Origin: Parvularcula bermudensis HTCC2503
GTDB taxonomy: Bacteria; Pseudomonadota; Alphaproteobacteria; Caulobacterales; Parvularculaceae
Direction: 5' to 3'
DNA: 64,000 bases
Assembly: GCF_000152825.2 (NCBI RefSeq)
Contig: NC_014414.1
Location: forward strand, 2,108,001-2,172,000
How positions within the stretch are numbered: the stretch's first letter is position 1; every line of letters starts with the position of its first letter. This document shows positions 1 to 64,000 of this stretch, in pieces. The notes below the pieces were generated by a model. That model saw nothing but the letters and a program-made list of their open reading frames with translations. It made no database searches and was not told where the DNA came from. The position numbers and the translations under genes are program-made.

Positions 1-924
1 GTCTATGGCCATGAAGCTGTTTATCTCCTCGCCGAGCGGGGCGGACGGATTGTGGGCGGCCTGCCTCTGATCGACAGGCGCTCCTGCCTCCTCGGACGGG
101 CGCTGATTTCGGTGGGCTTTACCACCGGGGGCGGCGTCCTTGCGGAACGGCAGTCAGATGGCCTTGCGCTTCTCGAGGCGGCGGAGGGGGAGGCGCGGGA
201 TCGCGGCGCAGGCTATATCGAATTGCGATCCCCCTTCGGGACCGCCGATCTGTGGGCGGAGAAAACCGATATCTATGAGGGATTTGAGACGGCCATCATC
301 AGCGACGAAGCCGATCGCCTCAAATCCATTCCCCGAAAAAAGCGCGCCGACATTCGCAAGGCGATCGCGGCCGCAAAGAATGGCGATCTGACGCTCTCTC
401 ACAATGAGGATCTAGGCCTGTTCTGGCAGCATTTTGCCATAGCGCAGCGCGATCTTGGGACCCCTGTGTTCCCCGCCAGGTGGCTGACAAGCTTGAAAGC
501 CGCGTTCGGCGAAGACATGTCGTGTACGATTATTCGGTCCAATGACGCGCCGCTGGCGGGGGTTGTGACCTATCGACATCGGCGGACCTATCATCTCTAT
601 CACGCTTTTGTTTCCCCCGCGGCAAGGCGTACCCATGCGGGGGATTATCTTTATTGGTCCATGATGGGGAAGGCCGCGTCGGAGGGAATTGAGACATTTG
701 ACTTGGGCCGGTCGAAACGGGGGACAGGGTCCCATGCTTACAAGACCTATTGGGGGTTTGTCCCGCAGCCCCTGATTTATCAGTACAGGATGATGAACGG
801 CGGCCCCCTGCCTAACGTCAATCCACATAATCCGAAATTTGCGTTGTTTGCGGCAGGCTGGAAGCATCTGCCTCTGCCCGTTGCCCGGCATTTGGGACCG
901 GTTCTCGCCGGCCATCTGGCGTGA
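1..924 (+). CDS. FemAB-like acyltransferase, XrtA/PEP-CTERM polysaccharide type (5' partial)
   Basis: The frame is open from base 1 and reads VYGHEAVYLLAERGG before the first internal start-like codon (GTG at 52), so the gene begins left of the window; about 307 C-terminal residues are visible. The protein has the double-GNAT layout of FemAB-fold aminoacyl/acyl transferases: a first half with LLAERGGRIVGGLPLI and a second half with HLYHAFVSPAARRTHAG and TFDLGRSKRGTGSHAYK. These blocks match the FemAB-related family found in exosortase A (XrtA/PEP-CTERM) exopolysaccharide loci, from memory of that family. It is followed by a glycosyltransferase whose GTG start overlaps this stop (GTGA), so the two are translationally coupled. 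Substrate is unknown; a role in modifying a surface glycan or its precursor is inference. Confidence 0.8.
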   Translation, partial: VYGHEAVYLLAERGGRIVGGLPLIDRRSCLLGRALISVGFTTGGGVLAERQSDGLALLEAAEGEARDRGAGYIELRSPFGTADLWAEKTDIYEGFETAIISDEADRLKSIPRKKRADIRKAIAAAKNGDLTLSHNEDLGLFWQHFAIAQRDLGTPVFPARWLTSLKAAFGEDMSCTIIRSNDAPLAGVVTYRHRRTYHLYHAFVSPAARRTHAGDYLYWSMMGKAASEGIETFDLGRSKRGTGSHAYKTYWGFVPQPLIYQYRMMNGGPLPNVNPHNPKFALFAAGWKHLPLPVARHLGPVLAGHLA

Positions 925-2135
925 CCGCCATGTCCGAGAAGCCGCGCCTCCTCTATTTAACGCCGCGTCTGCCCTTCCCCCCGGATAAGGGGGACAAGAT
1001 CCGGTCGTTCCATGTATTGCGCCATCTGTGCACGAAATATCGCGTCAGCCTTGGGGCCTTTGTCGACGATAAGGAAGATTATCCGCTGTGCTCTCAGATC
1101 GCCGGCATGTGCGAGCGGTCGTTCTTTCGCCGCCGTCCCAAGGGGATACCCCCGCTCCAGGCGCTCAAGGGGGCGGCACGCGGTCAGGCCTTGTCTATCG
1201 CTTGGTACGAAGATCGGCAGATGCGGCGCTGGGTGGCCGCTCAGCGGGGGGAGGGCCTGGCGGCGGAGGTGATCTTTTCGAGTGCCCTTGTGCCCTATGC
1301 CGAGGGGGCCCGCGCCCCGGTGCTGATCGATCTCGTTGACGCCGATAGCGCCAAATGGGCGGCCTATGGCCGGGAGGGGGCGTGGTGGCGGCGGCCGATC
1401 TATTGGCACGAAGCGCACCGGGTCGCCGCCATGGAAGCGCGCTCTCTCTCCCTTGCGGCAAAGGTCTTCGCCATTTCCCCGAACGAAGCCGCGGTCATCA
1501 CAGCGGGGGCGGGGCGACCGGAGGGGAGCGCTGATTGGTTCGGGAACGGGATAGATCCTGATGAATGGTCGGTCGAAGCCCTCGGCGCCGCGCCCTCGGC
1601 GCCCGCCGTCGAGTTGATCTTCACCGGGCGGATGAACTACCCCCCTAATGTCGAGGCCGTGACGCAGTTCGCGACCAAAGTCTGGCCCGATCTACGGCGG
1701 GCGCATCCTAATCTCACCTGGGGGATCGTCGGGGCGGATCCGGCCCCGGCCGTCACGGCCCTCGCAAGGATGCCGGGCATCACCGTGACGGGGCGCGTGG
1801 CCGATATGCGCCCCTATTTGGCCGCAGCAACGATCGCGATAGCGCCTCTCGCTATTGCGCGAGGGGTACAAAATAAGGTGCTGGAGGCGATGGCGATGGA
1901 GCGACCGGTCGTGGCAAGCTCTGGGGCTGCTGCGGGATTACCGGTGAGGGCAGGGCGGGACCTCTTGCTCGCCGACAGCCCCGATGAATGGGGGTCGGTG
2001 CTGTCGCGTCTCCTCCGCCATCCGGAAGAGCGCGCGAGTCTTGCGCAATCGGGACGGCGTTTCGTGGAGACGTCGGCAGGGTGGCCCGACCAACTGGCGC
2101 GGCTCGACCGGCGGCTGGAAGAGGTCATCAAATAG
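921..2135 (+). CDS. Glycosyltransferase, XrtA/PEP-CTERM system (TIGR03087-like)
   Basis: A GT4-type retaining glycosyltransferase of about 404 residues. The N-terminal domain opens with LLYLTPRLPFPPDKGDKIRS, the hallmark start of the TIGR03087 family attached to exosortase A polysaccharide loci. The C-terminal Rossmann half shows FTGRMNYPPNVEAV, then GVQNKVLEAMAMERPVVAS, the donor-binding E-x7-E type segment. The start is either GTG, overlapping the FemAB stop, or ATG nine bases later; the overlap favours GTG. It would transfer a sugar from an activated nucleotide donor to a growing cell-surface glycan at the inner face of the membrane. The rest of the locus (exosortase, polymerase, export genes) is not in this window and presumably lies to the left. 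Confidence 0.85.
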   Translation: MTAMSEKPRLLYLTPRLPFPPDKGDKIRSFHVLRHLCTKYRVSLGAFVDDKEDYPLCSQIAGMCERSFFRRRPKGIPPLQALKGAARGQALSIAWYEDRQMRRWVAAQRGEGLAAEVIFSSALVPYAEGARAPVLIDLVDADSAKWAAYGREGAWWRRPIYWHEAHRVAAMEARSLSLAAKVFAISPNEAAVITAGAGRPEGSADWFGNGIDPDEWSVEALGAAPSAPAVELIFTGRMNYPPNVEAVTQFATKVWPDLRRAHPNLTWGIVGADPAPAVTALARMPGITVTGRVADMRPYLAAATIAIAPLAIARGVQNKVLEAMAMERPVVASSGAAAGLPVRAGRDLLLADSPDEWGSVLSRLLRHPEERASLAQSGRRFVETSAGWPDQLARLDRRLEEVIK

Positions 2136-2203
2136 GCACAGCGCTTTCCTCTGCAGTGCAAAAAGTTTATGGTTAAAGGTGAGGGCATAGCGAGGGCTTT
2201 ATC

Positions 2204-2683
2204 ATGATCCGCATTCTTCTGGCGTTGGCGATTGCCGCGACCGCCTATCTTGGGCCTTGGGTCTGGGACCGTTCCGGGGCGCTTTTTGAGGGCGGGTTCT
2301 CTCAAGAAGCAGCTGTGTCCGGGGCGGTCTTCATTGCGGATACGGTGGAATGCGCTCGGCAAGGCACGTTCAGTGTCGCCGGGGCCTGTGCGCCCGAGCA
2401 GGAGATCTTCGGCAAACTGATCGTCGGGACGATTGCCCTGGCTCTTCTTTCGGCGGTGATCAGCCTTTTGGGTCTGCTGCCATTAGTGGGGCGGCTGACC
2501 AGTATCATCACCATATTCTCAGGACTGGTCGCGCTGATCACATTCGCCTTTTTCGGCAAAGAACTGATCGTCGCCGAGACGGCCTCGCTCGCCTATTTTG
2601 GGTGGGGTGCCTATGCCACCGCCGTTTTTGGATTTCTCACAATCCTTGCGGGCATTGCCGGTCTTGGCGGGGATGGGGACTGA
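2204..2683 (+). CDS. Small four-helix membrane protein, unknown function
   Basis: A 159-residue protein with four apparent membrane helices: residues about 1-20, 70-93, 97-120 and 128-152. The loop after the first helix (about 20-68) is the largest soluble part and holds two cysteines (VECARQ and GACAPE) that could form a disulfide if the loop is periplasmic. The ATG is preceded by a purine-rich GCGAGGG. I do not recognise the family. It stands alone after the glycosyltransferase and converges on hemF. Helix pattern and codon use look like a real gene rather than a shadow frame. Confidence 0.6.
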   Translation: MIRILLALAIAATAYLGPWVWDRSGALFEGGFSQEAAVSGAVFIADTVECARQGTFSVAGACAPEQEIFGKLIVGTIALALLSAVISLLGLLPLVGRLTSIITIFSGLVALITFAFFGKELIVAETASLAYFGWGAYATAVFGFLTILAGIAGLGGDGD

Positions 2684-2716
2684 CCCCTCCCGCCTTCCGC
2701 CCCCTGGGGTATTGCC

Positions 2717-3601
2717 TCACGGCCACGCTGTCAGGGGCGGCAAGCTCGACAATATCGATTCCACATTGCCGCCGGTCTTCAATCCGAAGGTCGTCCCCCG
2801 GTCGTAGAGCAAGTTGAATTCGGCATAGCGTCCGCGCTGACGCAGCTGTAATTGTCGGTCTTCTTCGGACCAAGGGGTCTCCAGCCGCCGGTGGACAAGC
2901 GCGGGATAGCTGTCGAGAAAAGCCAGACCGACATCCTTGGTGAAGGCGAAATCATCCTCCCAATCCCCTGAATTGTGGTGATCGTAGAAGATCCCCCCTA
3001 CGCCGCGCGGCTCCCCCCGATGGGGCAGGAAGAAATACGTGTCGCACGCTTCTTTGAACCGGGCGAAGTAATGTGGATCGCGACGGTCGCAGGCGCCTCG
3101 CATGGCGTCGAGGAAGAACCGCGCGTCCTCATGGTCCTCATCGCGATAGGCCGGATGCATGGGGTTCAGATCGCCGCCCCCCCCGAACCAGCATTTCGTG
3201 GTCACGATCATGCGGGTGTTCATGTGGGCCGCTGGGACATGGGGGTTGAGGGGATGGGCGATCAAGCTGATGCCCGACGCCCAGAACCGCGGATCCTCTT
3301 CGGCGCCGGGGATCTGACTGCGGAACTCAGGGGAAAATTCTCCGAAAACGGTCGATACATGGATGCCCGCTTTCTCAAAGACCCGACCATGCAGCATGCC
3401 CATGACACCGCCGCCTTGATCCTCCGTCCCGTCACCGCGGCGCCAAGGGGTAAGGGTGAAACGACCCGCCGGCTGATCGCCGTATAAGGCCTCGCTCCCT
3501 TTATCTTCGATGGCCTCGAAGGCAGCGACGATTTTATCGCGGAGGGTTTCGAACCAGGCTTTCGCCTTGGCTTGCCGTGGGGGCAGGTCGGGGTCGCTCA
3601 T
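2717..3601 (-). CDS. hemF: Oxygen-dependent coproporphyrinogen III oxidase
   Basis: This enzyme uses O2 to decarboxylate two propionate side chains of coproporphyrinogen III, giving protoporphyrinogen IX in haem synthesis. The 294 residues are full length for the family. Diagnostic blocks are [58 protein letters not shown] and [20 protein letters not shown]. The conserved histidines of the oxygen-activating pocket are in the SLIAHP and PAAHMN segments. The gene stands alone on the minus strand, convergent with the small membrane protein and divergent from the porin gene. Haem supply fits the bc1 complex and aerobic lifestyle shown elsewhere in the window. Confidence 0.97.
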
Positions 3602-3673
3602 CGTTATTCCTTTGGGCCGGACGTAAGGTCCCTTTTAACGACACGTCTCTAAGGTGCGCAGAGGGGAAATTCA

Positions 3674-5035
3674 TTGCGCACTATCAAGGTCCTCATTCTG
3701 GCGTCCATGGCCACTCTGTTCGCCGCCGCCGGCGACAATGCGGAGGCGCAATCGGCTGTGGCTGTCGTGCCCTCGGCCGCCGACGATCACCCAACGCCCC
3801 TTCCTGGGGTGCGCCGTCATCGGGGCCAGACCCGCGCCATGGTCGATTTCCAAGAGGGGCTGACGGATGATGCGGTGAATTTACTGACCGCCTATCAACG
3901 GGGAGGGCTGAGGCCGAACCGTCTCTATGTCGGCGGCTATTTGCGGGGCGGACTTTATAGCGAGCGCACGAACACCGCGGGCAAGTTTCCCATCCTTTCT
4001 CGTTTTCCCACGCAACATGATGCGGATAAGGACAACACGGACGCCATCACCCAGAATGCCGTCCTGACGGCGACAGCGAATTGGCAGCGTTGGCTGAGCG
4101 CATATGGCCAGGTTGAGTATTCGGAAGTCTTTTTCAATCCTGATCGAGACGACATTCAGCTTCGTGAAGCCTATGTCGTCGTTGGGGATCTCAACCGCTT
4201 TCCGGTCTATGCGGCGGTGGGGCGGAAGACGATCGATTTCGGCGAGTTCGATACGTTCACCCCTTTCACGCACTCAGTAAACCAACATTATTTCTGGGCG
4301 CTATCCGAGACCCCCGTTCTTGAACTCGGCTATGTTCACCGCGGCTTCCGAGCTTCTGCGTCCGTGTTTTCCGGTGAACGGCAGATCCGTGTGGCCTATG
4401 CCGCCGACGGCGATGATTTCGGGGACAATTTCGCGCTGAAAGCGTCTCAAATTCTCAGCCTTGAGCGGTTGAGGGGCACGGTCCAGCTCTCTGCGAGTTA
4501 CCTTCACGATTCGATTTATAACAATAATTTCACGGCCCATACGCGTCAGGCCATTGCCCGCGGCGGGCCGCCCAATGCGCCCCTGTTCCCGACGATTTTC
4601 GAGCAGGAGCGCCTCGGCCTGGCGAGCCTTTCTTCAGTGTTCCGGGGGGAAATAATCGATTTCGGCGTGGAGTGGACCCGGGCGATGGGTACCTGGCCGG
4701 CAACCTCCTTCGATGCCCGCACCGGCGAGCAATATGAGGATGTCCCCCCCCTCCAGGCCATCACTGTCCAGAGCCGGGTTCGCTTCCCCCTTGCCGGTCG
4801 TGAAGCGCGCCTGGCGACTGTATTCAGCCAAGGCATCTTTGGCCCTGAAGAAACCGCGTTCGACCATGCCGAACAGCATTCCGCTGCCGCGGAATGGCAG
4901 GTGACGCCCTGGGCGCGCATGGGGGTCGAATATATCTACAATAATGGGTTTCAACCCTTTGTCGGCATTCAGGATGTCTCGGACACGAGCGTAGAAAGCC
5001 ACACCGTGATCCTGGGCGGGAACGCAGTTTTCTAG
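3674..5035 (+). CDS. LbtU-like outer-membrane porin
   Basis: A 453-residue secreted beta-barrel protein. The start is TTG, with GAGGGGAA just upstream, followed by a signal peptide ending near residue 26 (NAEAQS). The body is rich in alternating aromatic strands such as RLYVGGYLRGGLYS and AYGQVEYSEVFFNP, and contains REAYVVVGDLNRFPVYAAVG followed by KTIDFGEF, which I associate with the LbtU siderophore-porin family (DUF3573-like). It ends with a strand closing in Phe (GGNAVF), typical of outer-membrane proteins handled by the BAM machinery. No TonB box or plug is visible, so TonB-independent uptake is more likely. Substrate is unknown. Confidence 0.75.
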   Translation: MRTIKVLILASMATLFAAAGDNAEAQSAVAVVPSAADDHPTPLPGVRRHRGQTRAMVDFQEGLTDDAVNLLTAYQRGGLRPNRLYVGGYLRGGLYSERTNTAGKFPILSRFPTQHDADKDNTDAITQNAVLTATANWQRWLSAYGQVEYSEVFFNPDRDDIQLREAYVVVGDLNRFPVYAAVGRKTIDFGEFDTFTPFTHSVNQHYFWALSETPVLELGYVHRGFRASASVFSGERQIRVAYAADGDDFGDNFALKASQILSLERLRGTVQLSASYLHDSIYNNNFTAHTRQAIARGGPPNAPLFPTIFEQERLGLASLSSVFRGEIIDFGVEWTRAMGTWPATSFDARTGEQYEDVPPLQAITVQSRVRFPLAGREARLATVFSQGIFGPEETAFDHAEQHSAAAEWQVTPWARMGVEYIYNNGFQPFVGIQDVSDTSVESHTVILGGNAVF

Positions 5036-5090
5036 CATTTCGGGGTCGCAAGGCCTGACACCGGGGGCGGCTTAAGGCTAAAAGCCTCGC

Positions 5091-5318
5091 ATGACCCTTT
5101 CTTCGATGTCGACGAGCGGCGCGGCGCGGCTCAAATTTCTCGATGGTGATTTCGAGATCGTGGTGCCCGGCGCCTTCGTCCTTTGCGCCGTTACCCAAAA
5201 GCAGATCCCTCTCGATGATTTGAGATACTGGAGTGTCGATCGGCAGGAGGCCTATTTCGATGCCGCCGCTGCGAACCAAGCTTATCTTGAGGCTTTGGCA
5301 AAAGGAGAGCCGTTTTGA
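5091..5318 (+). CDS. DUF2093 domain protein
   Basis: A 75-residue protein matching the small alphaproteobacterial DUF2093 family: KFLDGDFEIVVPGAFVLCAV, then KQIPLDDLRYWSVDRQEAY. The family has no assigned function; the shape suggests a small soluble beta-sheet protein. Its TGA stop overlaps the ATG of the following M23 peptidase by one base (TGATG), so the two are translationally coupled. The upstream Shine-Dalgarno is weak, and no other in-frame start lies between the porin stop and this ATG. Confidence 0.85.
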   Translation: MTLSSMSTSGAARLKFLDGDFEIVVPGAFVLCAVTQKQIPLDDLRYWSVDRQEAYFDAAAANQAYLEALAKGEPF

Positions 5319-6310
5319 TGCGTGTCGCCCTCGCTTTGTTCTTAACGCCCGTCGCCTGTGCCGCATCGTCGGCGCCCCCGGTGCCCAATCTGTCGCCGGA
5401 GAGGCGGGCAACGACCGACGAGGTGTCCGTCCCCACCGCCCTTGCGGCGCTGGCGGCGCCGACACAAACCGCCGATAGTTCCCCCCGCCCGACCTCTCTT
5501 CAACGCGATCAGAGTGAGACGGTCCTTGAGGGCAATCTCGTCCAGGGGGGGGTGATTTTCGGCCGTACACCGCAGGGCAGCCAGATCATTCTCGATGATC
5601 GCCCCATACCCGTTGATGAGAACGGCAATTTCGTCTTCGGGTTCGGCCGCGATCATGGCGACACGGCCGAATTGGTCCTGGTTCGGCCGGATGGGACTAA
5701 GGAGCCGCCGCGCACCCTTGAGATCGCTCCTCAACAATGGCTCGAAAGTTCGATTCAGGTCGCGGAGAATAAGGCCAATCCCTTCACTCAAGAAGATCTC
5801 AGCAAGATTGCGGCGGATCGCAGCCTTAAGGATGAGGCGCGCGCCCGCCTGGGGGAGACGGTCCATTGGACGTCTGGGTTCGTCTGGCCGGCCGAGGGGT
5901 GCATCTCAAGCCCGTTCGGCTATCGCCGGATCGTGAACGGGACGCCTCGGCGGTATCATTCGGGAACGGATGTGGCGGCCCCGGATGGGATGAGCCCCCT
6001 TGATTATGTGGGAGCGGAAATCATCGCGCCGGCGGATGGAACCGTCACTCTCGCTTCTGACGATATGTTTTTCGAAGGGGGCCTGGTTTTCATCGACCAC
6101 GGACAAAAGCTGGAATCGGCGCTGATGCATATGTCGGAAGTCTTGGTTGAGACGGGTGATTTCGTGCGCCAGGGGGATATCATCGGTCGCGTGGGAAGCA
6201 CGGGGCGGGTCACCGGACCCCATTTGCACTGGTCGCTCAAATGGCAGGAGCGGCTTCTCGATCCGGAACTCCTGGTCGAGGATCGTCCTCGCTGTACGCC
6301 GGGGTTGTGA
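5318..6310 (+). CDS. M23-family metallopeptidase, exported
   Basis: A zinc endopeptidase expected to cut peptidoglycan cross-bridges in the periplasm. The 330 residues start with a short hydrophobic leader ending at a cysteine (LFLTPVAC), so it is secreted and could be a lipoprotein, although the lipobox is poor. A middle beta domain follows (about 70-140), then the peptidase domain in the last 130 residues. All zinc ligands are present: HSGTD (first His and Asp) and the C-terminal HLHW. A start one codon earlier (TTG) is possible, but the ATG overlapping the DUF2093 stop fits coupling. Unlike the NlpD-like protein at 32.8 kb, this one looks catalytically competent. Confidence 0.9.
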   Translation: MRVALALFLTPVACAASSAPPVPNLSPERRATTDEVSVPTALAALAAPTQTADSSPRPTSLQRDQSETVLEGNLVQGGVIFGRTPQGSQIILDDRPIPVDENGNFVFGFGRDHGDTAELVLVRPDGTKEPPRTLEIAPQQWLESSIQVAENKANPFTQEDLSKIAADRSLKDEARARLGETVHWTSGFVWPAEGCISSPFGYRRIVNGTPRRYHSGTDVAAPDGMSPLDYVGAEIIAPADGTVTLASDDMFFEGGLVFIDHGQKLESALMHMSEVLVETGDFVRQGDIIGRVGSTGRVTGPHLHWSLKWQERLLDPELLVEDRPRCTPGL

Positions 6311-6312
6311 CG

Positions 6313-7653
6313 ATGGCGCGCTTCGATCTTGTCCTCCGTGGAGGAACAATCGTCAATCATGATGGGCGTGCTGTCGGCGATGTGGGGATATCGGGGGGCA
6401 AAATCGCCCATATCGGCGAGGTCTCATCCGTCGAGGCGGCTGAGACCATAGATTGCCGCGGCCTCCATATCCTTCCGGGGGTGATCGATACGCAGGTTCA
6501 TTTTCGGGAACCCGGTGCCACGCATAAGGAAGATTTGGCGGCGGGGTCGAAGGGGGCGGTTCTTGGTGGGGTGACGGCGGTCTTTGAGATGCCCAACACC
6601 AAGCCCCTGACGGTTACCAAAGCGGCGATCCAGGACAAATTGGACCGTGCCAAAGGCCGAATGTGGTGCGATCACGCCTTTTATGTCGGCGCGACGGCGG
6701 ACAATGCCGAAGACTTGCCGACCCTCGAACGCCTGCCCGGTGTCTGCGGCGTCAAGATTTTCATGGGTGCCTCCACCGGCGATCTACTCGTGCCCGATGA
6801 TGACGGCGTGAGGCGGGTCCTTCAGCACGGCATGCGACGGGTCGCGATCCATTCAGAAGACGAAGAGTTACTCCGGGCCAATAAGGATAAGGCGCGGGAA
6901 GGGGACTGGACATCCCATCCCGATGCGCGCAGCGCCGCCGCCGCCCTGCGGTGTACCGAGCGGTTGCTGAGAATCGCGCGGGAGACGGGCCGCCGCATCC
7001 ACGTCTTGCATATTTCCACGGCCGAGGAGGTCCCGCTTCTCGCCGCTAACAAAGATATTGCGACGGCGGAGGTAACGCCGCAGCATTTAACGCTGGAGGC
7101 GCCTGGCGCCTACGAGACCTTACGGGGACGGGCGCAGATGAATCCGCCGATCCGTGATGCCCATCACCGTCGTGGGTTGTGGGCAGGCCTCGCCCAGGGT
7201 GTGTTCGATGTGGTGGGGTCGGACCATGCGCCCCATACCCTTGAAGAAAAAGCCAAGCCCTATCCGGCTTCCCCCTCGGGCATGCCGGGGGTCCAGACCC
7301 TATTGCCCATCATGCTCACCCATGTGGCCGAGGGGCGGCTGAGCCTTGAGCGGCTTGTCGATTTGACCTCCGCCGGCGCCAACCGGGTGTTCGGCATTGC
7401 GGGAAAGGGGCGGCTCGCCCTCGGCTACGATGCCGATGTGACCGTCATTGACCTCGGCGCAACCCGCACCCTCACCGATGACGAGATGGCCAATCTCTCA
7501 GGCTGGACCCCCTTTGCCGGGATGACGGTCAAAGGGGTGCCCGTCGGCACGATCATCCGGGGTCAGAAGGTCATGTGGGATGGCACGGTCTTGGGAACGC
7601 CGGTGGGGGAACCGGTACGGTTTCAGGAAACGCTGCCCAGGGCGCTCTCTTGA
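6313..7653 (+). CDS. pyrC: Dihydroorotase (class I, alphaproteobacterial type)
   Basis: Catalyses reversible cyclisation of carbamoyl-aspartate to dihydroorotate, the third step of pyrimidine synthesis. The 446-residue amidohydrolase starts two bases after the M23 stop. Metal-site blocks are visible: IDTQVHFREPG, then CGVKIFMGASTG with the candidate carbamylated lysine, IHVLHIST, and VVGSDHAPHTLEEKAKPYPA with the catalytic Asp. The first histidine of the usual HxH motif is Gln here (TQVHF). I recall the same Gln in rhizobial dihydroorotases, so it marks the subfamily rather than a defect. No pyrB lies next to it. Because of the Gln, a related hydantoinase-like activity is the main alternative. 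Confidence 0.88.
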   Translation: MARFDLVLRGGTIVNHDGRAVGDVGISGGKIAHIGEVSSVEAAETIDCRGLHILPGVIDTQVHFREPGATHKEDLAAGSKGAVLGGVTAVFEMPNTKPLTVTKAAIQDKLDRAKGRMWCDHAFYVGATADNAEDLPTLERLPGVCGVKIFMGASTGDLLVPDDDGVRRVLQHGMRRVAIHSEDEELLRANKDKAREGDWTSHPDARSAAAALRCTERLLRIARETGRRIHVLHISTAEEVPLLAANKDIATAEVTPQHLTLEAPGAYETLRGRAQMNPPIRDAHHRRGLWAGLAQGVFDVVGSDHAPHTLEEKAKPYPASPSGMPGVQTLLPIMLTHVAEGRLSLERLVDLTSAGANRVFGIAGKGRLALGYDADVTVIDLGATRTLTDDEMANLSGWTPFAGMTVKGVPVGTIIRGQKVMWDGTVLGTPVGEPVRFQETLPRALS

Positions 7654-7661
7654 GCTGTGCC

Positions 7662-8072
7662 TTACTCCTGCCGCTGCCGCTGGAAAGGCCGGGCGAGACG
7701 GTCGACCACTGACAGGCTCTCCCGCGCCTCGCTTTCATAGGCGGCGGCGGCTTCGGCGCTACAGGAAAGATAGACCCGGCTCATATTGCGATAGCCGGTG
7801 TTGAATGCCTCCACCATATCGAGGCGGGTGGCCCCCATGGGCACCTCTAGGGGGACGATTTCTCGCATCCGCTTGCGGAATCGGTCGTCTTCGTAGCCTC
7901 TGCCGCAAAGCTGATCGAGGCGGTGGAGGGCGCCGAAATGCCCCGCCAGACGAACCAGCAGGTCCTGCCGCTCCATAAAAGCCTCCCGCGCTTCGATCTG
8001 CGCTGCCGCGGGGGGGGCGAGCCCACCGATAAGCCCGGCGGCGAGGAGCCAGAGAATCCCCGTCCGTCTCAT
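7662..8072 (-). CDS. TIGR02301-family exported protein
   Basis: A 136-residue protein with a clear Sec signal peptide (ILWLLAAGLIGGLAPPAAAQ, cut near residue 25) and a helical mature domain. The LVRLAGHFGALHRLDQLCG segment, the later FNTGYRNMSRVYLSCS and the two conserved cysteines match TIGR02301, a periplasmic family of unknown function common in alphaproteobacteria; the cysteines probably form a disulfide. Its start overlaps the stop of the upstream Nudix gene by four bases, so they form an operon. Role unknown. Confidence 0.8.
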   Translation of the reverse strand: MRRTGILWLLAAGLIGGLAPPAAAQIEAREAFMERQDLLVRLAGHFGALHRLDQLCGRGYEDDRFRKRMREIVPLEVPMGATRLDMVEAFNTGYRNMSRVYLSCSAEAAAAYESEARESLSVVDRLARPFQRQRQE

Positions 8073-8491
8073 GACATCTGCCGCCGAAAGGGAAGGGCGC
8101 CTTGAATGGCGAGGCGGGTCTTATCCCAGGAGAGCCGCGAAAGCGCCTCGTTCAAGGGGACAAACTCGGCGTCGGCGGCATCGTCGGCCGCCCGCACCGT
8201 CCCGCCAATGTAGCGGCAGGCATAATCGACCAGCAGAAAATGCCGGTCGCTCGCCTCTTCGGGAAGGGCCTCAAAGACATTGATGAGACCCAAGACCTGC
8301 ACATCGACCCCAGTTTCCTCGGCGATTTCCCGTTTGAGGGCCGTCTCCATTGCTTCGCCATAGGCAATTTTGCCGCCGGGAATACTCCAATGGCCGACAA
8401 AGGGGGGCCGCGCCCGCTGGATCAGCAGGATATCATCGCCCTTGAAAACGACACCGCCCACCGCGGCAATGGGCCCTTGCTCCCTCGTCAC
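8069..8491 (-). CDS. Nudix hydrolase
   Basis: A 140-residue Nudix pyrophosphohydrolase that would cleave a nucleoside diphosphate linked to another group, using divalent metal. The Nudix box fits G-x5-E-x7-REUxEExGU: GGKIAYGEAMETALKREIAE, then ETGVDV, at about residues 40-65. The N-terminal strand AVGGVVFKGDDILLIQRA and the WSIPGGK lead-in are typical of MutT/ADP-ribose-type members. Substrate cannot be told from sequence. It is coupled to the downstream TIGR02301 gene by an ATGA overlap. Confidence 0.93.
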   Translation of the reverse strand: MTREQGPIAAVGGVVFKGDDILLIQRARPPFVGHWSIPGGKIAYGEAMETALKREIAEETGVDVQVLGLINVFEALPEEASDRHFLLVDYACRYIGGTVRAADDAADAEFVPLNEALSRLSWDKTRLAIQGALPFRRQMS

Positions 8492-8572
8492 GCGTCTTCA
8501 CCCCTTCAGATTTCGGCTCCAATAGGCCCATTTCTGGCCCCTGGATATGGCAAGACCGTGACCGCCCCTCGC

Positions 8573-9634
8573 TTATTGCGCCTTGAGGATTGTTTCGCCG
8601 TCCAGGAAATCCCCGTGCAGATCCACGGTACTTCGCTTGCCGATAGCCTCTCCATGGGTATCGATCCAGGCGTCGGCCTCTTCGATCCCGCGTTGCTTGA
8701 GGTCGGTGAGGAAGGACCAAGCGGTATCGTATTTCGAGGCGAGGCTCATGTCGCGGAAGGTGGTCTCCGCCCGGATTGAATGCACGTGGATGTTCGACAA
8801 TCGATCCTTGAAGTCATCTTTGAGCCAGTCATCCCGGAGCAGTTTCTGGACGAAGGCGATGGCCCGTAATTCCTTGAGGAGCGAGGAATTAAAGGAGATC
8901 TCATTCATACGGTTCGCGATCTCACCGCTCAGCTTCGGAATGTCTTTTCTGACGATTGGATTGAGATGAACGATCAATAGGTCCTGGACCTCGGTCTGAT
9001 AGAACAGCGGCCAAAGGCTCGGATTGCCCATATAGCCACCGTCCCAATAGGCTTCGCCGTCGATTTCGACCGCTTGGTAGAGATTGGGCAGAGCCGCCGA
9101 GGCCATGATGTGCTCCGCACAGATTTCCTCGGTCCGAAAGACCCTGGCCGTCCCGCTGCGCACATTGGTGGCCGTGATGAACAGTTTTGTGGCCTCGCAT
9201 TTCTTCAACTCTTCGAAATCGACCACATCGGTAAGAACATCCTTCAACGGATTATAATCGAAGGGATTGACCTGATAGGGTGACAGGCTGTGCTGGAGGG
9301 TTTGGAGAAAGAAATAGTTGAGGGTTTGAGAGGCTCGGCGAAAGCCGGGGATGGCCTCAAGCAAATTCGCCGGGGTCCAACCGAAATCGGCCCGCACTTC
9401 GCTGACCTTTTTCCAGAACTCCTCAAGCTTTTCCCGAGCCGCCTCATGGCCGCCCAGGTGAAGACCATAGGCGAGGACCGCCGCGTTCATCGCCCCCGCC
9501 GAGGTGGCGGTGACGGCGTTAATGGTGACCTCGTCCTTGGCTAAGAGGCGGTCGAGGACCCCCCACGCAAAGGCGCCATGGCTACCCCCGCCCTGGAGGG
9601 CGAGGTTTATCGGTTTGGGGTGCGCTTTCGCCAT
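8573..9634 (-). CDS. Patatin-like phospholipase
   Basis: A 353-residue patatin-fold acyl hydrolase with a Ser-Asp dyad. The oxyanion loop is NLALQGGGSHGAFAWGVLDR near the N-terminus. The nucleophile elbow reads ATSAGAMN, where the usual first Gly of GxSxG is Ala. The Asp of the dyad is in the DGG motif (YWDGGYMGNPS). No signal peptide is seen, so it is probably cytoplasmic. It lies three bases after the 3-hydroxybutyrate dehydrogenase stop in the same operon. That pairing fits polyhydroxybutyrate or lipid turnover: an esterase releasing 3-hydroxybutyrate and a dehydrogenase oxidising it. That link is inference. Confidence 0.88.
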   Translation of the reverse strand: MAKAHPKPINLALQGGGSHGAFAWGVLDRLLAKDEVTINAVTATSAGAMNAAVLAYGLHLGGHEAAREKLEEFWKKVSEVRADFGWTPANLLEAIPGFRRASQTLNYFFLQTLQHSLSPYQVNPFDYNPLKDVLTDVVDFEELKKCEATKLFITATNVRSGTARVFRTEEICAEHIMASAALPNLYQAVEIDGEAYWDGGYMGNPSLWPLFYQTEVQDLLIVHLNPIVRKDIPKLSGEIANRMNEISFNSSLLKELRAIAFVQKLLRDDWLKDDFKDRLSNIHVHSIRAETTFRDMSLASKYDTAWSFLTDLKQRGIEEADAWIDTHGEAIGKRSTVDLHGDFLDGETILKAQ

Positions 9635-9637
9635 GGG

Positions 9638-10429
9638 TTATTTCGCGGTCCAGCCACCGTCGATTTGATACGCCGTGCCCGTACATCCCCCCCCGACATC
9701 GGAGCAGAGATAGGCGAGGAGTCCGTTTAACTGCTCATAGGTCACGAATTCTTTCGTCGGCTGCGCTTCGAGCATGACCTTCTTCTTGACTTCCTCCTCG
9801 GTCATGCCGCGCGCCTTGGCGGTATCGGCGATTTGATCCTCGACGAGGGGAGTTTTCACATAGCCCGGACAAATCGCATTGCAGGTGATGCCGTTCTCCG
9901 CGACCTCAAGGGCAACGGTCTTGGTGAGTCCCATAATGCCGTGCTTGGCGGCGACATAGGCCGCCTTGAAAGGACTGGCGACAAGGGCATGGGCGGACGC
10001 GGTGTTGACGATCCGGCCGAAATTCTGCGCCTTCATGATTGGGACGGTGTGCTTGATCGTGTGAAAGGCTGAGGACAGATTGATCGCGATGATCTGGTCC
10101 CATTTTTCATCCGGGAAATCTTCAATGGGGGAGACCTTTTGCACCCCGGCATTGTTGATCAGAATATCGATCCGTCCGAAGGCGTCCTTTGCCTCGGCGA
10201 TCAACCCGGCGATTTCCTTGGGCTTGGTCATGTCCGCCCCATTATAGAGGCTCGTGACGCCATAGGTGTCGGCAATGTCCTTTCGGGTCTCTTCGATTTT
10301 CGCCTCGTCGCCGAAACCGTTGAGCATGACATTGACCCCCAGCGCGGCCAGCCCTTGGGCGTAGTGCAGGCCAATGCCGGAGGTGGAGCCAGTGATGACC
10401 GCATTGCGGCCCTTGAGATCGTCGAACAT
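9638..10429 (-). CDS. bdhA: 3-hydroxybutyrate dehydrogenase
   Basis: A 263-residue short-chain dehydrogenase that oxidises D-3-hydroxybutyrate to acetoacetate with NAD. The cofactor loop is TGSTSGIGLHYA, with NNAGVQ downstream; the catalytic Ser and Tyr-x3-Lys are in TASAHALVASPFKAAYVAAK. The segment SAHALVASPFKAAYVAAKHG and the late CSDVGGGCTGTAYQIDGGW-type ending are typical of bdhA proteins rather than generic SDRs. It is first in a two-gene operon with the patatin-like gene. Co-location suggests use of stored or imported hydroxybutyrate as carbon. Confidence 0.9.
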   Translation of the reverse strand: MFDDLKGRNAVITGSTSGIGLHYAQGLAALGVNVMLNGFGDEAKIEETRKDIADTYGVTSLYNGADMTKPKEIAGLIAEAKDAFGRIDILINNAGVQKVSPIEDFPDEKWDQIIAINLSSAFHTIKHTVPIMKAQNFGRIVNTASAHALVASPFKAAYVAAKHGIMGLTKTVALEVAENGITCNAICPGYVKTPLVEDQIADTAKARGMTEEEVKKKVMLEAQPTKEFVTYEQLNGLLAYLCSDVGGGCTGTAYQIDGGWTAK

Positions 10430-10490
10430 GATCGCCTCTTCGAAGTAGAATAGGATAATGATCAGATAAGCCGTGTTGGCCGAAAGACAG

Positions 10491-10514
10491 AGGGGCAGGT
10501 GCAGTATTGCCCCT
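10491..10514 (-). terminator. Candidate terminator after the DUF900 hydrolase gene
   Basis: The arms AGGGGCA and TGCCCCT form a 7-bp hairpin with a 10-base loop just past the stop of the minus-strand hydrolase gene. Read on the minus strand, the 3' arm is followed by CUGUCUUU, a weak U-tract. This placement fits a terminator between two same-strand genes, but the tract is poor. Confidence 0.35.
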
Positions 10515-10533
10515 TTCTAAGGTTGATTGAGGC

Positions 10534-12180
10534 CTATCGATAGGATTCGGGGAACGACCAATACCGGCCGAGGGCCGCATCCAGTTCGTCCCAGAGCGAG
10601 GACCGCGGGGCACGCCGACCGGTCTGCATCAGGTCGCTCATGTCGCGCAAGACGACAATGTCGCCGCCGTAATAATCATGCTCATCAAGGGGCAGGAATC
10701 CCCGATTGGGCAGATTGGAAACGTCGATCGTATCAAGGGCCGGTTCGGTCATGACGATGGGCCCCTGATCGGGGATATCCCCTGCCCGCGGCGGGCACCG
10801 ATCGCCGTTTTCAAGGCGACAAAGCTGCCTCGCGATCTCCATCGAGACATCCCGGGAGGAGGCGTAGAGCGTGAGGCCCGTCCCGAGCCCATCGATCTGC
10901 TCGACAAGGTCGATAAACCGATCCCGGTCGACATCGGGGGCGGCGAAGACGATTTCACCGAAGGTCGGCGGCGCCTCGCTGCCCATCTCTTCCTCGATTT
11001 CCGCCCTGATGGCCGCCAGAACCTCCATCATCATGTAATTGCCCATGGAATGGGCCACGATATGAATTTTGCGCGCATCCGTTTCGGCACGGATCAAGTC
11101 CAGGAACTGGCGAAAATGCGGTCGCGCCGCCGCTGCCGCCTGGCGTGACTGGCGGTAGGGTTCCTGAGGGAAGGGGCCGGTCGTGTGCTGGGTGGGCCAG
11201 GAATAGATGATCGCCCGGCCATTGAATTTGCCGTCGACCTTTAACTGGGCGGCCCGCATGGCCGCGCTTTTGAAGGCGACGTTGAACCCGTGAATGAACA
11301 CAAAGGCGGTGTCGTCATCGGCCAAGGCGGACGCAAACCCGTCCTCCGTCAGGGGTTGATAGTCGACAAAGACGAAATGCTTCTCAGGGTCGAGACGAAA
11401 GCCGATCCTCCGCCCCATGACTTCGCGGGGTCGGGTGATCGCCCCCGCCGCCCGCTGCTGGGGGACGGTCACGGTCAATTCGCCCAGCCAGAGATGGCCG
11501 GCATCCGTGGGTTTGAAGGGGGTTTGGGGCGTCGTGCCAAATCGGTTGAAGCTCTCGGTCGGCTTGTTCCAGGCCACATCACGATTGGTGCCGAAAAGGA
11601 CATCGACGGCCACGCATGTCCCCGTGCTGAGACAGCCTTCTACAGCGGCCGCCGTCTCCGCGAAGGGCTCATCCGCCATGTCCATCATGTCCATGTCCAT
11701 CATGTCCATGTCCGGCTCGGCCGGCATCTCGGCTTCGGGCATGGACAAGGCTTCTGTCCCCGTTCCTTCGGTGTCGTCGCCGGCGAAGAGGTCAGGAAAA
11801 TCCGCCGCCCCAGTCGCCGCCCCAGTCCCCGCCTCCGCGTCATCCTCGGTCAATTCGGAGGGGGATTCCAAGACGTACTCATATTCGCTTGAGCGACGCT
11901 CCATTTGATACCCGTAGGGCGCGAGCTCTCCCAAGGCGTCATCTGAGGGGACACTATCCGGGAGGGGGGCTGTCGGCACCGACGGGGGCGGCGGTGGGGG
12001 AAGGGGCATCGTGCCTGTGGGCGCCACGATCACCGGCGCCGGGGCGGGGGCCGCCGCCTCTTCAACGGTCGCGCAGGCAGCGAGAACGCCTGAAAAGACG
12101 ATAAGACCCGACACCGTCAAAGAGGACCGCATTCTGCGTGATCGCCCTCTGCGTGGCAGCATCAAGCGTGATCGTTTCAT
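10534..12180 (-). CDS. DUF900 alpha/beta-hydrolase lipoprotein
   Basis: A 548-residue envelope protein. The start chosen has GGGGAG seven bases upstream; a longer frame to 12300 exists but has no leader. The N-terminus is basic, then hydrophobic, ending in the lipobox VLAAC, so it should be a lipid-anchored lipoprotein. Residues about 40-180 are a Pro-, Glu- and Met/Asp-rich linker containing a run of MDMMDMD repeats. The C-terminal half is the DUF900 hydrolase: VLFGTNRDVAW, FVFIHGFNVAFKSAAMRAAQ, and the nucleophile elbow VAHSMGNYMM (GxSxG form HSMGN, Ser present). It resembles exported lipases/esterases of this family; the substrate is unknown. Confidence 0.82.
   Translation of the reverse strand: MKRSRLMLPRRGRSRRMRSSLTVSGLIVFSGVLAACATVEEAAAPAPAPVIVAPTGTMPLPPPPPPSVPTAPLPDSVPSDDALGELAPYGYQMERRSSEYEYVLESPSELTEDDAEAGTGAATGAADFPDLFAGDDTEGTGTEALSMPEAEMPAEPDMDMMDMDMMDMADEPFAETAAAVEGCLSTGTCVAVDVLFGTNRDVAWNKPTESFNRFGTTPQTPFKPTDAGHLWLGELTVTVPQQRAAGAITRPREVMGRRIGFRLDPEKHFVFVDYQPLTEDGFASALADDDTAFVFIHGFNVAFKSAAMRAAQLKVDGKFNGRAIIYSWPTQHTTGPFPQEPYRQSRQAAAAARPHFRQFLDLIRAETDARKIHIVAHSMGNYMMMEVLAAIRAEIEEEMGSEAPPTFGEIVFAAPDVDRDRFIDLVEQIDGLGTGLTLYASSRDVSMEIARQLCRLENGDRCPPRAGDIPDQGPIVMTEPALDTIDVSNLPNRGFLPLDEHDYYGGDIVVLRDMSDLMQTGRRAPRSSLWDELDAALGRYWSFPESYR
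11677..11713. repeat. 15-bp tandem repeat inside the DUF900 lipoprotein linker
   Basis: The unit CATGTCCATCATGTC occurs two and a half times head to tail. On the minus strand it encodes the alternating Met/Asp run (MDMMDMDMMDM) of the lipoprotein linker. Because the unit is a multiple of three, copy-number change would lengthen or shorten the linker without shifting the frame. Confidence 0.9.
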
Positions 12181-12293
12181 GGTGAGCTCCCCTCTCGGGA
12201 GAGAAAGTACCAGTCTGTCCAGGTTTGTCACGGCGGAAAAGCGGCTCTCAGTCCGCCCTTTCTTCCGGCGGCCGGTCTCTCTAAACGGCGGGA

Positions 12294-13775
12294 ATGTCAA
12301 AGAAGCAAAAAGTCTTTCGGCCCAAGGCGCGAAAGCCGAAGGGGTTTCGGGATCGCGCCGGTCGCGAGCTCCTGTCGGAAACCAGGATGTTGGCGCGAAT
12401 CTGCGAGGTCTATGCCGCCTACGGGTTCACGCCCCTTGAAACGCCGGCATTCGAATATACCGATGCCTTGGGCAAATTCCTGCCGGACACGGATCGCCCC
12501 AATCAGGGTGTCTTCAGCATCGAGGACGATGACAAACAATGGATGAGCCTGCGGTATGATCTCACCGCGCCGTTGGCTCGGCATGTCGCAGAATATTACG
12601 ACCAATCGCCAAAACCGTTTCGCCGCTATCAGGTCGGGACAGTCTGGCGGAACGAAAAGCCCGGGCCCGGACGGTTTCGGGAGTTCACCCAATGCGATGC
12701 CGATACGGTGGGGGCGTCGGGACCGCATGCCGATGCCGAGGCGATCATGATGCTCACCGACGCGGTGTTGGCGGCTGGTATCGACGCGAAAGACTTCGTG
12801 GTGCGGGTCTCCTCTCGTCAGATCATGTCAGGGCTGTTGCGTCATATCGGCATTGATCCAGACGATGCCGAGCGGGCTGCGGGGGTTCTCCGGGCGATGG
12901 ACAAATATGATCGTTTGGGGGCGGAGGGCGTGGCGCTCCTGCTCGGACCGGGGCGCAAGGACGCCAGCGGCGACTTTACCGAAGGGGCGCAGCTCGCCGG
13001 CGATCAAATCGAGGCGGTTCTGGCCTTCATGGCGTGCGGCCAGGTCGATACCCAAGCGACGCTCAAAGCAATGGCAAGCCTGATCGGGGATGACGAGACC
13101 GGGCGGGAAGGCTTGGCGGACCTCACCTCCATTGCCGACACATTGGCGGCATTGGGCTATGCGCCGCATGTTCGTATCGACCCTTCAGTGGTCAGAGGGC
13201 TCGATTATTACACCGGGCCTGTGTTCGAAGCCGAACTCACCTTTCCGGTGAAGAATGACAAAGGAGAGGTCGTACAGTTCGGCTCCGTCGGGTCGGGAGG
13301 GCGGTATGACGGCCTGGTCGAGCGGTTCAAAGGGGTCCGTGTGCCGGCGGTGGGATGCTCGATCGGCGTCTCACGGCTCCTCGCGGCCTTGACCGACCGG
13401 GGCGGGGAAGAGGACGAGGCCCCATTGGTCGTGGTGCTCGCCCTCGAGCCGACACAGATGATCGACTATCACCTGATGGCGCGGGAAATCAGGGCGCAGG
13501 GCATGCGGGCTGAGGTTTATCTCGGCGGGTCGGGCATGCGGGCCCAATTGAAATATGCCGATAAACGCGGTGCCGCCGCCGTGGTCATCCAGGGCGACGA
13601 TGAGCGATCCGCCGGTCAGGTGACGGTGAAGGACCTCATTCTCGGCGCAAAACTCTCCGAAGAGATCGAGAGCAACGCAGAATGGCGGGCGGGACAGCCT
13701 GCCCAGGTCACCGTTCCCCGAACGGATCTCGTGACGGCTGTTCGCGGCACCTTGGCCTTTCGATCGTTGGTGTGA
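12294..13775 (+). CDS. hisS: Histidyl-tRNA synthetase
   Basis: Charges tRNA-His with histidine. The 493-residue class II synthetase has motif 2 in RRYQVGTVWRNEKPGPGRFR, followed by EFTQCDADTVG. The histidine-specific blocks are RYDLTAPLARHVAEYYDQ, VRGLDYYTGPVFEAELTFP and GSVGSGGRYDGLVERFKG, and the motif 3 region is PAVGCSIGVSRLLAAL. The C-terminal anticodon-binding domain begins near LVVVLALEPTQM. Length is in the upper range, as usual for the alphaproteobacterial form. The gene diverges from the DUF900 hydrolase; the 113-base gap between them should hold both promoters. Confidence 0.97.
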   Translation: MSKKQKVFRPKARKPKGFRDRAGRELLSETRMLARICEVYAAYGFTPLETPAFEYTDALGKFLPDTDRPNQGVFSIEDDDKQWMSLRYDLTAPLARHVAEYYDQSPKPFRRYQVGTVWRNEKPGPGRFREFTQCDADTVGASGPHADAEAIMMLTDAVLAAGIDAKDFVVRVSSRQIMSGLLRHIGIDPDDAERAAGVLRAMDKYDRLGAEGVALLLGPGRKDASGDFTEGAQLAGDQIEAVLAFMACGQVDTQATLKAMASLIGDDETGREGLADLTSIADTLAALGYAPHVRIDPSVVRGLDYYTGPVFEAELTFPVKNDKGEVVQFGSVGSGGRYDGLVERFKGVRVPAVGCSIGVSRLLAALTDRGGEEDEAPLVVVLALEPTQMIDYHLMAREIRAQGMRAEVYLGGSGMRAQLKYADKRGAAAVVIQGDDERSAGQVTVKDLILGAKLSEEIESNAEWRAGQPAQVTVPRTDLVTAVRGTLAFRSLV

Positions 13776-13822
13776 ACTCCCTCGCAGATTAGGCGTTATG
13801 CCTCGATAGGAGGAAGCTTGCC

Positions 13823-14509
13823 GTGCGAACCGTTCTTGGATTGACCGTTATTCTGGCTCTTGCCATCGCCGTTTACGTGCTTGTGCGCGAGGCGCCGACC
13901 GCGACCGATATCGAAGGCGAGGCCTCCTCATCGGTGCGCATCGCTGAGCGCCACGAAGAAGCCATGGCGGCCTTGGAAACGGCTTTGGATCAAGCCCGCA
14001 GCCATGCGGCGCGCGCCGACAAATTGGAGGCGCAGCTGAACCAGGCGATCTCTTCGGTTCGGGTGAGTGCCGATAATCTTGCCGATCTTGCGCCGAATAA
14101 CCAGGCGGCTTTAGCCTCGGCTGACGCGGCGATCGTGACGGTGGAGGAGGCGCAGCAGGCGGCCGATGCCCTCCGCCGCTATGCCGATACGGCGGCTCAG
14201 CAACTTCAGGCCATTGAAAAAGTCGCCGACGATGCAAACGACGTCGCCGCCGCCGTCACGGAGGTCGAGCGGAGCGAGGCCCGCGCCCAGGAGGCCCTTG
14301 CAGAGGCCGAGAATGCGCAAAGCGAATTATCCTCGATCCGGGAGTCGGTGGGCACGCCCACCACGACGACCAATCGTCCGTCCCCCCCTACAAGCACGGG
14401 CTCTGTAACCACGGGGTCTGTAACCACGAGAGGGGAGATGGGGCCTCAAGCCGTCAGTAAAGAGACGACCGCTCCAGTCGAGGGCGTCACCATTATCACG
14501 ACGGACTGA
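13823..14509 (+). CDS. Membrane-anchored coiled-coil protein, unknown function
   Basis: A 228-residue protein starting at a GTG with a strong AGGAGG eight bases upstream. One N-terminal membrane helix (about 3-22, VLGLTVILALAIAVYVLV) is followed by a long Ala/Glu/Gln-rich helix with coiled-coil spacing (about 40-175) and a Thr/Ser/Pro-rich tail with a duplicated TGSVTT. This is the layout of an inner-membrane protein with a periplasmic or cytoplasmic rod. I do not recognise a family. It is 47 bases after hisS and could be co-transcribed with it. Confidence 0.6.
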   Translation: MRTVLGLTVILALAIAVYVLVREAPTATDIEGEASSSVRIAERHEEAMAALETALDQARSHAARADKLEAQLNQAISSVRVSADNLADLAPNNQAALASADAAIVTVEEAQQAADALRRYADTAAQQLQAIEKVADDANDVAAAVTEVERSEARAQEALAEAENAQSELSSIRESVGTPTTTTNRPSPPTSTGSVTTGSVTTRGEMGPQAVSKETTAPVEGVTIITTD

Positions 14510-14543
14510 GAAGGCAGGAGGAGAGGGGGGAGGGCGCTGCCCC

Positions 14544-16382
14544 TCACCCCGCCGATTTTGCGTGCCGTTTGCGCTCGTGAGGGTCAAGATAGCGCTTCCG
14601 CAGGCGAACGGATTGCGGCGTCACCTCCACCAGCTCGTCGTCCATAATATAGGAAATCGCCTGTTCGAGGCTCATTTTCCGGGGGGGCGTCAAGCGGACG
14701 GCGTCATCTTTCCCCGCCGCTCGGACATTGGTGAGCTGTTTGCCCTTGAGAGGATTGACTTCAAGGTCCTGCGGCTTGGCGTTCTCGCCGATGATCATCC
14801 CCTCATAAACCTTCGTTCCCGGATCGATGAACAAGGTCCCTCGATCTTCGAGGTTCCACAGGGCATAGGCCACCGCGTCACCGGACCCATTGGCGATCAG
14901 GGTGCCGGTCCGACGGCTCTCCAGCGCCCCGCGATGGGGACCATGTTCGAGATAGGACCGGTTGATGACCCCGGTTCCCCGTGTGTCCGTCAGGAATTGA
15001 CCGTGATAGCCGATCAGGGCCCGGGCGGGACCGTGGAGAACCAGACGGGTTTTCCCCCCACCGGCGGGCTTCATTTCTCGAAGCTCACATTTCCGCTGGG
15101 TCAGCGTGTCGATGACCGCGCCTGAATATTCCTCATCCACATCGATGACGATCTCTTCGATCGGCTCCAGGACCTGGCCATCCTCCTCCCGCAACAGGAC
15201 CCGAGGACGGGAAACGGAGAGCTCAAAGCCCTCCCGGCGCATGTTTTCGATCAGGACACCAAGTTGAAGCTCTCCGCGTCCGGCGACTTCGAAGGCATCC
15301 TTGTCGGCGGTCTCGGTAACGCGGATGGCGACATCGCCTTCGGCTTGGCGGAACAGGCGTTCACGGATGACCCTCGACTGGACCTTGTCCCCCTCCCGGC
15401 CGGCAAGGGGGGAGTCATTCGGCGCAAGGGTCACCGACAGCGTTGGGGGATCGATTGGTCGGGCGGGCAGGGGGGTCGAAATCTCCGGGGCACAGAGCGT
15501 ATTTGACACCGATGCCTTTGAGAATCCGGCAATCGAAACGATGTCCCCCGGTTCGGCGGTATCGACGGGTTGGCGCTTGAGACCGCGAAAGGCCAGGACC
15601 TTGGAGATGCGGGCCTGCTCCACCAGGGTGCCCTCGATGTCGAGGGCCTTCATTTGCTGTCCGACCTCGGGGCGACCGCTGACGATCCGCCCCGTGAGGA
15701 TGCGCCCCAGGAACGGGTCGGCTTCAAGGGTCGTGGCCAACATCCGGAATGGTTGGGTCGCGGCATCCTCGTCGAGGGCGGGGGCCGGCACCCGGTCGAG
15801 GATCGTTTCGAACAAGGCGGAGAGATCCTTTTTCGGTCCGTCGAGGGATAGATCGGCCCATCCCTCCTTACCCGATGCATAGAGGCTCGGAAAATCCAAC
15901 TGCTCCTCATCGGCGCCGAGGGCAGCGAACAGATCAAAGGCCTCGTCAAGGACCCGGTCGGGATCCGCCGTCGGTCGATCCACCTTGTTGAGAACCACAA
16001 TCGGCTGGAGCCCGAGCCCGAGCGCCTTGGACAGAACGAATTTGGTTTGCGGCATTGGGCCTTCATCGGCGTCCACCAACAGCACGCATCCATCGACCAT
16101 GGATAGAATGCGTTCGACCTCGCCGCCGAAATCGGCGTGTCCCGGCGTATCGACAATATTGATACGCGTCTCGCCCCTTTTGGGGGAGGTCCACTCCACA
16201 CTCGTCGCTTTGGCGAGAATCGTGATGCCGCGCTCCCGCTCGATATCGTTCGAATCCATGGCCCGTTCGGCCATTTCCGCATTGTCGCGGACGGCCCCCG
16301 ATTGGCGCAGAAGAGCGTCGACGAGGGTGGTTTTCCCGTGGTCGACATGGGCGATGATGGCAATATTGCGAAGAACACTCAT
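14544..16382 (-). CDS. typA: Ribosome-binding GTPase TypA/BipA
   Basis: A 612-residue translational GTPase of the elongation-factor superfamily that acts in ribosome assembly and stress or low-temperature growth. G motifs: G1 [10 protein letters not shown]2/switch around [12 protein letters not shown]3 [16 protein letters not shown]4 VLNKVDRP, then a Ser-Gly-Lys G5 near [10 protein letters not shown]. The BipA-specific C-terminal part includes [33 protein letters not shown] and [18 protein letters not shown], which separate it from EF-G and LepA. The protein is full length. It converges on the coiled-coil gene and diverges from the Y-family polymerase. Confidence 0.97.
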
Positions 16383-16502
16383 GCCGCGGCCCCTAGGGCC
16401 TTTGCGGCCCGGCGGATAGAGGGAAGTTGGTGTGCCCCGCGACCGGAGGCGACCGCTCCCCCTTTTCGGCCTCTCCTTGCCGCCAGCGGCCTATGGTCAG
16501 CC

Positions 16503-16530
16503 TTGTCTGGCAAAATGTTCCTGTTATGTT
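16503..16530 (+). promoter_or_regulatory. Promoter of the Y-family polymerase gene
   Basis: TTGTCT and TATGTT form -35 and -10 boxes with a 16-base spacer. The -10 box lies inside the SOS box, which is the expected layout for LexA to block RNA polymerase. The start codon is about 50 bases downstream. Confidence 0.55.
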
Positions 16531-16531
16531 C
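16517..16531 (+). promoter_or_regulatory. SOS (LexA) box, GTTC-N7-GTTC
   Basis: The sequence GTTC-CTGTTAT-GTTC is an exact match to the direct-repeat LexA operator described for alphaproteobacteria such as Rhodobacter and Caulobacter. It overlaps the -10 box and lies about 50 bases before an error-prone polymerase gene, where an SOS operator makes biological sense. Confidence 0.8.
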
Positions 16532-16581
16532 GCATTGTCTGATGTTCACGACATCTGGTCGATGTGGGAGGCGATTTGGCG

Positions 16582-17943
16582 ATGACGGGATCCTATCGGC
16601 CCGCCGACGGGCTGCGATATCTCTATATCGATTTCAATGCGTTCTTTGCGGCGGCGGCCCAGCATGATGAGCCGGCATTGGCGGGGCGTCCCGTCGTCAT
16701 CACCCCGCACCGGTCGGAATATTCAAGCGCGATCGCCGTCAGTTACGAGGCGCGACCCTTTGGGATCCGCCGGGGGACGAAAATTCGGGAGGCGCGGCAT
16801 CTCTGCCCGGCGGTGGCGGTGAGGCCTGCCCGACACGATCGGTATATTCGCCTCCACAAGGAATTAATCGGCGCCATTGAGACGGTCTTGCCGCTGGGAA
16901 AGGTCTATTCCATCGACGAGGCGACGTTCCGCCTCGATCGGACCCAAGCCTCCCCCGATCGCGCGCGGATTCAGGCGGAGGCGGTCAAATCGGTCATTGC
17001 CGACCGTATAGGTCCGTCGTTTCGGAATTCGATTGGCATTGCGCAAACGCCGCTCCTGGCAAAACTCGCCGCGGGACTGCAAAAACCTGACGGTCTTACA
17101 GTGCTGATGATGGAGGATCTTCCAGGGCGGTTGTCTTCATTGGCTTTAAGCGACCTTCCGGGGATCGGCCCTAATATGGCGCAGCGTCTTGAGCGCAGTG
17201 GCGTGACCAATATCGACGCTCTTTGGGCCCTGGCGCCAAAACAGGCGCGAGCGATTTGGCGATCCGTTCAGGGGGAGCGATTTTGGTATGCGTTTCACGG
17301 CTATGAGGTGCCTGAGCCTGCCACCAAGAAGGGCATGGTGGGCCATTCGCGCGTTCTGACCTCGGGCTTGAGGACGGCCAAGGGCGCCCGTCCGGTTGCC
17401 CGGGCCTTGCTTCTTAAAGCGGCGGCGCGGCTCAGAGCGATGGATCGGCTGGCGACGCGGTTGACCTTGACCTTGAAGGATGAGCAGGGCCGCAAAATCG
17501 CTTTCGAGGAGCGCTTTGATCTCAGTACCGACAGCACGACCTTCTTGCGGGCCCTCGACCGGCTGTGGGAGCGGGCCCTTGAACAGGTTCCTGAGCTGCG
17601 GCGGGGCGCGCGCTTGGGGAGTGTCAGCATTTTTCTGCACGGGCTGGTGGGGGAAGGGGATGCCGAAGCGCGCCAGGGGTCGCTGTTCGATGGGCCGATC
17701 GAAGCCGACCCCGAGGAGGCCGACCCCAAGAGGGCCCGCCTATGGGCAGCGATCGACCGCCTCAATGCCGATGAGGAAGGGCGCCTTGCGCGATGGGCTT
17801 TGCCGGACCGGCAACCGGACCGACCCGGCCAAACGCGTCCCCGGCATGTGATGTTGGCCGATCAACGCGACCTCGATCTTGACTATCTGGGGACGAAAAT
17901 TGCGTTCTCCCGGGTGCCCGAGGAGCGAGAGTTTCACTATTGA
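16582..17943 (+). CDS. Y-family (translesion) DNA polymerase, DinB/ImuB-like
   Basis: A 453-residue error-prone polymerase expected to copy past DNA lesions. The start used has GGGAGG ten bases upstream; a GTG six codons earlier is also open. Catalytic residues are present: Asp17 in YIDFNAFFAA and Asp112-Glu113 in YSIDEATF, so this is not an inactive ImuB-type protein. The following Phe pair (21-22) includes the likely steric gate. Helix-hairpin-helix: LSDLPGIGPNMAQRLERSGV. The little-finger domain follows (about 235-350). The C-terminal tail holds GSLFDGP, which resembles a beta-clamp-binding peptide. The gene is alone, without imuA or dnaE2 beside it, behind an SOS promoter. Confidence 0.88.
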   Translation: MTGSYRPADGLRYLYIDFNAFFAAAAQHDEPALAGRPVVITPHRSEYSSAIAVSYEARPFGIRRGTKIREARHLCPAVAVRPARHDRYIRLHKELIGAIETVLPLGKVYSIDEATFRLDRTQASPDRARIQAEAVKSVIADRIGPSFRNSIGIAQTPLLAKLAAGLQKPDGLTVLMMEDLPGRLSSLALSDLPGIGPNMAQRLERSGVTNIDALWALAPKQARAIWRSVQGERFWYAFHGYEVPEPATKKGMVGHSRVLTSGLRTAKGARPVARALLLKAAARLRAMDRLATRLTLTLKDEQGRKIAFEERFDLSTDSTTFLRALDRLWERALEQVPELRRGARLGSVSIFLHGLVGEGDAEARQGSLFDGPIEADPEEADPKRARLWAAIDRLNADEEGRLARWALPDRQPDRPGQTRPRHVMLADQRDLDLDYLGTKIAFSRVPEEREFHY

Positions 17944-18090
17944 TATCAAGGGAATTAGAAGACGCGACCACCCGCCGCGCGGCGATTGCCGAGGAATGCG
18001 GCTTTGCGGCTGGACCTGAGCGGCGACGGGTGGCACATGGCTTTGATACATTCGTCCTGCGGTGAGCGGGACCTTTCAACGGAAGAGTTG

Positions 18091-18690
18091 ATGAGTTCGA
18101 CAGACAATACCGCCGAAGTAAGCGATACCCCCGATGAGGGGCGCCGCGATTTCATTCACCTGCTTGCCAGCGGGACAGCGGCGGCGGCCGTGGTGGGCAT
18201 CGCCATCCCCGTCGTCCATCAGATGAACCCTGCCGCCGATGTGCGGGCCCTTGCGACGAAGGAAGTGTCCCTTGCCGGGGTCGAGATCGGCCAGGCCATC
18301 AAAGTGATGTGGCAGGGCAAGCCTGTCTTCATTCGCCGCCTGACCGACGCTGAGATTGCCCGCGCCGAAGCGCTGAGCGGCCAGCTCAAGGACGATGCAA
18401 GCCGGAACGACAATGTGCCGGATATGCCGGCCGATGCCGCCGGTCGCCTGGTCGGCCCCGATGGGCAGGCGCAGGATTTTGTGATGGTTCTTGGGGTCTG
18501 CACCCATTTGGGTTGCGTGCCCTTGGGGACCGAGCCGGGGGAGAATAAAGGCGATTATGGCGGCTGGTTCTGCCCGTGCCATGGCAGCCATTACGATCCC
18601 TTCGGCCGTATTATCAAAGGCCCCGCGCCGGAGAATTTGGCCGTGCCACCGCTGCAATTTGTGACCGAGACGACCGTCAGACTGGGATAA
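18091..18690 (+). CDS. petA: Ubiquinol-cytochrome c reductase, Rieske iron-sulfur subunit
   Basis: The Rieske protein takes the first electron from ubiquinol in the bc1 complex and passes it to cytochrome c1. The start has GGAAGAG upstream; a longer open frame to 17986 lacks support. The 199 residues begin with a twin-arginine membrane anchor ([11 protein letters not shown] plus a hydrophobic helix), as usual for Tat-targeted Rieske proteins. The 2Fe-2S site is complete: CTHLGC and CPCHGSH, with Cys and His ligands in both boxes and the disulfide cysteines. It is first in petABC, eight bases before the cytochrome b gene. Confidence 0.97.
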
Positions 18691-18697
18691 CACCATC

Positions 18698-20005
18698 ATG
18701 GCCCACGAAAGTACCTACGACCCCAAAACCGGCATCGAAAAGTGGATCGACAAGCGTCTTCCGGTGGTCCGGATGGGCTACGATTCCTTTGTCGATTTCC
18801 CGACACCGAAGAACTTGAATTATTGGTACACGTTTGGCGGTATCCTGGCTGTGTGCCTGATGGTGCAGATCGTCACCGGTGTCGTTCTTGCCATGCACTA
18901 CACCGCCCATGTCGATTACGCCTTTGAATCCGTTGAGCATATTATGCGCGACGTGAATTACGGGTGGCTCTTGCGGTATGCGCACGCCAACGGCGCGTCG
19001 ATGTTCTTCATCGCGGTCTATTTGCACATTGCCCGGGGGCTCTATTACGGCTCCTACAAGGAACCGCGCGAGATCCTCTGGGGCCTCGGCGTTGCCATCT
19101 TCCTGTTGATGATGGGCACGGCTTTCATGGGATATGTGCTGCCCTGGGGGCAAATGTCCTATTGGGGCGCAACGGTGATTACGTCTCTGGCGTCGGCGGT
19201 GCCGATTATCGGGGATCCGATCAAGACGCTGCTTTGGGGGGGATTCTCCGTCGATAATCCGACGCTCAATCGGTTCTATGCCCTCCATTACTTGATGCCG
19301 TTTTTGATTGCGGGGCTCGTGATCCTGCATATCTGGGCATTGCATGTTCCGGGGAACAATAACCCATCGGGAATTGATATTAAGGACGTCAAGAAAGACG
19401 CCGTGCCTTTCCATCCCTATTATACGGTGAAGGATGGCTTCGCGATCATTGTCTTCCTTATTCTCTTCGCCTCCTTTGTCTATTTTATGCCAAATAGTTT
19501 GGGGCACCCTGACAATTATATCGAGGCCAATCCCCTTGTGACTCCGGCGCATATTGTGCCTGAGTGGTACTTCCTCCCCTTCTACGCCATGTTGCGCGCG
19601 ATCACCTTCGACGTCTTTTTCATTACGTCGAAACTGGGCGGGGTGTTGGTGATGTTGGGGTCAATCTTGATCCTCTTCGTCCTGCCCTGGCTTGATCGGT
19701 CGAAGGTTCGGTCGATGCGGTATCGGCCGATCGCCCGGTTGTGGTTCTTCATTTTCGTTTTGGATGTGTGCTTTCTGGGGTGGCTCGGCGCACAAGTGGC
19801 GGAGCAGCCCTTTATCCTGTTGAGCCAATTGGGGACGGCTTATTACTTCGCGTATTTCCTCATTATTCTGCCGGTCTTGTCGGTGACGGAAACGCCGAAG
19901 GAGATGCCCAAATCGATTGCGGAGGCGGTGATCAAGGACAAAAAGAAAAGTCCTGATATCGTTCCTGGCCCCACCGACATCCCCAACCCAGCGCCGGCGG
20001 AGTGA
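18698..20005 (+). CDS. petB: Cytochrome b of the bc1 complex
   Basis: The 435-residue integral membrane subunit that holds hemes bL and bH and the two quinone sites. Heme-ligand histidines lie in the helix with VLAMHYT and [11 protein letters not shown], and in [13 protein letters not shown]. The Qo signature PEWY is present in [17 protein letters not shown]. The length indicates the fused, eight-helix mitochondrial-type protein, not the short b6 form. The C-terminal tail is Lys- and Pro-rich and cytoplasmic. It lies between petA and petC with gaps of seven and four bases. Confidence 0.98.
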
Positions 20006-20009
20006 TATT

Positions 20010-20969
20010 ATGCGGTTCGGTTTCTTGAAATCTTCCTTTGTGGGTCTGATGGGAGCGCTGTCGCTTGGGGCCAACGCCATGGCGGCCGAAGGGGCGGTGA
20101 AGGAATATCTCCATCCCCATTGGCATTCCGATGGGATCTTCGGCTCCTATGACCAAGCGCAGCTCCAGCGCGGCTTTCAGGTCTATCAGCAAGTGTGCTC
20201 AAGCTGCCATTCAATGCGCCTCGTGGCGTTCCGGCATTTGGCGGAGAGGGGCGCACCTTATTATCTCGATCGCTGCCCGGAGGGGTTGGGGATCCCTGAG
20301 ACCACCGATTGCTCTCTTCCGACCCAGAACCCTGTCGTGAAATCGTTGGCGGCGTCGTTCCAGGTGACGGATGGGCCGGACGATGCCGGGGACATGTTCC
20401 AACGAGCGGGGCTGGTGGCGGATTATCTGCCCTCGCCCTACGCCAATCGCCAGCAGGCGATGGCCGCCAATGGCGGTGCCTATCCGCCGGATATGAGCCT
20501 TCTGGTCAAAGCCCGGCACCATGGCGCCAGTTATATCTACAGCTTGTTGCAGGGATATGCGGAGCCGCCCGCGGCGATCGATGTGCCGGCAGGTCAGTAT
20601 TACAATGTCTATTATGCGGGCGATACGACGGCATTGGTGCGGGATGAATATATCGATGATGAAGGGCATATCCTCAAGGATCGTCTGAAAGCTGACGTCG
20701 ATGAATATTACCTCAGTGAAGATGGGGTGATTTATGGCGGCGTGTTCAAGATGGCCGCGCCGCTCTCCGAGGGGGTCGTGACCTATGAGGATGGCTCTCC
20801 CGAGACCGTTGAGCAGTATGCGAAGGATATTACGGCGTTTCTTACCTGGGCCTCGGAACCTAAGCTCGAACAGCGCAAGGCGCAGGGGCGCTTCGTGATC
20901 CTTTATTTGGTGATTTTCGCCACCATCGTTTATCTGAGTTATCGCCAAATTTGGCGTAACGTACACTGA
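20010..20969 (+). CDS. petC: Cytochrome c1
   Basis: The heme-c subunit that passes electrons from the Rieske protein to a soluble or membrane cytochrome c. The 319 residues begin with a signal peptide (LMGALSLGANAMAAEG). The heme-attachment motif is CSSCH in VYQQVCSSCHSMRLVAF, and the probable axial Met is in VFKMAAPLSEGVV. A single C-terminal anchor helix ends the protein (VILYLVIFATIVYLSYR). An acidic insert after the heme domain (about 205-240) is larger than in the mitochondrial protein. Its TGA overlaps the ATG of mtnP by one base. Confidence 0.97.
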   Translation: MRFGFLKSSFVGLMGALSLGANAMAAEGAVKEYLHPHWHSDGIFGSYDQAQLQRGFQVYQQVCSSCHSMRLVAFRHLAERGAPYYLDRCPEGLGIPETTDCSLPTQNPVVKSLAASFQVTDGPDDAGDMFQRAGLVADYLPSPYANRQQAMAANGGAYPPDMSLLVKARHHGASYIYSLLQGYAEPPAAIDVPAGQYYNVYYAGDTTALVRDEYIDDEGHILKDRLKADVDEYYLSEDGVIYGGVFKMAAPLSEGVVTYEDGSPETVEQYAKDITAFLTWASEPKLEQRKAQGRFVILYLVIFATIVYLSYRQIWRNVH

Positions 20970-21850
20970 TGACGGCAAGCCACGGGGTCACTCTGGCCAT
21001 TATCGGCGGCAGTGGCCTCTATCAAATTGATGGTTTTGAAGCGGTTTCAAGCCACAGGATCGAGACCCCTTGGGGGCGGCCCTCCGACGACATCGTTGAA
21101 GGGCAGCTCGAAGGGATTAAGGTGCTCTTCCTGCCGCGCCATGGGCGAGGGCACCACATCGCGCCTTCGGACATTAATTACCGCGCGAATATTGCCGCGC
21201 TCAAGATGCTCGGGGCGACCGACCTGGTTTCTCTTTCCGCGTGCGGATCTTTCCGGGAAGAGATGGCGCCTGGGCATTTCGTTCTTGTGGATCAATTTAT
21301 TGATCGGACAAAGTCGCGGCCTTCGTCGTTTTTCGGCTCAGGTCTCGTGGCCCATGTCTCGATGGCCCATCCAGTTTGTGCCGGCCTTACGGGACGTGTT
21401 CGAGACGCCGCTGAGGAGGATGGCCTCACCGTTCATGCCCGCGGAACCTATCTGGCGATTGAGGGACCGCAATTCAGCTCCCTCGCGGAAAGCCAGCTCT
21501 ATAGGTCTTGGGGCTGCGATGTGATCGGGATGACGGCGATGCCGGAGGCGCGACTCGCGCGGGAGGCGGAGCTCCCTTATGCGTTAGTGGGCATGGTCAC
21601 TGACTATGATTGTTGGCATGCGGAAGAAGAGGCGGTGTCGGTGACGAACGTCCTTGAGGTCCTGTCCGGCAACGCCGAAAAGGCCCGTCATCTCGTTAAA
21701 ACATTGGCGACGCGTCTTGCCGGGCCTCGCCATCCGTCTCCAGACGGTATCGAGACAGTGCTTGATTACGCCCTGGTGACGGCCGACGACAAGCGTGACC
21801 CGGCGATGGTCGAAAAATGCCGTGTGATTGCCCGTCGGGTGCTTGGCTGA
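20969..21850 (+). CDS. mtnP: S-methyl-5'-thioadenosine phosphorylase
   Basis: Splits methylthioadenosine with phosphate into adenine and methylthioribose-1-phosphate, the first step of methionine salvage. The 293-residue nucleoside phosphorylase family II protein opens with AIIGGSGLYQIDGFE and carries the phosphate/ribose blocks FLPRHGRGHHIAPSDINYRA, ATDLVSLSACGSFRE and YLAIEGPQFSSLAES. The base-site region is GCDVIGMTAMPEARLAREAE, followed by VTDYDCWH. The Thr/Asp pattern in the base site suggests methylthioadenosine rather than guanosine. It is coupled to the end of petABC by a TGATG overlap, with no adenine phosphoribosyltransferase gene beside it. Confidence 0.95.
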   Translation: MTASHGVTLAIIGGSGLYQIDGFEAVSSHRIETPWGRPSDDIVEGQLEGIKVLFLPRHGRGHHIAPSDINYRANIAALKMLGATDLVSLSACGSFREEMAPGHFVLVDQFIDRTKSRPSSFFGSGLVAHVSMAHPVCAGLTGRVRDAAEEDGLTVHARGTYLAIEGPQFSSLAESQLYRSWGCDVIGMTAMPEARLAREAELPYALVGMVTDYDCWHAEEEAVSVTNVLEVLSGNAEKARHLVKTLATRLAGPRHPSPDGIETVLDYALVTADDKRDPAMVEKCRVIARRVLG

Positions 21851-21981
21851 CGGGGCGGTTCCCCCATGGCTGGTGAGGTCAAACCGCGCAGGGCCCTTGA
21901 ACGCTTCAGAAACTGTTGTCGCTTGATTGGAACCTTCCCTCTTAGCAGTCGTTGATTGGCTGAATTATGGGAGTTCTACAA

Positions 21982-22296
21982 ATGGGTAAAGTTATTGCCG
22001 GCATTGTTGTGTTGGTCATCATTATTTTCGGTGGTCTCTATCTCTTCGACGTGGATCAAGAAGAAGAGGGAAGCCTGCCATCCGTTGAGGTCGACGTCGA
22101 AGGGGATGCGGGAAGCCTGCCTGAATACGAAGTGCGTGGGCCTGAGGTTGAAACGCGTGAAGTGACCGTTGAGGTCCCCGTGGTCGATGCCCCCGAAGAT
22201 GACGCCGATGGCGAAGAGACCGAACTCGTCGATGACGAGGGGATCAATGCGGATGTAGATGCCGAGGTTGATGTCGACGAAAACAATAACCGCTAA
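21982..22296 (+). CDS. Small membrane-anchored acidic protein, unknown
   Basis: A 104-residue protein. The ATG chosen has GGAG at a good distance; another ATG five codons earlier is possible. One N-terminal helix (VIAGIVVLVIIIFGGLYLF) is followed by a tail dominated by Asp, Glu and Val with almost no other chemistry, for example PEDDADGEETELVDDEG. The tail should be disordered and strongly negative. The closely spaced GSLPSVEVDVEG and GSLPEYEVRGPE look like an internal duplication. I do not recognise a family. A strong hairpin follows the stop. Confidence 0.65.
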   Translation: MGKVIAGIVVLVIIIFGGLYLFDVDQEEEGSLPSVEVDVEGDAGSLPEYEVRGPEVETREVTVEVPVVDAPEDDADGEETELVDDEGINADVDAEVDVDENNNR

Positions 22297-22318
22297 ACGC
22301 AGCTGATATTGCTTATTG

Positions 22319-22349
22319 GATGTGGCGCATGGCCATCATGTGCCACATC
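22319..22349 (+). terminator. Hairpin terminator between convergent genes
   Basis: The arms GATGTGGCGCATG and CATGTGCCACATC form a 13-bp stem with one G-T wobble and a 5-base loop, followed by TTTCTC. It sits between the acidic membrane-protein gene and the convergent PilZ gene. The downstream T-run is short, so it may need Rho or act mainly as a structural end. Confidence 0.6.
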
Positions 22350-22399
22350 TTTCTCATATGTGCGAATTGTTCCTCGTCCGCCCAAGGCTGAGATCGATC

Positions 22400-23053
22400 T
22401 CACCCCGTAAGGGCGAATTTCGTCATGCGTTTGAGAGCAGTTTCTCGATCCGAAGGTTTGAGGGCGGCGCGGAGGATTAGATCCATGGCCCTCGCCTCCG
22501 AAATATCCCGCGCAATGCCGTTTAGCAATTCAAATCCATAGCCGAGTGTGTGGGTTCGCTTGACCCGCAAAGTCAGCCCGCCAATGGTCACAATCGATGT
22601 GGGGCTCAATACCGCCGGCATAGAGACGCCAAGTCCGCTGCGCGACACATCCGTCAACTGACCGGTGACCTCGTCCCCATTTTTTAGAAGAACCGTGACC
22701 TCTTTCGGTTCGATGCGCACCCGGTTCTCCACCGGTTCGTCACCGATGCGGTTGGCTACCCGTGGCGGCGCTGTCCCCTCATACAGGTCCATGCATTCGA
22801 TCGCACGCGCCCGCTGTTGATCAGAGATGCTCAGTGTGGCGAAGTATTTTGCCGCTTGTCGAAGAATGCCGACAAATCGTTCGTTTGCGTTGAGATAGAG
22901 GACAGCTCGGGTGCCTTCATCTGGTTGACCTTGCACCCCCTGAATCAAGAACCCCTTTGCCGAGATCCGACGAACACGGCATTCCCATTCCTCGTCGGCG
23001 CCGATCAGGACCGTCGCGTGAAGATTGGTGTGAACGCTCTTGAAATCAATCAT
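22400..23053 (-). CDS. PilZ-domain protein (tandem)
   Basis: A 217-residue cytoplasmic protein with two PilZ-like beta-barrels, about residues 1-85 and 108-195. The second keeps part of the pattern (GQLTDVSRSGLGVSMPA, the D/NxSxxG strand), but its N-terminal RxxxR element is weak: RVRIEP is the nearest candidate. The first resembles the strand pattern only (VRRISAKGFLIQG). Binding of cyclic di-GMP is therefore possible but not certain. It diverges from the tRNA-Val gene and has no motility or polysaccharide genes beside it. Confidence 0.7.
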   Translation of the reverse strand: MIDFKSVHTNLHATVLIGADEEWECRVRRISAKGFLIQGVQGQPDEGTRAVLYLNANERFVGILRQAAKYFATLSISDQQRARAIECMDLYEGTAPPRVANRIGDEPVENRVRIEPKEVTVLLKNGDEVTGQLTDVSRSGLGVSMPAVLSPTSIVTIGGLTLRVKRTHTLGYGFELLNGIARDISEARAMDLILRAALKPSDRETALKRMTKFALTG

Positions 23054-23153
23054 GCTTCTGTCCGGCTTACGCAGACCAAGCTCTCACTTTAATCTATCAA
23101 AGTGGATAAAATCTTGCGCGGATCGCGAACGCCTGTTCGGCGGAAAAAGGCGC

Positions 23154-23182
23154 TTGAACATACGCGTTCTAATCGGTATTGG
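23154..23182 (+). promoter_or_regulatory. Candidate promoter of tRNA-Val
   Basis: TTGAAC and TATTGG are separated by 17 bases and lie about 21 bases before the mature tRNA 5' end, leaving room for a short leader to be trimmed by RNase P. The -35 box is good and the -10 box only fair. Confidence 0.4.
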
Positions 23183-23203
23183 ACCTCTCCCCGGTGAAGA
23201 GAT

Positions 23204-23278
23204 GGGCGTATAGCTCAGCGGTAGAGCACTACGTTGACATCGTAGGGGTCCCAAGTTCGAACCTTGGTACGCCCACCA
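23204..23278 (+). tRNA. tRNA-Val (anticodon GAC)
   Basis: A complete 75-base cloverleaf with the CCA end encoded. The acceptor stem GGGCGTA pairs perfectly with TACGCCC. The anticodon stem CTACG/CGTAG holds the 7-base loop TTGACAT, giving anticodon GAC for valine codons GUC/GUU. The T arm is CCAAG-TTCGAAC-CTTGG. The D arm is GCTCAGCGGTAGAGC. It converges on an SDR gene seven bases away, so its transcript must end within that gene. Confidence 0.98.
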
Positions 23279-23285
23279 TCTCTCT

Positions 23286-24032
23286 TCAGGGATCGATCAA
23301 TTTTCCTGCATAATCATAGCATTGGCCCGATTGATCGGGGCGGAGTCCATCCAGAACCTCAAGCAAATGGGCGGCGGAATAGCGGGGCGAGAAAAGCTTC
23401 TTCTCGGGCACTCTCGTTTGGAAAGGGGCCGAAAGTTCGGTGTCAACGGTCCCCGGATGCAAGCCCACCACGACCGCTTCGTCGTTACGACGCTGGGTCT
23501 CGATGGACATGGTTCTTAAGCCCATATTCAGCGCCGCCTTGGAGATCCGATAGCTATACCATCCGCCAAGGCGATTATCGCTAATGCTGCCAACACGGGC
23601 GGAGAGGGCACCGAACAGGGTTCGACCGTGCCGGGGCATCAGCGGTGCAACGGCTTGCCCGATCAGCATCGGCAGCAGCGTATTGGTGCGCATCACCCGC
23701 AGAAACCAAGCGTCGTCGATATCCTTAAGGGCTTTTTCCGGGCCGTTCTCCCCCTCATGGAGCACGCCGACGGTCACCACGCACAGACGCAGATTGTCGA
23801 AGGCGACCGCTTTGAGTTGGTCGGGTAGCGACCCTTGGGGATCATAGGCGTGGGTCTCGACGCCCTCAACGGGATGGGCGCTGCGCGAGAAGCCATGCAC
23901 TTTCGAGATCATCGGGTCGGCCGCTAGTTCGGTCGCCATGGCGCGCCCGATGCCCCCCATGCCAAAGATCGCCGCCTCAATGGGCGCATGGTCGTGAAAA
24001 CTGTCCATTGTCATGGCAGAAAGGTGGGTCAT
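23286..24032 (-). CDS. Short-chain dehydrogenase/reductase, C-factor-like
   Basis: An SDR of about 248 residues. The Rossmann loop is [18 protein letters not shown], a GxGGIG variant, and the catalytic Tyr-x3-Lys is in [12 protein letters not shown]. Later [19 protein letters not shown] resembles the C-factor (CsgA-like) branch of SDRs. The start is uncertain: ATG at 24032, 24014 or 24008, none with a strong Shine-Dalgarno; the open frame to 24182 is not credible because a small real gene occupies that stretch in another frame. It follows the DUF2256 gene on the same strand, and from memory DUF2256 genes are often found next to SDR genes. Substrate is unknown. Confidence 0.8.
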
Positions 24033-24060
24033 CCGGACCGAAGGGCGAGGGCGCTGCCGG

Positions 24061-24240
24061 TTATCGCGCCGATCGGTCGCGCTTTGCCGCATCGGCGCGG
24101 CATCGCGCGGAGCAATAAAGCACGTTTGACCAATCGCGCTCCCATTTCTTCCGCCAAGAGAAGGGCCGAGCACATTGCGCACAGATCTTGGTGGGCAAAT
24201 CCCCCTTGGCGACGGTTTTCCCCTTTTGCTTCATCCCCAT
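24061..24240 (-). CDS. DUF2256 small zinc-ribbon protein
   Basis: A 59-residue gene below common ORF length cut-offs. It reads [12 protein letters not shown], then [19 protein letters not shown], then [12 protein letters not shown]. The CxxC ... CxxxC pattern plus the FxWRKKWxRDW core is diagnostic for DUF2256, a tiny zinc-binding family of unknown function. AAGGG lies just upstream; the second Met (two codons in) is an equal start candidate. It ends 28 bases before the likely start of the SDR gene and is probably co-transcribed with it. It diverges from ndk. Confidence 0.88.
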
Positions 24241-24338
24241 CCCTTAGAAAGCGCGGCCGATCCCGCCAAGCGGCTTGCTGTGTATCTTTGGCGTTGTTAT
24301 GCGCCGCAGGCTTTTCCACTGAATTGAAGGAGTTCATC

Positions 24339-24761
24339 ATGGCGCTCGAAAGAACGTTTTCGATTATTAAACCCGACGCGACCCGGCGGAATTTGACCGG
24401 CCAAATCATTGCCAAGCTCGAAGATGGCGGTCTGCGCGTGGTGGCGCAAAAGCGCATTCGCCTGTCCGAAGATCAGGCGAAGAGCTTCTATGCGGTCCAC
24501 AAAGAGCGCCCCTTCTACAGCGACCTTGTCTCGTTCATGACGTCGGGCCCGGTGGTCGTTCAGGTTCTCGAAGGGGAAAACGCGATCAGCCGAAATCGTG
24601 AGATTATGGGCGCCACCAATCCTTCAGAGGCGGCACCGGGAACGATCCGGGCGGAATTCGCTGAGAATATCGAAGCCAATTCCGTCCACGGATCGGATGG
24701 CCCTGATACGGCGGCCGAGGAGATCAAATTCTTCTTCACGGATGATGAGATCGTCGGCTGA
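24339..24761 (+). CDS. ndk: Nucleoside diphosphate kinase
   Basis: Moves the gamma-phosphate between nucleoside triphosphates and diphosphates through a phospho-histidine. The 140-residue length is canonical. The N-terminus is [15 protein letters not shown] and the active-site histidine is His117 in NSVHGSD. The ATG has GAAGGAG about seven bases upstream; the longer open frame to 23988 is spurious. A perfect rho-independent terminator follows, so the gene is monocistronic. Confidence 0.98.
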
Positions 24762-24814
24762 TGTCGGCTCTCCATCGGGGTGCTGAGGCGCCGGATGGAA
24801 CGGATGAAGAACAC

Positions 24815-24842
24815 AAAAAGGCGCCATAAAGGGCGCCTTTTT
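24815..24842 (+). terminator. Rho-independent terminator of ndk
   Basis: AAAAAGGCGCC and GGCGCCTTTTT form a perfect 11-bp stem around the loop ATAAAG. The A/T part supplies T-tracts on both strands, so it can stop transcription in either direction. Confidence 0.92.
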
Positions 24843-24931
24843 CACGACAAGACCACATTCGGCCTAAGGGCGGCCACACAATGGGCGCAGGCGCCGCTCA
24901 GGGGAGGGGGGAAGCCAAAAGGAGCGTCCCC

Positions 24932-25456
24932 ATGCACCCTCTTATCTCCGCCGGGCTTGCCGGTGTCTGCTTGTTGATCGGGGCGGCAACGACAGCGGCT
25001 CCATTGCGCAGCGGGTCCTTCGATGATCAAGCGAGGGAGGTGCCGATTTCATTGCCGGCGATCGCCGAGGAGGCACAAGGGCTGTTCCAGCGCATCGACC
25101 AGGATGGGTCGGGCATTCTCGATCGGGACGAGTTTGCCAGCCACTATCTGGTGATGTCGGAACTCATCCGACTTCGCGGAGAAGTCGATCTCCCCCTTAT
25201 CGTCCCAATCACCGTCGCCCTCCCGCAAGGACCGCTTCCGCCCCTCTCAATCGCCGAGCGTGGGGCGATCGATCTCTCGGCACGGGAGGTGTTTTCGATT
25301 TTCGCCGAAGACAATGCGATGCGTCCCCAAGAGTTCGCCGCCTATCGCATCTCCGTCTATCGCTCGGCCGACAGCAATTTAGACGGCACTTTGAGCGAGG
25401 GGGAGTTGAGGCAATTAGGGGTGCGATTGGCGGGAGAGGCCGCCCTTGGCAGCTAA
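24932..25456 (+). CDS. Exported EF-hand calcium-binding protein
   Basis: A 174-residue protein with a Sec signal peptide (LAGVCLLIGAATTAAPL). Two EF-hand loops are clear: DQDGSGILDRDE near residue 55 and DSNLDGTLSEGE near residue 155, both with Asp/Asn/Ser at the calcium-ligand positions and a closing Glu. The long gap between them suggests each pairs with a weaker, unseen hand or that they act singly. The ATG has AAAAGGAG upstream. It may buffer or sense Ca2+ in the periplasm. It converges on rlmB. Confidence 0.85.
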   Translation: MHPLISAGLAGVCLLIGAATTAAPLRSGSFDDQAREVPISLPAIAEEAQGLFQRIDQDGSGILDRDEFASHYLVMSELIRLRGEVDLPLIVPITVALPQGPLPPLSIAERGAIDLSAREVFSIFAEDNAMRPQEFAAYRISVYRSADSNLDGTLSEGELRQLGVRLAGEAALGS

Positions 25457-25469
25457 GGGGCCAATCGGA

Positions 25470-26201
25470 TCATCCCTCCCGTCCGAGATGGTAGAGGGAG
25501 ATCGCGGCGGCGGTCGCCACATTGAGGCTTTCAATCTGTGGATCGATAGGGATCGCCACAAGCTGATCGCAAACGGCGCGGACGCCTGGGCGCAGCCCCT
25601 TACCCTCTGCGCCGAGGACAAGGGCACAAGTCCGCGTTGGGGCGGTGTCCCGCAGAGACAGTGCGCCTTCGCCGGCAAGTCCGAATATGGGGATATGCTT
25701 TTCCCTGATCGCCTCCAGGGCACGACTGATATTCACGACCGGGATGAACGGCACACACTCCACCGCGCCCGTCGCGGCTTTTGCCAGGGGGCCGCCAAGG
25801 GGGGGTGTTCGGCGGTCCTGCGCGATCACCGCCTTGGCGCTAAAGGCGGCGGCCAAACGAAACAGCGCGCCGATATTTTGCGGGTCGGTGATCTGGTCAA
25901 GGACGAGAAGGGGACCGGTCTCACCGTTCTCCAGGATCTCCGCCAATGAGGGGGAGGGCAAGGGATTGGCCAGCATGGCCAGCCCCTGATGGACCGCCCC
26001 CGGCGGCAGGGCCTTGTCGATATCCTTCGGCGTCACGGGGTCGATGGTAATCGTCCGGCCCCGCTCTTTCAGCCACCCCAAGGCATTCCGTGTGGCGAGC
26101 AATTTCACCTGATGACGCTGGGGGTTGCCGAGGGCGGCCTCCACGGTATGGCGACCGTAAAGCCAAAGCGGCTCGATGGGGGGGGCACGGCGTTGGCTCA
26201 C
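25470..26201 (-). CDS. rlmB: 23S rRNA 2'-O-methyltransferase (RlmB/TrmH, SPOUT)
   Basis: A SPOUT-fold enzyme expected to methylate the 2'-OH of a guanosine in 23S rRNA (G2251 in E. coli). The substrate-binding N-domain reads LWLYGRHTVEAALGN. The knot region has LVLDQITDPQNIGALFRLAA, then LVLGAEGKGLRPGVRAVCD and IPIDPQIESLNVATAAAISL, the three SPOUT motifs. I chose the GTG start with GGAGG upstream; it abuts the stop of the TRAP large permease gene. An in-frame ATG at 26240 is also open. It is the last gene of the TRAP operon, a position with no obvious functional link. Confidence 0.92.
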   Translation of the reverse strand: MSQRRAPPIEPLWLYGRHTVEAALGNPQRHQVKLLATRNALGWLKERGRTITIDPVTPKDIDKALPPGAVHQGLAMLANPLPSPSLAEILENGETGPLLVLDQITDPQNIGALFRLAAAFSAKAVIAQDRRTPPLGGPLAKAATGAVECVPFIPVVNISRALEAIREKHIPIFGLAGEGALSLRDTAPTRTCALVLGAEGKGLRPGVRAVCDQLVAIPIDPQIESLNVATAAAISLYHLGREG

Positions 26202-26202
26202 A

Positions 26203-27816
26203 TCATCCTCCGTAAAGCTGGGTCGGCAGCCAGGTGGCAAGACCCGGGACCATCGCCAAAATCAGGAGTAACACCGCCTGGATGGCAATAAAGGGCAGGA
26301 CCCCTCGGTAAATGTCGGCGGTCTTAAGGCTCGGCGGTGCCACGCCGCGAAGATAGAACAGGGCAAAGCCGAAGGGGGGCGTCAGGAAACTGGTCTGCAA
26401 ATTGACCGCCAGCATCACCCCAAGCCAGATGGGATCAAGGCCCATGGTTAACAGAACCGGCGCCACCAGGGGAATGGCGACCAGGGTAATCTCGATAAAA
26501 TCAAGGAAAAAGCCGAGAACGAACAAGACGATCATGACGGCGATCATGGCGCCAACGACACCGCCGGGGATCGCCCCGAGGGCATTGGCAATGGTTTCGT
26601 CACCGCCAAGCCCCTTGAAGACCAGACTGAACAGGGCCGCGCCGATCAGGATCATGAACACCATGCCGTTGGTGGTGGCTGTCGCGCGCAAAATCGGCCG
26701 CATCAGACCTGCGCGGCTGATGCCCCACAGCGCGGCGAGGAGGCCGGCGGCAAGGGCGAGGCAAGCGATCAGCGCAAGACCGATCCCCGTCATCTCAAAG
26801 GGAGAGATCGCCGCACGGCCCAGCCGAAGGTCGAGCGCTCCATCGAGCAAGAGTAAGCCAACGATTGCAATAACGCCGCCTGTGCTCAGCCGCCGACTGA
26901 CAATGGTCCCCATATCTGGCCGTCCCCCGGCGATGAGCAATGCCCCGATGGCGCCGAGGGAGGCGGCCTCGGTGGCCGTGGCCTTGCCGGAGAGGATCGA
27001 GCCCAGGACGGCGCCGATCAACAAAAGCGGGGGGAGGAGGGCGTTGCCGATCCGGCTCAGGCTCGCCCGGCTGGCCTGCCGATCCGCCAGCGGCACGGCG
27101 GGCATGGCCTCCGCCCGAAACAGCGCGACAGCGCCGAGATAGAGCCCATAGAGAGAGACGAGGAGGAGGCTTGGCAGCAGCGCCCCGGCAAAGAGATCGC
27201 CGACCGAGACCGCCCGCGGGGCAAAGAGCCCCTGGGCCAGTTGGCTCTCTTGGTACGCATTCGAGATCACTTCGCCGAGTAGAATGAGAACAATCGACGG
27301 CGGGATGATCTGACCCAGCGTGCCTGAGGCCGCGATCGTTCCGGCGGCGAGGGAGGGGGAATAGCCTCTGCGCAACATGGTCGGCAGGCTGAGAAGACCC
27401 ATTGTCACGACCGTGGCGCCGACGATGCCGGTACTGGCGGCCAGCACCGCGCCTACGGCGAGGACCGACAGACCAAGTCCGCCCCTCGCCCCGCCGAACA
27501 GGGCCGCCATGGTCTCAAGAAGGTCTTCGGCAATCTTGGCCCGCTCAAGGATGACCCCCATCAGGACGAACATCGGCACGGCGAGAAGGACGTTGTTATT
27601 GACGATCCCGAAAATGCGGATCGGGAATGGCGCGGCGATGAAACTGGCATCGAAGGCACCGATCATCAGGCCAAAGGCGCCAAAGGCAAGGGCCGTCCCC
27701 GCCAGGGTGAGGGCGGCGGGAAAGCCCAGCAGCAGGGCCGCGCACAACGTCACGACCATCGCGATGTCGAGCCAGGTCGCGCAGGCGCAGAGGCAGAGCA
27801 CGATTTGATCGATCAT
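26203..27816 (-). CDS. dctM: TRAP transporter large permease (DctM type)
   Basis: The 537-residue channel subunit of a sodium-driven tripartite transporter. It is strongly hydrophobic with about a dozen or more helices. Family blocks include FGIVNNNVLLAVPMFVLMGV, then GATVVTMGLLSLPTMLRRGY, SGTLGQIIPPSIVLILLGEV, and near the end PFGFALFYLRGVAPPSLKTA. The ATG overlaps the stop of the small permease by four bases. It works with the small permease and the Tat-exported binding protein at the start of the operon. Confidence 0.95.
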   Translation of the reverse strand: MIDQIVLCLCACATWLDIAMVVTLCAALLLGFPAALTLAGTALAFGAFGLMIGAFDASFIAAPFPIRIFGIVNNNVLLAVPMFVLMGVILERAKIAEDLLETMAALFGGARGGLGLSVLAVGAVLAASTGIVGATVVTMGLLSLPTMLRRGYSPSLAAGTIAASGTLGQIIPPSIVLILLGEVISNAYQESQLAQGLFAPRAVSVGDLFAGALLPSLLLVSLYGLYLGAVALFRAEAMPAVPLADRQASRASLSRIGNALLPPLLLIGAVLGSILSGKATATEAASLGAIGALLIAGGRPDMGTIVSRRLSTGGVIAIVGLLLLDGALDLRLGRAAISPFEMTGIGLALIACLALAAGLLAALWGISRAGLMRPILRATATTNGMVFMILIGAALFSLVFKGLGGDETIANALGAIPGGVVGAMIAVMIVLFVLGFFLDFIEITLVAIPLVAPVLLTMGLDPIWLGVMLAVNLQTSFLTPPFGFALFYLRGVAPPSLKTADIYRGVLPFIAIQAVLLLILAMVPGLATWLPTQLYGG

Positions 27817-28412
27817 ATCGTCTCCCGCGCGGCGGTTGACCGCCCCTTCCCGGTCAGGAGGTCATGACTTCTGACCCCAACCGCCAGGGCGAGCAGGACG
27901 CCAAAGGTCGGCACGAGGGTCTTGAGCAGGAAGACGGCGGGAAGACCGCTTGGCTCTGGTGACCCCTCAAGCACTTGCCACGCTTTCAGCGCGTAGGGGG
28001 TGCCGCTGCTCACGATCAAGAGCGCCACCGGCAGAACGAAGAGGTGGAGTCCAACAAGGTCGATGATCCGTTTACGGCGCTCAGACCAATCGGTGTAGAA
28101 AATATCCACTCGCACATGACTATTGGCGACGATCATGGCCGCCGGTGCCAAGAGCACCATCAGCCCAAAGAAATAGACGGCACTTTCCTGCAGCCAGATG
28201 AAATTGATCCCGAATATGTTGCGGGTCACAACGGCGCCGAGTTGCGCCATGGCGATGAAGAGCGCCGCAGCGGCCGCAAGACCGAATCCGATCTTCAAGA
28301 GCCACCGGGAAAGGGTCATGGCCGTAGCGAGCCCAGGCAGGCGCAGTGAGACAAGAAGGGTCAGTGGGGCCAGGGCGACAAGGCCGAGGATCGCCGCAAG
28401 GGCAAATGTCAT
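27813..28412 (-). CDS. dctQ: TRAP transporter small permease (DctQ type)
   Basis: A 199-residue membrane protein with a longer N-terminus than usual: one extra helix before the four standard DctQ helices. Family marks are QLGAVVTRNIFGINFIWLQE and the NSHVRVDIFY loop. The start overlaps the stop of the CPBP gene by four bases; the open frame continuing upstream to 28988 is an extension through other genes. It bridges the large permease and the substrate-binding protein. Confidence 0.92.
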   Translation of the reverse strand: MTFALAAILGLVALAPLTLLVSLRLPGLATAMTLSRWLLKIGFGLAAAAALFIAMAQLGAVVTRNIFGINFIWLQESAVYFFGLMVLLAPAAMIVANSHVRVDIFYTDWSERRKRIIDLVGLHLFVLPVALLIVSSGTPYALKAWQVLEGSPEPSGLPAVFLLKTLVPTFGVLLALAVGVRSHDLLTGKGRSTAARETI

Positions 28413-28933
28413 TCCATCGCCCCCAGAAGAAAGGGGAGGAGGATCGCCACGGTATTGTTGCCGGCGTGAAGAGCGCTTGTCACGCCGATTGCCGCGCCAA
28501 GACCTTTGGATCGCCAAGTAAGGAAGCACACGGAGAAGATAAAGAACGCCCAGGCGACGGTAAGTCCCCATCCGGCGATCGCGAGGGAATGAAGTCCCAC
28601 CCAAAAGAGAACTTGGCCGAGGATCAGTCCGCGCTGTCCGGCGCCGAGACGGCCGAGGCCCCAAAAGACCATAGCCATGATCAGGGTTTCGACAATCGGG
28701 GCAATCACGATATAGGTCAGAAGGCTGAGGGAATAGACCCCCCAGCCCTGGTCGGGATCGAGCGCCCCGCTGATCGCTGACTGATCGGGAAGGCTCCCCC
28801 CCAAGAGCGGGATCAATAGGAAAAAAAGCCGCGCGATGATGAGCCCGGGGATCACAACCAAGGGCAAGACCTTCGCCAGATATAGGATCGCCCCCTGATC
28901 GGTGCGCGTGAGTGTTCGCCAGACCCAGTCCAT
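28409..28933 (-). CDS. CPBP-type intramembrane protease-like protein (degenerate)
   Basis: A 174-residue membrane protein with about five helices. It matches the CPBP/Abi fold loosely: a motif-1 position in PIVETLIMAMVFWG, a motif-2 histidine in FWVGLHS, and motif 3 in SALHAGNN. The canonical EExxxR is reduced to a single Glu and the Arg is missing, so protease activity is doubtful. It starts one base inside the end of the binding-protein gene and overlaps dctQ by four bases, so it is firmly inside the TRAP operon. A chaperone-like, regulatory or lipid-related role is possible. CPBP assignment is moderate. Confidence 0.65.
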   Translation of the reverse strand: MDWVWRTLTRTDQGAILYLAKVLPLVVIPGLIIARLFFLLIPLLGGSLPDQSAISGALDPDQGWGVYSLSLLTYIVIAPIVETLIMAMVFWGLGRLGAGQRGLILGQVLFWVGLHSLAIAGWGLTVAWAFFIFSVCFLTWRSKGLGAAIGVTSALHAGNNTVAILLPFLLGAME

Positions 28934-30060
28934 CAGTCGCCCAATAATTCACGCCGAACGGCCAGATAGGCCGCGTCGGAAATCGCATTCCACCGCAAAG
29001 ACTGGGTCAGGCTCTCGCGGAAACTGTCATAGATCCGGCGCTCCAACGGCCCCGCCGCAGCGATTTCCTCAAGCACATCGCGGGTGGCGGCGGCTAGCGC
29101 GGCGAGAACATCGTCCGGCATACGTCGGAGTTGGACGCCATGCTCTTTGACCAGGATGTCGAGAGCCTTGGCGTTGAGGGCCTGGAATTTACCGATGGAG
29201 AGGTTGTTCGCCGCCCGGGCAGCGTTCTGGATCAGGAGCTTTTCAGCGGCGGTCATATCCTCCCACACCTCAAGATTGAGCCCGATCGAGAGCTGCGCGC
29301 CGGGTTCGTGGAAACCGGGCCAGTAGTAATATTTCGCCTCCCGATAAAAGCCCGAGGCGAGGTCGTTCCAGGGGCCGACCCATTCGGCGGCATCGATCGC
29401 CCCGGATTGCAGGGATTGATAAAGTTCGCCGCCAGGGATCGTGACCGCCGTCGCCCCCGCTCGTCGCATCACTTCGCCGCCGATCCCCGGCATCCGGATC
29501 TTCAAGCCGATCAGATCGTCCAGCGTATTGACCTCGCGACGGAACCAGCCCCCCATTTGGTGGCCGGTATTGCCCGCGGGAAAGGGCTTGATCCCGAACC
29601 CTGCGGCAAGTTCGTCCCATAAATCTTGGCCGTCGGCCCCTTCGATCCAGGCCAGTTGCTCGGTGGCCGTCATCCCGAACGGAACGGCTGTGAAGAAAGG
29701 ATAGGCGCGAGACTTCGCCGTCCAGTAATAATCAGCCCCGTGATAAAGATCGGCGCTTCCGCTCGATACCGCGTCGAAACTATCAAAAGCGCCGACCAAT
29801 TCGCCGGCGGCATAGACATCGACGGTGATCGCGCCGCCCGACATCATCGAAATAAAAGAGGCGGTATCCTTTGCCGCTTGGCCAAGGCCGGGGAAATCCT
29901 TCGGCCAGGTGGTCACCATCTTCAACGCGCGAGAGCGGATACGCTCCTCGCCGCCGGGGATCGTCCCCGGGGCGGCGCATCGATCGGCGCAATCACAGCC
30001 GGCCAGGGCCGCAGTGCTGCCGAGGGCTCCAGTCGTCAAAAAGCGTCGACGGCTCCACAT
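28933..30060 (-). CDS. TRAP transporter substrate-binding protein, TakP type, Tat lipoprotein
   Basis: A 375-residue periplasmic receptor that captures the solute for the DctQM permease. The N-terminus has a twin-arginine motif (SRRRFLTTG) and a lipobox LAGC, so it should be exported folded through Tat and lipid-anchored. GNTGHQMGGWFRREVNTLDD and LKIRMPGIGGEVMRRAGATA, with LQSGAIDAAEWVGPWNDLA, match the TakP family that binds 2-oxoacids such as pyruvate, from memory of that family. A short Cys cluster (CDCADRC) follows the lipobox and is not usual. It is the first gene of the five-gene operon. Confidence 0.92.
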   Translation of the reverse strand: MWSRRRFLTTGALGSTAALAGCDCADRCAAPGTIPGGEERIRSRALKMVTTWPKDFPGLGQAAKDTASFISMMSGGAITVDVYAAGELVGAFDSFDAVSSGSADLYHGADYYWTAKSRAYPFFTAVPFGMTATEQLAWIEGADGQDLWDELAAGFGIKPFPAGNTGHQMGGWFRREVNTLDDLIGLKIRMPGIGGEVMRRAGATAVTIPGGELYQSLQSGAIDAAEWVGPWNDLASGFYREAKYYYWPGFHEPGAQLSIGLNLEVWEDMTAAEKLLIQNAARAANNLSIGKFQALNAKALDILVKEHGVQLRRMPDDVLAALAAATRDVLEEIAAAGPLERRIYDSFRESLTQSLRWNAISDAAYLAVRRELLGD

Positions 30061-30163
30061 GCCGGTTTCCTCATTGGTTTCCCGGTCTCTCCGCCGGATT
30101 GGGATCTGCCTTTTGGCGACATTGGCGGTGGCGGTCTAGGTCGTGAGGGGCAGGTCCCGTGGG

Positions 30164-32656
30164 CTAGGAGCGGGGCGGCTTCGCGGACCGTCTGGGCCCC
30201 GCTTTTTTGGGGCGGCGCCTGATCTTGGGGCCGTTGTTCTCGGCATGATCGCCCGGGGAAGGGGCCTTGCCGGGCGATGGGGGACCGGCCGCTGGTTTTG
30301 TGGACTTGGTTGCTTTTCGGGGGGGGGTCGCTGGCGCTCTCTTGGCCGATGAGGCAGGCTTGTCCTGCGCGGCGGATTTGGGGGGACGGTCTTCGGCCCC
30401 CCGTTTTCCCCGTTTGGCCCCTCGCGGCTTTTGGCCGGGACGCCCCCGCGCGCCATCTGTTGCTCCCCGTTTTTTGGCGGCTTTCTCAGCTGACGAGGCG
30501 GCGGGCGCCGTCTCGACCGCTTCGGGCGAGGAGAGCATTTCGAAACGGAGCCCCCCCTGGAGCGGCGTGACCTCAAGTAAGCGGACCTCGACCCGCTGGC
30601 CGAGATGATAATGCCCCCCGCTCCGTTGCCCAATCAGCGCGTTTCGTTCCTCATCATGCTGATAATAGTCGGTGTGGAGGCTCCGCATCGGGATGAAGCC
30701 ATCGGCGCCCGTTTCATCCAGCGTAACGAAAAGGCCGGCCCTGGTGACCCCAGAGATCCGTCCGTGGAAATCGTTCCCCTCCCGATCTTCGAGGAAGGAG
30801 GCGAGATAGCGGTCCTGGGTCGCCCGTTCGGCCGCCACCGCGCGCCGTTCGGTGACGGAGATATGCTCCGCGACATCGGCCAAATGGGCCTCATCCTCAG
30901 CTCTCATCCCGCCCGGACCGAGGCGCCGTGCCGAGACGAGGGCCCGGTGAATCGTCAAATCGGCATAGCGCCGGATCGGCGAGGTGAAATGCGCGTACCG
31001 ACGCAGGCTCAAGCCGAAATGGCCAAGATTTTCCGTCGAGTAGATGGCTTGCATTTGGGTACGGAGGACAGCCAGGGCGACCAGATCGGTCTCGTCTTTG
31101 TCTCTTGCCGCGCGAAGGATGTGGTTGAACTTAGCGGGCTTCAGGACCTGCCCCTTGGGAAGGGAATAGCCCATCGAGGAGAGATAGACCCGCAAGCCGT
31201 CGATCCGTTCCTCGTCGGGGACATCGTGCACGCGATAAATCAAAGCGCGATTGGCGGATTCGAGGGTCTCCGCCGCACAGACATTGGCGGTGACCATATA
31301 GGCCTCGATCAGACGATGGGCATCGAGCCGCTGTTTACGGACGATCCGGTCGACGGCGCCGTCCTCCGCCAACAGAATTTGCCGTTCGGGCATATCGAGA
31401 TCGAGGGAGGGCGATTTTCGTCGCGCGGTCTCAAGCGCCTGCCACGCGGCCCAGAGGGGATCGATGACGCTGTCCTTGAGATCACGGGTTCGGTCGGTCA
31501 GGCGTCCGTCGGCGGCGGCCTGGGCTTCTTCATAGGCGAGGCCGCGATGGCAATTGATCAAGGCCCGGAAAAACCGGTGACGTTTCCTGCCGCCATTGGG
31601 GCCGATAATCAGCTCGCAGCACAGGGCGGTGCGATCCTCCCCCGCCTTGAGGGAGCAAAGACCGTTGGAGAGGGCCTCGGGGAGCATCGGGACGACCCGA
31701 TCGATCAGGTAGACGGAATTTCCCCGCCTCTTCGCCTCCTGGTCGAGGGGCGAGCCGGGGCGGACATATTGCGCCACATCGGCGATGGCCACCACGATGC
31801 GGAACCCCTCGTCGATGGGTTCGGCGAATACCGCATCGTCGTGGTCCTTCGCCTCCTTGGGGTCGATGGTGATGAGGGGGAGGGCCCGCAGATCCTCATA
31901 GGGGCTGAGGTCGCTCGGCAGCGTCAGCGCCTCTGCCGCCTCGACAACCTCCGGCGGGAAATGGATCGGAATATCCTGCTCGGCGAGGGCAATGAGCGAC
32001 CAATTGGTCCGGTCGTCGACATGTCCCTCAATCGACACGATGCGCCCCTTGCGGGGGCCATAGCCGCGGGCATTCAACGGTTCGGCCCAGACCAGGTCGC
32101 CTTCTTCGGCATTGTTCGCATCGCGGCTGTCGATGTCGAGACTTTGCGCTTTTCGGCTCACGGGATCGACATGCCCGCCGCGTCGATGGGGACGATAGAC
32201 CCCGAGCGTCCGGGTCGCGCCGCGACCGATCCGCTTGATCGGGGCCGCATGATAGTGAAAATCCTCAAGGGCGGTGAGACGACCTAGAAAGCGGTCGCCG
32301 GTCCCGATGGGCGGCTTGACCTTCCCCGCCTGTGTGGACGGCAAGACGACGCTGGTGCCGGCCGGCGCTTCGGCGCTGATCACCTCACAAATAAGGTCAC
32401 CGTCGGAATCGGTGTCGATCACATCGAGCACGACGACAGGCGGGAGAGGCCCCCCCTTTAGCAAGATGCGGCGGTTCTCAACGGCGATACGCCCTTCATC
32501 GCGCAAATCGGCGAGAGTCGCGCGAAACTGGCGCCGCCCGGCATTCTTCACGGAGAAGACATCGGCAAGATCGCGCTGGGTGGGGGCTTCCTCTCCCTGT
32601 TCCTCCCGCTTTCGCAGATAGGAGAGGATATCGGAGTCGGAGGGATATTGAGTCAT
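30164..32656 (-). CDS. rnr: Ribonuclease R
   Basis: A processive 3'-5' exoribonuclease that degrades structured RNA. From the ATG chosen it is 830 residues; earlier TTG and GTG starts exist but this one follows GAGAG. Domains: an N-terminal winged helix, cold-shock OB folds, the RNB catalytic domain with PLITIDPKEAKDHDDAVFAE (the Asp cluster) and PMLPEALSNGLCSLKAGEDR, FTSPIRRYADLTIHRAL, then an S1 domain (DFHGRISGVTRAGLFVTLDE). About 110 C-terminal residues are a Lys/Arg/Ala/Pro-rich, low-complexity tail. The long tail probably adds RNA or ribosome binding. Confidence 0.96.
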   Translation of the reverse strand: MTQYPSDSDILSYLRKREEQGEEAPTQRDLADVFSVKNAGRRQFRATLADLRDEGRIAVENRRILLKGGPLPPVVVLDVIDTDSDGDLICEVISAEAPAGTSVVLPSTQAGKVKPPIGTGDRFLGRLTALEDFHYHAAPIKRIGRGATRTLGVYRPHRRGGHVDPVSRKAQSLDIDSRDANNAEEGDLVWAEPLNARGYGPRKGRIVSIEGHVDDRTNWSLIALAEQDIPIHFPPEVVEAAEALTLPSDLSPYEDLRALPLITIDPKEAKDHDDAVFAEPIDEGFRIVVAIADVAQYVRPGSPLDQEAKRRGNSVYLIDRVVPMLPEALSNGLCSLKAGEDRTALCCELIIGPNGGRKRHRFFRALINCHRGLAYEEAQAAADGRLTDRTRDLKDSVIDPLWAAWQALETARRKSPSLDLDMPERQILLAEDGAVDRIVRKQRLDAHRLIEAYMVTANVCAAETLESANRALIYRVHDVPDEERIDGLRVYLSSMGYSLPKGQVLKPAKFNHILRAARDKDETDLVALAVLRTQMQAIYSTENLGHFGLSLRRYAHFTSPIRRYADLTIHRALVSARRLGPGGMRAEDEAHLADVAEHISVTERRAVAAERATQDRYLASFLEDREGNDFHGRISGVTRAGLFVTLDETGADGFIPMRSLHTDYYQHDEERNALIGQRSGGHYHLGQRVEVRLLEVTPLQGGLRFEMLSSPEAVETAPAASSAEKAAKKRGATDGARGRPGQKPRGAKRGKRGAEDRPPKSAAQDKPASSAKRAPATPPRKATKSTKPAAGPPSPGKAPSPGDHAENNGPKIRRRPKKAGPRRSAKPPRS

Positions 32657-32780
32657 GTCTTGCTCTCTCACCACCAATTGCTTTTTTTGTCATGCGTGGT
32701 GATCCAGAATTCTCGAATTAGGACAATCTTAAGAGCAGCAGCGGATTCTTAATCAAAGTTGATCGACGCCGGAGAGTTCC

Positions 32781-34154
32781 ATGCGCAACACATTGCTATC
32801 CCATACGGCCCTTGGCCTTGTCGTGACGGCCGCGGCGGTGATGCTGGGGGAGGCCCGGGCACAGATGGTCCCCGTGAAATATGGAACCGATCCCACATTG
32901 ATGCCGAGCGCTGTCATGGGCACTCCAGCCGACGAAAATCTGAACCGGACCGTTCAGTACCGTCAGCCGGTCACAACACAATCGCCGATGCCGCAGCTCC
33001 AGCAAGTGTCGACGCAACAGCCATCGCCGCAAATGCAGCCCGTCGCGGCGCCGGTGCCGCAGCCTGTGCGTTATGCTCCTGTCCAATCGCAAATGCCGTC
33101 TGCCGCCGGGGGAACCGTCAGCGTGTCGGCGGGCGACACCGTTTACGCGCTTGCCCGTCGCTATAATGTGGCGCCGGGAGAGATCATCGCAGCCAATAAT
33201 CTGACGCCGCCTTATCGTCTCGATATCGGCCAGCAATTAAGAGTGCCGGGCGCGCCGGTGCAGATGGCGCCCCCGCCCCAGCAGATGCAGGCAGCCGTCA
33301 GCGCGCCGCAGCCGCAGGCACCACAGGCGCCGCGCTATGTCACTGTCTCGGCGCCGACCGCGACGATGGCGCCTCAGGCGCTGCAATATGGCCAGCCCTC
33401 CTATCAATCCGCGCCCGTCGTCGAGCGTCTCGACACCGCCTATCGCGTACAGCAGGGCGATACGCTCTATAGTCTTTCGCAACGGTTTTCCGTTCCCGTC
33501 CAAACTTTGGCCAATGCGAACGGGTTGATGCCGCCATATCCGTTGTCGATCGATCAGCGATTGGTCATCCCCGGCACGGGGCCCATGCCGCAATCGCAAA
33601 TGTCGGCGGCGCCGAGCTACGCGCCGCAAGCAGGGTATTCCGCCTCTTCGGATGCGCGCCTTGCCGCCAGAGAATTGGGGGTTCAGGCGGCGCCGACCCC
33701 CCTGCCAAGTCGCCAAGGGCAACAAATTCTCGTGAGCAAGACCGCCGAGTCCCGCTTTGCCTGGCCCCTGCAGGGCTCGGTCATCAAGACTTTTGGGACG
33801 AGTGCGGACGGTCTTCGGAATGACGGGATCAATATTGCCGCTCCGGTTGGTGCACCGATCCGTGCCGCCGCCGATGGTGAGGTGATCTATACCGGCTCAG
33901 AGCTGGAGGGCTATGGCAATCTGTTGTTGATCAGGCACGCCGATGGGTGGGTTTCGGCCTATGCCCATGCCGATTCGATCCTGGTCCAAAAGGGTGAGCA
34001 GGTCCGCCAGGGCGAAATCGTCGCGAAGGTCGGCAAGAGCGGCAGCGTCGGGCAACCCCAGCTGCATTTCGAGCTGCGGCACGAACTCCAGCCCCGCGAT
34101 CCCCTTGCCGCCCTCGATGGTCGCGACATGAAGGCCGCTGCCCTGGTGCAATAG
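32781..34154 (+). CDS. NlpD-like protein: two LysM domains plus degenerate M23 domain
   Basis: A 457-residue exported protein that probably switches on cell-wall amidases during division. After the signal peptide (LGLVVTAAAVMLGEARAQ) come a Gln/Pro-rich linker, LysM 1 (VSVSAGDTVYALARRYNVAP), a second linker, LysM 2 (YRVQQGDTLYSLSQRFSVPV) and the C-terminal M23 domain. In the M23 domain the first zinc-ligand pair HxxxD is replaced (NDGINIAAP), while LHFELRH keeps only part of the second site. Loss of zinc ligands is what separates NlpD/EnvC activators from active peptidases. It has no lipobox. Confidence 0.88.
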   Translation: MRNTLLSHTALGLVVTAAAVMLGEARAQMVPVKYGTDPTLMPSAVMGTPADENLNRTVQYRQPVTTQSPMPQLQQVSTQQPSPQMQPVAAPVPQPVRYAPVQSQMPSAAGGTVSVSAGDTVYALARRYNVAPGEIIAANNLTPPYRLDIGQQLRVPGAPVQMAPPPQQMQAAVSAPQPQAPQAPRYVTVSAPTATMAPQALQYGQPSYQSAPVVERLDTAYRVQQGDTLYSLSQRFSVPVQTLANANGLMPPYPLSIDQRLVIPGTGPMPQSQMSAAPSYAPQAGYSASSDARLAARELGVQAAPTPLPSRQGQQILVSKTAESRFAWPLQGSVIKTFGTSADGLRNDGINIAAPVGAPIRAAADGEVIYTGSELEGYGNLLLIRHADGWVSAYAHADSILVQKGEQVRQGEIVAKVGKSGSVGQPQLHFELRHELQPRDPLAALDGRDMKAAALVQ

Positions 34155-34200
34155 CATTTGCCGCACAAGGGATGGCGCATTGTCTTGCGCTGACGTTGCC

Positions 34201-35154
34201 TTATTGCAGGGTGCCGAGATTGATGGTTTTGCCGTCCGGCGACGTAATGGTGGGGTTCTCGCCTTCCAGCCAGGCTGTAAAGATCCCCTGCTTGCCTTTG
34301 ATCATCACGGGGACATAGGCAAAGGTCGGTGTTCTGAACGGATCGGGCACATCGGCCAGATAGACCCATAGATCGCCATTGACGTCACCAAGATCCTTTT
34401 CCCGGTATCCGGCGATTTTCTCTTGATGGAGGCGGCACTTATAGGCTGATCCATTATAGAGATTATTGCCTCGGCGATTGAGGTTTTCCGTCCCCTCGTC
34501 CCGCATTTCGAGGGTAAAGAGGCGCCGACCATCGAACACGTCGATCTCCCGGTCGCATGGGGATTTCCCTTCCGGCACCGCGGTGAAACTGAGGCCGATA
34601 AGCGCCGACATTGGATCGACCGCGTCCGCTGCCTGTCCCTCTGAGACGGGCTCCCGGAAGGAATAGGTTGGACTTGTCCAAAGATGCATCCGCCGTTGAC
34701 CATAGGGGCGATAGATCTCGACATATTGCTGGTCGTCTTCCGCCTCGTAATCGTGATTGAAGTAATAATGCTCGGTAATGCGATTTTGGTCGCCGAAATG
34801 GCCGCGGGCCCGGCTGGTCGCTTCGGCATCGGAGAACCAGCGCGCAATTCCATTCTGCCGCATCCGATAATCGACGGCGTAGCGCTCCGGCGAGGTCTCG
34901 ATATCGAGATAGATCCGGCCAATATCGAAACCGGCGATTTCGCCCTTGAACTCAGCGGTGTAGCGAGTGGCCTCGGTTTTTTCCGGGGCGGGGGGCGCAA
35001 AGGCGAGGGCCTCGGGGGAGGGGTCGACCGCGAATAAATGGCGCCAGGCCGATGTCCCCTCCGGCGGGTAATCGCGATCCTCAACGGCATAGCCCGTCGC
35101 CATGATGAGGACAGCTATCGCGCTGAGCGATGCGGTCACCTTTTTACTCTTCAC
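34201..35154 (-). CDS. DUF3108 domain protein, exported
   Basis: A 317-residue protein. The GTG start is chosen because GGAGGAG lies six bases upstream and it leads straight into a signal peptide (VTASLSAIAVLIMATGYA); the open frame back to 35517 runs through promoter DNA. The mature part has the DUF3108 pattern: TAEFKGEIAGFDIGRIYLD, YRMRQNGIARWF, then CDREIDVFDGRRLFTLEMRD and CRLHQEKIAGY. It should be a periplasmic or outer-membrane-associated beta-rich protein of unknown role. Its neighbour rpmB is divergent, an arrangement I recall from other alphaproteobacteria. Confidence 0.85.
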   Translation of the reverse strand: MKSKKVTASLSAIAVLIMATGYAVEDRDYPPEGTSAWRHLFAVDPSPEALAFAPPAPEKTEATRYTAEFKGEIAGFDIGRIYLDIETSPERYAVDYRMRQNGIARWFSDAEATSRARGHFGDQNRITEHYYFNHDYEAEDDQQYVEIYRPYGQRRMHLWTSPTYSFREPVSEGQAADAVDPMSALIGLSFTAVPEGKSPCDREIDVFDGRRLFTLEMRDEGTENLNRRGNNLYNGSAYKCRLHQEKIAGYREKDLGDVNGDLWVYLADVPDPFRTPTFAYVPVMIKGKQGIFTAWLEGENPTITSPDGKTINLGTLQ

Positions 35155-35365
35155 AGGGCACTCCTCCATCAAACGCCTATTTCTAACGTTATTCATCCCC
35201 AATGGCTCCTTACCGTCCCGCGAAGAAGGAAAATCCGGGCGATCTCCCACCGAGTGGGGGCGTTCGGCCTTGACGGAAAGAGCGGGGAGGTATAGCCGAT
35301 CGCGCTTAAACAAGTTTGTCCGACTTCGTGTCAAACCGTTCATGCTCCGATATTGAGGCCTTATC

Positions 35366-35650
35366 ATGTCGCGCGTCTGCGAATTTACAGGAAAACGTCC
35401 AATCACCGGACATAATGTTTCCCACGCGAACAACAAAACCAAACGTCGCTTCGAACCCAATCTGTGCAAGGTGACCCTTGAGAGTGAGCGGTTGTCGCGT
35501 CGGTTCAAGTTTCGCATTACCGCTCACGCCTTGCGCTCGGTGGATCACGTCGGGGGTCTCGACGCGTTTCTCCTGAAAGCGAAGGATGAGCGTCTTTCGG
35601 ACCGGGCGCGCCGGCTGAAGCGCGAAATCGTCGCTGCCGCGTCAGCCTGA
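35366..35650 (+). CDS. rpmB: 50S ribosomal protein L28
   Basis: A 94-residue basic ribosomal protein of the large subunit. [20 protein letters not shown] at the N-terminus is diagnostic for L28, and VCEFTG marks a zinc-less form with only scattered cysteines. It is ten bases before a membrane-protein gene on the same strand. The 211 bases upstream carry the divergent promoters for rpmB and the DUF3108 gene; a TTGACG ... TATAGC pair with a short 15-base spacer lies near 35270-35296. Confidence 0.97.
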
Positions 35651-35660
35651 TCTCAGTTCC

Positions 35661-36425
35661 ATGACCGAGCGGCACGATCTGGATCGGCGCCGTCAATCTC
35701 ACGCGGGCGCTCGCCTCGATGCGATTGAGGACCAATATTGGTCCGAGCGGCTGATGGGACCCGAGGTCGGGTCTATCCGCCGGGCCGGGGACTGGGTGGC
35801 CCGCAACCTTCTGCGCGGTGCCAGGGCCGGGGCCTGGGCTTTCGCCCTGTTCATCTTGATCAGCATGGCCTCGCTGAGCCCGGATCTGGCGTTCCGTGGT
35901 TTTGACGCCTTGGTCCCGGCGCCGAGTTTGAGGCCGAGCCAATGGCTATCAATTGGCGACCTCTATTTTGCCGGGGCCCTCTTCGTTGTGATGCTGTCGA
36001 GTCGACGCCAGGGGGCCGGGATGGCGATCCGGGCGTGGTGTTGGGCCTGGGGGATGACGGTCGTGTTGGCGGCGATCTTGGTCGCGGCGCTGTTGTCCGA
36101 TATTGAACCCGGCGACTGGCCGAGCCTGCGCTTCGTCCTCGCCTATTTTGGCTCGTGGTTCATGGCGGGGGGGGTGGTCGCCGCCACCTATCACGCCCTC
36201 AGGGGCATGATGTGGTGGAAGCCGGCCTTCATAGGTCTGGCGATCGGTCTTAGCCTTCAGGCCATAATGTTCCACCTGATCCTGTTCACAGGGACCCGCG
36301 TGCCGTGGGGCTTGTGGATGCTGGCTCAGACCGGGCTCTGGCTGATGCTCTCCCTACTGGCGCTATTGCCCTATCTTTGGCTGCGCCCAAGGGTCATTCC
36401 CCTCAGCGGACTTGGCGGCCGCTAG
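35661..36425 (+). CDS. Six-helix membrane protein, unknown function
   Basis: A 254-residue protein with a hydrophilic, arginine-rich N-terminus (about 1-50) and about six membrane helices: near 57-75, 90-110, 118-143, 152-172, 183-207 and 215-240. Short loops and many Trp residues (WCWAWGMTV, MMWWKP) are typical of a polytopic inner-membrane protein. I do not recognise a family. It follows rpmB closely and its stop overlaps the convergent phytase-like gene by four bases. Confidence 0.6.
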   Translation: MTERHDLDRRRQSHAGARLDAIEDQYWSERLMGPEVGSIRRAGDWVARNLLRGARAGAWAFALFILISMASLSPDLAFRGFDALVPAPSLRPSQWLSIGDLYFAGALFVVMLSSRRQGAGMAIRAWCWAWGMTVVLAAILVAALLSDIEPGDWPSLRFVLAYFGSWFMAGGVVAATYHALRGMMWWKPAFIGLAIGLSLQAIMFHLILFTGTRVPWGLWMLAQTGLWLMLSLLALLPYLWLRPRVIPLSGLGGR

Positions 36426-37450
36426 TGCAGCGCGGCGTCGGCATTGTCCTCGGTATCAGGGGCGGTGAGACAGCCAGGGTCAATATGCAAGCCGACAATC
36501 ACGGTTCGCTGCAAAGGGTTGAAATTGTGGTCCGACACTAGATGCACGCGCAACGTGCCATCTTCGAGTGGCTCCACGACAAGACCTTCCATATTGTCGA
36601 CGCCATGAAGGATCGTCAGGCGCGCCAGTTCGAGCCCGTCAAGAATGGGAGGCGACGGCGGGGTTTCCTCCAGGCGAAGGGCCTCAGGCGACAGCTGCAC
36701 CAAGCGGGCCCTTGGGCCGGACAGCGCGCTGAAGGCGCGCTCCAGGACATAGACGCTTCCATCGGCAGTAGTCGTCAGCCCCGTGGGCGAAAAGTCCCCC
36801 GCCGGACGATATCTCCAGCGCCCCAACACCTCGCCCCCGCGGGAGAGATAGGTCAGCGCTGCTGTCCCATCCGAAGGGCGCGTATGCTCCGTGATCGCCA
36901 GATATCCGTCAGCCCAGGCGGTGACGCCTTCAAACCCCGCATTATTGGGCAGGGCGTTCCGACCGACGGCGTAGAACGGGGGCTCTTCCTCGAGATAGAG
37001 ATCACCGTCTTCGGTGAACCATGAGAGACGATGATCTCCCTCAATACCGATCAAAAGGCGCTGCCCTTCGATGACCAGACTTTCGGCATCGCCGCGACGC
37101 TTGCCGAGAAAACGCCCTTGAGCGTCGGCAAGGGGGTGGGGGGTAAGGGAGATCACCTCGGTAATATAGCCGTTCTGATCCCGGCCGACGGTTCCCGTCC
37201 ATAAAAGACCCCGGTCCGACAGGAGAACGATCTCGTCCTTGGAGAGGTTGAGGGCGGAGAACCCGCCGAACCGGGCATCGGCGGCGGTCAGCGTGATGCC
37301 GGAGACCATCTGGGTCGCGCAATTGATGTGAATGGGACGATTGTTGAACCCTGGAAAGGGCTGCGACAGGGGAGTGACCTGCTGTGCCGCTGCGCTGGTC
37401 ATCACCACGAGCAGCGCGCCCAATCCGCAAAGACCGTATCGCCCGCTCAT
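36422..37450 (-). CDS. Esterase-like protein of the phytase family, exported
   Basis: A 342-residue protein with a signal peptide ([14 protein letters not shown]) and a beta-propeller-like body. Blocks [60 protein letters not shown] and [16 protein letters not shown] match the family called esterase-like activity of phytase (PF13449). Conserved Glu/Asp in these loops would bind calcium or phosphate. The start overlaps the cobT stop by four bases, so it is coupled to cobT. Substrate is unknown. Confidence 0.85.
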
Positions 37451-39336
37451 CGGCTACGTCGCCGGGGGCGCCGGCGCCCATCGCTTTGATCGGCGAACAG
37501 GTCAGCCAATTGCTCCGTCATGGCCCCGCCAAGCTGATCGACATCCTGAATGGTCAGGGCACGGTCATAAAACCGCGTCACATCGTGACCGATACCGATG
37601 GCGATCAACTGGATCGGTGAGGCGTTTTCGATGAAGGCAATGGTCTCACGCAGATGCCGTTCGAGATATCCGCCGCCATTTACCGACGAGGTGGTATCGT
37701 CCACCGGCGCCCCGTCGGAAATCACCATCAGGATCCGCCGCGCCTCGGGCCGCTGGATCAGGCGATCATGCGCCCATTGCAGGGCCTCTCCATCGATATT
37801 TTCCTTCAGCAATCCCTCCTTGAGCATCAGGGCCAGATTGTCCTTGGCCCGACGCCAGGGCACGCTTGCGGGCTTGTAGATGATGTGACGGAGATCATTC
37901 AGCCGACCGGGGTTTTTCGGGCGATCCTCGGCCACCCATTTCTCCCGCGACTGCCCCCCCTTCCAGGCGCGTGTCGTGAACCCAAGGATCTCGACCTTCA
38001 CCCCACAGCGCTCAAGAGTACGGGCGAGGATATCCCCGCAAAGGGCGGCGACCATAATGGGACGGCCGCGCATGGATCCTGAATTATCAATCAGCAGCGT
38101 GACCGCCGTATCGCGGAACGCTTGATCCTGTTCCTGCTTGAAGGACAGGGGTTGGGTCGGGTCGATCACCACCCGGGAAAGGCGCGACGCATCGAGAATA
38201 CCCTCGTCGAGATCGAACCGCCAATCGCGATTTTGCTGGGCGAGTAGCTGACGGTGGAGCCGGTTTGCCAAGCGGGCCACCAATTGGTGCAGGCTTTCGA
38301 GTTGCCCGTCGAGGGTTTGCCGAAGTCGCGCCAGCTCGGCGGCGTCGACCAGATCGAGGGGGTGAACGACTTCGTCGAAGTCCTTGGTATAGATCCCATA
38401 GGAGGCATTACTGTCGGCCAGCGGTTCGTTACGACGCTGCATTTCGGCGTTCGCCTGGGCGTCGGCGTCATCGTCCGTAGGCTCCCAATCAAGGGGCTGC
38501 GTCTCAACCTCCGCTTCTCCGTCCCGAGCCTCGCCAAATTCCGGCATCGCCGGCTCTTTGGCGCTGTCTTCCTGACTTTCATCCTCGCCGTCTTCGCCTT
38601 CTGTGTCGGCGTCGTCCTCACCGCCTGTCTCGGTGTCTTTGGGCTGTTCGTCGTCGTCGCCCTCTGTCTCATCATCTTCGCTGTCTTCGTGATCTGTGGT
38701 CGGATCGCCGATATCCAGATCCCGGAGCAGAGAGTGCACCGCCTCGGAAAACGCGGTTTGGTCCCGAAAAAGGGTGCGATCGGCGAGCCGCTCTAGGCTA
38801 TCCCCGGCCCGCTCTTCGATCTCGCGCCGCCATTGGTCGACCAAGGCCCGCGCTGCGTCCGGCGTCGGGCGTCCGGTGATGCGCTCGCGCGCCATGAGGC
38901 CGAGAATATCGGAGAGGGGGATATCCTGGCGATCCTCCATCCGGCGATACCCACGGTCCTCAAGCCGCTGACTGAGGGAGGCATGAAGATTGTCCCCGAC
39001 CCCGTCCAGCGCCGTGGCCCCAAGGGCCTCGACACGCACGGTCTCAAGTGCCGTATGGGCCGCCGCCCCGTCAGCGTTTTGCGGGGCAAGGCGCGCATGG
39101 AGCGCGGGATCGTGGTGGGCAAGGCGCAAAGCCGCTTCATCGGCATGGCCGCGCGCCACGGCCAGCTGCGCTTCGTCCATTCGGCGGGGGGGAAGGGGCA
39201 GGCGCACATCCGTCCCGGCAACTTGAGGTTTATCGCCGACGAATTTCACCGTCACATCCGGCTCGGCCGCGAGGGCCTTGGTCGTCTGCGCGAGCAATTG
39301 CTTCAGCTGTTCTGCGGGCGAAGGGGATGAGGCCAT
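37447..39336 (-). CDS. cobT: Cobaltochelatase subunit CobT
   Basis: The large VWA subunit of the aerobic cobaltochelatase, which with the AAA+ CobS and CobN inserts cobalt into hydrogenobyrinate diamide for B12. The 629 residues have a helical N-terminal part (1-215), a very acidic linker (about 220-310, runs such as [11 protein letters not shown]), and a C-terminal VWA domain with the metal site LLIDNSGSM and a later VISDGAP. The ATG overlaps a 14-bp palindrome and has no Shine-Dalgarno. No cobS is in the window, although it is usually adjacent. Related Mg-chelatase-like VWA proteins are the alternative, but length and ending favour CobT. Confidence 0.92.
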
Positions 39337-39353
39337 AAATCATGATTTAGGCC
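39331..39353. promoter_or_regulatory. Palindrome at the cobT start (candidate operator)
   Basis: TAAATCATGATTTA (39336-39349) is a perfect 14-bp palindrome, flanked by GGCC on both sides with one extra base. It is AT-rich in GC-rich surroundings and overlaps the cobT start codon, in the short gap between cobT and the divergent carrier-protein operon. Its size and place fit a dimeric regulator's site, but no regulator is identified. Confidence 0.45.
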
Positions 39354-39425
39354 CCAAGGGCCTCCGGGCCTAGGCGTTTTGGGGTCTCGGTCACCAAAAA
39401 AAGACGCAAAGGGTTTATGAAAGAA

Positions 39426-39480
39426 AAGGGCCTTTTCGATAAAGGGGTGGGGAGTGTTCGGGCAGCGAAGGGCCTTTTCG
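39426..39480 (+). repeat. Pair of 13-bp direct repeats before the PPTase gene
   Basis: AAGGGCCTTTTCG occurs at 39426-39438 and again at 39468-39480, start to start 42 bases (four helical turns). Each copy contains the near-palindrome AAGGGCCTTTT. If translation starts at GTG 39480, both copies are upstream of the coding region and could be binding sites for a regulator of the operon. Confidence 0.6.
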
Positions 39481-40088
39481 TGCAGCAGATTACGGTGCGT
39501 CTTTTCGATCTTGATGAGAGCCCCCAACCCAGTGGAGGTCCCGGGGAAAGGGGAACGAGACCTCAATGTCGGCAACGATCGGGCCGCGCCCTTCGGCAAT
39601 ATGAGCTGGCCTGCGCCTATGGCTGCCGGCCGGAGGCGGTCGAGCTGAAGGGCGGGCGTGCCCTGCTGCCGGGGGGAGGGTCCCCAGCGGTGAGCTACAC
39701 CCGATCGGGCCGCTTTGCGCTGTTCGCCTTCGCCGATCACGGCCCCCTAGGAATCGACCTCGAAGCCTTCGATGGCGTACCGGATGAAGAGATTCCCTCT
39801 CTTGCGAGAGATCATCTCGCCCCCGCCGCGGCTGCCGAGATCGAGGCCGCCGGATCGCAGGGCGCCAAACGATCCTTTCTTTTCCATTGGACGGCGATGG
39901 AGGCTGTTGGAAAAGCGGCCCGTACAGGTCTGGCGATCGCCCATCGAAGCGGGGCGCTTTCGGCGACCGCCCGTGGTCTTGCGGTTTGGCATCGCGTGCC
40001 GCGTATCGGCTATATGGCGGCTCTTGCCGCCGCGCCGGGGGCAAGGGTCACTTGGAGAGGGGCGGCATCCTTGCCGGTGACGGTATGA
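39480..40088 (+). CDS. 4'-phosphopantetheinyl transferase (Sfp-like)
   Basis: Attaches the phosphopantetheine arm of CoA to a carrier-protein serine. Of about 202 residues, the magnesium-site motif is GIDLEAF and the second motif is FLFHWTAMEAVGKAARTG, a W-T-x-x-E-A-x-x-K version of the usual WTxKEA, placing it in the Sfp/EntD class. I chose the GTG because GAAGGG sits seven bases upstream and it places the first beta strand (ITVRLFDLDE) at the N-terminus as in relatives; an ATG at 39417 gives 21 more residues. The ATGA overlap with the next gene, an adenylation-carrier protein, identifies its likely client. Confidence 0.85.
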   Translation: MQQITVRLFDLDESPQPSGGPGERGTRPQCRQRSGRALRQYELACAYGCRPEAVELKGGRALLPGGGSPAVSYTRSGRFALFAFADHGPLGIDLEAFDGVPDEEIPSLARDHLAPAAAAEIEAAGSQGAKRSFLFHWTAMEAVGKAARTGLAIAHRSGALSATARGLAVWHRVPRIGYMAALAAAPGARVTWRGAASLPVTV

Positions 40089-41854
40089 GCCCCCTGACCG
40101 ACCCCGTTTGGGACCGCCTCAATGCCACTGAGGTCAAATGGCCGCCCGGAGATGTGGTGGCGCTGTTCGATGCACAGGCCGCGGCCCATCCAACCCACAC
40201 CGCTATTCGGTTCATGGGAACCGATGTCAGCTATGGCGAGGTGCAGCGCCGGAGTTGTCAAATCGCCCTTGAATTACAGCCCCGCCTCTCCCCCATGGAG
40301 GCTGACACGCCGCCGGTGGTGGGATTGGCGGGACCCCGCAATCCCGATTTGGTCGCCGCGCTGATCGGCATATGGCGGGCGGGGGCCGTGGCGTTGCCCA
40401 TCGATCTCGATCATCCCGAGGCTCGGCGCGCTTATCTGGTGGAGAACAGCGGCGCTGCTTTCGTTGTTGGGCCCGCGGATCTTTCCCCGAAGGAATCGGA
40501 CACCGCCGCATCTGTGGATGGCGGCCTGTCGTCACACAGGCCCGATTTTGCCTATTTGCAATATACGTCCGGCTCCACAGGTAAACCCAAAGGTGTGAAG
40601 GGCGGACATCCGCAATTAGCGAACTTCCTCCATGCCATGGCATCGCTTCTGTCATTCGGGGCGGACGATCGTCTCTTGGCGGTGACGACGCTCTCCTTCG
40701 ACATTGCGCTGCTCGAATGGTTCCTGCCCCTGATCTGTGGCGGGTCGATCATTCTACCGAGCGATGATCAGGCGGCGGACGGGGAGGCGATGGTCACCTT
40801 GTTGCGTGAGGAGGCAGCATCGTTTTTTCAGGGCACCCCCGCAACTTGGCGGTTGTTACTTGATGCCGGTCTTGGCCCCCATAGTGGGCTCACCGCGCTT
40901 TGCGGGGGGGAGCCTTTGCCATCGGCGCTCGCCGCGACACTCCTGCCGAAGGTCGGATCGCTTTGGAACGTCTACGGACCGACGGAGACGACGGTGTGGT
41001 CGACGGCGGGGCGAATCGATACGCCTGAGGCGATCCATGTCGGTCGGCCCCTCGCCAATACCGTTCTCAGCATTCTCGATGAGCATGACCGGCGGGTGCC
41101 GCCGGATACGCCAGGCGAATTAATCATTGGCGGGGAGGGGGTGGCCCTCGGCTATCATGCGCGGCCTGAGGAGACCGCCGCCCGGTTTACCGAGGCGCCG
41201 CCGGACTCCGGCCTTGAGGGGAAAGTCTACCTCACCGGGGATCGGGCTGTGTTGACCTCGGACGGGGTCATCCGGCTATTGGGCCGGGCCGATGCCCAAG
41301 TCAAAATCAGGGGGTTTCGCATCGAACTCGGCGAAGTGGAAAACGCCCTCGGACAGGTCACGGCAGGGGGCGCCGCCGCCGCCACGGTGCACACGGATGG
41401 CGCCGGTGAGGCCATGCTGGTGGGGTATGTGAGTGCCGCTTCTGGCCGTCGCAAGCCCACAGCCAGCACCCTAAGGCGGGGTCTAAGGGCCCTTCTGCCG
41501 GACTATATGATCCCCCAACGCTTTGTGGTGCTCGACAGTCTTCCGCTGACGCCGAACGGCAAAATTGATCGCAAGGCGCTGCCCGCGCCGGGGCGCCAGA
41601 TAAGCCAGAGCCGAGGGCGCCCGCCGCAAACAGCGGATGAGCAGGCCCTTGCCGCTGCCTTTCAGGCGGTTCTGGGGGTCGAAACCGTCTCGACGACGGA
41701 CAATTTCGTCACCCTCGGCGGGCAATCGTTGCAAGCCGCACGGGTTGCCACACGCTTTCGCGAAGCCACGGGGAAGGTCATCACGCCGCGGGCGCTGTTA
41801 TTTGAAACCCTCGAGCAGGCCGCCGCCGGGGCCACGACGCCGGGGCAGGGATGA
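40085..41854 (+). CDS. Adenylation-carrier protein didomain (NRPS-like), predicted glycine-specific
   Basis: A 589-residue stand-alone A-PCP protein that should activate an amino acid as aminoacyl-AMP and load it on its own carrier domain. Core motifs: A3 LQYTSGSTGKPKG, A5 NVYGPTETT, A7/A8 YLTGDRA and KIRGFRIELGEVE, A10 PLTPNGKIDRKAL with Lys493. The carrier motif is LGGQSL with Ser548. My hand alignment gives pocket residues Asp206, Ile207, Leu210, Gln249, Leu272, Gly274, Val296, Val304, Trp305 and Lys493, close to the known glycine code. There is no condensation or thioesterase domain. It is coupled to the PPTase before it and the hydrolase after it. It is not the plain AMP ligase usual in exosortase A loci. 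Confidence 0.9.
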   Translation: MSPLTDPVWDRLNATEVKWPPGDVVALFDAQAAAHPTHTAIRFMGTDVSYGEVQRRSCQIALELQPRLSPMEADTPPVVGLAGPRNPDLVAALIGIWRAGAVALPIDLDHPEARRAYLVENSGAAFVVGPADLSPKESDTAASVDGGLSSHRPDFAYLQYTSGSTGKPKGVKGGHPQLANFLHAMASLLSFGADDRLLAVTTLSFDIALLEWFLPLICGGSIILPSDDQAADGEAMVTLLREEAASFFQGTPATWRLLLDAGLGPHSGLTALCGGEPLPSALAATLLPKVGSLWNVYGPTETTVWSTAGRIDTPEAIHVGRPLANTVLSILDEHDRRVPPDTPGELIIGGEGVALGYHARPEETAARFTEAPPDSGLEGKVYLTGDRAVLTSDGVIRLLGRADAQVKIRGFRIELGEVENALGQVTAGGAAAATVHTDGAGEAMLVGYVSAASGRRKPTASTLRRGLRALLPDYMIPQRFVVLDSLPLTPNGKIDRKALPAPGRQISQSRGRPPQTADEQALAAAFQAVLGVETVSTTDNFVTLGGQSLQAARVATRFREATGKVITPRALLFETLEQAAAGATTPGQG

Positions 41855-42570
41855 TGGCGCCCTTGTCCGAAAGGGCGGCCACGCCGCCGCCGGAGAGCCC
41901 CCCGATGGAGCCGATGATGTTCGGCACCAGTGAGGCCCCCCTTTACGGTGTCTATCACGATACAGCAGTGCCCGCGCGGCGAGCGGCGTTGCTCGTGCCC
42001 CCCTTCGGTGAGGAAACGATCCGTGCCCATCGCCCATTTCTCGCTCTCGCTACGGCGCTGAGCGCCGCCGGCGTCGCCGTCCTTCGCTATGATGCGTTCG
42101 GGACTGGAAATTCGGCAGGGGACGATCGCGACGTGACAAAACAGACCATGATCGACAGCCTCCTCGCCGCGGATGATGAATTGCGGGCGATGAGCCAAGC
42201 TCAAAAGATTGTCTGGATCGGCCTCCGATTTGGATCGCTGGTCGCCATGGCCGCCGCGGAGATGCGCCCGCCGACGAGGATCGTGGGGTGGGACGCGCCC
42301 GCCCATGCGGCGGACCATCTGGCCGATCTGATCCGCCGCGATCCCTCAGCGATGAGGGGCGATGGCGCCTATCCCGACGAGCTTCTCGGCCATCCCTTAC
42401 CGCCGAGCCTTGCCGCGCAAATGACCGCGGACTGGCGGGGACCGAGCGATGAGACGGCGCGCGTGACCACCGCAGCTGAGGAGGATTGGAATGCAGACGG
42501 CGCGCTCTCGACGTTCCGTGTCCCTGTGCGAACGATTAGTCGGCTGACGGCGCTGATGGCCGCACGATGA
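41851..42570 (+). CDS. Alpha/beta-hydrolase fold protein, exosortase-A hydrolase 2 type
   Basis: A 239-residue protein with the alpha/beta-hydrolase start (AALLVPPFGEE) and the strand-helix VAVLRYDAFGTGNSAGDDRD. The nucleophile elbow reads WIGLRFGSLVA: the Ser position is Arg, so it cannot act by the usual serine mechanism. From memory the exosortase-A-associated hydrolase 2 family has a similar GLRxG elbow, so this looks like a family trait rather than decay. ATGATG overlaps the stop of the didomain gene. It may be a non-catalytic carrier-interacting or acyl-binding protein. Confidence 0.75.
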   Translation: MMAPLSERAATPPPESPPMEPMMFGTSEAPLYGVYHDTAVPARRAALLVPPFGEETIRAHRPFLALATALSAAGVAVLRYDAFGTGNSAGDDRDVTKQTMIDSLLAADDELRAMSQAQKIVWIGLRFGSLVAMAAAEMRPPTRIVGWDAPAHAADHLADLIRRDPSAMRGDGAYPDELLGHPLPPSLAAQMTADWRGPSDETARVTTAAEEDWNADGALSTFRVPVRTISRLTALMAAR

Positions 42571-43376
42571 CCGAGGAGGAATTGATCTTCTTTGGACCGG
42601 AGGAGGGACTGGTCGGCACGTTGACCTCCCCCGGCGGCCCTTCCAAGGGGAGGATTGTCATTCCCAATGCCGGGATTGTCGGACGGGCCGGGCCCCATCG
42701 GCTCCATACCCGGCTTGCGAGATCCCTGGCGGATGAGGGCTATGACGTTCTGCGGATTGACCTGCACGGGCTTGGGGACAGTGCCCCACCGCCTGGCGAT
42801 CTCGGTCACGAGGCCCAGGCTGTGGCGGATATCAAAGCTGCAATCGATGCCCTGGGCTCGGGGAGAGGGCGAATAATCCTGATGGGATTATGTTCGGGGG
42901 CGGATAATGCGCAAGCGACGGCGCTGATCGATGACCGGGTCACGGACCTTATATTACTCGATCCACACGCCTTCGCTCACCCGCGCCGGGTCGCCCTGAC
43001 CCTCATGCAAAAGGCCGCCTCACCTGCGCGATGGGCAGCCCTGATCTCGAGAGCAGCTCAACGACAAGCGAATACTGCTTCCCCCGCCCCGTCCGACCGT
43101 CCGGTGCCTGACAGGCGAGATTTTGCCGACCAATGGCAGGCCCTGGCGCGCCGCGGTGTCGGCATCTATGCGCGCTATACAAATCATGTGAGCCATATCG
43201 TGGCCTCCGCCGAGGAGGCACGCCTTGGTCTCGGTCTACCAAAAGACAGGCAAGACCCCAGGCTCTGCATCGAAATGGATAAGGACGCCAATCATACTTA
43301 TACGGACCTTAAAGCTCAAGGGCGCCTCGACTTGGCCATCAAGAGCTGGCTGAGAGCGTCAGGGGGAGCGGCGTGA
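42567..43376 (+). CDS. Alpha/beta hydrolase, exosortase-A hydrolase 1 type, Cys elbow
   Basis: A 269-residue alpha/beta hydrolase. VIPNAGIVGRAGPHRLHTRL and VLRIDLHGLGDSAPPPGDLG are typical N-terminal blocks. The nucleophile elbow is ILMGLCSGADNA, so Cys (or the next Ser) stands where Ser is expected in GxSxG, and the distal histidine is in DKDANHTYTD. The set resembles the hydrolase 1 family of exosortase A loci. A Cys nucleophile suits thioester or acyl transfer, so release of the glycyl group from the carrier protein is a reasonable guess. ATGA overlap with the preceding gene. Confidence 0.8.
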   Translation: MTEEELIFFGPEEGLVGTLTSPGGPSKGRIVIPNAGIVGRAGPHRLHTRLARSLADEGYDVLRIDLHGLGDSAPPPGDLGHEAQAVADIKAAIDALGSGRGRIILMGLCSGADNAQATALIDDRVTDLILLDPHAFAHPRRVALTLMQKAASPARWAALISRAAQRQANTASPAPSDRPVPDRRDFADQWQALARRGVGIYARYTNHVSHIVASAEEARLGLGLPKDRQDPRLCIEMDKDANHTYTDLKAQGRLDLAIKSWLRASGGAA

Positions 43377-44884
43377 CGATGGAGCCACAAGCCGACGCGG
43401 TCCCAAGCCCGGCGATCTCAAGCAGGTCTTTGGGCGGACGGGTGGCCAAGGGCGCCGCTCTGTTGACGGGCGCCAACATGATTGCGCGCGGCATCGGCCT
43501 CATCAATACACTCATCCTCTCCCGCTTGCTGATTCCAGAGGATTTCGGGCTGATCGCCATCGGCATGACGGTCATGCAGCTTCTCCAGAATTTCTCCGAT
43601 ATCGGCGTTTCCCAGGCGGTGGTGAAATATCGCGATGCCGATCGGCGGTTTCTCGATACACTCTTCACGCTCTCGATCCTTCGGGGGGCGCTGGTGGGCG
43701 GGCTTCTCATGGCAGGGGCGCCCCTTGCCGCGACATTCTACGGCGATGATCGCATCCTCTTTGTCTTTTGCGCTTTTGGCGGGCTGGCTTTCATCAATGC
43801 GCTCATCAACCCTCAATTCTACGAATTTGAACGGAATCTGGATTTTCGCCGGGAAGTGCTGGTCAGTCTTTCGGTGAAGCTTGCCGCGGTGCTCATCTCG
43901 GTTCTGATTGCCTTGATCTATAAGAGCTATTGGGCCCTGATTTGCGGCTATGGGGCGGGGGTCCTGCTTGAGGTCGTGCTCTCTCATCTGCTGATCCGCG
44001 AGGGCCGCCGGCGCCTCGATCTGTCGGCGATGAAAGAATTACTTGGCTTCACCGGCTGGCTCACCGCCACAAGTGCCGTCGTTGCTGCGAATAATAAACT
44101 CGAACCCTTGATCCTTGGCCGGATCATCGGCTTTGGGGGGACAGGCCATTATTATCTCGGCGAACAATTTGCCTTCCTACCGGCTTATGAGCTTGCAACC
44201 CCGATTGCCCGCGCGCTCTATCCGGGGTTTTCCTCCGTTCAGAGTGATAAAAAAGAGGCGCGGCGGGTATTTCTCCGCGGTGTAGAGGCTCTTGCGGCGA
44301 TCTCTCTACCGGCATCGGTGGGACTTGCCTTCTTGGCGCATGACTTTGTGATGACAGTATTGGGCGCAAAATGGGCGCCGGTGATTCCCGTTCTGCAAAT
44401 CCTTGCGCCGGCTTTTGGCTTTACCACGATCTATTGGGCCACCGAAGGACTTGCGCTTGCCCTTGGCCGAGTAAAGCTGGTCTTTTGGCGGGCTCTTATC
44501 TATTTTATTATTCGTACCCCGCTATTCATCGCGGCGGCGATCAGCTTTGGATTGACCGGGGCCGTTGTTGCCGCCGCGTTGGCGAGCGTGATTTATGTCG
44601 GATTACAGGGCCAGCTCTATAGTCATGTGACCGGGGATCACCCTTTGCGTCCGCTGATGTCCGCGCGCCGAAGCCTTGGCGCCGTAGGCGGGATGAGCCT
44701 TTGGTTCCTCTGGGGCCAACCGGTATTCAGTGGGGCCCCGGTCCTTATCGATCTTGTCCTCGGGACTCTGATTGGGGGGCTCATCTATACAGGGTGCCAT
44801 TTCGGGCTATGGGTGCTGAGCGGACGCTCCAACGGCATTGAGCGTGTAATCCTCAATTTCGGTCGACGCGTGGTGCAGCGGTGA
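43373..44884 (+). CDS. Polysaccharide flippase, Wzx/MOP family
   Basis: A 503-residue membrane protein of about 12-14 helices that should flip lipid-linked glycan units across the inner membrane. It opens with a short polar N-terminus, then GANMIARGIGLINTLILSR and LIPEDFGLIAIGMTVMQLLQ, which are the family-typical first helices (PST/RfbX type). Later LSVKLAAVLISVLIALIYKS and AFGFTTIYWATEGLALALGR fit the same fold. The start GTG overlaps the previous stop (GTGA). Its presence makes the operon a glycan-building one rather than secretion of a free peptide. Confidence 0.88.
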   Translation: MTMEPQADAVPSPAISSRSLGGRVAKGAALLTGANMIARGIGLINTLILSRLLIPEDFGLIAIGMTVMQLLQNFSDIGVSQAVVKYRDADRRFLDTLFTLSILRGALVGGLLMAGAPLAATFYGDDRILFVFCAFGGLAFINALINPQFYEFERNLDFRREVLVSLSVKLAAVLISVLIALIYKSYWALICGYGAGVLLEVVLSHLLIREGRRRLDLSAMKELLGFTGWLTATSAVVAANNKLEPLILGRIIGFGGTGHYYLGEQFAFLPAYELATPIARALYPGFSSVQSDKKEARRVFLRGVEALAAISLPASVGLAFLAHDFVMTVLGAKWAPVIPVLQILAPAFGFTTIYWATEGLALALGRVKLVFWRALIYFIIRTPLFIAAAISFGLTGAVVAAALASVIYVGLQGQLYSHVTGDHPLRPLMSARRSLGAVGGMSLWFLWGQPVFSGAPVLIDLVLGTLIGGLIYTGCHFGLWVLSGRSNGIERVILNFGRRVVQR

Positions 44885-45981
44885 AGCGAGTCCTCCACCT
44901 CATCCCCAGCTTTGAGCTCGGGGGCGTCCAGCGTCGTTTGGTGCAGTGCGTTCGGGGTCTGACCGGGTGGGAGCACATCATCATCAGTCTCAGCCCCCAT
45001 CTTGAGGCAGAGCGGCTCCTCCCTGAGCGGACCAATGTGATGTCTCTTTGCCTTGCCCCCTCAAAAGGGCTTGGCATGGGGAATGTTCTGAGCCTCAGAA
45101 AGCAGATGAGGGCGATCGCCCCGCATCTTTATTGCACCTATAATTGGGGCAGCATGGAGGCGGTGGCGGCGATCCGCAGTCTCGGTCACGGCCCGTATCA
45201 TCTGCACCATGAGGATGGATTTGGCGCGGAGGAGGCCGTTAAACGCTCGCCTGTCAGGAATGCCCTACGGCGTGGCCTCCTGGGATTTGGCCCAGCCCAG
45301 ATGATCGTGCCGTCCCAGACCTTGCAAACAATTGCGGTACAGGAATGGGGGCTGCCCCGCGACCGCTGTCATTTTGTGGCGAACGGGATCGATATCGACC
45401 ATTTTGCGCCGCCCCCTGACGAGGCATCGCGGGCGGGGGTGGGAATCGTGGCGGCCCTTCGGCCGGAAAAGAATATTGGCCGGTTCCTGCGTTTGGCAGC
45501 GGCTTTCCCCGACACGGCGTTCGACATTGTCGGGGCCGGTCCGCTGAAAACTGATCTCGAAAAAGCCGCTCCGGCCAATGTCCGTTTCCATGGCGCTGTC
45601 GCCAATCCGGCCGCTCACTATCGTCGATGGCGTTGTTTCGTTTTAACATCCTCTACGGAGCAAATGCCCCTCACCGTACTTGAAGCGATGGCCAGTGGCC
45701 TTCCCGTTGTTGCGACGGCGGTCGGTGACATTGCCCAAATGGTGGCGCCTCAAAATCGGCCCTTCATCGTTCCTTGTGAGGATGAAGAAGGATTGGACAC
45801 AAAACTCAGAGAAATTCTCACCGATGGGAAGGCGGCCGATGCACTGGGCAATGCCAATCGGCAGCACACCGTTGAGCGGTATAGTCTCGACAATATGCTT
45901 GCCACCTACCAGGCGCTTTATGATCGCTTCGGACGTGCCGAGAGCCATATTGAGTTCTCTCGGAATCCAGAACGTCTGTAG
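44881..45981 (+). CDS. Glycosyltransferase family 4
   Basis: A 366-residue GT-B glycosyltransferase. The N-terminal Rossmann half begins VLHLIPSFELGGVQRRLVQC, with the GG loop, and later shows PSQTLQTIAVQEWG then VANGIDIDHFAPP. The C-terminal half has AALRPEKNIGRFLRLAAAF, FDIVGAGPLKTDLEKA and SSTEQMPLTVLEAMASGLPV, the ExFxxxxxEAMA-like donor site. It would act on the cytoplasmic face before flipping. The start GTG overlaps the previous stop, and it is the last gene of the six-gene operon. Sugar specificity is unknown. Confidence 0.9.
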   Translation: MKRVLHLIPSFELGGVQRRLVQCVRGLTGWEHIIISLSPHLEAERLLPERTNVMSLCLAPSKGLGMGNVLSLRKQMRAIAPHLYCTYNWGSMEAVAAIRSLGHGPYHLHHEDGFGAEEAVKRSPVRNALRRGLLGFGPAQMIVPSQTLQTIAVQEWGLPRDRCHFVANGIDIDHFAPPPDEASRAGVGIVAALRPEKNIGRFLRLAAAFPDTAFDIVGAGPLKTDLEKAAPANVRFHGAVANPAAHYRRWRCFVLTSSTEQMPLTVLEAMASGLPVVATAVGDIAQMVAPQNRPFIVPCEDEEGLDTKLREILTDGKAADALGNANRQHTVERYSLDNMLATYQALYDRFGRAESHIEFSRNPERL

Positions 45982-46039
45982 GTCTTTGTTTCGGCAAATT
46001 TTATTGCGCGAACTTTTTCCTTTGTCGGCTGAAAAGGCT

Positions 46040-47218
46040 CTAGCGGCGGAGTTCGGCGATGGCCCGATCAAGACCGCCAAGGGTCAAAGGGTACATTCGC
46101 CCTTCGATGAGCTGTTGGGTAATTCCCACTGAGGGCGAGTAGGTCCATCGCGCTTCGGGGAGGGGGTTCAGCCAGGCCATTTTCGGGAAATGATCCGTCA
46201 ATCGCTGCATCCAAAGCGCCCCTGGCTCCTCGTTGAAATACTCAACCGACCCCCCCGGCATTGTGATTTCATAAGGGCTCATCGTCGCGTCGCCGACGAA
46301 CAAAGCCACATAATCCTTGCCATAGGTCCGAAGCACTTCGTCCGTTCGAACACGATCGGACCACCGACGGGAATTATCCTTCCACATGAAATCATATGTA
46401 AAATTGTGAAAGTAGAAATACTCAAGATGTTTGAACTCAGCCCGCGCGGCGGAGAATAATTCCTCACAAATACGGATATAAGGATCCATCGATCCACCGA
46501 TATCAAAAAAGAGAAGGACACGGACGGTATTGCGCCGCTCGGGCCGCATTTGCACGTCGAGATATCCACTTCGAGCCGTGTGATCGATTGTTCCATCGAG
46601 ATCGAATTCGTCCGCCGCCCCTTGCCGCGCGAATTTCCGCAGCTTGCGGAGGGCCACCTTGATGTTCCGTGTCCCCAATTGGACATCGTCCTGAAGATTT
46701 CGAAATTCCCGCTTTTCCCATACTTTCACGGCACGCTTGTGGCGCGATTGCCCCCCAATGCGGATGCCTTCCGGATGATAGCCGGAATGGCCGAAAGGGG
46801 AGGTGCCGCCGGTCCCGATCCATTTCGAGCCGCCTTCGTGGCGCTCGGTCTGCTCCTTGAGGCGCTCCTCAAGCTGCCGCATCAGTTCGTCCCACCCGCC
46901 CATTTTCTCGATCGCGGCTTTCTCTTCATCGGTCAGATATTTCTCGGTGACGGCACGCAGCCAATCCTCCGGGATTTCCTGCGGCGCCGGGCCGTCGATT
47001 GAGAGGCTCTCAATCCCTTTGAAGACCTCACCGAACACCCGGTCGAAACGATCGAGGTGCCGTTCATCCTTCACCAACACGGCGCGGCTGAAATAATAGA
47101 ATTGCTCGACGGATCGTTCCGGCAATTCTGCCTGCATGCCTTCGAGCAAGGTGAGATATTCCCGAAGCGACACGGGAACCCCAGCCTGTTTGAGGTCAAA
47201 GAAGAATTGCACGAACAT
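46040..47218 (-). CDS. VWA-domain protein, CoxE-like
   Basis: A 392-residue cytoplasmic protein of the CoxE/YehP-like VWA family. The N-terminus MFVQFFFDLKQAGVPVSLRE is characteristic. The middle part (SPFGHSGYHPEGIRIGGQSR and RNLQDDVQLGTRNIKVALRK) precedes the VWA fold, whose metal site is altered (LLFFDIGGSM in place of DxSxS). VGDATMSPYEI continues the VWA fold. Such proteins usually work with a MoxR AAA+ ATPase to insert cofactors or assemble enzymes, but no MoxR gene is next to it. It converges on the glycosyltransferase. Confidence 0.88.
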   Translation of the reverse strand: MFVQFFFDLKQAGVPVSLREYLTLLEGMQAELPERSVEQFYYFSRAVLVKDERHLDRFDRVFGEVFKGIESLSIDGPAPQEIPEDWLRAVTEKYLTDEEKAAIEKMGGWDELMRQLEERLKEQTERHEGGSKWIGTGGTSPFGHSGYHPEGIRIGGQSRHKRAVKVWEKREFRNLQDDVQLGTRNIKVALRKLRKFARQGAADEFDLDGTIDHTARSGYLDVQMRPERRNTVRVLLFFDIGGSMDPYIRICEELFSAARAEFKHLEYFYFHNFTYDFMWKDNSRRWSDRVRTDEVLRTYGKDYVALFVGDATMSPYEITMPGGSVEYFNEEPGALWMQRLTDHFPKMAWLNPLPEARWTYSPSVGITQQLIEGRMYPLTLGGLDRAIAELRR

Positions 47219-47259
47219 GAGGGGAGCTTAGGCGCTCATTGCCCGCTGCCAAGGGATAG

Positions 47260-47281
47260 GACGGCAAAAAAAGACGCCGTC
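47260..47281 (-). terminator. Possible terminator after the GAF kinase gene
   Basis: GACGGC and GCCGTC form a 6-bp stem around a 10-base loop that contains a run of seven A (seven U on the minus strand). It lies just after the kinase stop, but having the U-run inside the loop is not standard, so the call is weak. Confidence 0.3.
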
Positions 47282-47283
47282 GC

Positions 47284-48615
47284 TCAAGCCAAGATCACCT
47301 GGGGGCAATGCGTATTGATGCTGGCGGCGCTATTGAGCGGCTTTGAGGCCGCATCGAGCAGGGACGAAACGCCTTTAGGGGGGAACGCAACCACGGCTTG
47401 AGGCGGCAGCGAGAGTTCGGTCACGGTCCCTTCGTCAGTCTCCCGCACCGAGAGGCGGGCGCCCAAGGTGCTCGCCATACGGTCTGCAAGGGCGAGGGAG
47501 AGGCGCAAGCCCTCCGTCCGACGGGTGAGATAATTCTTATAGCCGGTGAAGGGGCGCAGCGCCCCGCGGCCCCGGCCACTATCGACGAACTGAAGCGTTA
47601 GCCCATTTGTGGATCGACGTTGCGCCCGCACAGTCACGGTCGTGCCGCGGTGGCTCTCGGCAATAGCAAGATGCAAGAGGGCCTCAAAAATTTGCTCCAC
47701 CAACCCGCGATCAGCATGCAAACAAACGTCGAGATCACCTTGCAAACGGATAGGGCATCCCCGTTCAAGGGCTGTTCGTCGTAAGGTGGCAATGCGCCGC
47801 TGAACGACGGTTTTCAGCGGAAATGTCGTCCTGACGGTCTCGCCATTACCAAATTCTGCATCCGCGAATCGAAGAGAGGCATCAATGAGCCCCTGTAGCC
47901 GTTTGATCGATGTCATCATCTCGGCGACATAGCTGCGCGCCGTTTCCTGATCCGTCGGTTCTGACATCAAAAGGTCAGTGAACCCGGTCAGCGCGTGGAG
48001 GGGCGTCCTAAGCTCGTGACTGAGAAGGGCGATGAATTCGGTGCGATCTTTCTCGCACTGTCCCGTCACATGCTGGGTCACGGCAAGCTCTTCGTCGATA
48101 TCCCGTTCCAATGTGGTCGTCATTTCCCGGGCAGTGATCAGTCGGACCGCATAATCCGCATAGGTGGTCAGCGCCTGAACCTCCTTGGGGCCAAACGTGC
48201 TGAGCGGTTGGTCGTGGAGGAGGAGCACCGCCCCGAGGACCTGTCCGTAGACGACGATCTTGGCCCCGGCCAGGAAGCGAAGCGGCCGGGCGATCAGCCC
48301 CCCCTCGCCAACGCTTTCGACGTCGTCGCTGGCCAGGGAGGCGGAGCCTGCCGTCATGACCTCTCGCACGAAACTCTTCGCCAAGGGATAGCGTTGCGCG
48401 ATCACATCGCCAAAAGAGGCAATCGCGGACAAATTGTCGTCATCGGCAATGACGAGAAGGGCGTGCGAGACCCCAAATCGCGTGGCCGCGTGCTGGAGCA
48501 ATCGAAGATCTTCCTCCCGCTCAACACCATTCAAAAGGCACGCCCGCCGCAGGATTTGATCACGATCAATCATGGGGGGCGAATGTGAATGGGCAGATGA
48601 GGAAATGACACCCAT
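47284..48615 (-). CDS. GAF-domain histidine kinase with degenerate ATP site
   Basis: A 443-residue soluble signalling protein: a GAF-like sensor domain (about 30-155, including AIASFGDVIAQRYPLAKSFV), a HisKA dimer domain with the H-box FIALLSHELRTPLHALTGF, then an HATPase-like domain. In the N-box the two conserved Asn are replaced (EQIFEALLHLAIAES), although the G-box VDSGRGRG remains. Autophosphorylation is therefore doubtful; it could be a phospho-acceptor or scaffold. It follows the LOV kinase on the same strand after 89 bases, so the two may form a pair. Confidence 0.85.
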   Translation of the reverse strand: MGVISSSAHSHSPPMIDRDQILRRACLLNGVEREEDLRLLQHAATRFGVSHALLVIADDDNLSAIASFGDVIAQRYPLAKSFVREVMTAGSASLASDDVESVGEGGLIARPLRFLAGAKIVVYGQVLGAVLLLHDQPLSTFGPKEVQALTTYADYAVRLITAREMTTTLERDIDEELAVTQHVTGQCEKDRTEFIALLSHELRTPLHALTGFTDLLMSEPTDQETARSYVAEMMTSIKRLQGLIDASLRFADAEFGNGETVRTTFPLKTVVQRRIATLRRTALERGCPIRLQGDLDVCLHADRGLVEQIFEALLHLAIAESHRGTTVTVRAQRRSTNGLTLQFVDSGRGRGALRPFTGYKNYLTRRTEGLRLSLALADRMASTLGARLSVRETDEGTVTELSLPPQAVVAFPPKGVSSLLDAASKPLNSAASINTHCPQVILA

Positions 48616-48704
48616 GCCAGCGGGTCCCTTATTATGAATATTCTATAAACTCGGAACTACGCTGCTTCGGGGGGCTGGCAAAGGGTTTCTTCTGCACAAA
48701 AGCG

Positions 48705-49790
48705 CTAATTCGCCTTCTGCTTCGTCTCCCCCGCAAAGGGGACATCGAGGCAAATCGTGGTCCCCGTCGCGCCCCGAACGACCGCCAATGTCGCGCCAAG
48801 CCCATCTGACAGGGTGCGAACTATTGATGCCCCCATCGTGTTGCTGTCAGGCCAGCTAATGTTATCCGGCATCCCATTGCCGTCATCCATCACTTCAAGA
48901 CGCATGGCGCCACGGGAGAGGTGACGCAAAGAGACTTCAATGAGTCCCGGCCCCCCCGTAACAAAGGCATGTTGGAACGCATTGGTGATAATTTCTGATG
49001 CGATCAGGCCGATACGCGCCGCCGTATCAATGGAGACATCGAATGATTCCGTGCGGATATTAAGACGAATATTTTCTCGGGCCTCAAGATGGCCAATGGC
49101 CGAGGCGATTCGCGAAACATACGCTCCCATGGGAATGGTTTGCGTCTCATCGTCTACCGCCTCGACCTGGCCGAGCTCTTGATAGAGTAATTGCAAGGTT
49201 TCGACCCTGTGGGCGAGGGCACGGTAGTTCATTTCAGACTTCGAATCGGTTTGTTCCGATTGCAAACGAATCATCGACACGACCAGTTGAAGATGGTTTT
49301 TGACCCGATGCTGTATCTCTTTCAGCTGAACAGAGATGGCATCAGGAGAGGTCGTCGCGTCGGAGACCCGCTGTTGAAGGCCCAGAAAGCAGGATAATTG
49401 ACCTGAATCGTCGAAAATCGGTTCGATCCGAAGATAATTGCGGAAAGGTTTGCCATCGGAACGATAGTTGAGAAGAACGGTTTCGACCGGCGCCGCGCGT
49501 TGAAGATGCTCTCGCATCTTTTTCACGGCCTCTTTGTCGGTGTCTGGTCCTTGTAAGAACCGGCAATTACGCCCGAGGGACACCTCAGCCGCATAGCCAG
49601 TGAGATTTTCGAACGCCCGGTTCACATAGACGATGGGATTGTCCTCCAACCCCGGATTGGTCAGGACAAAAGCGATCGGAAACCGTTCAAATGCCCGGAG
49701 CCGCAATTCGGTTTCGGGGATAGATCCGCTGCCGGTACCGACCAACTGCGCCGTCGCATTTTTGGAGGCATTATTTTCCTGGGTTGTCAC
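48705..49790 (-). CDS. LOV-domain blue-light histidine kinase (HWE/HisKA2 type)
   Basis: A 361-residue soluble photoreceptor kinase. The LOV domain (about 30-145) has the flavin-adduct motif GRNCRFLQGPDTD with Cys76, plus downstream Asn residues and a Gln near CFLGLQQRV that contact the flavin. The kinase part is HisKA2: KEIQHRVKNHLQLVVSM with His162, N-box ASEIITNAFQHAF and G-box MDDGNGMP. Blue light should form a Cys-FMN bond and change kinase activity. No PhyR/NepR stress module is beside it. It lies between aminopeptidase P and a second, degenerate kinase on the same strand. Confidence 0.94.
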   Translation of the reverse strand: MTTQENNASKNATAQLVGTGSGSIPETELRLRAFERFPIAFVLTNPGLEDNPIVYVNRAFENLTGYAAEVSLGRNCRFLQGPDTDKEAVKKMREHLQRAAPVETVLLNYRSDGKPFRNYLRIEPIFDDSGQLSCFLGLQQRVSDATTSPDAISVQLKEIQHRVKNHLQLVVSMIRLQSEQTDSKSEMNYRALAHRVETLQLLYQELGQVEAVDDETQTIPMGAYVSRIASAIGHLEARENIRLNIRTESFDVSIDTAARIGLIASEIITNAFQHAFVTGGPGLIEVSLRHLSRGAMRLEVMDDGNGMPDNISWPDSNTMGASIVRTLSDGLGATLAVVRGATGTTICLDVPFAGETKQKAN

Positions 49791-49815
49791 AATTTAGCTC
49801 CCCGATCGATCGCTC

Positions 49816-51636
49816 TTAGACGAGCGCAGCCGTCCGGGTCTGAAGCCATCGCGCCGTTGCCTCGGGAAGATCGGGGCAGAGCGTGTCGCAGACTGTTTGA
49901 TGATAGGTATCAACCCATGCGATCTCCTGCGGTGACAGCAGGGACACATCGATCAACTCACGTTCGAGCGGCGCCAGGGTAATGGTTTCAAACCCATGCA
50001 TGGGACGATCCCCGCCTTCAATCGGGGTGGCCTCGGTTACGATAACCAGATTTTCGATCCGTATGCCGAATTCTCCCGAGCGATAATAGCCAGGCTCGTT
50101 CGAGCAAATCATCCCGGCAAGGAGAGGCTGCGCGATAGCGCGCTTTGAGATATTCTGTGGACCTTCATGCACGCCAAGATAACTCCCAACGCCGTGTCCT
50201 GTTCCGTGGTCGTAATCAAACCCTGCTTCCCATAGAGGCAAGCGGGCCAGGCTATCGAGTTGATGCCCTGTCGTGCCGGCGGGGAAGCGGGCCGTGGCCA
50301 AAGCGATATGGCCCTTCAACACCAGGGTATAACAGCGCCGCATGGCCTCACTGGGTGTCCCAACGGCCAGCGTGCGCGTGATATCCGTGGTGCCGTCCCG
50401 ATATTGTCCCCCTGAGTCCACCAGGTAGAGGGAGCCTTGGGTTATCCGTGCATCACTGTCTCGATTGACACGGTAATGCGGCAGGGCGCCGTGGGCACCG
50501 GCACCTGAAATCGTGTCGAAGCTGATATCCAGAAGGGCCCCGGTCTCGACGCGAAAGCGCTCAAGCTTTGTCGCCGCCTCGATTTCCGTGAGGCCCCCTG
50601 AGGGGGCGGTTTCGGCAAACCAGTGGAGAAACCGTGTCACGGCCGCCCCGTCACGACGGTGGGCGGCGCGAGACCCTTCGAGCTCAGCCATTGTTTTCCG
50701 CGCCCGGGGAAGCGAACAGGGGTCGGGGGCTTCGATAATCCGTCCCCCCGCCGCGGTAATCGACTGCGTGAAAATCACCGGCGTGTGATCCGGATCGATG
50801 GCAATCGCTTTCCTCTCGCGCCCCATCGCCTCAAGATCGTCGATGAGCTGGGATTCATCGGCGAGGGTCACGGCGCCGCCGAGATGGTCGCGTACTTGTC
50901 CGGACATCTTGCGATGGTCGATATACAGGATCGCCCCTCCATTGGCGAAAACCAGGGCCCGTCCCAGGGCGAGGGGGCTCGCATGGACGTCGCCGCCCCG
51001 GATATTGAAGATCCAGGCCAGTGAAGGCGGGAACGACAATAGCGCCGCATCGGCGTTGACCGAAGAAATCGCCTCAGCCACGAGCTGTCGCTTCGTCTCA
51101 TGGCTACGCCCACTGAACGCCTCGGGATGGATCACGACCGGGGCACAAGGGGCGGGGGGTTGGTCGCGCCAAGCCTGATCGATGGGGTTATGGTCCAGGG
51201 GACGAAGCTCAAACCCGCCCCGCTCGGCCGCAGCCAAGAAGGGGGCCAGGGTCTTTTTTGAGAAATGGTGGGGATCGTACCCGATCACCGCGCCTTGGGG
51301 GGTTGTGTCGACGAGCCAGTCTGCGGGGGAGGTCTCGCCTGAATTGTGCAGCTCAAAAAAGGCGGTATCGACCTGTTCTTTCAATTGGAGCGTGTATCGA
51401 CCGTCCGAGAAGACAGCCCCCCGCTCTTTGAGGAGGATCGCAAAGCCCGCAGATCCCGAAAAGCCGCTGAGCCACATCAGTCGCTCAGCGTTATCCGGCA
51501 GATATTCATTGAAATAGCTGTCGTCGTGGGGAACGAGCAGCCCGTCGAGAGCCAGCTCTCCCATCGCCTCCCGCACTAACGGTACGTGAGCGGCGGCGAA
51601 CCCCCGATCCGACGAGGGGTCGAAATTTTGAAACAT
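49816..51636 (-). CDS. pepP: Xaa-Pro aminopeptidase (M24B)
   Basis: Removes an N-terminal residue next to proline. At 606 residues it is the long, three-domain form: two creatinase-like N-terminal domains, then the pita-bread catalytic domain in the last 250 residues. Metal ligands are visible: two Asp in LVDSGGQYRDGTTDITRT, His in DHGTGHGVGSYLGVHEG, and Glu residues in NEPGYYRSGEFGIRIENLV. No signal peptide is seen, so it is cytoplasmic. It ends upstream of the LOV kinase with a 25-base gap. Confidence 0.95.
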   Translation of the reverse strand: MFQNFDPSSDRGFAAAHVPLVREAMGELALDGLLVPHDDSYFNEYLPDNAERLMWLSGFSGSAGFAILLKERGAVFSDGRYTLQLKEQVDTAFFELHNSGETSPADWLVDTTPQGAVIGYDPHHFSKKTLAPFLAAAERGGFELRPLDHNPIDQAWRDQPPAPCAPVVIHPEAFSGRSHETKRQLVAEAISSVNADAALLSFPPSLAWIFNIRGGDVHASPLALGRALVFANGGAILYIDHRKMSGQVRDHLGGAVTLADESQLIDDLEAMGRERKAIAIDPDHTPVIFTQSITAAGGRIIEAPDPCSLPRARKTMAELEGSRAAHRRDGAAVTRFLHWFAETAPSGGLTEIEAATKLERFRVETGALLDISFDTISGAGAHGALPHYRVNRDSDARITQGSLYLVDSGGQYRDGTTDITRTLAVGTPSEAMRRCYTLVLKGHIALATARFPAGTTGHQLDSLARLPLWEAGFDYDHGTGHGVGSYLGVHEGPQNISKRAIAQPLLAGMICSNEPGYYRSGEFGIRIENLVIVTEATPIEGGDRPMHGFETITLAPLERELIDVSLLSPQEIAWVDTYHQTVCDTLCPDLPEATARWLQTRTAALV

Positions 51637-51700
51637 GACGGCCTTTCACTCCACGAAGGGCTGTCCAGGGGGCGGGGGAACTTCCCCCGCCGGATATGCC

Positions 51701-52627
51701 CTATTTCGCCTCGACCTTTTCCTTACGGTCGAGGTGGATATGGATCTCGTCGATCGCCTTTTCGAGGGATTTTTTCCGCACAGCCGCAACTTCGCGTCCG
51801 AACCGCTCACGCGCTTGTTCGAACAATTGCCGCTCAGAATAGCTCTGCTCGGGTTGATCGTCGGCGCGGAACAGATCGCGTACCACCTCCGCAACGGAAA
51901 CGAGGTCGCCTGAGTTGATCTTGGCTTCGTATTCCTGTGCCCGGCGGGACCACATGGTCCGCTTCACCCGCGCCCGGCCTTCGAGCAGTTCGAGCGCATC
52001 GTCGATCTGTTCGGTGGTGGAGAGATTCCGCATCCCCGAAGCCGCTGCTTTGGCCACCGGCACGCGAAGTTTCATTTTTTCGTGTTCGAAATCGATCACG
52101 AACAACTCGACCTCAAAATCACCGATCGTCTGCTTCTCCAGATCGACGATGTTACCGACCCCGTGGGCAGGGTAGATGATCTGCGTATTGACCTTGAATT
52201 TTTGATTTTTGTCGCGGCGCGCCTCTGCCCGTTTGGCAACCCGCAGAGCAGGACGCATCGGCGCCGGCGCAATCTTCGGCTTGTCGTCGTCATCCTTTGC
52301 CGTTTGTGCGTCGGTTTTACTTTTGGGAACGGGGACGTTGGCCGATGACTTCACAGATTTTTTCTCAGTTGCTCTCTTAGGTTTTGAGGACGATGCGGTC
52401 TTGGTCGCGGTTTTTTGAGCCGTCGTTTTCGGGGCCGCCGCTTTGGTCTTGGTGGTTTTCGTCGTCGCTTTTTTAGCCGCCGCTTTGCGTGACGCAGCCG
52501 GCGCGCGGCTACTTGTCGTGCCGGTGGACTTGTTCACACGAGAGGCTGTTTTCCGCCGCGACTTCGCCGCCGCGGTGTCACTTGACGCCGCATCAGACGA
52601 TTGTGAGGAGGAGGTGGCTTTGCTCAT
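51701..52627 (-). CDS. carD: CarD-family RNA polymerase regulator with histone-H1-like N-terminal tail
   Basis: A 308-residue protein. The C-terminal 165 residues (from about 143, KFKVNTQIIYPAHGVGNI) are a standard CarD domain: the RNA polymerase beta-subunit-binding Tudor-like fold, then the DNA-binding helices (RVKRTMWSRRAQEYEAKINS). CarD stabilises open promoter complexes. The N-terminal 142 residues are almost only Lys, Ala, Ser and Thr, for example KKATTKTTKTKAAAPKTTAQ, with a DDDD patch and a Pro-rich hinge. Usual alphaproteobacterial CarD proteins are about 165-170 residues, so the tail nearly doubles the length. The ATG has GAAAGGA upstream. Confidence 0.94.
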   Translation of the reverse strand: MSKATSSSQSSDAASSDTAAAKSRRKTASRVNKSTGTTSSRAPAASRKAAAKKATTKTTKTKAAAPKTTAQKTATKTASSSKPKRATEKKSVKSSANVPVPKSKTDAQTAKDDDDKPKIAPAPMRPALRVAKRAEARRDKNQKFKVNTQIIYPAHGVGNIVDLEKQTIGDFEVELFVIDFEHEKMKLRVPVAKAAASGMRNLSTTEQIDDALELLEGRARVKRTMWSRRAQEYEAKINSGDLVSVAEVVRDLFRADDQPEQSYSERQLFEQARERFGREVAAVRKKSLEKAIDEIHIHLDRKEKVEAK

Positions 52628-52689
52628 CGCCAATCCTTTCTTTCGCGCGAAACGGGGTCGCTCCGGAATCCGATAAGCGCCGTTTCATC

Positions 52690-52718
52690 AAAAAAAGACC
52701 GCCCGGCCGGCGGTCTTC
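52690..52718 (-). terminator. Rho-independent terminator downstream of fdxA
   Basis: Arms AAGACCGCC and GGCGGTCTT form a 9-bp stem with a 5-base loop CGGCC. On the minus strand the stem is followed by a run of U (the A-run at 52691-52696 read in reverse). It is about 145 bases past the fdxA stop, the only upstream minus-strand gene. Confidence 0.75.
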
Positions 52719-52863
52719 CAATTCCTGTTTCTATGGAATCTGCCACAGTAGCGGTAGATATAGCACATCCTGCTCGGAATTGCCACTAGGTCTATTGCGG
52801 TGCAAGATGACAAGGTCGAGAGCTTGGGACGCGCGAGGGGAGCGATCGGCAGGGAAGGGGCGA

Positions 52864-53202
52864 TCAATCGCCTTCGCCTGGCTTTTCGCTGAAATGCGTT
52901 TCAAGCTTGTTCTCGACATCCGCCATCGCATCCGCCTCGGGCAGGGCCGGTTTTGCCTTTGTGATATTCGGCCATTGTTCGGCGTATTTGGCGTTCAGCT
53001 CCGTCCATTTTCCATCGGGGTCTTCGGTGTCGGGCTTGATGGCTTCGACGGGACATTCTGGCTCACACACGCCGCAATCGATGCACTCGTCCGGCTTGAT
53101 CGCCAGGAAATTCTCGCCCTCGTAAAAGCAGTCCACCGGACACACCTCGACACAGTCGGTGTATTTGCAGGCGATGCATGCATCGGTGACGACATAGGTC
53201 AT
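52864..53202 (-). CDS. fdxA: 7Fe ferredoxin (FdxA)
   Basis: A 112-residue ferredoxin with one 3Fe-4S and one 4Fe-4S cluster. The start has AAGGAG upstream. Cluster cysteines are visible in [18 protein letters not shown] and [16 protein letters not shown], the pattern of Azotobacter-type FdxA. The C-terminal extension is acidic. It follows CarD in gene order (upstream on the minus strand), and its own terminator lies between them, so it is probably separate. The 185-base gap upstream contains inverted G/C-rich segments and should hold its promoter. Confidence 0.96.
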
Positions 53203-53387
53203 CGCGGATAACTCCTTAGATCTCAGCACGAAAGGCGAAGGCTGGTTATGGAGATCTCCTGACGTTGCCGCAAGCCAAGCCTTGGGGGATCCGCCGCGAA
53301 GGGGTGACGCGCCCCGCCTCTCTTTCAGGGGGGCCTTTGGCGGCTCCCCCCTTTCGCAGCGATGAGAGATCGGATTAGAACCCTTTC

Positions 53388-53678
53388 ATGGAAGAGATCA
53401 TGCCCCCCGAACGTCGCCGGCTTCTCTATCGAGCGCAGCACCGCGGCTTCAAAGAAGCTGACTTGGTCATCGGCACCTTCGCCAAGCAACAATTAGCGGC
53501 GATGACCGAGGCGGAGCTCGAGGAATTCCAGCGCCTTCTTGAAGTGCCGGACCAGGAACTCTACGCGTGGATCATCGGTCGAGAGACCGTGCCGACCAAT
53601 TACGAGGGGCCGGTGATGCGTCAGCTACAGGCTTTTGACTTGGCCGCGATCCTGACCGGAGACGTCTCGCGTGCCTAA
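53388..53678 (+). CDS. sdhE: Succinate dehydrogenase assembly factor SdhE
   Basis: A 96-residue protein that helps attach FAD covalently to the succinate dehydrogenase flavoprotein. The family motif RGxxE is in QHRGFKEADLVIG, followed by LEEFQRLLEVPDQELYAWI. The start may be this ATG or one four codons later. No recG/mfd gene beside it. Its stop lies eight bases inside the carbonic anhydrase gene, so the two are coupled. Confidence 0.92.
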   Translation: MEEIMPPERRRLLYRAQHRGFKEADLVIGTFAKQQLAAMTEAELEEFQRLLEVPDQELYAWIIGRETVPTNYEGPVMRQLQAFDLAAILTGDVSRA

Positions 53679-54345
53679 ATTCGCGGCGGGGGTGGTCCGC
53701 TTTCAGCAGCACGTTTTTCCGGAAAAGCAGGAATTGTTTGAGCGCCTGTCAAAGGGGCAATCCCCGGAAGCCTTATTCATTACCTGCTCCGATAGTCGCA
53801 TCGAAACGGCGATGATCACCCAAACCGACCCCGGCGAGCTATTCATTTGTCGTAATGCGGGCAATATCGTTCCGCCCCATACCGATAATACCGGGGGGAT
53901 GACGGCCTCGATCGAATTCGCCGTCGCCGCGCTTCGAATCCCGCACATTGTGATATGCGGACATACCCAATGCGGGGCGATGACGGGCGCCATGGACCCC
54001 GGCGGCCTTGAGCATCTGCCCCATGTGCGAAAATGGCTCGGCTATGCCGAGGCGGCGGTGGCGATCGTCAAAGACCAGGGGGATACCCTCACCCCCGAAG
54101 CTCAAATGCGGATGCTATTAGAGCAAAATGTCATCTTGCAATTGCGCCATCTCGAAACCCATCCCTCCGTTGCAGTCCGTCTCGCCCGCGGAGATTTGCG
54201 ACTTCACGGATGGGTTTATGACATCGAAAAAGGCACTGTCGATGCCTATGATGCCGCCAGCGGCGCCTTTCGCACTGTCACTGACATCTATGCTGCGGAA
54301 GTCGCCCAATACGCCACGACATGCGAGCACGGCGATCACCGTTAG
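53671..54345 (+). CDS. Beta-class carbonic anhydrase
   Basis: A zinc enzyme that interconverts CO2 and bicarbonate. The 224 residues carry the zinc ligands in CSDSR and HTQCG (Cys, His, Cys) and the Asp-Arg dyad in CSDSRIE. ELFICRNAGNIVPPHT and GGMTASIEFAVAAL are the standard surrounding blocks. The start is GTG, overlapping the sdhE end. Its stop overlaps the convergent NtrC-type regulator by four bases. Confidence 0.96.
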   Translation: MPKFAAGVVRFQQHVFPEKQELFERLSKGQSPEALFITCSDSRIETAMITQTDPGELFICRNAGNIVPPHTDNTGGMTASIEFAVAALRIPHIVICGHTQCGAMTGAMDPGGLEHLPHVRKWLGYAEAAVAIVKDQGDTLTPEAQMRMLLEQNVILQLRHLETHPSVAVRLARGDLRLHGWVYDIEKGTVDAYDAASGAFRTVTDIYAAEVAQYATTCEHGDHR

Positions 54346-55835
54346 CTGGCGCGCTTGACCTCGATATTCTGTTCCTGAACCTTTCGGTACAGGGTCGAGC
54401 GACCGATTCCGAGCCGTCGCGCCACTTCTGACATCTGACCTTTGTAAAGGTCGATGGCCATTTCGATCAGGTCCCGCTCGATATCGGCAAGAGGCCGGAT
54501 ATGCCCGTCGCCGTCGAGAAAGGGCAGCGGCACCGGCGCCGCATCATGATCGTGATCGTAATAGGCGAGGGCGGCGGTCTCCCCATCCACTGTATTTGCC
54601 GGGCCATCATGGTCCATCGCCGGGGGCGGCCCACTCGCGATGCCCGCTTCCTCAAAGGCATCCGCCAGGAGGGGGAAGTCGTCGGCGCAAAGCCATTTCC
54701 CCGCCGACAGCACCACAGCGCGGAAAATCGTGTTCTCAAGCTGGCGGACATTGCCCGGCCAGTCCTGGTCCACCAAGACCTCCAGCACTTCATGGCGGAC
54801 ACCGCGCACCTCGCGGTTTTCCTCCGCGTTATATTTGCTGATGAAGTGCTTGATCAGCTCTGGAATGTCAGCCTTGCGCTCTCTCAGGGGCGGCAGGTGG
54901 ATCGGAAACACATTGAGGCGATAGAACAGATCTTCGCGGAAACTGCCCGACGCCACTTCTGTTTCGAGGTTTCGATTGGTGGCGGAGATCACGCGCACAT
55001 CGACCTTTACCGGCCGTTTGGCGCCGACGGGATCGACCTCGCCCTCTTGCAACACGCGCAGCAATTTGACCTGGGCCTCGAGGGGCAGTTCGCCGACCTC
55101 GTCGAGGAAGATCGTACCGCCATGCGCTTCTTGAAACTTTCCGGCGTGCTTGGAGGTCGCGCCGGTAAAGGCCCCCTTTTCATGACCGAAGAGGATCGAC
55201 TCGACGAGGTTTTCCGGCAGCGCACCGCAATTGACCGTGACGAAGGGTCCCCCGGACCGAGCCGAACAGCCCTGGATCGCCCGCGCGAACATTTCCTTGC
55301 CGACGCCGCTTTCGCCGGTGATCAAGATGGGGATCGTCGAACTGGCGGCCTTTTCGCCCATTTTCGCGCACGCGGCGAGGGAGGGGCTCGATTCAAGAAG
55401 GTCGTTAAAGGCAAGACCGCCGTCGTGACGGCGCTGCAATCGTTTTACCTCGCCGCGAAGGTGCTTCACATCGAGAACGTGCCGCAGCGAGACGACCACC
55501 CGTTCAGGGCTTGCCGGTTTAACGAAGAAGTCCGCCGCGCCCGCCTGCATCGCTTTCACGACCGTATCGACGCCGCCTTGTCCGGTTAGGACGATGACGG
55601 GGAGTTCGGGCCGGAACCGCTTGAGCTCCTCGAGCAATTCCATGCCCGAGAGATTGGGCATCAGGAGGTCGAGCATCACAACGCCGACGCGATCCCCATC
55701 GCTCGACCGCAGAAGATCGATGGCCAGTTGTCCATCCTGCATCGTGACAACGCAATAGCCCGCCCGTTCGCACACGCCCTGCATCAAACGGCATTGAACC
55801 GGGTCATCGTCAACGATGAGGACAGTATGCTGCAT
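54342..55835 (-). CDS. Sigma-54-dependent response regulator (NtrC family)
   Basis: A 497-residue regulator: receiver domain (1-120; Asp in [10 protein letters not shown], conserved Lys in FFVKPASP), AAA+ domain (about 143-375) and Fis-type HTH at the end ([18 protein letters not shown]). Walker A is [10 protein letters not shown], the sigma-54 contact loop is GAFTGA in [14 protein letters not shown], and Walker B is [15 protein letters not shown]-driven activation of sigma-54 promoters is thus expected on phosphorylation of the receiver Asp. No partner kinase is beside it on the same strand. A linker of about 50 acidic residues precedes the HTH. Confidence 0.95.
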
Positions 55836-56046
55836 CTAGCGAAACCTTTAACTATACTTGAGTGCTTCCCCTTCGACTTAACCTTGTCCCGTAAACATCG
55901 GGTGAAGTCAGCGGCGAGTTGTCTCGTTTTGACGCTTCATCCCTGAGAAATCAGGCCAATGCGGCGTGGCGGGCCGGAAGGTCCTTGCGCTCCAGGCTGG
56001 GCCGACTATGACACTGTCACTTCACGTCGAATCTGAGGTCGAAGAG

Positions 56047-56277
56047 ATGGCAAAAGACACACAGACCCTTCCCCCCGAAGATACAATCGTTCGTCACCGC
56101 AAATTCTATCAGGGCATGATGGATTTCGGCTTCACGGTCTTTCTGCCGGTCGGCGGCGCCGTCAGTCTGTTTGTGGCCCTCGTATTGATGGGGACGGGGG
56201 TCCTGACCGCGCTCATCCTCTCATTCTTTGGCTGGTTGGGCCTGCTGGGCATCGCCAAAAGCTTTTTCGTTCACTGA
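56047..56277 (+). CDS. Small membrane protein, possible aa3-oxidase subunit IV-like
   Basis: A 76-residue protein. The ATG chosen starts MAKDTQ with a GAGG upstream; a longer open frame to 55966 is less likely. There are two adjacent helices (VFLPVGGAVSLFVALVLMG and LTALILSFFGWLGLLGIAK) after a charged N-terminus. In other alphaproteobacteria a small aa3-type cytochrome oxidase subunit IV-like gene precedes the transhydrogenase operon, and position and size fit here, but the sequence match I can see is weak. Confidence 0.5.
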   Translation: MAKDTQTLPPEDTIVRHRKFYQGMMDFGFTVFLPVGGAVSLFVALVLMGTGVLTALILSFFGWLGLLGIAKSFFVH

Positions 56278-56372
56278 CACCAGATCAGGCGGCGCCCGGT
56301 TTGGTGACCGCGGCGTCTCGTGTAAGGCGCGGGTCGCCCGTTCCAGTTCTCGATCCAAATGAGGAAGAGCTC

Positions 56373-57545
56373 ATGAAAATTGCCGTCCTCGCTTCGTCAC
56401 GCGACCCTCGGGTTGGCGCGTCTCCTGAAAGCGTAAAGAAATTGCTTGCCCTTGGGGCCGATGTGGCCATCGAATCCGGGGCGGGCGTCGCCGCGGGCTT
56501 TTCCGATGCGGTGTATCAAGAGGCCGGGGCCGAGACGGGCAGCGCCAAGGATGTGCTGAACGGCGCGGACGCCGTGTTCGTGACGGCGCCGCCGGAAAAA
56601 GCCCAGCTTAAGCAATTTGCCAGTGGGGCAAAGCTGATTGGTCTTCTCAATCCGTGGGACGAGCAGGAGAGCCTTAGCGATTACGCCACCGCAGGGATCG
56701 ACGCCTTCGCGATGGAGCTCTTGCCGCGTATCACACGGGCGCAGTCCATGGACGTCTTGTCCAGCCAGGCGAACCTTGCCGGCTATAAAGCGGTGGTGGA
56801 CGCCGCTGCCGCCTATGACCGCGCCTTTCCCATGATGATGACCGCTGCGGGCACCGTACCGCCGGCAAAAGTCTTCGTCATGGGCGCCGGGGTGGCGGGG
56901 CTGCAGGCGATTGCCACGGCCAAGCGATTGGGGGCCGTGGTGTCCGCGACCGATGTGCGCGCCGCCGCGAAGGAGCAGGTGGAGTCCCTTGGCGGTAGCT
57001 TCATCTTTGCCAAAGAGGCGATGGAAGAGGGGGAGGGGACCGGCGGCTACGCCAAGGAATTGACCCCCGAGCAACGCCAAAAGCAGCAAGAGCTCGTCGC
57101 CGAACACCTCAAGAAAATGGATATCGTGATCACGACAGCGCTGATCCCCGGCCGGCCGGCCCCCAAAACCCTGACGAGGGAGATGGTCGAGGCGATGAAA
57201 GCCGGCTCGGTTATCGTCGACCTTGCGGCCCCTCGCGGCGGTAATGTCGAGGGGGGAGAAGACGCCGAAACCTATACCCTTGGCCCCGCGACGGTGCTGG
57301 CGCCGAAGAACATTCTCGCAGGGTTGCCCGGTGAGGCGAGTAATCTTTACGCCCGCAACTTGTTTAATTTCGTCACGCTCCTCACCGACAAAGAAGAAAA
57401 ACGTCTGGCGGTCGACTGGGACGACGATATCGTCAAAGGCGTGGCCCTGACCCGTGACGGGCAAATCATTCATGAACAATTCGGCGGCAACGCACTAGAC
57501 GATACCCCCGCCGAGGTCGAAATCGTCGAGTCGGAGGAGTCCTGA
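56373..57545 (+). CDS. pntAA: NAD(P) transhydrogenase alpha subunit, part 1
   Basis: The 390-residue soluble domain I that binds NAD(H) in the proton-translocating transhydrogenase. The start has GAGGAAGAGC upstream. The N-terminal half resembles alanine dehydrogenase, with MDVLSSQANLAGYKAVVDAA; the Rossmann loop is VFVMGAGVAGLQAIATAKRL. The mobile loop and interface block EELTPEQR-like region KELTPEQRQKQQELVAEHLK is present. Together with pntAB and pntB it would use the proton gradient to make NADPH. Confidence 0.96.
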   Translation: MKIAVLASSRDPRVGASPESVKKLLALGADVAIESGAGVAAGFSDAVYQEAGAETGSAKDVLNGADAVFVTAPPEKAQLKQFASGAKLIGLLNPWDEQESLSDYATAGIDAFAMELLPRITRAQSMDVLSSQANLAGYKAVVDAAAAYDRAFPMMMTAAGTVPPAKVFVMGAGVAGLQAIATAKRLGAVVSATDVRAAAKEQVESLGGSFIFAKEAMEEGEGTGGYAKELTPEQRQKQQELVAEHLKKMDIVITTALIPGRPAPKTLTREMVEAMKAGSVIVDLAAPRGGNVEGGEDAETYTLGPATVLAPKNILAGLPGEASNLYARNLFNFVTLLTDKEEKRLAVDWDDDIVKGVALTRDGQIIHEQFGGNALDDTPAEVEIVESEES

Positions 57546-57547
57546 GC

Positions 57548-58012
57548 ATGGCAAGCGAGAACGCGGCGACAAGCGAACAAGTCGAAACCACCGTCGAAGA
57601 ATTGCGGCAGGCGGCGGAGCAGGCGAATAACGCCGCCCAAGAGCTGGCGAAATCGGCCGATCAGGTCGAGGGGTTGATCTCCCCTCTGGAGACCTTGACC
57701 CAGGCCGCCCATGTTGCCGACTGGGTGTATTTGGGGGCGATTTTCGTCCTGGCGGTGTTCGTCGGCTATTATGTGGTGTGGTCGGTGACGCCGGCGCTGC
57801 ACACCCCGCTGATGTCCGTGACCAATGCGGTGTCCTCAGTGGTGATCGTCGGGGCGTTGATCGCGGTGGGCGCCGATGTTGCCCAAAGTCCGTCGGGAGG
57901 GCTCAGCCGCTTTTTCGGCGTGCTCGGGGTGGCGCTCGCCAGCGTGAATATCTTCGGCGGGTTCCTCGTCACCCAACGCATGTTGGCCATGTACAAAAAG
58001 AAGGGGGCCTGA
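57548..58012 (+). CDS. pntAB: NAD(P) transhydrogenase alpha subunit, part 2 (membrane)
   Basis: A 154-residue membrane part of the split alpha subunit, domain II. After a hydrophilic coiled-coil-like N-terminus (about 1-50, longer than in most relatives) come about three helices, with VWSVTPALHTPLMSVTNAVS containing the conserved histidine of the proton path, and SVNIFGGFLVTQRMLAMYKK at the end. It follows pntAA by two bases. In most genomes pntB comes next; here two other genes intervene. Confidence 0.94.
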   Translation: MASENAATSEQVETTVEELRQAAEQANNAAQELAKSADQVEGLISPLETLTQAAHVADWVYLGAIFVLAVFVGYYVVWSVTPALHTPLMSVTNAVSSVVIVGALIAVGADVAQSPSGGLSRFFGVLGVALASVNIFGGFLVTQRMLAMYKKKGA

Positions 58013-58069
58013 GAGCCCCGACGTATCGCCTGAAATTTTCGGCGAGGAAAAGAGAAGGGAGGATATCAC

Positions 58070-59257
58070 ATGACGATGACCGCGCTGACGTCCTTCTCCT
58101 TCGTCACGCCGCCGAAGATCGTGTTTGAGCCTGGCGGGAGTGCCAAGCTTGGCGATCTCATGGGCGACCTGTTGGGCGACCGTCCCCTCGTCATTACCGA
58201 TCCGGGGCTCAGGCGTCTTGGATTGCCGGACCCGGCCCTCAAAAGCCTTGCTTCTTCTGGGTGCGAGGTGACGGTATTTGATTCGGTCGAAGCCGATCCC
58301 TCGCTTGCCACCCTCGAAGCGGCGATTGCCCTGGCGAAGGAAAAAGGGACCACTGGGATCCTGGGCTTTGGGGGCGGGTCGAGCCTCGATGTCGCCAAAT
58401 TGGTCGCGTTGATCGCGGGGTCCGGCGAGGATCTGGAGGCGGCCTGGGGCGTCGCCCAGGCCAAGGGGCCGCGTCTCCCTCTGGCCCTCGTGCCGACCAC
58501 GGCGGGAACGGGATCCGAAGTCACCCCGGTCTCGATCATCACCCTCCCAGGGGATGAAAAGCGGGGGGTTTCCTCGCCCATCATTGTGCCCGACATTGCG
58601 GTGCTCGACCCCGATCTGACCCTCGGTCTGCCGGCGGCCATCACGGCGGCGACCGGGATCGACGCCATGGTGCATGCCATTGAGGCCTATGCCTCAAAGA
58701 GTCCGAACAATAATCCGATTTCGCGGTCCCTCGCGCGGGAAGCCCTTTCCTTGCTGGGGGGGCATATCGAGCGGGCGGTGCAAACCCCTGATGACCGTGA
58801 GGCGCGCTCGGCCATGCTGATCGGCTCGATGCTGGCCGGACAGGCCTTCGCCAATTCACCGGTGGCGGCGGTGCATGCCCTCGCTTACCCCATCGGGGGG
58901 CGCTACCATGTGCCCCACGGCCTCTCCAACGCGTTGGTGCTGCCGCATACATTGCGGTTCAACGCCGCGGATGCGACCTCAAGGGCCTATGAGATTTATG
59001 CCGAGATCGCCCCTTTCGCCTTCCCCGATCTCGACCAAGGCGTCGGGACCCAGGCGCTCTCTGCACAGTTTATTGACCGTCTGGGCGCGCTGTCGAAAAA
59101 GCTTGGGCTTCAAACCCGGCTCCGAGAAATGGACATATCGGAGGACATGCTGCCGACCTTGGCGCAGGATGCGATGAAGCAGACCCGTCTCCTGGTGAAT
59201 AATCCGCGCGAGGTCACCGAAGCCGATGCCCTTGCCATCTACAGAGCGGCTTACTGA
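58070..59257 (+). CDS. Iron-containing alcohol dehydrogenase
   Basis: A 395-residue group III (Fe-ADH) dehydrogenase. Domain 1 binds NAD(P): TGILGFGGGSSLDVAKLVAL with the GGGS loop and LALVPTTAGTGSEVTPVSI. Domain 2 holds the metal: Asp and His in ATGIDAMVHAIEAY and the later HALAYPIGGRYHVPHGLSN. Such enzymes use an aldehyde or ketone with NAD(P)H. It sits inside the pnt gene set, between pntAB and pntB, so its NADPH supply would be made by its neighbours. Substrate is unknown. Confidence 0.93.
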   Translation: MTMTALTSFSFVTPPKIVFEPGGSAKLGDLMGDLLGDRPLVITDPGLRRLGLPDPALKSLASSGCEVTVFDSVEADPSLATLEAAIALAKEKGTTGILGFGGGSSLDVAKLVALIAGSGEDLEAAWGVAQAKGPRLPLALVPTTAGTGSEVTPVSIITLPGDEKRGVSSPIIVPDIAVLDPDLTLGLPAAITAATGIDAMVHAIEAYASKSPNNNPISRSLAREALSLLGGHIERAVQTPDDREARSAMLIGSMLAGQAFANSPVAAVHALAYPIGGRYHVPHGLSNALVLPHTLRFNAADATSRAYEIYAEIAPFAFPDLDQGVGTQALSAQFIDRLGALSKKLGLQTRLREMDISEDMLPTLAQDAMKQTRLLVNNPREVTEADALAIYRAAY

Positions 59258-59259
59258 CG

Positions 59260-59694
59260 ATGAGCCGCACCCCTCCGCAAACGCGCGACGCGTATCGTGC
59301 CTTCCGCACCCTGACCACACGCTGGGCGGATAACGATATTTATGGTCACATGAATAATGTCGTACATTATTCCCTCTTCGATACCGCGATCAACGGATTG
59401 CTGATCGACGAGGGGGTGCTGGACATCCGCGGCGGCGACCAGATTGGTCTCGTGGTGGAAACCGGCTGTCGCTATTTCGCCGAACTTGGCTATCCCGATC
59501 CGGTCACCGCAGGCATTCGCGTTGCCCATTTGGGGACGTCCTCAGTCAAATACGAAATCGGTCTTTTCCGTGGCGACGATGACAGTGCCGCCGCCGAAGG
59601 GCATTTCGTTCACGTCTATGTCGACGCCGACAGCCGTCGGCCCAAACCCCTTAACCCGCAATTACGGGCGGTCCTTGACCGTCTGTCCGTGTAA
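59260..59694 (+). CDS. Acyl-CoA thioesterase (4-hydroxybenzoyl-CoA type, hotdog fold)
   Basis: A 144-residue hotdog-fold thioesterase. RTLTTRWADNDIYGHMNNVV carries the family's Asp-x6-H-x-N active-site pattern (ADNDIYGHMNN), and VETGCRYFAELGYPD and GTSSVKYEIGLF follow. It is two bases after the Fe-ADH stop and 22 bases before pntB. It would hydrolyse a short or medium acyl-CoA. With the dehydrogenase it could form a small two-step unit. Confidence 0.92.
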   Translation: MSRTPPQTRDAYRAFRTLTTRWADNDIYGHMNNVVHYSLFDTAINGLLIDEGVLDIRGGDQIGLVVETGCRYFAELGYPDPVTAGIRVAHLGTSSVKYEIGLFRGDDDSAAAEGHFVHVYVDADSRRPKPLNPQLRAVLDRLSV

Positions 59695-59716
59695 AGAAAG
59701 TTTCGAGGAGGCCGCT

Positions 59717-61129
59717 ATGGGTAACGATCTCACCGCGATCTTATATATCGTCGCTGCCATTTTCTTCATCTTGGCCCTGAGAGGATTGTCCTCCCCGGAA
59801 ACGGCGCGGCAGGGGAACAGAATGGGGATGATCGGGATGGCGCTTGCCGTCTTCGCCACCCTCTTCTCCGATCGCTTTTTATCGGGGGCCGGGTTCGGCG
59901 GCTGGTTCTGGGTGATCGTGGCCGTGGCGATCGGGGCCATCCCCGGCGCCATTATCGCGCGCCGCGTCGCCATGACCTCCATGCCGCAATTGGTGGCCTT
60001 CTTCCACGCTCTTGTCGGCCTGGCGGCGGTGTTTATCGCCTGGGCCGCCTTTCTCGCCCCGCGGGCTTACGGCATTGGCGAACCCGGCGCGATTGAGGGC
60101 AGGGCCATTGTGGAAATGGCGCTCGGCGTTTTCATCGGTGCCGTGACGTTCTCGGGGTCGATCATCGCCTTTGCAAAGCTTGATGGGCGGATGTCCGGAA
60201 AGCCGATTTTGCTGCCGGCCCGTCACGCGATCAATATTGCCCTAGCGGTGATCTCCCTGATCCTTTTGATCATTCTGTCCACCGGCGGTCAAAGCGCCAC
60301 CCTGTTCCTGATCCTTACCCTGATCGCCATTGCGCTTGGCTTCTTGCTGATCGTTCCGATCGGCGGGGCGGACATGCCGGTCGTGGTGTCGATGCTGAAC
60401 TCCTATTCAGGCTGGGCCGCGGCTGGGATCGGCTTCACCCTTGAAAATATGGCGCTGATCATCGTCGGGGCGCTTGTCGGCTCCTCCGGCGCGATCCTGA
60501 GCTACATCATGTGTAAGGCGATGAACCGGAGCTTCGTGTCGGTCATTCTCGGCGGGTTTGGCGGCGACGATGCCGCCGCGTCGGGGGGCGAGGTCGAGGA
60601 GCGGCCGGTCAAGCAAGGCTCGGCGGATGATGCGGCCTTTATCATGAAAAACGCCGGCAAAGTGCTGATCGTCCCCGGTTACGGCATGGCCGTCGCCCAA
60701 GCCCAGCACGCGCTGCGGGAGATGGCCGATATCCTGAAAGAGGCAGGTGTCGACGTGAAATACGCCATCCACCCCGTCGCAGGCCGGATGCCCGGCCATA
60801 TGAACGTCCTGCTGGCCGAAGCCAATGTGCCCTATGACGAAGTGTTCGAACTTGAGGATATCAATTCGGAATTTTCGACCGCCGATGTGGCGTTCGTCAT
60901 CGGCGCCAACGACGTGACAAACCCCGCGGCGAAAACGGACAAGACCTCGCCGATCTACGGCATGCCGATCCTCGATGTCGAAAATGCCGGCACGGTGCTT
61001 TTCGTCAAGCGCGGGATGTCCGCCGGCTATGCGGGCGTTCAGAACGAGCTGTTCTTCCGGGACAACACCATGATGCTGTTCGGGGACGCCAAGAAAATGT
61101 GCGAAGACATCGTCAAAGCAATTGGATGA
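59717..61129 (+). CDS. pntB: NAD(P) transhydrogenase beta subunit
   Basis: A 470-residue protein: membrane domain II (about nine helices, about 1-275) and the NADP-binding domain III. The start has GAGGAG upstream; the longer open frame runs through the thioesterase gene. Domain III has VLIVPGYGMAVAQAQHALRE, the NADP loop, then YAIHPVAGRMPGHMNVLLAE and VIGANDVTNPAAKTD. It completes the transhydrogenase with pntAA and pntAB, although two unrelated genes separate them. Confidence 0.97.
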   Translation: MGNDLTAILYIVAAIFFILALRGLSSPETARQGNRMGMIGMALAVFATLFSDRFLSGAGFGGWFWVIVAVAIGAIPGAIIARRVAMTSMPQLVAFFHALVGLAAVFIAWAAFLAPRAYGIGEPGAIEGRAIVEMALGVFIGAVTFSGSIIAFAKLDGRMSGKPILLPARHAINIALAVISLILLIILSTGGQSATLFLILTLIAIALGFLLIVPIGGADMPVVVSMLNSYSGWAAAGIGFTLENMALIIVGALVGSSGAILSYIMCKAMNRSFVSVILGGFGGDDAAASGGEVEERPVKQGSADDAAFIMKNAGKVLIVPGYGMAVAQAQHALREMADILKEAGVDVKYAIHPVAGRMPGHMNVLLAEANVPYDEVFELEDINSEFSTADVAFVIGANDVTNPAAKTDKTSPIYGMPILDVENAGTVLFVKRGMSAGYAGVQNELFFRDNTMMLFGDAKKMCEDIVKAIG

Positions 61130-61244
61130 TTGGGCAGAGCCCGTTGATGCAGGGCCCGTGGATGCGGGGGGCGGCTACACACTGCGCTAATGAACGCTTG
61201 CGGTGCCATGCCCTCCGCCCCTGAAGGGGGGAGCCCCGACGGCT

Positions 61245-61850
61245 TTACGCTGTCGGGGGAGTGCCGAGATGACCGAACTGGACGACCTCAGACAAGGGTT
61301 TGCGTCCATTCGGGCTCTCCGCATCGCGTAGATCCTCGGGAAGGGTGGAGGGGTCACTTCGCTTGCCGATGGCGAAGGCACAAATGACCTTGTAGGCATT
61401 TCCATCGGCGCCAATGCGCTTGGCTGCCTGAGCCTGGTCAAAGCCGCCCATTCCATGCGTGTACCACCCAAGCGCGTTGGCCTGGAGGGTCATCGCCATC
61501 CAGGCCGCGCCGCTGTCGAATTCGGCCCAAGCATTTTTGGCTTCTTTCTCGGCAAAATGCCGCCGACAGACGACATAGCCGATAAGCGCCGCCTTCTTCG
61601 CCCATTTCTGGTTCTTCGGCGCCAGGGTCTCGAGAAAGTCCTGAAAATCAAGGCCAGTCCGCGGCGCGACGACGAACTGCCAGGGCTGGTCATTGAAACA
61701 AGAGGGCGACCACCGGGCGGCGCTGAAGATGATCTCAATCTCTTCGCGACTGATCTCCTGGGTAGGATCGAAAGCCCGTGGCGACCAGCGGTCGATGAAT
61801 TGACGATCGACGCCGGGGCGCGCGTTTCTCTCTGTTCTGTCCAGGCTCAT
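61245..61850 (-). CDS. Nitroreductase-family protein
   Basis: A 201-residue FMN-dependent oxidoreductase. The start has AAGGAG upstream. The N-terminal RWSPRAFDPTQEISREEIE is the family entry, with FSAARWSPSCFNDQPWQFVV the flavin/phosphate-binding block, and ALGWYTHGMGGFDQ a later one. It lacks the longer C-terminal arm of NfsB-type enzymes. NAD(P)H-dependent reduction of a quinone or nitro compound is expected. A G/C hairpin overlaps the stop, as the stem CCCCGAC/GTCGGGG. It diverges from gpmA. Confidence 0.9.
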   Translation of the reverse strand: MSLDRTERNARPGVDRQFIDRWSPRAFDPTQEISREEIEIIFSAARWSPSCFNDQPWQFVVAPRTGLDFQDFLETLAPKNQKWAKKAALIGYVVCRRHFAEKEAKNAWAEFDSGAAWMAMTLQANALGWYTHGMGGFDQAQAAKRIGADGNAYKVICAFAIGKRSDPSTLPEDLRDAESPNGRKPLSEVVQFGHLGTPPTA

Positions 61851-61976
61851 CGTGTACTCCTTCTCGATAGAGGAGATAGCGGCAATCAGGGCGGCGGAAA
61901 GAGCGTTGCCGGTCGCTTGCCTCACCGGCGGCAACTCTTTATCGACACAAGACAGATTGTTGGTTCGGAGACATTT

Positions 61977-62684
61977 ATGCCGCGTATTTGCTTGGTGCGA
62001 CACGGTCAAAGCCGCTGGAACCTCGAAAACCGCTTTACCGGATGGGTCGATGTCGACCTGACCGAGAAGGGGGAGGCGGAGGCCCGTCGGGCAGGGGAGT
62101 TGATGAAGGCGGAAACCTTCAAGCCCGTTCGTGCCTTTACGTCGGTTCAAACCAGGGCCATCCGAACCCTGAATATTGCATTGCATGCCCTCGACCGGCT
62201 TTGGGTGCCGGTGACCAAGGATTATCGCCTTAATGAGCGGCATTATGGCGGGCTGACCGGGCTCGACAAGGCCGAGACGGCGGTCAAACACGGCGAGGAT
62301 CAGGTAAAAATCTGGCGTCGGAGCTATGATACCCCGCCGCCGCCCCTCGATGATCCTTCGCCCTTTCCGTCTCTGACGGATGAACGCTATGCCGGTATCG
62401 AGGTCCCCAAGACGGAGAGCCTGAAGCTCACCCTCGACCGCGTGGCTCCTTATTGGCAATCGACCATTGTGCCCGCCATTTCCGAGGGCGATTTGTTGAT
62501 CGCCGCCCATGGCAATTCGCTCAGGGCGCTTGTCAAACTCCTTTTCGCCGTTGGCGACGATGAGATTACGTCGGTCGAGATTCCAACGGGCAATCCCCTC
62601 TTGGTGGAGTTGAACAACCAGATGCGGGCCTCCTCGGCAAAATATTTGGATGACTCGCGCGCTCAGGCGTTGCCGAAGATTTGA
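61977..62684 (+). CDS. gpmA: 2,3-bisphosphoglycerate-dependent phosphoglycerate mutase
   Basis: Interconverts 2- and 3-phosphoglycerate in glycolysis. The 235 residues include the active-site CLVRHGQSRWNLENRFTGWV, with the phospho-histidine and the second histidine in LLIAAHGNSLRALVKLLF. YRLNERHYGGLTGLDKAET holds the Glu and Arg of the substrate site. The ATG starts MPRICLVRHG directly after a 126-base gap shared with the divergent nitroreductase gene. The ORF extending upstream to 61455 is spurious. The gene marks the end of the GC-rich block before the AT-rich patch. Confidence 0.96.
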   Translation: MPRICLVRHGQSRWNLENRFTGWVDVDLTEKGEAEARRAGELMKAETFKPVRAFTSVQTRAIRTLNIALHALDRLWVPVTKDYRLNERHYGGLTGLDKAETAVKHGEDQVKIWRRSYDTPPPPLDDPSPFPSLTDERYAGIEVPKTESLKLTLDRVAPYWQSTIVPAISEGDLLIAAHGNSLRALVKLLFAVGDDEITSVEIPTGNPLLVELNNQMRASSAKYLDDSRAQALPKI

Positions 62685-62911
62685 GAAGAGTCAGCCGACA
62701 CCCCGATCTAGGGGCAGCTTCGTCTGCCCTGGGCAAAGTGGCCCGATGGTTGAGGTCGCTCTCACGCCAAATGAGGAACTGAAGACTGGCCCCGATATGA
62801 TAAAAACCCGAAGAGATCGCCGGGAATATGCGGCTGGTTTCTGAGGCAGATAATAAGTATCTAATAGTACAATACGGCAGCCAGGCTTAAACAGTTCCCC
62901 TTGAGAGAAGA
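62685..62911. other. Gene-free stretch entering the AT-rich patch
   Basis: No supported gene. The first half is GC-rich and carries short open frames without family features, ending in a 32-residue frame (MVEVALTPNEELKTG...) with no homology I can name. The second half (from about 62830) becomes AT-rich. It may hold the boundary of a past insertion. Confidence 0.4.
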
Positions 62912-63346
62912 TTAGACAAAATATTGCAATCGTAATTGACCTCTGAATATTTTGCCATTATCACAATGAAATCCATACTTCATTCCGGGGATAAAATTTG
63001 TTGTGAAGCCCACAGGACCATCGCCAATTATACGTCCGTCAAATTGAGCAATTATGGGATCGCTGCCTGTGTTTATGGGAACGATACTCTGCTGGAAAAG
63101 GATATTATCGATTCCTCCTAGCCTTTTGACACTTACACTTAGGGTACCCATATTCGTTGTTAGACAGCCAAAACGATTATGAACAGTGAAGTATTCCACT
63201 TCACGGTCATTGTTATCACTATAATTAAGTTCGTATACGAGCCCAGGTACAAATACGCCTGGCGCATTTTCGTGTGAGCTAATTCCCTCAGGTGATGACA
63301 AAATTGTTGCTTGAACTACGGTGTCCCCCCACTGGTGCTTTGCCAC
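62912..63346 (-). CDS. Orphan AT-rich ORF, unknown protein
   Basis: A 144-residue frame beginning at GTG just after an in-frame TAA, with no clear Shine-Dalgarno. The protein has a balanced, coding-like composition, with blocks VFVPGLVYELNYSDNNDREV and GPVGFTTNFIPGMKYGFHCD suggesting beta strands. I recognise no family, and no signal peptide or helix is visible. Base composition is far more AT-rich than the surrounding genes, and an IS3 remnant lies next to it, both signs of lateral transfer. It could be a truncated gene whose 5' part was lost at the TAA. Confidence 0.5.
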   Translation of the reverse strand: MAKHQWGDTVVQATILSSPEGISSHENAPGVFVPGLVYELNYSDNNDREVEYFTVHNRFGCLTTNMGTLSVSVKRLGGIDNILFQQSIVPINTGSDPIIAQFDGRIIGDGPVGFTTNFIPGMKYGFHCDNGKIFRGQLRLQYFV

Positions 63347-63355
63347 TTAGGGTGA

Positions 63356-63544
63356 ATGCTAAATCCGAAGCGCACAAGCTATAATTGCATGGCGCATAAT
63401 CATCGCTTGATTTTTCGGCGTGTGAGGATGGAGGCAGAGCCTACATCCATATCGAAGGGGCGTTCCAAGCCGTGTCCGTCATGGAAGAACGGCTATTGTG
63501 AGAGTTTCAACACTCGAGGCCCTTTTCGTGGGGGACATTATTGA
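63356..63544 (+). pseudogene. IS3-family transposase (orfB) remnant
   Basis: The frame ends KPCPSWKNGYCESFNTRGP, which is the signature of the integrase-core end of IS3-family OrfB proteins (SPWENGYCESFNxR...). Only about 20 residues around it look like transposase; the C-terminal part diverges after the Arg (GPFRGGHY, then stop), and the upstream DDE residues are absent. So this is a decayed fragment, not a working element. Inverted-repeat ends were not identified. Confidence 0.7.
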
Positions 63545-63573
63545 GAGGCCAACTCACCGGGGAAGGGGAGGCC

Positions 63574-63828
63574 TTAATAGCACCGGAAGGTGCGATACTC
63601 CCACCCCGCGGCGGAGAGGGCCGGTTGCTGTGGCGCTGGCGTGGCTCTGACATACCCTTTGGCCCGGCACTGATTGGTCCCGGCCGCGTAGAGCTCAGAC
63701 TGATTGTAATTATCAGGGTCATATTGCACGGTGACCACCGCATTCGGGTCGTAAGTATAAGGGGGGACAGATCCGCATGTCCCCAAGACGGTGACCGGAA
63801 GGAAAGCCAGCAAGCTCTTTTTATTCAT
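63574..63828 (-). CDS. Small putative lipoprotein, unknown
   Basis: An 84-residue protein with a hydrophobic leader (SLLAFLPVTVLGTCGS) ending at a cysteine that may be lipidated, although the lipobox VLGTC is not ideal. The mature part has NQCRAKGYV and WEYRTFRCY, whose two cysteines may pair. I do not recognise the family. GC content is back to the level of the main chromosome. GGGG lies a few bases before the ATG. Confidence 0.55.
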   Translation of the reverse strand: MNKKSLLAFLPVTVLGTCGSVPPYTYDPNAVVTVQYDPDNYNQSELYAAGTNQCRAKGYVRATPAPQQPALSAAGWEYRTFRCY

Positions 63829-64000
63829 GACCCCACGCCCGTACTGCTACCCGCAGCTGAGTGTGGTCGAGGGCGCGATCAGACGCAAGAGATCAAACGA
63901 GATCCCCCTTATCCGCCATAAGGATCAAGGGAAATTGGGGGGAAGAGATTTCCTCTTCCCCCCACAAACACCCCTATGAATGATTATGCGGCGTTCGAGG
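63829..64000. other. Gene-free stretch at the window end
   Basis: No complete gene is supported. A frame opens at ATG 63973-63977 region (reading MNDYAAFE) and runs off the window end, but it has no good Shine-Dalgarno and only eight codons are visible, so it may or may not be a gene start. The preceding bases should hold the promoter of the minus-strand lipoprotein gene. Confidence 0.3.

Follow-up and report, generated by a model that had tools for sequence, protein, structure and literature searches.

What does a bacterium without condensation domains do with a carrier protein that is predicted to bear glycine, when the carrier is encoded in one operon with a flippase and a glycosyltransferase? 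This question is raised by a locus of Parvularcula bermudensis HTCC2503, which we analysed within a window of 64,000 nucleotides. Two known systems likewise use an adenylating enzyme to load one amino acid on a carrier: for AlmEFG (lipopolysaccharide glycylation in Vibrio cholerae) and Dlt (D-alanylation of teichoic acid), passages of PMC3783018 describe an amino acid that is adenylated onto a carrier and then moved by an acyltransferase to an envelope (glyco)lipid. In the Parvularcula operon, by contrast, the adenylation (A) domain and carrier (PCP) are fused, and the proposed transferase would be a cysteine-type alpha/beta hydrolase with a dead partner.

Six coupled genes

Open reading frames and profile matches delineate a plus-strand operon of six genes, in which all five junctions are 4-base ATGA or GTGA overlaps:

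37447..39336, minus strand: CobT, left neighbour outside the operon (TIGR01651, 793 bits, above the cut-off of 759)
39417..40088, plus strand: 4'-phosphopantetheinyl transferase (PPTase), divergent (PF01648, ACPS, 33.2 bits, cut-off 25; motifs GIDLE and WTAMEAVGKA)
40085..41854, plus strand: A-PCP didomain, 589 aa, with predicted glycine-type code DILQLGVVWK (PF00501, PF13193, PF00550; TIGR01733 327.9, above the cut-off of 317.4; motifs A3, A5, A7, A8 and A10)
41642..41821, plus strand: PCP domain within the didomain (PF00550, residues 520-579), carrier serine in GGQSL, codon at about 41726-41728
41851..42570, plus strand: hyd2, predicted pseudo-hydrolase, elbow GLRFG with Arg126 (codon 42226-42228), WNAD in the usual His region (Hydrolase_4; TIGR03101 54.7 bits, cut-off 202.75; alignments; AF2 pLDDT 92.2)
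42567..43376, plus strand: hyd1, Cys-type alpha/beta hydrolase with Cys109 (codon 42891-42893), Asp132 and His243 (Hydrolase_4; TIGR03100 79.9 bits, cut-off 168.45; conservation; tree; AF2 pLDDT 91.2)
43373..44884, plus strand: Wzx-type MOP flippase, 503 aa, above the Polysacc_synt cut-off (PF13440, Polysacc_synt_3, 210.6 against 23; PF01943 108.9; PRK10459 184.2, below its cut-off of 273)
44881..45981, plus strand: GT4 glycosyltransferase, 366 aa (PF13692, PF00534; TIGR03088 137.1, below its cut-off of 409)
46040..47218, minus strand: right neighbour, convergent, which we take to be a VWA-type protein

Coordinates and family matches bear out the gene content and the five overlaps read by the first-pass annotation. 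Its statement that condensation and thioesterase domains are missing also holds: the six proteins gave no match to either family (Pfam, E 0.01), and no condensation domain was found in the whole genome. LPLAT and MBOAT families were likewise absent from the six proteins (Pfam), and the cut-off for DltA-type ligases was missed (226.2 against 559.85). Including this PPTase, the genome has three ACPS matches. A scan for promoters and terminators gave sites not above those in shuffled sequence, and we claim no transcription limits.

Co-occurrence elsewhere, for which a neighbourhood search had been proposed, was confirmed. The hydrolase-pair cassette recurs across several bacterial phyla; we studied the best 80 of 137 confirmed loci. 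Some of these are near-copies, seven from Corallococcus among them, and the number of events is therefore below that of loci. hyd2 was detected beside hyd1 in 79 of the 80. The six-gene order, including the flanking VWA-type gene, was found again in a second Parvularcula-labelled bin (L040/L056). A gene 77-78% identical to this right neighbour lies beside the pair in both L029 and L040 and, judged from this identity, marks a presumably conserved slot. Using predicted starts, a 4-base hyd2/hyd1 overlap is possible with an available start codon in 12 of 14 relatives, and a hyd1/Wzx overlap in 7 of the 10 with a same-strand Wzx, which suggests that the coupled arrangement is more than chance.

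A glycine-type A domain upstream of the pair

The motifs of the A domain and the PCP serine are intact, and the didomain qualifies as an amino-acid adenylation domain with carrier by both TIGR01733 and PF00550. Its 10-residue code is of the predicted glycine type, in agreement with glycine as the probable substrate named by the first-pass annotation. The best PDB match to the code region was 4zxh (230 bits; next match 171), presumably a glycine-binding synthetase structure. Closely similar codes are given in the accessible parts of two papers, with DILQLGMIWK in four Gly domains (PMC12283262) and DILQLGVI in NcmB, where it is tied to glycine (PMC5466765).

The same preference was observed among relatives. 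Among the nearest full A domains upstream of hyd2, 48 of 53 carried a Gly-type code and five did not, versus 1 of 30 control domains (the A domains with the highest scores among 120 genomes of the same phylum, each from a different genome). A second control domain, with the code DILQMG, came close to the Gly type. The 3.6 kb upstream on the same strand contained no full A domain in the remaining 27 of the 80 loci (contig edge, opposite strand, partial or none). Other A domains in these loci were Gly-type in 19 of 31 cases, which makes glycine a frequent choice in these lines that is not confined to the last module. Taken on its code, the operon A domain very probably loads glycine onto the carrier.

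A cysteine hydrolase with a degenerate partner

In hyd1, Cys109, Asp132 and His243 occur in that order. An alignment of 111 relatives, from which 12 loci were removed as duplicates and matches below 120 aa were discarded (leaving 14 of 16 exosortase-type loci), had the cysteine in all 111. Position 132 was Asp or Glu in 84 of 86 synthetase-type proteins, and Asn in the other two, in 14/14 exosortase-type and in 11/11 fused proteins; an acid at this position is therefore not universal. His243 was aligned in all 86 synthetase-type rows, with a gap in 6 of 14 exosortase-type and 3 of 11 fused rows. Cysteine conservation in the 80 loci is partly by construction, since one of the two patterns by which they were found contains CSGAD; the residue was also present in members recovered by a full-length search and by a TIGR03100 search, both free of this bias.

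The elbow of hyd2 could be placed in 74 of the 79 loci with one pattern and in 73 with another. In the 73 used for the tally, the central residue was Arg (64), Gly (8) or Lys (1) and never Ser or Cys; by this count hyd2 no longer has its nucleophile. In 11 loci, and also in the exosortase-type locus L156, a single open frame encodes hyd2 and hyd1 as a fusion. Foldseek searches with both AF2 models gave generic esterases and thioesterases among the matches listed, which does not distinguish a transferase from a hydrolase.

Relation to the exosortase-A hydrolases

The first-pass annotation had likened the pair to hydrolases 1 and 2 of exosortase-A loci. The families (TIGR03100, TIGR03101) are indeed homologous, and in the exosortase loci viewed hyd2 also precedes hyd1, near an AMP-ligase. 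Membership, however, was rejected: both operon proteins fall below the respective cut-offs, hyd1 lies outside the exosortase-type clade of the tree (n=14, support 100/99), and it has CSGA and Asp132 where the exosortase proteins have CDxA and Asn132, a difference at a position that may be catalytic. It had also been stated that a plain AMP ligase usually takes the place of the A-PCP in exosortase loci. A ligase is present there in L172, L174 and L175, but it is accompanied by a small separate open reading frame, a candidate carrier by profile, position and length.

The cassette at the end of synthetase lines

The claim that this is "not a peptide synthetase line" stands for the Parvularcula genome but not for most relatives of the cassette. 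An open frame of at least 400 aa precedes the A-PCP in 41 of the 43 closest of the 80 loci, and a condensation-type motif (pattern only) was found in 35 of these 43 and in 52 of all 80. In none of these 43 does the frame run more than 64 aa past the A-PCP profile match, too short a stretch for a terminal thioesterase. Outside this genome, most copies of the cassette close peptide-synthetase genes that lack one.

In the tree, the operon hyd1 nests among these synthetase-linked cassettes, with L029 as its sister (100/99). There, T-aminotransferase-C, A-T and C-A-T proteins precede hyd2-hyd1-Wzx; in L031 T-aminotransferase-C-A-T, and in L030 KS-AT followed by T-aminotransferase-C-A-T, stand before the same three genes. 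L031 additionally has its own stand-alone thioesterase (PF00975). NRPS and PKS lines of Parvularculaceae and other phyla end in the same Gly-PCP, hyd2 and hyd1 cassette as the operon, which differs in having no condensation, PKS or aminotransferase parts. The two minimal operons have the longest branches (1.3 for the window, 1.42 for L040; median 0.29), which fits either changed function or decay. A single origin of the two was rejected (p-AU 0.002), with the proviso that both branches are long.

A possible glycine-transfer-and-flip module

We propose the following route. The PPTase would prime the PCP, and the A domain would activate glycine and load it as a thioester. Glycine would then move onto Cys109 of hyd1 which, paired in a heterodimer with its catalytically dead partner hyd2, would pass it to an acceptor amine or hydroxyl instead of water. 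The acceptor may be a lipid-linked sugar or glycolipid built with the operon GT4, and Wzx would flip the glycine-bearing product outward. Most relatives would use the pair to release peptidyl or polyketidyl chains that end in glycine, in lines that lack a terminal thioesterase. Since the group handed on there would usually be longer, action of the pair on a lone glycyl group is an extrapolation. That hyd1 and hyd2 accept a carrier-bound group is probable. The reading of the whole operon as a carrier-based module for glycine transfer and flipping is put forward tentatively, at slightly less than an even chance.

Precedents exist for single steps. One for offloading is the nocamycin line, in which a Gly-type C-A-PCP is released by a separate Cys-Asp-His enzyme of the hydrolase fold. 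Aminoacyl groups are moved from a carrier to another acceptor by LgnA, CmaE and SyrC, as far as the available text goes, LgnA having a canonical Ser triad; there, in contrast to our proposal, the acceptor is another carrier. In the openly licensed literature we found no paper naming the pair in glycine transfer or offloading, and the accessible portions of a Sphingomonas EPS paper and of the 2006 PEP-CTERM paper yielded nothing on it. A broader view, which we offer with more doubt, is that the Cys-hydrolase/pseudo-hydrolase heterodimer could be a widespread, unrecognised acyl-transfer machine for glycine-ended carrier intermediates. Freed from a peptide line in Parvularcula, it would join Dlt and Alm as a third kind of envelope aminoacylation that works through a carrier, adding glycine to a lipid-linked glycan before the Wzx flip. 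If true, a hydrolase pair so far called "exosortase-associated" or left nameless gains a function, product release by thioesterase-less glycine-ended synthetases in several phyla is explained, and bacteria have a new route for decorating envelope glycans with amino acids.

Four other readings were weighed. The operon might make and export a small glycosylated, glycine-containing metabolite, with Wzx moving an amphipathic natural product and not a surface-glycan precursor. The termination of PKS/NRPS genes by hyd2-hyd1-Wzx in L029, L030 and L031 and the sister position of L029 speak for this, but the genome has no condensation domain, the six genes include none for an acyl chain, and a Wzx-fold exporter would be odd for a small soluble product; we regard it as rather unlikely. 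The nesting among full lines, the two long branches and the PPTase motif, which departs from the usual WxxKEAxxK at the lysine, could also indicate a decaying, barely functional remnant of a lost PKS/NRPS line, in which hyd1 and hyd2 were editing or recycling hydrolases. Six open genes with five overlaps, intact A-domain motifs, PCP serine and hyd1 Cys/Asp/His, and the separate thioesterase of L031 argue against this reading, which we hold to be distinctly unlikely.

An accessory unit of an exosortase-A/EPS system, where the A-PCP and hydrolases stand in for ligase, carrier and hydrolases 1/2, is improbable to a slightly greater degree. It draws on the family homology, on a GT near TIGR03088 and on an XrtA exosortase above its cut-off in the genome, yet hyd1, hyd2 and GT all miss their cut-offs, hyd1 has Asp132 and lies outside the clade, and XrtA is about 0.53 Mb away. 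None of 10 proteins scanned from 40 kb around XrtA (two large open reading frames just upstream left out) was a glycan-polymer protein; one was Kdo-transferase-like. Exosortase matches occur in 16/16 Parvularculaceae genomes with a strong hyd1 match but also in 42/46 without, so co-presence says little. Very improbable, finally, is a glycyl carrier serving the genome's separate PKS in trans (KS-AT-KR-DH and KS-AT-PPTase proteins and small PP-binding open reading frames at about 1.464-1.477 Mb), with hyd1 offloading by Dieckmann-type or other cyclisation. The model for it is NcmC of the nocamycin line, a Cys-Asp-His enzyme that offloads a Gly-ended chain; like hyd1, the TrdC/NcmC Dieckmann cyclases are separate proteins of the alpha/beta-hydrolase fold that go with a Gly-type terminal module. 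However, the available text on TrdC/NcmC mentions no paired pseudo-hydrolase, the operon has no acyl chain to cyclise, no condensation domain could join acyl and glycine, and the PKS lies some 0.67 Mb from the operon. NcmC (6E6Y) was absent from the 16 profile matches at 1e-6 and from the 50 Foldseek matches listed of 1653.

Glycan genes beside the pair

For the transfer-and-flip module, the neighbouring glycan genes are what points to an acceptor, which is perhaps, with somewhat less than even confidence, a lipid-linked glycan. The operon holds one GT, and neither a polymerase nor an initiating transferase is among its six genes. Wzx adjoins hyd1 in 14 of 16 extended Parvularculaceae loci (convergent in four); the two without it there are L036, which has some 14 kb of downstream sequence, and L044. 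The GT following Wzx in L030 and L040 is 42-43% identical to the operon GT4. Flippases or GTs also lie near the pair outside Parvularculaceae, and near fused copies. In a survey that left out Parvularculaceae and 15 near-copy loci, 155 downstream open reading frames were listed, many perhaps spurious, and 95 scanned; these gave 5 Glycos_transf_1, 5 Glycos_transf_2 and 4 flippase-family matches, an illustrative tally without matched background. Glycan genes are frequent but not universal outside Parvularculaceae, where other downstream genes encode an aromatic ammonia lyase and a cupin.

Operon content and predicted substrate

On the forward strand, six genes are joined by five 4-base ATGA/GTGA junctions, and Pfam and NCBIfam assign them as a PPTase, an adenylation-carrier (A-PCP) didomain, two alpha/beta hydrolases, a Wzx-type flippase and a GT4 glycosyltransferase, confirming the overlapping operon of the first-pass annotation:

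39417-45981 (+), six-gene operon
40085-41854 (+), A-PCP didomain
41851-42570 (+), hyd2, a pseudo-hydrolase
42567-43376 (+), hyd1, a Cys-type alpha/beta hydrolase
48705-49790 (-), histidine kinase similar to blue-light-activated kinases of the LOV type (166 bits, under the cut-off of 450)

CobT is one neighbour of the operon; the other we take to be a VWA-type gene. The ten code residues of the A domain, mapped by GrsA numbering, read DILQLGVVWK; among solved structures the code region is matched best by 4zxh, a glycine-bound form. Near-identical codes are tied to glycine in excerpts of two publications (PMC12283262; PMC5466765). Together with Gly-type codes in related loci, this upholds glycine, the amino acid proposed earlier, as the probable substrate.

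The hydrolase pair and glycine-ended lines

A full-length search matched hyd1 in 21 of 62 Parvularculaceae genomes (E < 1e-30 in 16, including that of P. bermudensis). In 16 extended family loci hyd2, hyd1 and Wzx mostly adjoin, often ending large NRPS or PKS/NRPS genes (content checked by Pfam in three loci); Wzx does not adjoin hyd1 in L036 and L044. The best 80 of 137 confirmed loci in named genomes come from Pseudomonadota, Myxococcota, Thermodesulfobacteriota, Fibrobacterota, Gemmatimonadota, Acidobacteriota, Planctomycetota, Nitrospinota, Bdellovibrionota, Actinomycetota and KSB1. As the first-pass annotation had anticipated, the genes co-occur elsewhere: hyd2 accompanies hyd1 in 79 of these 80, and the exception, L050, begins at a contig end. 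The central residue of the hyd2 elbow, locatable in 73 of 79 loci, is Arg (64), Gly (8) or Lys (1), and in none of the 73 Ser or Cys. Cys109 of hyd1 is kept in 111/111 relatives; for the 80 named loci this is partly built in, one of the two search patterns containing CSGAD, but members found by the full-length and TIGR03100 searches, free of that bias, have the Cys too.

A full A domain precedes the pair by at most 3.6 kb, in the same orientation, in 53 loci; its code is Gly-type in 48 of them (39/43 within 1 kb), versus 1/30 control A domains. Among 31 further A domains in those 53 loci, 19 are Gly-type and the remainder include presumably Ser-, Thr- and Phe-like codes. In the 43 closest loci the frame ends at most 64 aa past the A-PCP match, leaving no space for a thioesterase; at least 400 aa precede the A-PCP in 41, and 35 have a condensation-type motif within the locus. 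From these sequence features the pair would seem to serve as a stand-alone means of offloading glycine-ended carriers. The presence of a thioesterase of its own in at least one family locus, L031, makes an editing role for hyd1 and hyd2 less likely.

In two Roseobacteraceae loci (L100, L119) the A domain beside hyd2 has the code DIVQIGGIYK, which is not Gly-type. The NRPS/PKS genes of family loci L029, L030 and L031 carry an in-line class III aminotransferase ahead of a C domain, plus a terminal A-PCP, suggesting beta-amino-acyl-glycine products.

Relation to exosortase hydrolases

The proposed parallel with exosortase hydrolases 1 and 2 holds as homology but not as membership: both proteins fall under the family cut-offs, and a phylogeny built from 112 hyd1 proteins places the window's copy outside the exosortase-type clade (14 proteins, 100/99). 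It belongs to a 17-row clade (100/100), all but one row from its own family, nearest to L029 and then L030, both synthetase-linked. Residue 132 is D/E in 84/86 synthetase-type proteins, whereas it is Asn in 14/14 exosortase-type and 11/11 fused hyd2-hyd1 proteins, the latter one clade (100/97). Three exosortase-type loci viewed hold a ligase-like protein, a small ORF (possible carrier), hyd2 and hyd1.

In other genomes of the phylum (L156, L157, L161-L170, L177-L182) hyd2 and hyd1 share one continuous reading frame, at least about 575 aa long, which supports a physical pair. Of six fused loci retrieved, four were probed for neighbours. Flippases occur close to two of them, in one case together with Wzz and Wzy_C; a third lies near a PP-binding ORF, and the fourth has no glycan-assembly match nearby. 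Exosortase systems are tied to exopolysaccharide; with these contexts, this suggests, but does not prove, that the pair had an ancient part in building glycans.

Origin of the minimal operon

In a tree built from the joined sequences of the A domain, hyd2, hyd1 and Wzx (midpoint-rooted for drawing), the window's operon is sister (100/99) to L029, a full NRPS locus adjoining the same VWA gene. Family locus L040 has the same six-gene order, yet is placed elsewhere. Because a single clade of both minimal operons is rejected (p-AU 0.002) but both branches are long, two separate reductions are likely, though not proven. Stand-alone A-PCPs are uncommon: of the 43 named loci closest to the pair, L056, which is identical with L040, is the sole one whose A-PCP begins near the start of its gene.

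Proposed mechanism

Glycine would be loaded onto the carrier, captured by Cys109 of hyd1 and transferred by hyd1 with hyd2 as partner, and Wzx would flip the product. Precedents, from excerpts of the literature, are NcmC, a separate Cys-Asp-His enzyme acting on a Gly module (PMC5466765), for hyd1; LgnA/CmaE/SyrC aminoacyl transfer for the transfer step; and AlmEFG, where carrier-bound glycine ends on LPS (PMC3783018), for an envelope acceptor. Wzx, GT4 and glycan genes that neighbour the pair in other phyla, where 95 of the 155 ORFs listed downstream were scanned, point to a glycan as the candidate acceptor. Of the original reading, gene content, the glycine call and co-occurrence stand, the exosortase element survives as homology only, and the glycan acceptor is a hypothesis.

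Synthetase parts elsewhere in the genome

The single-contig genome (2,902,643 bases) gave no condensation-domain match, versus matches in 4/14 control genomes; ACPS matches number three and carrier matches five. A separate PKS locus (1460001-1480000) encodes KS-AT-KR-DH and KS-AT-PPTase proteins, small PP-binding ORFs and a phosphodiesterase. An XrtA exosortase scores over its cut-off at about 2.680 Mb (L217:18017-19018), and the 40 kb around it hold XerC, DnaG, RpoD and a Kdo-transferase-like gene.
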